From IMG/VR virus record IMGVR_UViG_3300009183_000452, positions 1-20,161 of that record: DNA of 20,161 bases; one strand, written 5' to 3'. Below are positions 1 to 20,161 of the stretch, piece after piece. The position numbers were made by a program, and so were the translations under genes. Within the stretch, counting starts at the first letter, position 1, and every line of letters begins with the position of its first letter. The notes below the pieces were generated by a model. The model had not been told where the DNA came from. It ran no database searches and worked only from the letters and a program-made list of their open reading frames with translations. This DNA comes from a virus.

Positions 1-390
1 CAAGATATTCAACGCACTATCGGTGATGTTCAATACCCTGCTGGCTGGTTCAGCAATGCTGATGAACGTGCCAAAGTAGGCATGATTGAAGTTGCTGACC
101 CAGTAAGGCCAGATGACAACCTTTTTATTGTGGTTGAAAACCCTGATGGTAGCTACACGGCAACACCTCGCACTGCTGATGATATTGCTGCATATCAAGC
201 CAATAAAGATTCTCAACAAGCTCAAAGTGTTCGTGCTACCCGTGGTCAGAAACTAGCAGATTCCGATTGGACACAAGTAGCAGATTCACCTGTTGACAAA
301 GCAGTATGGGCTACATATCGCCAGGCTTTGCGTGATGTGACTGGCCAGTCTGGATTCCCTTGGACTATCACATGGCCAGACGCACCTTGA
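1..390 (+). CDS. Tail-assembly-chaperone-like protein, 5' end missing
   Basis: The frame is open from base 1 (Gln-Asp-Ile...) to the stop at 388-390, so the gene starts upstream of the window and the first visible ATG (82) is probably internal. The C-terminal part has the pattern RxxRGxxLxxSDWTQxxDxPV..WxxYRQALRDVT..GFP...TWP. This is typical of the phage tail assembly chaperone-like family (Pfam Phage_tail_APC), often encoded at the end of tail-fibre genes. The role would be folding or attachment of a tail fibre; this is family knowledge, not visible here. It is followed after 6 bp by the small membrane-protein run. The family call is fairly safe, the exact function is not. Confidence 0.75.
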   Translation, partial: QDIQRTIGDVQYPAGWFSNADERAKVGMIEVADPVRPDDNLFIVVENPDGSYTATPRTADDIAAYQANKDSQQAQSVRATRGQKLADSDWTQVADSPVDKAVWATYRQALRDVTGQSGFPWTITWPDAP

Positions 391-396
391 TAAACC

Positions 397-594
397 ATGG
401 ATGCTGATGTTGACAAAAGGCTTGCCGTGCATGAAGCGATCTGTTTAGAAAGATATAACAACATTGATCGGTCATTGCGCGATGGGGACAAGCGCATGAC
501 AAAGATTGAATACTTGCTCTATGCGGTAATCATTGCCGTTTTGTTTGGTCCAGGCGTGGCTGCCGAATTTGTAAAAAAGATATTCGGGCTATGA
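397..594 (+). CDS. Small single-TM protein, XhlA-like or holin candidate
   Basis: A 65-aa protein. The N-terminal ~38 residues are charged and probably helical (DKRLAVHEAICLERYNNIDRSLRDGDKRM). One hydrophobic segment follows (about residues 39-58, YLLYAVIIAVLFGPGVAAEF), and the protein ends in the basic tail VKKIFGL. An amphipathic helix followed by one TM and Lys residues resembles haemolysin XhlA-type phage proteins and some one-TM holins. No clear Shine-Dalgarno precedes the ATG. The stop overlaps the next start (ATGA at 591-594). The position just ahead of the spanin and endolysin genes supports a lysis or membrane role, but several neighbours are equally good holin candidates. Confidence 0.65.
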   Translation: MDADVDKRLAVHEAICLERYNNIDRSLRDGDKRMTKIEYLLYAVIIAVLFGPGVAAEFVKKIFGL

Positions 595-683
595 AAGACT
601 GGGCCGTGGCAATCATTGCTGCGGCCTGCATCACTGTTTTTGTGATTTGGGGCAGTTTTGTCATCATTTTGTTTTGGCCATGA
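591..683 (+). CDS. 30-aa membrane peptide
   Basis: A very short ORF that translates to MKDWAVAIIAAACITVFVIW followed by GSFVIILFWP. Almost the whole peptide is one hydrophobic helix with only Lys2 and Asp3 charged. Its ATG overlaps the stop of the upstream gene (ATGA), and its own TGA overlaps the ATG of the next gene at 680. This coupling on both sides is the main reason to believe it is translated. It could be a small holin, an antiholin or another membrane peptide. The function is unknown. Confidence 0.5.
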   Translation: MKDWAVAIIAAACITVFVIWGSFVIILFWP

Positions 684-805
684 TTTATGCTCTGGTCCTA
701 TTAGCAGCAGCTGCCGAATATCGATGCACTAGGTGGGCATGGACTGGTGATGTCTACAATCGGAAAGTTGTTTGTCTCAAATGGGAAAAGGTTGAGAAAA
801 AATGA
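680..805 (+). CDS. 41-aa small protein with hydrophobic N-terminus
   Basis: The peptide begins MIYALVLLAAAAEYRCTRWA and ends in a Trp/Lys-rich hydrophilic tail (WTGDVYNRKVVCLKWEKVEKK). The N-terminal ~12 residues are hydrophobic like a signal or anchor, and two cysteines follow. It overlaps the upstream stop (ATGA at 680-683) and the downstream start (ATGA at 802-805), the same coupling seen across this run. It may be an exported or membrane-anchored peptide. No lipobox is convincing because Cys16 is preceded by YR. The function is not known. Confidence 0.5.
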   Translation: MIYALVLLAAAAEYRCTRWAWTGDVYNRKVVCLKWEKVEKK

Positions 806-1296
806 TTGATCCGATGTTAGCCCTAGCAGGGATACAAAACGCCATCAGCATGGTCAAGAAGGCCAGCAAGGTGGCCAGTGACTTAGGATCACTGGCTCCA
901 ATGATTGGCAAGCTCTTTGATGCCAAATCTACTGCCACCAAGGCATTGATTGAGGCAAAGAAGGGGAAAGGCTCAAACATGGGCACGGCCCTCCAGATTG
1001 AGATGGCACTGGAGCAGGCCAGAGCTTTTGAGGAAGAGCTGAAAATGCTCTTTATGACCACAGGCAAAATCGATGTCTGGAATAAGATCAAAGAACGTCA
1101 AGCCCAGATGGACATCGATGACGCAAGAGAACTGAGGTCTTTGCAGAAATCAGAAAAAGCGGCCAAGGCCAAAGAGGCCGAAATGCAAGAGTTGGCCATC
1201 ATCATTGGCGGTGTGGCTTTTGTTTTGCTTTTGGTGTTTATTGGCATCAATGAACTGATGGACTTTTGTGCCACCACCAGAAGGTGTGGGAAGTGA
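802..1296 (+). CDS. 164-aa C-terminally membrane-anchored protein, unknown function
   Basis: Residues 1-40 hold hydrophobic and Ala-rich stretches (PMLALAGIQNAISMVKKASK, LGSLAPMIGKLFD). Residues ~70-130 are a charged helical region likely to form a coiled coil. One strong TM segment follows at about 133-152 (LAIIIGGVAFVLLLVFIGI), then a short tail with two Cys. The protein is not clearly enzymatic. Its place between small membrane proteins and the spanins suggests a cell-envelope or lysis-regulating role, which is inference. It overlaps the next gene through GTGA at 1293-1296. Confidence 0.7.
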   Translation: MIDPMLALAGIQNAISMVKKASKVASDLGSLAPMIGKLFDAKSTATKALIEAKKGKGSNMGTALQIEMALEQARAFEEELKMLFMTTGKIDVWNKIKERQAQMDIDDARELRSLQKSEKAAKAKEAEMQELAIIIGGVAFVLLLVFIGINELMDFCATTRRCGK

Positions 1297-1448
1297 ATGA
1301 GTATCAAAAAACTTTTGACCTGGCACTCAAAATATTCGTTTACGGATGTGTGGCTTTGTATTTTCTAGGTTTTCTTAAATTCTTGCCGGATGATTTATCT
1401 GACAAAATTGTCAATTTATTGCTTGGTAGGATAGGATTGGGCAAATGA
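1293..1448 (+). CDS. 51-aa single-TM protein (GTG start)
   Basis: I place the start at the GTG at 1293, which overlaps the previous stop as GTGA and is preceded by an AAGG-type ribosome-binding sequence. An ATG at 1266 would add nine residues that lie inside the upstream gene. The product begins MNEYQKTFDLALKIFVYGCV and contains one TM (about residues 10-30, ALKIFVYGCVALYFLGFLKF). It then carries an acidic/amphipathic segment and ends GRIGLGK. It is another holin-like candidate by size and topology, with no direct proof of function. Confidence 0.6.
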   Translation: MNEYQKTFDLALKIFVYGCVALYFLGFLKFLPDDLSDKIVNLLLGRIGLGK

Positions 1449-1648
1449 AATATCTATTGCTTCTGTTATTGCTGACTGGCTGCGAAGACCGCTATCGGTA
1501 CAAGTGCCAGAATCCTGACCATTTCCATGCAGCAGAATGCCAAAAGCCAAAGTGTCTATTCACTCAGCAGTGTCCAGAATACCTGGTCGCACCAATCTTG
1601 GAGAAACAAGTCAATGCAAACCAGCCAGAAGCCAAATCTAACCCCTGA
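1445..1648 (+). CDS. Small Cys-rich lipoprotein
   Basis: A 67-aa protein with a textbook lipoprotein signal: MKYLLLLLLLTGC, a short basic start, a Leu run and the lipobox LTGC with Cys13 as the predicted lipidated residue. The mature part is hydrophilic with five more cysteines (YKCQNPDHF, AECQKPKCLFTQQCPEYL), which suggests disulphides in the periplasm. It ends in a Pro/Glu/Asn tail. It is coupled to the upstream stop by ATGA and overlaps the next gene by 35 bp. Function is unknown. It may be an outer-membrane component of lysis or a superinfection-exclusion lipoprotein. Confidence 0.65.
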   Translation: MKYLLLLLLLTGCEDRYRYKCQNPDHFHAAECQKPKCLFTQQCPEYLVAPILEKQVNANQPEAKSNP

Positions 1649-2138
1649 TGAGATCGAGGTCAGAGTCTGGGGCTTTGTGGTCATTGCCGTGACTTGCATT
1701 CTTTGCTTCATTGTTGTTGCGCTTTTGTACTCTGTGACCTTTGTCACTCAGCCCATCAAATCCATGGCCCCGATTGACCAGGCTTATACCAAAATGCTGA
1801 ACGACATTGTTTTGCTCATTGTTGGCGGTATTGGTGCGGTGATGGGCAAGAAGGCAGTGGGGACTGCTGCCAAGGCTTTTGGTGGCCAGCAATCCATGCA
1901 GCCAATGTGCCAACCCATGCAAGGCTATGGCCAGCAATACGGCTACAGCAACAATCACGGGTTTAATGCAAAGACCAATGGCATCCCAAGCCAACCTTTT
2001 GGGGCAATGCCAACATGGACTAATCCAGAACTTGATGAGAGCTGGACTCCTGGTCCACCACCCACAACGCCACCAGATCATCTTGAGGATGACCATGAGC
2101 GCGAGCAATTGGCAGCAGCCAGACAGGAGTCAGAATAA
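1614..2138 (+). CDS. Two-TM membrane protein with Pro/Gln-rich tail, holin candidate
   Basis: I choose the ATG at 1614 (MQTSQKPNLTPDEIEVRVWG) over an in-frame ATG at 1527, because the extra residues look non-native and lie wholly inside the lipoprotein gene. This gives 174 aa. TM1 is about residues 19-43 (VWGFVVIAVTCILCFIVVALLY) and TM2 about 64-80 (IVLLIVGGIGAVMGKKAVG). The C-terminal ~90 residues are low-complexity (Met/Gln/Tyr/Gly then Pro/Asp/Glu) and probably cytoplasmic. Two TM segments directly before Rz fit a class II holin, though the long tail is unusual. The stop and the next start overlap as TAATG. Confidence 0.65.
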   Translation: MQTSQKPNLTPDEIEVRVWGFVVIAVTCILCFIVVALLYSVTFVTQPIKSMAPIDQAYTKMLNDIVLLIVGGIGAVMGKKAVGTAAKAFGGQQSMQPMCQPMQGYGQQYGYSNNHGFNAKTNGIPSQPFGAMPTWTNPELDESWTPGPPPTTPPDHLEDDHEREQLAAARQESE

Positions 2139-2614
2139 TGTTTGGCATTCCATTACCCTATATTGCCCTGGCAATCTGCATTGCCTTGTTTGGTTCTTAC
2201 CGAGGTGGCTATCACTTTGGCTGGGAAGACAGAGACAATGACATGAAGTTGGCCATTGCCAAAAAGAATGATGAAGCCAGAGCCAAAGAGAAAGAGCTTG
2301 GCGACAAATTGCAAGATCAAGAAACGAAACTCAGAAAGGCCCAAGATGATATTGTCAAAAAACAGTCTGCTATGCATGAGCTTGCTCGGACTGGCCGGCT
2401 GCGCCTCCCAACCGCAAGTTGTCCACAAGCCAGTCCAAGTGCCACCATTGCCACTGGAAATACACAACCCAGCCAGCCCGATGAAAGCGAACTTGAGCGA
2501 CAGACTATTGCAACTCTTATCGACCTCGCAGCCGAAGGAGACAAAGCCATCACCAAGCTCAACGCCTGCGTCAGCGCCTACAACGAAGTGAGGAGCATGG
2601 TCAATGGTCAATAG
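2138..2614 (+). CDS. Rz: Rz-like i-spanin
   Basis: A 158-aa protein with one N-terminal signal-anchor (MFGIPLPYIALAICIALFGS). A long charged periplasmic coiled coil follows (about residues 30-85, rich in KNDEARAKEKELGDKLQDQE-type heptads), then a C-terminal globular/helical tail with Cys143. This is the usual inner-membrane spanin architecture. The call is strengthened by an Rz1-type lipoprotein gene nested in another frame inside it and by the endolysin gene that overlaps its 3' end. The role is fusion of inner and outer membranes at the last step of Gram-negative lysis, with Rz1 as partner. Confidence 0.85.
   Translation: MFGIPLPYIALAICIALFGSYRGGYHFGWEDRDNDMKLAIAKKNDEARAKEKELGDKLQDQETKLRKAQDDIVKKQSAMHELARTGRLRLPTASCPQASPSATIATGNTQPSQPDESELERQTIATLIDLAAEGDKAITKLNACVSAYNEVRSMVNGQ
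2346..2591 (+). CDS. Rz1: Rz1-like o-spanin lipoprotein nested in Rz
   Basis: This ORF lies entirely inside the Rz gene in another frame. From the ATG at 2346 it reads MILSKNSLLCMSLLGLAGC, a signal peptide ending in the lipobox LAGC (Cys19). It is followed by a short Pro-rich mature lipoprotein (QPQVVHKPVQVPPLPLEIHN...), 81 aa as precursor. A lipobox, proline-rich mature part and embedded position are the diagnostic triad for Rz1. An upstream in-frame ATG at 2256 would give a highly basic extension, and one at 2376 would leave too short a signal. It acts from the inner leaflet of the outer membrane and pairs with Rz. Confidence 0.85.
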   Translation: MILSKNSLLCMSLLGLAGCASQPQVVHKPVQVPPLPLEIHNPASPMKANLSDRLLQLLSTSQPKETKPSPSSTPASAPTTK

Positions 2615-3197
2615 TGAGAAACTGTCCAAGCTCCACATTGGCCCAGAGTGGGTCGATGCGCTTAATGAGACTTTCCAGCGCTTTGACATTTCAACGCCAC
2701 TGCGCCAGGCTGCATTTATTGGCCAGTGTGGCCATGAGTGTGGCCAGTTTAGGATTCTTGAAGAGAACTTGAACTATCGCGCTGAAGCATTGCAAAAGCT
2801 CTGGCCCAAGCGCTTTGACGCGGCCAAAGCCCAGATGTGCGCCAAAAACCCCAAGCTCATTGCTAACACTGTTTATAGCAGCCGCATGGGCAACAGGGAT
2901 GAGGCCAGTGGCGATGGGTATCGGTTCAGAGGCCGAGGATGCATCCAATTGACTGGGTCGGCCAACTATCACCATGCTGGCCAAGCATTGGGTGTGGACT
3001 TGATCATGCAGCCAGAATTGGTGGCCACACCACAGTATGCAGCCCTGACTGCCGGCTGGTTTTGGGATGTCCAAAAGCTCAACCAGTATGCAGATAACCA
3101 AGACTATCGGACTATGACCAAAAAGATCAATGGCGGGTTTATTGGCCTAGATGATCGGATCAAGCACATAAACCATGCGCTGTCTGTCCTGACATAA
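2604..3197 (+). CDS. Endolysin, glycoside hydrolase family 19
   Basis: A 197-aa muralytic enzyme of the GH19 (chitinase-like lysozyme) fold. Family hallmarks seen: AAFIGQCGHECGQF at residues 36-49, with the HE pair (His44-Glu45) giving the likely general acid; EENLNYRAEAL at 53-63 with a second acidic pair; SRMGNRDEASGDGYRFRGRG at 93-112; IQLTGSANY at 114-122; and GWFWD at 151-155. No signal peptide is visible, so it should need a holin for export. The start at 2604 has GAGGAG upstream. An ATG six bases earlier is in the Rz frame. It overlaps Rz by 11 bp and closes the lysis cassette. It cleaves the glycan strands of peptidoglycan. Confidence 0.92.
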   Translation: MVNSEKLSKLHIGPEWVDALNETFQRFDISTPLRQAAFIGQCGHECGQFRILEENLNYRAEALQKLWPKRFDAAKAQMCAKNPKLIANTVYSSRMGNRDEASGDGYRFRGRGCIQLTGSANYHHAGQALGVDLIMQPELVATPQYAALTAGWFWDVQKLNQYADNQDYRTMTKKINGGFIGLDDRIKHINHALSVLT

Positions 3198-3204
3198 TTA
3201 CCCT

Positions 3205-3855
3205 ATGGCCAGCCAAACACAACAACTTGAGAATCCACCACAGCCGACCCTAGGTTATCCAACCGAGGTGTATGAGCGCAGGCATTTCAATGAGAATAAT
3301 GGCACGCTGAATATTTACTTTAAAAAGCTCTCAACTGTCTTGGGGTCATTGTTTGGACCAAGAGGTGGGCGCTTTATGAATGCGCCCCATGGGGCATTTC
3401 AAGATTCGACCAACCAAGTGGCTGCCAACACCACCACGGCTTATGCGGTCACATTTAACACCACAGACTTTTCCAATGGCGTGACTATTGCCAGTGGATC
3501 AAGGATTACTGTGGCCGATGCCGGAATCTGGAACTTGCAGTTTTCCATTCAGTTTACAAACACGACAAATGCTTCTCAGGATGTGGATGTCTGGTTCCGG
3601 GTCAATGGCACAAATGTGGCCAACTCAAACAGCCGTTTTGGTTTTGCACCAAGAAAAGGTGCTGGAGACCCGTACCACACCATTGCTGCCATCAACTACT
3701 TTGTGAGCTTAAATGCGACTGACTATGTTGAGATAATGTGGAGGCCAACCGACACGGGTGTGTCCATTGAGCAATACGCTGCTGGAACAAGCCCGACACG
3801 GCCAGCAGTCCCATCAGCCATTGTCACAATGAGCTTTGTGTCTAACATTACCTAA
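3205..3855 (+). CDS. Jelly-roll-like virion surface protein
   Basis: A 216-aa protein with a short N-terminal helical part (ERRHFNENNGTLNIYFKKLS) and a GPRGGRFMNAPHGAFQD linker. A beta-rich domain follows from about residue 65 on (AANTTTAYAVTFNTTDFSNG, SRITVADAGIWNLQFSIQFT, DVDVWFRVNG, YVEIMWRPTDTGVSIE). That strand pattern, including 'vadaGiwnlqfs' and 'dvdvWfrvNG', is like the C1q/TNF-type jelly rolls common as phage capsid- or tail-associated appendages. Its place just before the gp10-like tail gene supports a virion role. The fold is fairly likely and the location on the virion is inferred. No SD is seen before the ATG. Confidence 0.7.
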   Translation: MASQTQQLENPPQPTLGYPTEVYERRHFNENNGTLNIYFKKLSTVLGSLFGPRGGRFMNAPHGAFQDSTNQVAANTTTAYAVTFNTTDFSNGVTIASGSRITVADAGIWNLQFSIQFTNTTNASQDVDVWFRVNGTNVANSNSRFGFAPRKGAGDPYHTIAAINYFVSLNATDYVEIMWRPTDTGVSIEQYAAGTSPTRPAVPSAIVTMSFVSNIT

Positions 3856-3863
3856 TTGCCATT

Positions 3864-5342
3864 ATGTACATACCTTTAAAGTTACCCCCAGGTGTTTTCC
3901 GAAATGGTACTGAGTACCAGGCAGCAGGCCGATGGTATGACGCAAACCTAGTGCGCTGGTATGAGGGAACACTGCGCCCCATCAATGGATGGCGCACCAG
4001 GTCAAGCTCACAGATGTCAGGCTCATGCCGAGGCATCATCACTTGGCGCGACAATGCAAATGATCGCTGGATTGCTGCTGGTACGCACACCAAGCTCTAT
4101 GTGATGAACGCGCTTGGGACACTCAAAGACATCACGCCAACGGGCTTCACCACAGGCTACGCAAGCTCTACAGTGCTGACCGGCTATGGCTATAACGCCT
4201 ATGGCATTTTTGCCTATGGTGTAGCAAGGCCAGACACTGGAACACCCATTGCAGCCACCACTTGGTCACTAGACAATTGGGGTGAATACTTGGTGGCTTG
4301 CTCTTCATGGGATGGTAAGATTTATGAGTGGCAATTGGGCTTTTCAACGCCAACAAAAGCGGCAGCCATCACCAATGCACCAGTGAGCAATAAGGCGGTT
4401 TTAGTCACCCAAGAGCGCATTATCTTTGCCCTTGGTGCTGGTGGTAATTCACGCAAGGTGCAATGGTGCGACCAGGAGAACAATACCCAATGGACACCGG
4501 CAGGCGACAACCTTGCAGGCGACTATGAATTAGCAACGCCTGGATCACTTATGGCCGGCAAGCGGGTCAAGGGTGTGAATCTATTGTTTACCGATGTGGA
4601 TGTCCACACGGCCCAGTATGTTGGCGCTCCTTTTGTCTATGGCTTTGAAAAGGCTGCAAGTGGCTGCGGTCTGATTTCGGCCCAAGCAGTGGCGGCTATT
4701 GATACGGCAGCCATTTGGATGAGCAAGTCTGGCTTTTGGATTTATGACGGCTATGTCAAGCCACTGCCAAGCGATGTGTCAGATTACATTTTTGAAAATA
4801 TCAACTTTGCGCAAGCCTCCAAGATTTATGCGGTCCATGTCAGCAAGTTTGGTGAAATCTGGTGGTTTTACCCAAGTGCATCGAGCAATGAAAATGACTC
4901 TTATGTCACTTTTAACTACCGCGAAAATCATTGGAACATTGGCACATTGGCCCGTCTTGCTGGGGTTGATGCTGGGGTGTTTACTTATCCCTTGATGGTG
5001 TCTAGCGATGGCTACATCTACGAGCATGAGGTCGGTTTTGCTTATGACAGCGCCAGCCTTTATGCTGAGTCTGGACCAATCCAATTGGGCAATGGCGATA
5101 ATATTATGAGCATTCGCCAAGTCATCCCCGATGAACAAACTTTGGGTGAGGCTGTGGTTTCATTTAAAACCCGCAATTACCCAACCGGCAGTCAATCTTC
5201 ATTTGGCCCATATACGGCAGCAAACCCAACTTCAGTGAGGTTTTCTGGCCGACAAGTTAACATGAAGGTGACTGGTAACACTTTGGCCGACTGGCGCATT
5301 GGGGTGATGAGACTTGATGCTGTGCCAGCTGGAAAGCGATGA
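3864..5342 (+). CDS. P22 gp10-like tail accessory / packaged-DNA stabilisation protein
   Basis: A 492-aa protein. The N-terminus carries LKLPPGVFRNGTEYQAAGRW followed by YDANLVRWYEGTLRPINGW. This matches what I know of the phage stabilisation protein family (P22 gp10, Pfam Phage_stabilise). The rest is repeated beta-strand sequence with many aromatic/Gly motifs (WIAAGTHTKLYVM, EYLVACSSWDGKIYEW, IWMSKSGFWIYDGY, IWWFYPSASS, YVTFNYRENHWNIG), which fits a beta-propeller-like hub protein. In P22 gp10 sits between the portal/gp4 and the tail needle or tailspike and helps seal the packaged DNA. Its presence is the main argument for a short-tailed virion. It overlaps the next gene by ATGA at 5339-5342. 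Confidence 0.8.
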   Translation: MYIPLKLPPGVFRNGTEYQAAGRWYDANLVRWYEGTLRPINGWRTRSSSQMSGSCRGIITWRDNANDRWIAAGTHTKLYVMNALGTLKDITPTGFTTGYASSTVLTGYGYNAYGIFAYGVARPDTGTPIAATTWSLDNWGEYLVACSSWDGKIYEWQLGFSTPTKAAAITNAPVSNKAVLVTQERIIFALGAGGNSRKVQWCDQENNTQWTPAGDNLAGDYELATPGSLMAGKRVKGVNLLFTDVDVHTAQYVGAPFVYGFEKAASGCGLISAQAVAAIDTAAIWMSKSGFWIYDGYVKPLPSDVSDYIFENINFAQASKIYAVHVSKFGEIWWFYPSASSNENDSYVTFNYRENHWNIGTLARLAGVDAGVFTYPLMVSSDGYIYEHEVGFAYDSASLYAESGPIQLGNGDNIMSIRQVIPDEQTLGEAVVSFKTRNYPTGSQSSFGPYTAANPTSVRFSGRQVNMKVTGNTLADWRIGVMRLDAVPAGKR

Positions 5343-5707
5343 GTGACCAAGAACATTTGGAAAGGTTGCGCCACCATGTGGAGGCTGCCTTAGAATACTC
5401 TGGAGGCACACATAATTTTGATGACATTGCCGAGATGGTCGAAAAGCAGCAATTGCAGCTGTGGCCGGCCAAAGACTCGGTGGTGTTGACAGAGATCATT
5501 GTCTACCCACAACTGAAGAATTTGCATTACTTCTTGGCTGGTGGCGACCTAGATGAACTCTCTCGGATGAGACCATTGATCGAATCCTGGGGCAAATCAC
5601 TTGGATGCACCAGGGTGACTTTGGCAGGCCGAAGAGGCTGGCAAAAGTCATTTTTGAAAGACGAAGGGTACAGTCCACAATGGTCTGTATTGGCAAAGAA
5701 ACTTTAG
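5339..5707 (+). CDS. GNAT-like small virion-associated protein
   Basis: A 122-aa protein. The C-terminal half carries the pattern LHYFLAGGDLDELSRMRPLI, then SWGKSLGCTRVTLAGRRGWQ and a terminal EGYSPQWSVLAKKL. This resembles a shortened GNAT N-acetyltransferase fold used by several phages in the position of T7 gp13 or of other virion assembly proteins. The acetyl-CoA binding loop (Q/RxxGxG/A) is not evident, so catalysis is doubtful. Translation is coupled to the gp10-like gene through ATGA and the gene is followed by the ejection-protein block, which suggests a morphogenesis role. The fold call is moderate and the function unknown. Confidence 0.6.
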   Translation: MSDQEHLERLRHHVEAALEYSGGTHNFDDIAEMVEKQQLQLWPAKDSVVLTEIIVYPQLKNLHYFLAGGDLDELSRMRPLIESWGKSLGCTRVTLAGRRGWQKSFLKDEGYSPQWSVLAKKL

Positions 5708-5716
5708 GGGATAAAT

Positions 5717-8554
5717 ATGGCATCAGCTGCACTGACATACGCATTAAATAATGGCATGACTGCCCAGCAATACTATCAAAACATTTTTGATTTTGTTGCA
5801 GCAAATCAAGGAATGAGTGATGCACAGCTCAAGGCTGAAATGGACAAAGTTGGCGTAAGTGCTGAAGATGTTTCAACAGCCACAGGCGTGGACCTTGCAC
5901 CAGTACAGCAGCGTGTTGAGGCTGTGACGCAAGCAGCGCAAGCAGCGCAAGCAGCGCAAGCAGCGCCAGCAGCTGCGGCAGCTCCAGTAGCATCCCAAGC
6001 TCTTGATTGGGCCTTAAATAATGGCATGAGCCAGCAGCAATTTGATCAACGTATTTTTGATTATGTTGCCCAGAATTTACAAACAAAAACACCAGCAGAA
6101 TTGCGCATTGAGATGGACCGATTGGGCATCAGCGCAGGCGATGTGGCCCGTGCAACTGGGGTCAGCGCTGCTGATGTGCAAACGCAATATGTTGCGGCTG
6201 TGCCAAAAACTCAAGCCGAATTGGTGGCCAAGGCTGCTGCCGATGAAGAATTGGCAGCCCGTACAGCTAGAGACACAACAGCGTCACAAGCCACAATTAC
6301 TGCTGCACAAACTGCGGCAACTACATCAAAAGGATTATTGGCCGATGAAGTAGACAAACAAGCAGCAACAAAAGCTGCGACTGATTTGGCTGCTGCACAA
6401 AAAGCTGAAATGGACAAGTTTGCAGCTGACCAAGCTGCTGCTGCTAAAGCAGCGGCTGCTAAAGCTACTGCTGATGCGGCTGCCAAAACTGCTGCTGATA
6501 AACTGGCTGCTGATGCAGCGGCTAAAGCTGCTTCGGCAAAAGTGGCATCTGACAAGGCGGCTGCTGAAGCCGCTGCCATTGAGGCATCTAATGCAACTGC
6601 TGCACAAAAAGCTGCTGCTGCGGCTGCTGCAAAGGTTGCAGAGGAGAAAGCTGCTGCCGACAAGATTGCATCCGATAAACTGGCTGCTGATGCAGCAGCT
6701 GCAAAGGTTGCGTCTGACAAGGCTGCTGCCGATAAAATTGCGGCTGATAAGGCTGCGGCTGCATCAGCTGCGGCCACAGAAGCTGGATTGAAAGCCAAGG
6801 CTGATGCTGCCGCTAAAGCTATTACTGATAAGGCTGCTGCCGATAAACTGGCTGCTGATGCAGCAGCTGCAAAGATTGCGTCTGATAAGGCTGCTGCCGA
6901 TAAAATTGCAGCTGATAAGGCTGCTACTGCTAAAGCAGCAGAAGAAGCGGCAATTATTGCAGCAGCTGCAAAGATTGCTTCTGATAAAGCAGCGTCAACT
7001 GCTGCAAATACAACAAACACAGGAACGGCAGCGGCAGCTGCCAAAGCTGCTACTGATGCGGCAACCGCAGCAGCAAATGCGGCTACGGCTGCTGCGGCTG
7101 TCACTGGCACTGGAACTACTGCAATCGGCCAATCTGCTGCACTGACATACGCATTAAATAATGGTATGACTCAGCAGCAGTATTACCAAAACATTTTTGA
7201 CTTTTACAAAAACAACTCAGGACTTTCTGACACTGCATTAAGAGCAGAAATGGATCGTTTTGGAGTGAGTCCAGCTGATGTGTCTGCTGCTACTGGCACA
7301 GACTTGGCAACAATTACCGCTAGATATAACGGAACTAGAACTGGAACCACTGGAACCACTGGAGTCACTGGAGTCACTGGAGTCACTGGAGTCACTGGAG
7401 TCACTGGAGTCACTGGAACTGCGACAGCTGCGGCCAAAGCTGCTGCTGACAAGATTGCAGCTGATGCGGCTGCCAAAGCTGCTGCTGATAAGATTGCAGC
7501 TGATGCGGCTGCCAAAGCTGCTGCTGATAAGATCGCTGCCGAAAGACTTGCTGCAACTACTGGCGCACGTTCAACTGGTCTTGCTTGGGCCTTGGCCAAT
7601 GGCATGACGCAAGAGCAGTATTACAAAAACATTTTTGACTTTTACAGCAAAAACTCTGGTCTTTCTGATTCCATGTTGCGGTCTGAAATGGATCGACTTG
7701 GCATTAGCGCACAGGATGTGGCCGCTGCCACTGGTGTGACTGTGGAAAGTGTATTAACACGCTACAACGCAGCCAAGGCTACAACTCAAGCAGAACTGGA
7801 TGTGCAGGCTAAAGCTCAAGCTGATTTGGCAGCGCGTCAAGGTCAATGGAAAGCTCAACAAGACAAAAATGCACTTGATTGGGCTGCCCAGCAAAAAGCC
7901 AATGAAACTGCATGGGCTGCCCAGCAGGCTAAAAATGCTGCCGATTGGGCTGCGCAGCAAAAGCTGACGCAAACTGCACAAAATGCTTATGGTGCAGCAC
8001 CAATGACTCTTGGCCAGAAGTTTGGCAGTTATGAGTCCATTCCAATTGGCGCTCAATATAACCCTGCTGTGACTCCTGGTGGAAAATCACCCTATAGCAT
8101 GGTCATGGGCCAGATGACCCCATTTCAAAACCCTTATGCCAACTTTGTGCCTGGCACGGCACTGGGTGGCTATAACCCAAATCTGTACAGCGACATTGCT
8201 GTCAACAACGCCAATGCAGCAGCGGCCAAATTGGCTGCTGAAAATCAAGCTGCAAATACTGCATTGATGATGTCTGGTGCGGCTGGTGATGGCGGTACGG
8301 CTGGAGATGCGGGTGGAAATACTGGTGGTGGCCCAGGTACTGGTGCAGCCGGTGATGCTGCATTTGCAAGAGGTGGCATGGTCAAAAATCTACTTGGACC
8401 AAATCCGGCAGGACCAGATGATGGCATGGGATATTTAGATCGTGGCGAGTATGTGATCAAAAAGTCAGCAGTCGATAAATATGGCCGTGGACTTTTGGAC
8501 ATGATCAATGAAGGCAAGATGCCAGCCAAAAAAATTAGATCATTACTGGATTAA
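5717..8554 (+). CDS. 945-aa modular virion protein with four repeats and TolA-like helical linkers
   Basis: The protein has four copies of a ~65-residue module at about residues 4-68, 93-160, 473-540 and 619-684. The shared pattern is AL.WALNNGM(T/S)QQQ(Y/F)...IFDF..N.GLSD..LR.EMDR.G(V/I)S..DV..ATGV. Residues ~165-470 are an Ala/Lys/Asp-rich helix (AAADKIAADKAA-type, TolA-like). A collagen-like Gly-Thr-Thr/Gly-Val-Thr tract (about 543-566) and a short Ala/Lys helix precede module four. Residues ~690-760 are Gln/Ala/Trp-rich helix (WAAQQKANETAWAAQQ). The C-terminus (about 886-945) carries GPNPAGPDDGMGYLDRGEYV then IKKSAVDKYGRGLL, an ending I know from many phage virion proteins. A good SD (AGGGGA) precedes the ATG. 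Probably a tape-measure-like, ejection or fibre protein; which one is open. Confidence 0.75.
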   Translation: MASAALTYALNNGMTAQQYYQNIFDFVAANQGMSDAQLKAEMDKVGVSAEDVSTATGVDLAPVQQRVEAVTQAAQAAQAAQAAPAAAAAPVASQALDWALNNGMSQQQFDQRIFDYVAQNLQTKTPAELRIEMDRLGISAGDVARATGVSAADVQTQYVAAVPKTQAELVAKAAADEELAARTARDTTASQATITAAQTAATTSKGLLADEVDKQAATKAATDLAAAQKAEMDKFAADQAAAAKAAAAKATADAAAKTAADKLAADAAAKAASAKVASDKAAAEAAAIEASNATAAQKAAAAAAAKVAEEKAAADKIASDKLAADAAAAKVASDKAAADKIAADKAAAASAAATEAGLKAKADAAAKAITDKAAADKLAADAAAAKIASDKAAADKIAADKAATAKAAEEAAIIAAAAKIASDKAASTAANTTNTGTAAAAAKAATDAATAAANAATAAAAVTGTGTTAIGQSAALTYALNNGMTQQQYYQNIFDFYKNNSGLSDTALRAEMDRFGVSPADVSAATGTDLATITARYNGTRTGTTGTTGVTGVTGVTGVTGVTGVTGTATAAAKAAADKIAADAAAKAAADKIAADAAAKAAADKIAAERLAATTGARSTGLAWALANGMTQEQYYKNIFDFYSKNSGLSDSMLRSEMDRLGISAQDVAAATGVTVESVLTRYNAAKATTQAELDVQAKAQADLAARQGQWKAQQDKNALDWAAQQKANETAWAAQQAKNAADWAAQQKLTQTAQNAYGAAPMTLGQKFGSYESIPIGAQYNPAVTPGGKSPYSMVMGQMTPFQNPYANFVPGTALGGYNPNLYSDIAVNNANAAAAKLAAENQAANTALMMSGAAGDGGTAGDAGGNTGGGPGTGAAGDAAFARGGMVKNLLGPNPAGPDDGMGYLDRGEYVIKKSAVDKYGRGLLDMINEGKMPAKKIRSLLD
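5929..5964 (+). repeat. 9-bp tandem repeat, four copies of GCAAGCAGC
   Basis: Four perfect in-frame copies of GCAAGCAGC encode the Gln-Ala-Ala run between modules 1 and 2 of the 945-aa protein. A degenerate fifth unit follows (GCCAGCAGC). Length change by whole units would keep the frame. Confidence 0.9.
6674..6922 (+). repeat. 81-bp direct repeat pair in the Ala/Lys/Asp helix
   Basis: Bases 6674-6754 and 6842-6922 start GATAAACTGGCTGCTGATGC and differ at only three positions by my reading. They sit 168 bp apart inside the TolA-like helical region of the 945-aa gene. Recombination between them would delete 56 residues in frame. Confidence 0.8.
7343..7414 (+). repeat. 9-bp tandem repeat encoding Gly-Thr-Thr x2 and Gly-Val-Thr x6
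   Basis: Two copies of GGAACCACT (7343-7360) are followed by six identical copies of GGAGTCACT (7361-7414). They give a collagen-like Gly-X-Y tract in the 945-aa protein, directly after module 3. The identity of the six units suggests recent expansion. Confidence 0.95.
7427..7543 (+). repeat. 39-bp tandem repeat, three copies
   Basis: Three 39-bp units begin at 7427, 7466 and 7505. The core is GCTGCCAAAGCTGCTGCTGA and the unit encodes Ala-Ala-Ala-Lys-Ala-Ala-Ala-Asp-Lys-Ile-Ala-Ala-Asp/Glu. Units 1 and 2 differ at only a few positions, and the third degenerates at its end. They link the Gly-Val-Thr tract to module 4. Confidence 0.85.
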
Positions 8555-8565
8555 GGGGAAAGAAT

Positions 8566-9531
8566 ATGTCTAAAGGTGGAAGCACACAAACAAGCTCAAC
8601 CTCGATTGATCCACAGATCAAAGAGGCTTTCTTAGCCAATTTCCAGCAGGCCCAAGGTGTTGCCGGTGCATTGCCGATCCAGCAAATCGCTGGTTTTAAT
8701 CCAATGTACCAGGCAGGCGAGGAAGCTCTGGTCAATACCGGCCTCGCTGGCCCAGGCATTACTGGCACTGACATTGCAGCGCAAATGGCCGGTTATGGCG
8801 GGTTCTACCAGCCTGCAACAATTACTGCGCAGCAGACCAATCTTGGCCTTGGTCAAGGACCAGGCACGATTGGCTCATACATGAACCCATACAGCAGCAT
8901 GGTGCGTGAAAACGCATTGGGTGATTTGGAGTCTGCACGCCAAGCGGCCATCAGGCAGACTGGCCAGCAGGCCATGCAAGCCAAGGCATTTGGTGGATCA
9001 CGCCAAGGTGTGGCCGAGGCTTTGACAAATGCAGGGTTTGCCAAACAGGCTGCCACACTTGGAACAACTTTAAACGAGCAGGCATTCAATCAAGCCATGG
9101 CCATGCAGCAGGCTGACATTGGCCGCAGATCAGCAGCCGACATTGCCAACCAGCAAGCTGGCTTGCAGGGTGCACAGTTTAGATTGGGAGCAGCTAACCA
9201 GCTTGGCGGCTTGGCAGCGCAGCAGCAAGCATTGCGTCTTGGTGGCGCTCAAGCAGTCATGGGCGCTGGCGGTGCGCGTCAGGCTCTGGAGCAGCAACAA
9301 ATGGATGCAATCCGAAATGTCGGCTTGCAGCGTCTGGGTGTGGTTCAGTCTTCATTGGGTGCGCAGCCTGCAAATCTTGGAATGCAGTCTGTCACGCCCC
9401 AATATTCAAACCCAGCAGCTGGCGCTTTAGGTGGCGCATTGGCTGGTGCAAAACTTGGCAGCGTTATTCCTGGCATTGGCACTGCGGCAGGCGCAATTGG
9501 TGGCGGTATTCTTGGCCTTTTCGGCGGTTAA
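8566..9531 (+). CDS. 321-aa Gln/Ala/Gly-rich internal virion (ejection-type) protein
   Basis: The protein starts MSKGGSTQTSSTSIDPQIKE and continues with Gln/Ala-rich helical sequence (RQAAIRQTGQQAMQAKAFGG, QQADIGRRSAADIANQQAGL). It ends in a glycine-zipper-like hydrophobic tail at residues ~283-321 (GALGGALAGAKLGSVIPGIG then GGGILGLFGG). Helical Gln/Ala-rich proteins with such membrane-active tails are typical of podovirus ejection (DNA-transfer) proteins. The neighbours on both sides have the same character and the same TAAGGGG-type SD spacing. I infer that it is packaged in the virion and injected to help form a conduit. No enzymatic motif is seen. Confidence 0.65.
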   Translation: MSKGGSTQTSSTSIDPQIKEAFLANFQQAQGVAGALPIQQIAGFNPMYQAGEEALVNTGLAGPGITGTDIAAQMAGYGGFYQPATITAQQTNLGLGQGPGTIGSYMNPYSSMVRENALGDLESARQAAIRQTGQQAMQAKAFGGSRQGVAEALTNAGFAKQAATLGTTLNEQAFNQAMAMQQADIGRRSAADIANQQAGLQGAQFRLGAANQLGGLAAQQQALRLGGAQAVMGAGGARQALEQQQMDAIRNVGLQRLGVVQSSLGAQPANLGMQSVTPQYSNPAAGALGGALAGAKLGSVIPGIGTAAGAIGGGILGLFGG

Positions 9532-9541
9532 GGGGTAAAAA

Positions 9542-10963
9542 ATGGCAACTGAATTTGATTTGGCATCGTTTTTCGGTGGCGGTGGTGACAGCGAAATTGA
9601 AAAACTGCTGACACCCAAGCAAAGAGAACAATGGTCTATGCAGGCCACACTGGCTGCTGCTGCCCAATTGCTCCAAGCCGGTGGCCGTGGTCCACAACGC
9701 ATTGGTCTTGGCCAAGCACTTGGATCAGCTTTGCAGGCTGGCCAAGGTGCTTATGAGAAGGGCACTGCTGGTGCGGTTCAAAATTTGCTTTTAGGTCAGA
9801 AATTGCAAGAAGGTGCGCGTCTTAACGAATATCAAAAGGCTTTGCTTGGTACGCCAACAACGGCAGCAGCTGCACCATCAGCGGCTATGCAGGCCATGGC
9901 TGCACCAGTGGATCAAGTAGGCATGGGTCCATCACCACAACGTGCTGAATTGATGACTCAGATTGAAGCAAAAGCACCACAAAGTGCTGATGAAAAAAGA
10001 TTTGCAGAATTGATGCGCAAGGCTGATGTGGCCAATGCATACAACCGGCCAGAGGATGCTGACAAATACTTGAATCAGGCTTACAAGATCAAGCCACCAG
10101 AAGAATTCAGCACAACGCCTAATTTTGGAATGAGTGCAACTGGTACGCCAATTTCCTATGTCTTGAGCAAGGCTGGTGGAATGCGTTTGCTCAATGTACA
10201 GAGAAGTCCTGAGTTTAATTACACCGATACTGGTGCATTTATCAGTGTGCGTGATAAGGCTACAAACAAAGAAATCGAGCAAATTCCAAAGAGCATGACT
10301 CCTGGGGAAAAAGCCAGCAATTGGATTGCCCAGCAAAATCTTGGTATTGCTCAAGGTAATTATGCCCGTGGTGCGACAGAGATCAGAGAAACCCCAGAAG
10401 GCTTTGCATACATACCCAAAATACCTGGTGGTATTGTCATGCCAGTCATGGGCGCTACTGGTCAAGTCAAAGGTGTTTCTGGTGGTCAACCTACAGAAGC
10501 TCAGTCAAATGCTGCTGGATTTGCCCAGCGCATGGAATTGTCCAATAGCATTATTAACAGTTTGCCTGCTGGCTCACAACCAGGCGCAGGGACTCGCACC
10601 CTTGAGGCCATTCCGTTTGTGGGTGGTGCAATGGCCCGTAGTGGCCAAAGTGTCGATACCCAGAAATTTGACCAAGCTGCGCAAGATTGGATTCGTGCCA
10701 AGCTGCGCAAAGAGTCTGGTGCTGCTATTGGCAAAGACGAGATGGTCCAAGAGTACAACACCTATTTCCCGCAAGTTGGCGACACCCCAGAAAAACTGGC
10801 TCAAAAGGCAGAAGCAAGGCGTGTGGCTACCATTGGTATGCAAAAATCAGCAGGCAAAGCCTATGAGCCTTATACGCCAGCACCGGCAGCAGCGGGTGCG
10901 CCAACAACTCCAACTGCTGAAAGACGCATGATTTTCCGCAATGGCCGATTTGAATTTGAGTGA
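9542..10963 (+). CDS. 473-aa virion protein with LRKESGAAI motif
   Basis: The N-terminal ~110 residues are Ala/Gln/Gly-rich helix (QATLAAAAQLLQAGGRG, GLGQALGSALQAGQGAYEKG). The C-terminal third has the conserved block AAQDWIRAKLRKESGAAIGK followed by EY..YFPQVGDTPEKLAQKA (about residues 378-425), which I recognise from many phage internal or ejection and tape-measure-associated proteins. It ends FRNGRFEFE. An SD (AAGGGG) lies 6 bp before the ATG. It sits between two other ejection-type genes, so co-packaging inside the capsid is likely. The biochemical role of the ESGAAI block is not known to me. Confidence 0.7.
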   Translation: MATEFDLASFFGGGGDSEIEKLLTPKQREQWSMQATLAAAAQLLQAGGRGPQRIGLGQALGSALQAGQGAYEKGTAGAVQNLLLGQKLQEGARLNEYQKALLGTPTTAAAAPSAAMQAMAAPVDQVGMGPSPQRAELMTQIEAKAPQSADEKRFAELMRKADVANAYNRPEDADKYLNQAYKIKPPEEFSTTPNFGMSATGTPISYVLSKAGGMRLLNVQRSPEFNYTDTGAFISVRDKATNKEIEQIPKSMTPGEKASNWIAQQNLGIAQGNYARGATEIRETPEGFAYIPKIPGGIVMPVMGATGQVKGVSGGQPTEAQSNAAGFAQRMELSNSIINSLPAGSQPGAGTRTLEAIPFVGGAMARSGQSVDTQKFDQAAQDWIRAKLRKESGAAIGKDEMVQEYNTYFPQVGDTPEKLAQKAEARRVATIGMQKSAGKAYEPYTPAPAAAGAPTTPTAERRMIFRNGRFEFE

Positions 10964-10969
10964 GGCAGT

Positions 10970-12832
10970 ATGAAAAAAATCAACATCGAAGGCATTGGAA
11001 CTTTAGAGTTTCCAGACACTGCAACTGATCAGCAAATCTCTGCCTTTATCAATTCCACTGCACCAGCAGAATTGATGAAAATTGCGTCAACCCAAACACC
11101 AGACACATTGGGTCGAGAGGCTGGTTTGGCTATTCGCCCCATGGCCCAAACAGTATTGACTGCTGGCGGCCTGCTGCCTATGGTGGTCGATCCTATGGTC
11201 AATTTTTTCAACTTGGCTGCTGGAACAAAGATTCCAACGCAAAGCCAAGCGGTTGAAAAGACATTGACAGGCATTGGTTTTCCAGAGGCTAGAACGCCCC
11301 AAGAGCGAATCATTCAAGATGTGGCCACTGCCGGTTATGGCACAAGCGGCCTTGCCCGTGCTGCCGGTGAAGTCGCCCCAAAGCTGCCAGGCATGGCAAA
11401 AGAATTGGCTCAATTCTTTGCGCAAAGCCCCAAGGCCCAAACCGCGGCTGCATTGACAGCATCCACTGCTGGTGGAATGCTGCGCGAAGGTGGAGCAAGT
11501 CCAGCAGCCCAAGTGGGCGGTGCAATGTTGGCCGGCATGGTCGCACCTGGTGGTCCAAAACTGTCACCTACACAAAGAATATTAGAAGCTCCTGGTGCAA
11601 TGGTTAAACCATTTACACAAGCAGGCCGTGAAACCATTGTTGGTAATGTTTTAAATCGACTGGCCACAAATCCAGAGCAAGCAGCACTTAATTTGCAGCA
11701 GGCCCAGCCACTTGTTCCAGGTGTGCGTGTTACCACAGCAGCTGGTGCGCGTGATCCTGGTCTGGCTGCGGCTGAGACTGCGATCAGGGCATTGGACCAG
11801 TCTGGTGCATTCCCAAGCGTGCTGTCTGCAAATCAGCAGGCTTTGCTTGAATCATTCAGAAAGCTCGGTGGCCGTGGTGGTGATGTGACCACACCAGGCT
11901 CTATTCCCTACGCTGAAGCCAAGCGCACCAGTGTAACTGCCCCATTGCGTGAGTCGGCATTTGCCAACAAGCAGCCAGTCAGCATTGAGCCAATTTCAAA
12001 CGCTATCTCTGGCATCATGTCTAACCCTGCAACGCAGCGTAAGACAGTTGATGAGGCGATGTCTTATGTCAGTGGCTTGCTTAATAAACGAGTCAACCCT
12101 GAGACTGGCACGATTGACCCCATGGCTTTGTACAGTGTCAGAAAAGACATCACAGATGCCATGGCTGGAAAGTTGGCCGGAGACCAAGCAAATTTGCGTC
12201 TAGCCAAAGGCCAAATGGCTGAGTTGTTGCCAGTCATTGACAATGCAATTGAGGCTGGCGCTCCAGGCTTTAAAAATTACATGACTAAATTTGAAAAGTC
12301 ATCTAGTGCCATTGACCAAATGCGCTTGATGCAGGGCATTGAGTCCAAGGTTACAACTGGCCAGCCTAATTTGATGACGGGTGAGCCAGTCTTGGCAGCC
12401 AGTGCATTGCGCAGGCAATTGGCCAGTAAGGCTGAAGAGATAGGCACTCAACTATCACCATCAGCGCAACGCAAACTAGACAACATTATTGATGAGATCA
12501 ATCGTGGTCAGGCTGCAACTGCACCAGGCGTGAAAGCACCTGGTTCAAATACATTCCAGAATATGAGCATGGGAAATCTGATTGGCCGTGTGTTTAGCGA
12601 GTCATTGGCTGACAACACCACACTGCGCACTATGACCAGACCACTAGACTTTTTGTATAAATTGCCTGACCAGCAAATTCAGCAGCTGCTGGTGGAGTCA
12701 ATGCTTGATCCCAAACTGGCTGCATCCATGATGGGCAAGGCCAACATGATGAAGGTCGAGCCATTGGCTAAGTCACTGCGCAAAAAGGCTGAAGAGCTTG
12801 GATTTGGCGCTGCTATTGGCGCACAAGAATAA
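10970..12832 (+). CDS. 620-aa internal virion / ejection protein
   Basis: The N-terminal ~30 residues (KINIEGIGTLEFPDTATDQQ) match a short module that I have seen at the start of many phage internal virion proteins. Residues ~60-90 (TVLTAGGLLPMVVDPMVNFF) and 150-195 (Ala/Gly-rich) are hydrophobic and may contact membrane. The rest is predominantly helical without catalytic motifs that I can identify. It is the last gene of the rightward late block. Its stop abuts the 3' end of the leftward operon with no gap. Most likely it is ejected with the genome, an inference from position and composition. Confidence 0.65.
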   Translation: MKKINIEGIGTLEFPDTATDQQISAFINSTAPAELMKIASTQTPDTLGREAGLAIRPMAQTVLTAGGLLPMVVDPMVNFFNLAAGTKIPTQSQAVEKTLTGIGFPEARTPQERIIQDVATAGYGTSGLARAAGEVAPKLPGMAKELAQFFAQSPKAQTAAALTASTAGGMLREGGASPAAQVGGAMLAGMVAPGGPKLSPTQRILEAPGAMVKPFTQAGRETIVGNVLNRLATNPEQAALNLQQAQPLVPGVRVTTAAGARDPGLAAAETAIRALDQSGAFPSVLSANQQALLESFRKLGGRGGDVTTPGSIPYAEAKRTSVTAPLRESAFANKQPVSIEPISNAISGIMSNPATQRKTVDEAMSYVSGLLNKRVNPETGTIDPMALYSVRKDITDAMAGKLAGDQANLRLAKGQMAELLPVIDNAIEAGAPGFKNYMTKFEKSSSAIDQMRLMQGIESKVTTGQPNLMTGEPVLAASALRRQLASKAEEIGTQLSPSAQRKLDNIIDEINRGQAATAPGVKAPGSNTFQNMSMGNLIGRVFSESLADNTTLRTMTRPLDFLYKLPDQQIQQLLVESMLDPKLAASMMGKANMMKVEPLAKSLRKKAEELGFGAAIGAQE

Positions 12833-13219
12833 CTAAGACCCAAAAAACGCGGCCACAAGTGGGTCGCGTTTCACAACCCGTCTTTTCTGTCTGCGTCTGG
12901 CCAAGCCAAAGTCTTTGTCATCGGCTGACATTTTCTCGCGGTATTTTTTGATTCGCTCTGAGCCTGGCACTGGCCCAGGCGCTTCAGCATCTTCACCATC
13001 ACCCCATGACCATAGTGGCCGCCACTGGCCATTGGCGCTCACTCTGGAATACCCAGATATGTGGACCAGTTCATGGCGGTGCAAATCAAACAGGATTCGG
13101 GCTGCACTGCGCCTGGCACAAAAGCACAGCTTGGCCAAGTCAAGGTCTGAAAGATTACTTTTCTTTTGAAGCGCTGCCTCGATGGCAGGCTCTACACGGG
13201 GCTTTAAGCCTCTGGCCAT
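12833..13219 (-). CDS. Winged-helix DNA-binding protein
   Basis: A 128-aa protein. Residues ~10-60 read as a helix-turn-helix with wing: AIEAALQKKSNLSDLDLAKL, CARRSAARILFDLHRHELVH, then ISGYSR....W.PLWSWGDGEDAEAPGP. The ending 'vhIsGy...g.w.plwswGdg.Da..P' is typical of small phage winged-helix proteins that I know from many genomes. The C-terminal ~35 residues are very basic (SERIKKYREKM, ARRRQKRRVVKRD), adding DNA affinity. It is the last gene of the leftward operon and overlaps the 59-aa gene upstream by 16 bp. It probably regulates transcription; the target is unknown. Confidence 0.7.
   Translation of the reverse strand: MARGLKPRVEPAIEAALQKKSNLSDLDLAKLCFCARRSAARILFDLHRHELVHISGYSRVSANGQWRPLWSWGDGEDAEAPGPVPGSERIKKYREKMSADDKDFGLARRRQKRRVVKRDPLVAAFFGS
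12845..12871 (-). terminator. Hairpin terminator between converging operons
   Basis: AAACGCG (12845-12851) pairs with CGCGTTT (12865-12871), and further pairing (GCCA with TGGGT, one wobble or bulge) closes a short CAAG loop. Read leftward, the stem is followed by TTTTTTGGG, a good rho-independent tail for the methyltransferase operon, overlapping the last codons of the winged-helix gene. Read rightward, it is followed only by TTT, so it would be a weaker stop for the late operon. Confidence 0.6.
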
Positions 13220-13383
13220 GTGCTGGTCTCCATTCGGGCTTTCAAGCGCTCCAGCATTGTTTTGACAACGAATGCACGGGCTTTAACTTCAGTGGGAATG
13301 GCGTGACCATAAACCTCTGGATGAAGTAGGTCATTGACCAAGTCGAGGCAGGCATCAAGGGCTGGGGGTAGTTCATTGTTCAC
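13204..13383 (-). CDS. 59-aa acidic/helical protein (GTG start)
   Basis: The reading MNNELPPALDACLDLVNDLL, HPEVYGHAIPTEVKARAFVV, KTMLERLKARMETSTWPEA starts at a GTG at 13383 preceded by GGAG about 8 bp upstream. Its start overlaps the 3' ends of both methyltransferase frames, and its end overlaps the winged-helix gene by 16 bp. This packing and the amphipathic helical pattern argue that it is real. No family is recognised. An ATG at 13376 opens another frame, but that product is less protein-like. Confidence 0.6.
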   Translation of the reverse strand: MNNELPPALDACLDLVNDLLHPEVYGHAIPTEVKARAFVVKTMLERLKARMETSTWPEA

Positions 13384-13900
13384 TCAAGATTCTCCATGCT
13401 GTTGCTGCCACTTCTGGAACTTGGCCGTTCCCGCAGGCCTTAACTCTGTCCACCCTTGAGGCCAGCCCATCATCCATTCCGCAAAGTTTGGATGTAAATT
13501 CACTCCATTTATCAAGCGATAAAAGTCTGTCAGCTTCGCCCCAAATTCTGTCCCCGTTGTTTGACTGGTCCGGATGATCCTTTTGTTTCGATATTCGATC
13601 CCTTTTGTGTTCCCGTTGTATTGGTCTGAAGCCGTGGGGGTAGGCAAATATCCAAATTCTTTCTCGTCTATGGGGTGCGCCAACGAAGTCTGCTCCCATA
13701 ATTCCCCATTTCGCATCAAACCCCATTTCGGAAAGGTCTCCAAGCACTCTATCGAGTCCTCGATTAACGAGCATTGAGCTGTTTTCCACAAAGACGTAAC
13801 GGGGTCGAACTTCGCCAACCACCCGTGCCATTTCTCGCCACATTCCTGATCTTTCTCCATCAAGGCCTGCCCCCCCCCCGCAACTGAAATGTCTTGGCAT
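13373..13900 (-). CDS. C5-cytosine DNA methyltransferase, C-terminal half in shifted frame
   Basis: This frame carries the downstream conserved motifs of an m5C methyltransferase: AGLDGERSGMWREMARVVGE, PRYVFVENSSML (motif VI, ENV-like), VLGDLSEMGFDAKWGIMGAD, GAPHRRERIWIFA (motif VIII) and VDRVKACGNGQVPEVAATAW (motifs IX/X). It is one frame away from the gene part that holds motif I and the catalytic PCQ. The two frames meet at a run of ten G (13870-13879). Eleven G would fuse them into one ~250-aa enzyme with the usual two-residue spacing between SVAG and AGL. The start listed is merely the first ATG in this frame. Independent translation is unlikely to give an active enzyme because it lacks SAM-binding motif I and the catalytic Cys. 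Confidence 0.75.
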   Translation of the reverse strand: MPRHFSCGGGAGLDGERSGMWREMARVVGEVRPRYVFVENSSMLVNRGLDRVLGDLSEMGFDAKWGIMGADFVGAPHRRERIWIFAYPHGFRPIQREHKRDRISKQKDHPDQSNNGDRIWGEADRLLSLDKWSEFTSKLCGMDDGLASRVDRVKACGNGQVPEVAATAWRILSEQ

Positions 13901-14127
13901 GGAAAGCCGCCAGATACGACATCAACAATGCCTCGCCATGGGTGGCCGTCAAAGGTTTGTACGTCATCCCAAATCGGGAAAGGCGGGAGAAGGCCGTCAT
14001 TTTGTCTGGCGCACAATACGCTTGCTGGATAGGCTTCCCATTCGACTGCGCAGACTGTTCGCCATCCAAGGAGCTTGCCTCCAAGTATTCCTCCACCAGC
14101 GCCTGCGAAAAGAGCCAGCTCATTCAT
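13384..14127 (-). CDS. C5-cytosine DNA methyltransferase, N-terminal half plus alternative C-terminal tail
   Basis: From the ATG at 14127 (SD AAGGA just upstream; an ATG at 14133 is also possible) the protein begins MNELALFAGAGGGILGGKLL (motif I, SAM binding). It continues to VDVVSGGFPCQDISVAGGG (motif IV, catalytic Cys in PCQ at about residue 77). After the run of ten G the frame departs from the standard enzyme but stays open for ~160 codons. The tail reads GEKWHGWLAKFDPVTSLWKT, FPKWGLMRNGELWEQ, YLPTPTASD, WMMGWPQGWTELRP and HGES. From memory, such tails recur in phage methyltransferase entries. The enzyme would transfer methyl groups from SAM to cytosine C5, protecting phage DNA from restriction. 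The frame break may be real, regulated or a sequencing error. Confidence 0.75.
   Translation of the reverse strand: MNELALFAGAGGGILGGKLLGWRTVCAVEWEAYPASVLCARQNDGLLPPFPIWDDVQTFDGHPWRGIVDVVSGGFPCQDISVAGGGQALMEKDQECGEKWHGWLAKFDPVTSLWKTAQCSLIEDSIECLETFPKWGLMRNGELWEQTSLAHPIDEKEFGYLPTPTASDQYNGNTKGIEYRNKRIIRTSQTTGTEFGAKLTDFYRLINGVNLHPNFAEWMMGWPQGWTELRPAGTAKFQKWQQQHGES
13870..13879 (-). repeat. Homopolymer run of ten G (coding strand) in the methyltransferase gene
   Basis: Ten consecutive C on the plus strand, so ten G in the gene, lie between the codons for SVA and the AGLDGERSG block. Lengths of 8 or 11 G would keep the canonical methyltransferase frame. Ten puts the ribosome into the alternative frame. 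It is by far the longest homopolymer that I see in the window. Confidence 0.95.
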
Positions 14128-14395
14128 CACCATCCTTATATTTAGCCAGCGCAGTCACTTCAATGTGGTCCACCAAGCCTTGCAAAATAATGTGAGCAAT
14201 GTCCACATTAGTGTCAAAGATATATGCGTTATTAAGGGTCATTGATTCATCAAGATCAGGCTCATAAGGTGCAAAGTATGAGTCAACTGACCCCTTTTCG
14301 GCTGGGCAGTATTCCAAGAAGCACACCAGATCGACATCTTCAATGGTGCAGACAAACTCAAACAAGTCTTTTGGGCAGCTGGGTGTCGGGTTCAT
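14120..14395 (-). CDS. 91-aa acidic protein of unknown function
   Basis: The protein reads MNPTPSCPKDLFEFVCTIED and then VDLVCFLEYCPAEKGSVDSY, and ends in a helical acidic tail (VEVTALAKYKDGDE-like). It has an alternating strand pattern at the start, four Cys and a net negative charge. Small acidic proteins with a 'c.y.paekgs.d' centre are common in phage early regions, but I know no function. It overlaps the methyltransferase start (stop at 14120, start at 14127) and lies 3 bp from the upstream 30-aa peptide, so it belongs to the same operon. Confidence 0.65.
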   Translation of the reverse strand: MNPTPSCPKDLFEFVCTIEDVDLVCFLEYCPAEKGSVDSYFAPYEPDLDESMTLNNAYIFDTNVDIAHIILQGLVDHIEVTALAKYKDGDE

Positions 14396-14398
14396 GAC

Positions 14399-14491
14399 TC
14401 AACCCCTCCAAGCCAGCATCACGCCAATGCCACCAAAGATGATGATGGCCAAGGTGCATTCGATCAGGGTTGTGATAATTTTCTGTTTCAT
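14399..14491 (-). CDS. 30-aa membrane peptide, first gene of the leftward operon
   Basis: The reading is MKQKIITTLIECTLAIIIFG followed by GIGVMLAWRG. A basic start (Lys2, Lys4), one hydrophobic helix of ~20 residues and an Arg near the end give a clear single-TM topology. It lies 3 bp before the 91-aa gene and directly downstream of the AT-rich control region. The SD is weak (GAAAG about 9 bp upstream). The function is unknown. Early phage membrane peptides often act in host takeover or exclusion, but nothing in the sequence shows that. Confidence 0.5.
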   Translation of the reverse strand: MKQKIITTLIECTLAIIIFGGIGVMLAWRG

Positions 14492-14523
14492 CGTTTTCTT
14501 TCGTTAAAGTGAGTAGGAGTAAC

Positions 14524-14540
14524 AAATTCTGACAGAATTT
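14524..14540. promoter_or_regulatory. Perfect 17-bp palindrome, candidate operator
   Basis: AAATTCTGACAGAATTT is an 8+1+8 perfect inverted repeat. It lies 32 bp upstream of the leftward operon's first ATG and 65 bp upstream of the small HTH gene that reads the other way. The size and symmetry fit a dimeric Cro/CI-type repressor. The natural ligand candidate is the divergent HTH protein at 14606-14806, or the winged-helix protein of the operon. Confidence 0.65.
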
Positions 14541-14545
14541 ATTTA

Positions 14546-14586
14546 TGTTGCAACAATTATTTTTATGTGTTGTTTTTATACATAAA
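14546..14586. promoter_or_regulatory. Further palindromes in the divergent control region
   Basis: TGTTGCAACA (14546-14555) is a perfect 10-bp palindrome. TTTATG (14562-14567) and CATAAA (14581-14586) form an inverted pair 13 bp apart. Together with the 17-bp palindrome they fill an AT-rich ~115-bp gap between divergent genes. They are plausible additional operator or promoter elements. Confidence 0.4.
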
Positions 14587-14599
14587 GCGCAATTAGAAT
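14570..14599 (+). promoter_or_regulatory. Candidate promoter for a leaderless HTH mRNA
   Basis: TTGTTT (14570-14575) and TAGAAT (14594-14599) are separated by 18 bp. Only six bases (GCGCCC) lie between the -10 and the ATG at 14606, so transcription would begin at or next to the start codon. No SD is visible. The right half of the TTTATG/CATAAA inverted pair lies within the spacer. Confidence 0.45.
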
Positions 14600-14605
14600 G
14601 CGCCC

Positions 14606-14806
14606 ATGGAATCAATACACACAATTAGAGCAAAGGCCAAGGCTCACAAGATCACCATGGCTGCGGTGTGCAATGAGGCTGGCATCCAGCAGTCCCAAGT
14701 CAGCCGATGGCTAAGTGGAACTGTGGAGCCATTGTGGACATCAGTCAATCAATTGCACTTGGCACTTGAGAAACTGATCGACCAATCACCAGTCACTGTC
14801 GATTGA
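14606..14806 (+). CDS. Cro/XRE-type small repressor
   Basis: A 66-aa protein. Residues ~17-37 form a helix-turn-helix: TMAAVCNEAGIQQSQVSRWL, followed by SGTVEPLWTSVNQLHLALEK as the last helices of the lambda-repressor-like fold. The length is close to that of Cro. It is transcribed away from the leftward operon across a gap with a 17-bp palindrome, which suits autoregulation and control of the early genes. Its ATG follows a -10-like TAGAAT by six bases, so the mRNA may be leaderless as for lambda cI from PRM. Its 3' end overlaps the convergent SSB gene by 21 bp. Confidence 0.75.
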   Translation: MESIHTIRAKAKAHKITMAAVCNEAGIQQSQVSRWLSGTVEPLWTSVNQLHLALEKLIDQSPVTVD

Positions 14807-15352
14807 AGGCGCAGCAGCTGGTGCAGATTTGCCAGCAGCAATGCCAAAGTCACTGGCTGCCGATGGCTTTGCACCACCAAGCGAGTCACCCTTAGACAAC
14901 AACATGATGTTGTTCAAACCATACGACACGCCTTTATTGCCTGCCTGGTCATAAGCATAGGCATTCAAACTTACGCGGCCATAGTCGCCAGAGACAATAT
15001 CTTGTGATCCAAGAATGTCATGGCCATGGGCATCCACTGCGCCAGGCTTAGTGGTTGACTTGGTGTTAAAAAAGTAATGGCCAGCATACTCTGGACCAAG
15101 TGGGCCGCCATCAGATTTCAACTCAGTGTCGCCATCACGCAATGGATTGCGCACAGTCTTTGGAATTTTGTCCCCAAACTTGGCAGTCAATGCGGCCTTG
15201 GCTGCCGCTTTCAATTGATTCACAGTTTCGGTGTCTGTCTTTGGGACAAGCACCTGAGTTGAGAACTCCTCTTTGCCGTTCATCTCATTCTTGCGAGCAG
15301 TCAATGCTGAGAAATAAGAGAAGCGAACTTTGCCGGTTACGACTCTGGTCAT
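14786..15352 (-). CDS. Phage ssDNA-binding protein, DUF2815-like
   Basis: A 188-aa protein. The start MTRVVTGKVRFSYFSALTAR, the middle EEFSTQVLVPKTDTETV and PLRDGD, and the later ILGSQDIVSGDYGRVSLNAY with KGVSYGLNNIMLLSKGD fit the DUF2815 family, which is annotated as phage ssDNA-binding protein. The C-terminus is Ala/Ser/Pro-rich and ends in the acidic SIDSDW, like the acidic tips by which SSBs recruit partners. The SD is AAAAGGA 8 bp before the ATG. It is transcribed alone, divergently from the helicase-nuclease-primase block. It should coat ssDNA during phage replication or recombination. Confidence 0.85.
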   Translation of the reverse strand: MTRVVTGKVRFSYFSALTARKNEMNGKEEFSTQVLVPKTDTETVNQLKAAAKAALTAKFGDKIPKTVRNPLRDGDTELKSDGGPLGPEYAGHYFFNTKSTTKPGAVDAHGHDILGSQDIVSGDYGRVSLNAYAYDQAGNKGVSYGLNNIMLLSKGDSLGGAKPSAASDFGIAAGKSAPAAAPSIDSDW

Positions 15353-15407
15353 GGTTTTTTCCTTTTAAATGTTTAAGGGTTTTTACGTTTCTGCGATTAA
15401 ACAGAAA

Positions 15408-15435
15408 TTGCACTTTAGCACAAATCAGATATGAT
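15408..15435 (+). promoter_or_regulatory. Sigma70-type promoter for the replication operon
   Basis: TTGCAC (15408-15413), 16 bp, then TATGAT (15430-15435). The predicted start is about 15442, giving a ~22-base leader with GAGGA (15452-15456) 7 bp before the helicase ATG. It lies in the 111-bp gap between the divergent SSB and helicase genes, the strongest promoter match that I see in the window. Confidence 0.65.
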
Positions 15436-15463
15436 GCTGACAAGTTAAAACGAGGAAAACGAA

Positions 15464-16690
15464 ATGCAACTATTCCCCCATCAGCAAGAGGCCAAACTTT
15501 TCTTGCTGTCCAGGCGCAGGGCCATACTGGCCGACCAGCCCCGTGTTGGTAAGACGCTACCCACAGCAGCTGCTGCACTTGAAAACCTACCCGCACTTAT
15601 CGTTTGCCCAGCCATTGCCAAGACAGTCTGGGAATCTGCATTTGCCAAACTGGCCCCCAATGTCTCGGTCCATGTGGTCAACGGCAAACGTGGCGCTTCA
15701 GAGGTGAATAGTGCAGACATCACCATCATCAACTACGATGTTTTGCAATATGGTGTAACTAATGTTGACAGATATAACACTGTAGTCTTGGATGAGTGCC
15801 ACAGGATTAAGAATCCAAAAGCGCAAAGAACTAAGGCCGCGATGCTGGCCATGAAGAAGGTGGACCATGTTTATGCATTGTCTGGCACGCCTATCCCAAA
15901 CAGGCCCATTGAACTGTGGCCAATTCTGCACGGCCTTGGCATCTACAGAGGCGGCTGGTACGACTTTGCAGGCCGGTACGCAAAGATGTGGTCAGCCCCA
16001 TGGGGCTTGGACACCAGTGGCGCGTCTAACCTGGTCGAACTTAAAGAGCTGATGAAGCCCCATGTCATGCGTAGAAAAAAAGAAGATATTTTCAAAGACT
16101 ACAAAGAGCCACAAGTCAGTCTGATCACGTTTGATCTGGCCAATGACAAACGAGAGCAAACCTTTGATGCCGATGCATTGCTGGCCAACCCAAACGCGCT
16201 CATGGCCTTTGAAGGCTTGGCCGAGATCATGCGGGAAGCCGGTATGCGCAAAGTGCAGGCTGCCAGTGAATTCATCGAGAATTTGCTTGTCGCCAACGAG
16301 CCGGTGGTGGTCTTTGCGCACCATAAGGATGTGGTGGCCGAGTTAGAGAAACTGCTATTTATCCACAAACCAGTGATTGTGGTGGGTGATACGCCAAGGG
16401 CCAAGCGCGACCAAGCGATTGCAGACTTTCAGTCTGGCCAGACCAAATGCATCATTGGCAACATTGCCGCCATGTCTGAAGGTGTGGACCTATCGGCTGC
16501 CGACACCATTGTCTTTGTCGAATGCACTTGGTCCACATCAGCACTGGAGCAAGCCTCCAGCCGTGTCGAAAACATCACCAAAAACGGCATTGCACCCGTC
16601 ATCTACATTTTGACCATCAAAGCAAGCCTAGACCACAATGTGCTGGCCAAGGTGCTGAAGAAGCTCAATGTCGTCAATCAAATCATTTAA
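15464..16690 (+). CDS. SNF2-family DNA helicase/translocase
   Basis: A 408-aa superfamily 2 protein. Motif I is ADQPRVGKT (residues 23-31), motif II LDECHRIKN (109-117) and motif III LSGTPIPN (139-146). The second RecA domain has VVVFAHHKD (281-289), IIGNIAAMSEGVDLSAADTI (330-349) and motif VI QASSRVENI (363-371). The compact size, without long insertions, is typical of phage SNF2-like proteins related to SMARCAL1-type annealing helicases. It has its own promoter and an SD GAGGA. It lies 14 bp before a Fe-S nuclease gene and ahead of the primase-helicase, so a role in replication-fork handling or recombination is likely. ATP-driven DNA translocation is family knowledge. Confidence 0.9.
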   Translation: MQLFPHQQEAKLFLLSRRRAILADQPRVGKTLPTAAAALENLPALIVCPAIAKTVWESAFAKLAPNVSVHVVNGKRGASEVNSADITIINYDVLQYGVTNVDRYNTVVLDECHRIKNPKAQRTKAAMLAMKKVDHVYALSGTPIPNRPIELWPILHGLGIYRGGWYDFAGRYAKMWSAPWGLDTSGASNLVELKELMKPHVMRRKKEDIFKDYKEPQVSLITFDLANDKREQTFDADALLANPNALMAFEGLAEIMREAGMRKVQAASEFIENLLVANEPVVVFAHHKDVVAELEKLLFIHKPVIVVGDTPRAKRDQAIADFQSGQTKCIIGNIAAMSEGVDLSAADTIVFVECTWSTSALEQASSRVENITKNGIAPVIYILTIKASLDHNVLAKVLKKLNVVNQII

Positions 16691-16704
16691 CCCTTGGAGA
16701 AACC

Positions 16705-17712
16705 ATGCAACATGAAACCCGAAAACACGCCCGACTCTCAGCATCCAGAACAGACCGCTTCATGTCTTGCCCTGGCTCATACCGGCTTGAATCCCTCATG
16801 CCTTATGAGCCGGCAGGCGAGGCGGCTGCCATTGGCACAGCGATCCATGAACTGTCTGAAATCATTCTGCGCAATGGTGAAATTCCAGCCGGAACTGATC
16901 AGGACCATGTGGCCATGGCCCAAGGCTATGCAGACTTTGTCAATACTCTGGTCGAGAATCCGCGCAAAAAGCTCATCGAAGTAAACCTAGATGAAGGTCT
17001 CAAATCCCTGCACCCAGCGCTTGGTGGAACGGCTGATGCCATTCTGGTCGATGGAAACCATCTTCATGTCATTGATCTGAAGACTGGCCGTGTGGCCGTT
17101 GACGCAAATGACAACAAGCAGCTGCTGACCTATGCACTTGGCGCAATGCGCCAGCTTAAAGCTCCAAACACCATCGAATGCACCATGCACATATTCCAGC
17201 CCCGTGTTGGCCACAGCAAGTGGACAGTCTCTGGTCAAAACTTGATAGACCATGGTGAGCGATTGAAGTCAGCAGCCGAGCTGGCGCTGACAGGCGATGC
17301 ACCCACAAGCCCAAGCCCTGATGCTTGTCGGTACTGCAAGGCCAAGACCATTTGTCCCAGTATGCGCGAGAAGGTCCAAGAGGTCGCCAGAAACGACTTC
17401 AAGCCTGATACCACTGTCACCCCTGAGATGCTAGACAACGCAGCTCTGGTGGCCGCATGGGCCGATGCCGTGCAGTCTGCTGCCAAGGCTCAGATCACTG
17501 AAGGCAAAGCAATCCAAGGCTGGACCATGCGCGCTGGCCGTAAGACAAAATTCTGGAAAGACGAGGCGCTGGTCATGGAAGCATTCAAAGACAACCTAAA
17601 GATGTGGGAGTTGAAGTCGCCCAGTGCTGTCTTGAAACTTGGTGTCGAAGTCAGCGAAGACCTAGTCGGTGAAAAGGTGGCTGCGCCAAGTCTTGTCAAG
17701 GCGAAAGAATAG
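16705..17712 (+). CDS. PD-(D/E)XK nuclease with Fe-S cluster, DUF2800/Cas4-like
   Basis: I start at the ATG at 16705 (SD TTGGAGA), giving 335 aa. An in-frame ATG at 16522 lies inside the helicase gene. Nuclease core: GTAIHELSE (44-52), GGTADAI (107-113, Asp111), HVIDLKTGR (121-129, the D-x-K), QLLTY (139-143, Q-x3-Y). Cys22 in SCPGS plus Cys208, Cys211 and Cys217 (C-x2-C-x5-C) form the four-Cys set that binds a 4Fe-4S cluster in Cas4, AddB and Dna2 nucleases. The order matches DUF2800, a RecB-like phage nuclease. It probably processes DNA ends for phage recombination together with the SNF2 helicase and SSB. Confidence 0.88.
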   Translation: MQHETRKHARLSASRTDRFMSCPGSYRLESLMPYEPAGEAAAIGTAIHELSEIILRNGEIPAGTDQDHVAMAQGYADFVNTLVENPRKKLIEVNLDEGLKSLHPALGGTADAILVDGNHLHVIDLKTGRVAVDANDNKQLLTYALGAMRQLKAPNTIECTMHIFQPRVGHSKWTVSGQNLIDHGERLKSAAELALTGDAPTSPSPDACRYCKAKTICPSMREKVQEVARNDFKPDTTVTPEMLDNAALVAAWADAVQSAAKAQITEGKAIQGWTMRAGRKTKFWKDEALVMEAFKDNLKMWELKSPSAVLKLGVEVSEDLVGEKVAAPSLVKAKE

Positions 17713-17736
17713 AATCCAATCCCTGCCAAAAGAAAA

Positions 17737-17766
17737 GACCTGACAGCGCGTTAACACTGCCAGGTC
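17737..17766. other. Imperfect hairpin before the primase-helicase gene
   Basis: GACCTG (17737-17742) pairs with CAGGTC (17761-17766). After one A/C mismatch, CAG pairs with CTG around a 10-base loop. Read leftward, the stem is followed by TTTTCTTTT, like a rho-independent terminator, but no leftward gene lies upstream. Read rightward it has no T run. It might act on the leader of the next gene. Confidence 0.45.
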
Positions 17767-17817
17767 AAAGTCAATCTCATGGCAACCTCAATGAAACCCC
17801 TAACTAAAGGAATTTCA

Positions 17818-19947
17818 GTGTCAACTATAACTGAAACACCCCTGCCAGATACATTTTCACAGTCGCAATCTGTCGCCTGCAAGATTGGCACAGTCGCCCC
17901 AGATGCAGTCTTCTGCACCTTTGCCCTGCAAGGCTCTAAGAAAATCCCCTACAAGCGATCTGGCCAAGGTGTGGCACGGGATACAGACCCGACAGACCTC
18001 TACAACGCTGAAGACATTTGGGCCATGGAGTCATGCCCTCATGGCCAATATCTTGGCCTTGTTCAGCAGCGCCCGATCATCTCCGCATCAGGAAACTATT
18101 TGGTTTGCCTCGATGTGGATATGAAGCACGCTAGTGGCCCAACCAATGTGGCCATCCAGCGCATGGCCAAATTTGTCAAGGCCAACAAGATGCTGACCGA
18201 GGTCTCTGTCTCAGGCCGTGGCCGCCATGTGTTCCTTTGGGTCCAACCACCAAAAGAATCTGACCAGGTGCTGCCGAAATACAAGCTCGGTGGTGGCCAA
18301 GAGCTTGAAGTATTTGGCCTGCCAAACAGTGCCGGCAAGTCAGTGCTACTTAGTGGCAATCAATTGGTCGGTGAATTTCAAGAGGCAGTCGATTTGCATG
18401 AGCTGCTGCAAGACTGGGGCATCATCGAGCAGCACCAACTGCAAGAGCCAAAGCCTGCTACCCCGAGCCAATCATTTGACTTCACCCAATTAGGCTCAAG
18501 GCTTGATGACAGCGATCTTGATCGCGCTATCAAGGCTTTGCACCATATTTCCCCAGACTGCGACTATGACCAGTGGATTGAGCTTGGCCAAGCGCTGCAC
18601 ACCGAATTCGGAGAAGCGGGTCTTGGCCCATGGATGACATGGTCTATGGCTGGCCAAAAGTTTGCCGGCACAAAAGACATTGAAATCCACTGGAAGAGCT
18701 TTCACCAGGGCAAAGGTGTGGGGCTTGGCACACTCTATAAACACGCCAAAGATTGTGGCTGGGAGCCGCCAACCAAACAGGCCGAGCGCAAATCAGCGGT
18801 GGAAGACTTTGCAGCAGTCATCAATGCGCCAGTGGCCACAGACACACTAGACCCATCATGGCCAGAGCTTGCCTTAGACCTGACAAAGCTCAATCCCATT
18901 GATTATCTGATCGAGGGATTCATGGCCCATTCGTTTTTCATCTTGGCCGGTCAGCCTGGTGTGGGTAAGACCACAGCAGTCTTATCCATGTGCATGGTCA
19001 TGGCAGGGTTTTCAGTAGATGGCTGCGAGATTCACGCTAAAAAGAAACGCAAGTCAATAATCGTGACAGAAGACAGTGACCAGATAATCAGAACACTATT
19101 TGCATATTCAAAGCATTACAAGATAAATAACTTAAACGACTGGTTTGTGGTTATTGATGCCAGAAGGTCAAATGTCAAAGATTTATTAAGGCTTGCCCAT
19201 AATATTGAGCGCCACACTGTTAACGGCATTAAACCATTATTGGTTCTGGACACGGCCAATGCGACCATGGATATTGACAACGAGAATGACAACTCAGAAG
19301 TGGGTAGCTTTATTGCCGCCATCAAGCAGACCATATTCATACAGCAAAAAGCCCCAGTCTGTATCCTGACCCACACAAACAAAACAATTTCCCGCCAAGA
19401 CTCCGATGCCATGGCCCGTGGTGCATCAGCATTCACAGGCGATGCAACCCTTACAGGCGTGCTTTTCATGGATGAGGATAACCAGCGCTACCTAAAGCTG
19501 ACCAAAACGCGCTATGAGCCTCAATTCAGAGAAATCAAATTCGACTCAATCACATTTCCAGAACTGGTCACCACAGCAGCTGGTGATCTGCAAGAGATTA
19601 TTTGTCGGGTGGCCATTCCAGCCATGTCGTCAGAACAAGACCGAATGGCCGCCAAGCAATCAATCCAAGACAGTGCCAAAGAGCAGCGCATCCAAGACAA
19701 GTGCGATGAGGTTTGCATGGTGGTCCAGTCCATCATCAACGATAAAGGCAGCGTCATTATGCGCAGAGGACCAGGCAGGCCAGTTGTGCCAAAAGAACTC
19801 CAAAACGCCTACCAACTGGATTGGACCGAGATATTCAGCAGCGTTAAAGGCAGTGATGCAGGCTATATCCGCAAGCACATTGGCACGGCCATCTTCACCA
19901 GATTCGCACCAAACGAGCCACTGTCAGGCTGGGTTAAGTTGGCATGA
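17818..19947 (+). CDS. Primase-helicase: AEP-like domain, PriCT-2 and RepA/RecA-like ATPase
   Basis: I favour the GTG at 17818, which has AAAGGA 6 bp upstream. The longest form starts at the ATG at 17779 without an SD. From the GTG (709 aa): residues ~1-210 look like an AEP primase-polymerase, with LDVDM (97-101, the DxD), SGRGRHVFLW (132-141) and ELEVF (162-166). Residues ~227-316 match PriCT-2 (DDSDLDRAIKALHHISPDCD, WIELGQALH, GLGTLYKHAKDCGW). A RecA-like ATPase follows with GQPGVGKT (378-385), Walker B LLVLD (474-478), HTNK (519-522) and RGASAFTGDA. It should prime and unwind DNA at the fork. The origin-like repeats begin right after its stop. Confidence 0.88.
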   Translation: MSTITETPLPDTFSQSQSVACKIGTVAPDAVFCTFALQGSKKIPYKRSGQGVARDTDPTDLYNAEDIWAMESCPHGQYLGLVQQRPIISASGNYLVCLDVDMKHASGPTNVAIQRMAKFVKANKMLTEVSVSGRGRHVFLWVQPPKESDQVLPKYKLGGGQELEVFGLPNSAGKSVLLSGNQLVGEFQEAVDLHELLQDWGIIEQHQLQEPKPATPSQSFDFTQLGSRLDDSDLDRAIKALHHISPDCDYDQWIELGQALHTEFGEAGLGPWMTWSMAGQKFAGTKDIEIHWKSFHQGKGVGLGTLYKHAKDCGWEPPTKQAERKSAVEDFAAVINAPVATDTLDPSWPELALDLTKLNPIDYLIEGFMAHSFFILAGQPGVGKTTAVLSMCMVMAGFSVDGCEIHAKKKRKSIIVTEDSDQIIRTLFAYSKHYKINNLNDWFVVIDARRSNVKDLLRLAHNIERHTVNGIKPLLVLDTANATMDIDNENDNSEVGSFIAAIKQTIFIQQKAPVCILTHTNKTISRQDSDAMARGASAFTGDATLTGVLFMDEDNQRYLKLTKTRYEPQFREIKFDSITFPELVTTAAGDLQEIICRVAIPAMSSEQDRMAAKQSIQDSAKEQRIQDKCDEVCMVVQSIINDKGSVIMRRGPGRPVVPKELQNAYQLDWTEIFSSVKGSDAGYIRKHIGTAIFTRFAPNEPLSGWVKLA

Positions 19948-19952
19948 CCAGT

Positions 19953-20004
19953 CTAATGCGGAAAGGCGGAACTAATACGGAACTAATGCGGAATTCCGTA
20001 TTAG
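19953..20004. repeat. Iteron cluster CTAATRCGGAA
   Basis: Direct copies lie at 19953-19963 (CTAATGCGGAA, followed by AGGCGGAA), 19972-19982 (CTAATACGGAA) and 19983-19993 (CTAATGCGGAA). An inverted copy TTCCGTATTAG lies at 19994-20004. The last two form a 22-bp palindrome with one mismatch. The second is an exact inverted match of the fourth. Confidence 0.9.
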
Positions 20005-20022
20005 ACAATGGCAGGGATTGTT

Positions 20023-20053
20023 GGATAAGTGGGGGTCGTAGACCCACTTATCC
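20023..20053. repeat. Strong hairpin, 13-bp stem
   Basis: GGATAAGT (20023-20030) and GGGTC (20033-20037) pair with GACCC (20041-20045) and ACTTATCC (20046-20053). The loop is GTA, with a two-G bulge. The right arm contains most of the DnaA box. Confidence 0.9.
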
Positions 20054-20056
20054 ACA
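20048..20056 (+). promoter_or_regulatory. DnaA box TTATCCACA
   Basis: A perfect match to the consensus TTATNCACA. A weaker 7/9 match (TTATCCAAC) lies on the other strand at 20020-20028, in the opposite arm of the hairpin. One 9-mer alone is weak evidence. The surrounding iterons make it meaningful. Confidence 0.6.
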
Positions 20057-20084
20057 GACCAGTCTCGGCTTGGAAGGTACTTCA

Positions 20085-20137
20085 GTTTCTAATGCGGAAA
20101 GGCGGAAAATTCCTTAAGGGCTTTCCGTATTAGAAAC
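20085..20137. repeat. 17-bp inverted repeat built from iterons
   Basis: GTTTCTAATGCGGAAAG (20085-20101) and CTTTCCGTATTAGAAAC (20121-20137) are inverted copies with one mismatch (a G-U wobble in RNA) around a 19-base loop. The left arm begins a second copy of the 20-bp unit TCTAATGCGGAAAGGCGGAA, also found at 19952-19971. Confidence 0.9.
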
Positions 20138-20161
20138 GAGCATTTGATGGTCCAACACAAA

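Follow-up and report, generated by a model that had tools for sequence, protein, structure and literature searches.

A modular protein encoded in the DNA-ejection cluster of a short-tailed phage may be a hypervariable internal-virion protein

The window analysed here, a 20,161-nucleotide stretch of the IMG/VR virus record IMGVR_UViG_3300009183_000452, encodes a 945-residue modular protein at positions 5717–8554 of the plus strand; the frame is open throughout, with an AGGGG ribosome-binding motif 5' of the ATG. We favour the interpretation, to which we give an even chance, that this is a hypervariable accessory internal-virion protein of the ejection set of a P22/LUZ24-type podophage. This reading is based on the following: (i) the position of the gene in a cassette between phrog_3287 and phrog_4287-type genes, an order repeated in the diverged L025 lineage of relatives, (ii) a fusion in L026, embedding in L109 and L119, and the particle proteome of a syntenic cluster in phage phiM5, and (iii) a tape-measure tail motif, the occurrence of a single module protein in each of 22 records, and the acidic nature of the modules. 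The gene and its parts are as follows.

5717–8554, plus strand: modular-protein gene, stop codon included; an equal ORF is present in L002 and L003
5717–5926, plus strand: module M1, residues 1–70, by pairwise alignment; tree partners are the first modules of L004, L018 and L107 (support 91/94)
5987–6202, plus strand: module M2, residues 91–162, by pairwise alignment; tree partners L004_m2, L006_m1 and L008_m1 (99/91)
6212–7129, plus strand: long Ala/Lys/Asp (TolA-like) predicted helical spacer, residues 166–471, 48% Ala
7130–7339, plus strand: module M3, residues 472–541, by pairwise alignment; without a close partner in the module tree
7343–7423, plus strand: collagen-like G-x-T/A triplet tract, (GVT)n, residues 543–569; a 9-nt direct repeat
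7427–7567, plus strand: short Ala/Lys/Asp helix spacer, residues 571–617, by sequence composition
7568–7777, plus strand: module M4, residues 618–687, with predicted structure; tree partners L004_m3, L005_m2 and L006_m2 (99/93)
7670–7777, plus strand: HTH-like three-helix part of M4, residues 652–687, by model helices H36–46, H50–57 and H61–74 and HTH profile matches
7778–8005, plus strand: Ala/Gln/Trp-rich predicted helix after M4, residues 688–763, by sequence
8018–8221, plus strand: conserved C-terminal core (SIPIGAQYNP...GGYNPNLY), residues 768–835, 70% mean pairwise identity
8372–8551, plus strand: conserved tail GGMVKNLLGPNPAGPDDGMGYLDRGEYVIKKSAVDKYGRGLLDMINEGK..., residues 886–945, with tape-measure likeness; last 45 residues at 86% mean pairwise identity

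Alignment of the six module pairs gave local scores of 151–228 against shuffled means of 24–26 (SD 4–5), with 33–45 identical residues per pair among four modules of about 65–70 residues each. The four modules described in an earlier, sequence-only reading are thereby borne out, with boundaries within ~3 residues and z values of 31–44 for all pairs. The spacing by ~300 residues of Ala/Lys/Asp helix proposed in the same reading holds between M2 and M3, where the spacer comprises 306 residues with 37 Lys and Arg versus 38 Asp and Glu, but not between M1 and M2, which are separated by an Ala-rich link of ~20 residues. M3 and M4 are joined by nine G-x-T/A triplets, the collagen-like tract that had been recognized at the outset, followed by the short Ala/Lys/Asp helix. 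Since L002 and L003, independent IMG/VR contigs from other metagenomes, match the window at 99.96–99.98% across the repeats, the array is no assembly artefact. A sequence search of the PDB with the protein returned no match.

The gene is part of an ejection cluster of the short-tailed type, the other members of which are listed below.

3864–5342, plus strand: virion structural protein, phrog_3287 (P22 gp10-like stabilization protein), E 3.6e-85
5339–5707, plus strand: small protein whose syntenic counterparts in related phages are annotated 'acetyltransferase'
8566–9531, plus strand: DNA-ejection-like protein (phrog_4287), E 0.005 over nearly the full length
9542–10963, plus strand: hypervariable protein g9542, by place only at the position of the phiM5 'putative internal virion protein' genes
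10970–12832, plus strand: large protein closing the cluster, by synteny at the position of relatives' internal virion/DNA-transfer genes

Isolate homologues of the first of these are annotated 'phage stabilization protein' or structural protein, the latter having been found in the phiM5 particle, and the phiM5 'putative internal virion proteins' are likewise present in the particle proteome. Relatives of the 8566–9531 product at the equal position match phrog_4287 at 5.7e-9 and 1.3e-11; the 10970–12832 product gave no convincing family match. Among the first 148 loci, homologues of the upstream and downstream neighbours were present in 123 and 108, respectively, many contigs ending before the neighbour was reached. 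In the diverged L025 group the phrog_4287 ejection gene comes next in 38 of 39 cases, a count that takes in one row of the window group and one fused protein. The association extends to single polypeptides: in L026 the module protein and the ejection-gene homologue are fused as a single ORF, and in L119 and L109 the modules lie within a protein that matches phrog_598, 'DNA ejection' (E 1e-15 and 9e-8). Ejection-family homology was reached only by the last two relatives, via their flanking segments; the window protein itself has no match to an ejection PHROG at E 0.1 and none to an ejection or tape-measure family. Elsewhere in the window, positions 3205–3855 (g3205), which adjoin the stabilization protein gene, encode 216 residues with a weak match to the BclA C-terminal domain (BclA_C, C1q-like), and the sequence suggests that the product is possibly a small trimeric virion protein.

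The slot is not always occupied by a module protein. Sinorhizobium phage phiM5 has the equivalent cluster without the module gene, and since three related isolates (phiM5, OspP_OH and MJing1) lack a gene here, ejection does not generally depend on the module protein. In MW202879, a relative with a 66% identical stabilization protein, the slot is occupied by a Gly/Pro-rich ORF (209 residues, unannotated) without modules (L184:9044-9673). In one group, four records (G014, G015, G019 and G020) encode a module protein with a different C-terminus; in G015 (L181:4606-5697) the module gene is flanked by the portal gene on one side and the scaffold/capsid genes on the other, and the ejection gene remains in the tail cluster.

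Scans of viral sequences yielded 112 distinct module-bearing ORFs, plus about 40 additional complete ORFs of L025 type (>150 distinct relatives). Exactly one module protein was present in each of 22 virus records. Nearly all relatives with readable flanks sit in virion gene clusters, and no non-structural module protein was found, which agrees with the initial description of a virion-cluster protein with undescribed helical modules. The relatives carry 1–4 modules on spacers of <20 to >300 residues that are Ala-helical, Pro-rich or nearly absent. In the L025-group protein L201:5001-7652, the variable middle contains paired Cys repeats CGTGYHWDEATQSCV that match the chitin-binding domain PF01607 (2.9e-6). 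Isolate phages gave no module match with the whole protein at E 0.01 or with a two-module consensus at E 1; a 49-residue core consensus searched to E 10 gave weak matches only, mostly to HTH or DNA-binding proteins. Scans of bacterial genomes produced no confirmed module relative, and therefore no host is assigned.

The C-terminus of the window protein contains a GEYVI...KYG motif region and resembles stretches of siphophage tape-measure proteins from Mycobacterium and Vibrio phages, which supports the earlier view of it as a known phage virion ending. The ends of the L025-group proteins match syntenic isolate proteins, two of which are annotated tail tape measure; these keep the tail motif and lack the modules, so that the modules are best seen as having been added to a slot protein of a known type. 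The proposal that a fixed beads-on-rod layout sets a length is not supported: module number and spacer length vary as described, syntenic isolate proteins do without modules altogether, and the relatives span about 320 to >1300 residues, differing widely even between close relatives, so that no length rule is apparent. No membrane-like segment was found in the window protein (no 19-residue window >1.6). Two further features were observed at this locus in relatives. A syntenic protein of phage DSL-LC04 (L268:4880-7159), which carries a tail tape measure annotation, contains several copies of a different repeat, YAGMDLSSAQGTLGGPS, unrelated to the module. In L060, L062–L070 and L074 (e.g., L065:2604-4142) a Hint/mini-intein-like domain with the signature CVDPDVHILL...ITHKFLT...HTYISEGLVSHN followed by K lies directly before the conserved C-terminal tail; the Pfam intein match is weak (0.001), and HN is followed by a residue other than C, S or T, so that the domain probably cleaves instead of splicing.

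When 41 loci were compared, three flanking genes had a mean pairwise identity of 84–92%, against values of 54% in the module protein and 43% in g9542. Within the module protein it was 45% in the N-terminal part, 70% in the core and 86% in the last 45 residues. In the module tree the modules cluster by type, not by the protein that carries them, and L145 is chimaeric, made up of stretches resembling L012, L107 and L098 at ~80% DNA identity; on this sequence evidence, modules have been shuffled between proteins. The divergence of the module protein did not co-vary with that of g9542 (partial Mantel r -0.01, p 0.59), and the two diversify independently. Internal virion genes of this phage group have been described as divergent and mosaic (PMC10386132), which is the pattern seen for the module protein.

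Hypervariability and domain shuffling beside conserved neighbours are also typical of host-contact proteins, and they lend some weight to a somewhat unlikely alternative, namely that the protein is an external fibre or decoration on the tail or capsid. Its shaft would be formed by the long Ala helices, Pro-rich stretches and collagen-like triplets, and the modules would serve as variable tips for the host surface or glycans. The presence of the collagen-like tract, and of Cys-rich repeats scoring as a chitin-binding domain in one group of relatives, fits this as well. However, relatives are fused to or embedded in DNA-ejection proteins, and a separate fibre-like gene is present in g3205. Moreover, most fibres have an N-terminal anchor and a C-terminal tip, and the arrangement here, with N-terminal modules and a conserved C-terminal tail, is the reverse. 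The DNA-ejection set, rather than a fibre, is the best-linked location.

Structure prediction for a single module, a check proposed at the start, gave a five-helix AlphaFold2 model of M4 with good confidence (26 module sequences, mean pLDDT 88.9), the last three helices of which make up an HTH-like unit. In a full-length model of a 358-residue relative, the modules were of moderate confidence and the C-terminal half mostly low (pLDDT 52.7). Among 26 single modules, 13 matched phrog_686 (HTH) weakly in a consistent register (best 2.6e-5), nine matched Pfam HTH_3, also weakly and in register, and 11 matched LEM weakly. The best PDB matches of the module profile included Aca3 (0.005), the repeat protein 8vd6, ORF55 of SIRV1, SmtB and the 434 repressor. 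Predicted structure and profile matches therefore both place a three-helix HTH core in register within the module, in line with the notion of a small helical binding domain. A Foldseek search of the PDB with the module gave nothing below E 0.001, several of the weak matches being HTH proteins, and a search of BFVD returned three uncharacterised proteins of uncultured phages with good local fits. No entry in Pfam, PHROGs or NCBIfam describes the module as such. Membership in LEM (PF03020), a eukaryotic nuclear family, was considered and rejected: single modules all fall below the Pfam cut-off (best E 0.00099), and only the summed score of the whole protein passes (34.4 vs. a cut-off of 24).

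These matches raise the prospect of a DNA-binding virion protein whose modules, as true helix-turn-helix domains, would coat or organise the packaged DNA or grip DNA during ejection, and the T7 ejection proteins gp15 and gp16-C, which bind DNA, offer a precedent (PMC8954989). We consider this quite unlikely. The net charge of 176 distinct modules averages -1.56 (range -6 to +1), the 12 residues after the TG pair are neutral (mean charge +0.06), and on these averages the modules show neither a basic DNA-contact helix nor a net basic character; the Ala/Lys/Asp spacer is neutral as well, and the PDB offered no fold match below E 0.001. Because the modules are acidic to neutral, with no net charge after TG, they are not read as ordinary DNA-binding domains, and DNA binding as their chief role has been lowered in rank.

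An improbable alternative is that the protein is an ejected counter-defence or host-takeover payload, comparable to P1 DarA/Hdf or T4 IpI, with modules that would block variable host proteins. An accessory gene that is absent from related isolates, hypervariable, modular and present once per genome would suit such a role, for which reviewed precedents among ejected proteins exist (PMC8402733); against it, the libraries used revealed no known anti-defence domain. That the gene is simply a passenger of low complexity in the late operon, without a virion role, is suggested by its absence from some relatives and the ease with which repeats expand, but is very improbable, given that core positions are conserved in 172 distinct module copies, that the tail keeps 86% identity despite divergence elsewhere in the protein, and that each of 22 records has a single copy of the gene, also where it has been relocated.

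The interpretation as an accessory ejection-set protein is weakened by the lack of a family match, the isolates without the gene, the absence of a membrane segment, the different C-terminus in four records and the relocated gene of G015, and a divergence that does not track that of g9542. Overall, the evidence supports the structural-protein reading made at the outset, and we infer that the protein is located in the virion and is ejected, its modules binding protein rather than DNA. In the proposed mechanism, the conserved C-terminal part, with its tape-measure-type end, would dock the protein to conserved tail or ejection proteins, and the variable N-terminal part would form a rod of extended spacers with 1–4 HTH-like helical modules acting as exchangeable protein-binding beads. 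The protein would be carried inside the virion and leave with the ejection proteins on infection, after which the modules could contact a host- or phage-specific partner. It is conceivable, though unlikely, that this represents a new class: an ejected podophage protein with shufflable HTH-derived, non-DNA-binding modules, interchangeable rigid spacers and a tape-measure-type tail anchor, re-assorted to match variable periplasmic or cytoplasmic targets of the host.

Few parts of the virion change as fast, or are as poorly understood, as the ejection-set proteins. In this family from abundant freshwater phages, one slot of the cluster evolves by swapping a defined, foldable module of ~65 residues, and most genes around it stand nearly still. 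The module, unrecognised as such by Pfam, PHROGs and NCBIfam and now named, is a small domain suited to expression and partner screening, for which a natural collection of one- to four-module variants is available.

Among known systems, the TolA-like Ala/Lys helices share with the window protein a long Ala/Lys/Asp helical composition, and the likeness is compositional only. The LSD..LR.EM...GI segment of the module resembles helix 1 of the LEM domain, but a third helix is present in the module model. The three-helix arrangement and the conserved TG...V pattern are shared, in register, with HTH domains (XRE/HTH_3, sigma region 4 and Aca3); unlike them, the modules are acidic or neutral rather than basic, have extra N-terminal helices, and are repeated in proteins of a virion cluster. 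Tape-measure proteins have the tail motif in common (window ...LDRGEYVIKKSAVDKYGRGLLDMINEGK vs. Aegeus ...VSNGEFVIKAASVSKYGSSLMHAINEGK), whereas the cluster here is of the short-tailed type and the window protein lacks a membrane-like segment. With respect to the podophage internal virion or DNA-ejection proteins (P22 gp7/gp20/gp16, T7 gp14–16; phrog_598, phrog_4287), the window protein is without detectable homology, contains a module in several copies and is missing in related isolates; yet it shares their gene cluster, its relatives adjoin them, fuse with them or are embedded in them, and it is divergent and mosaic, as they are.
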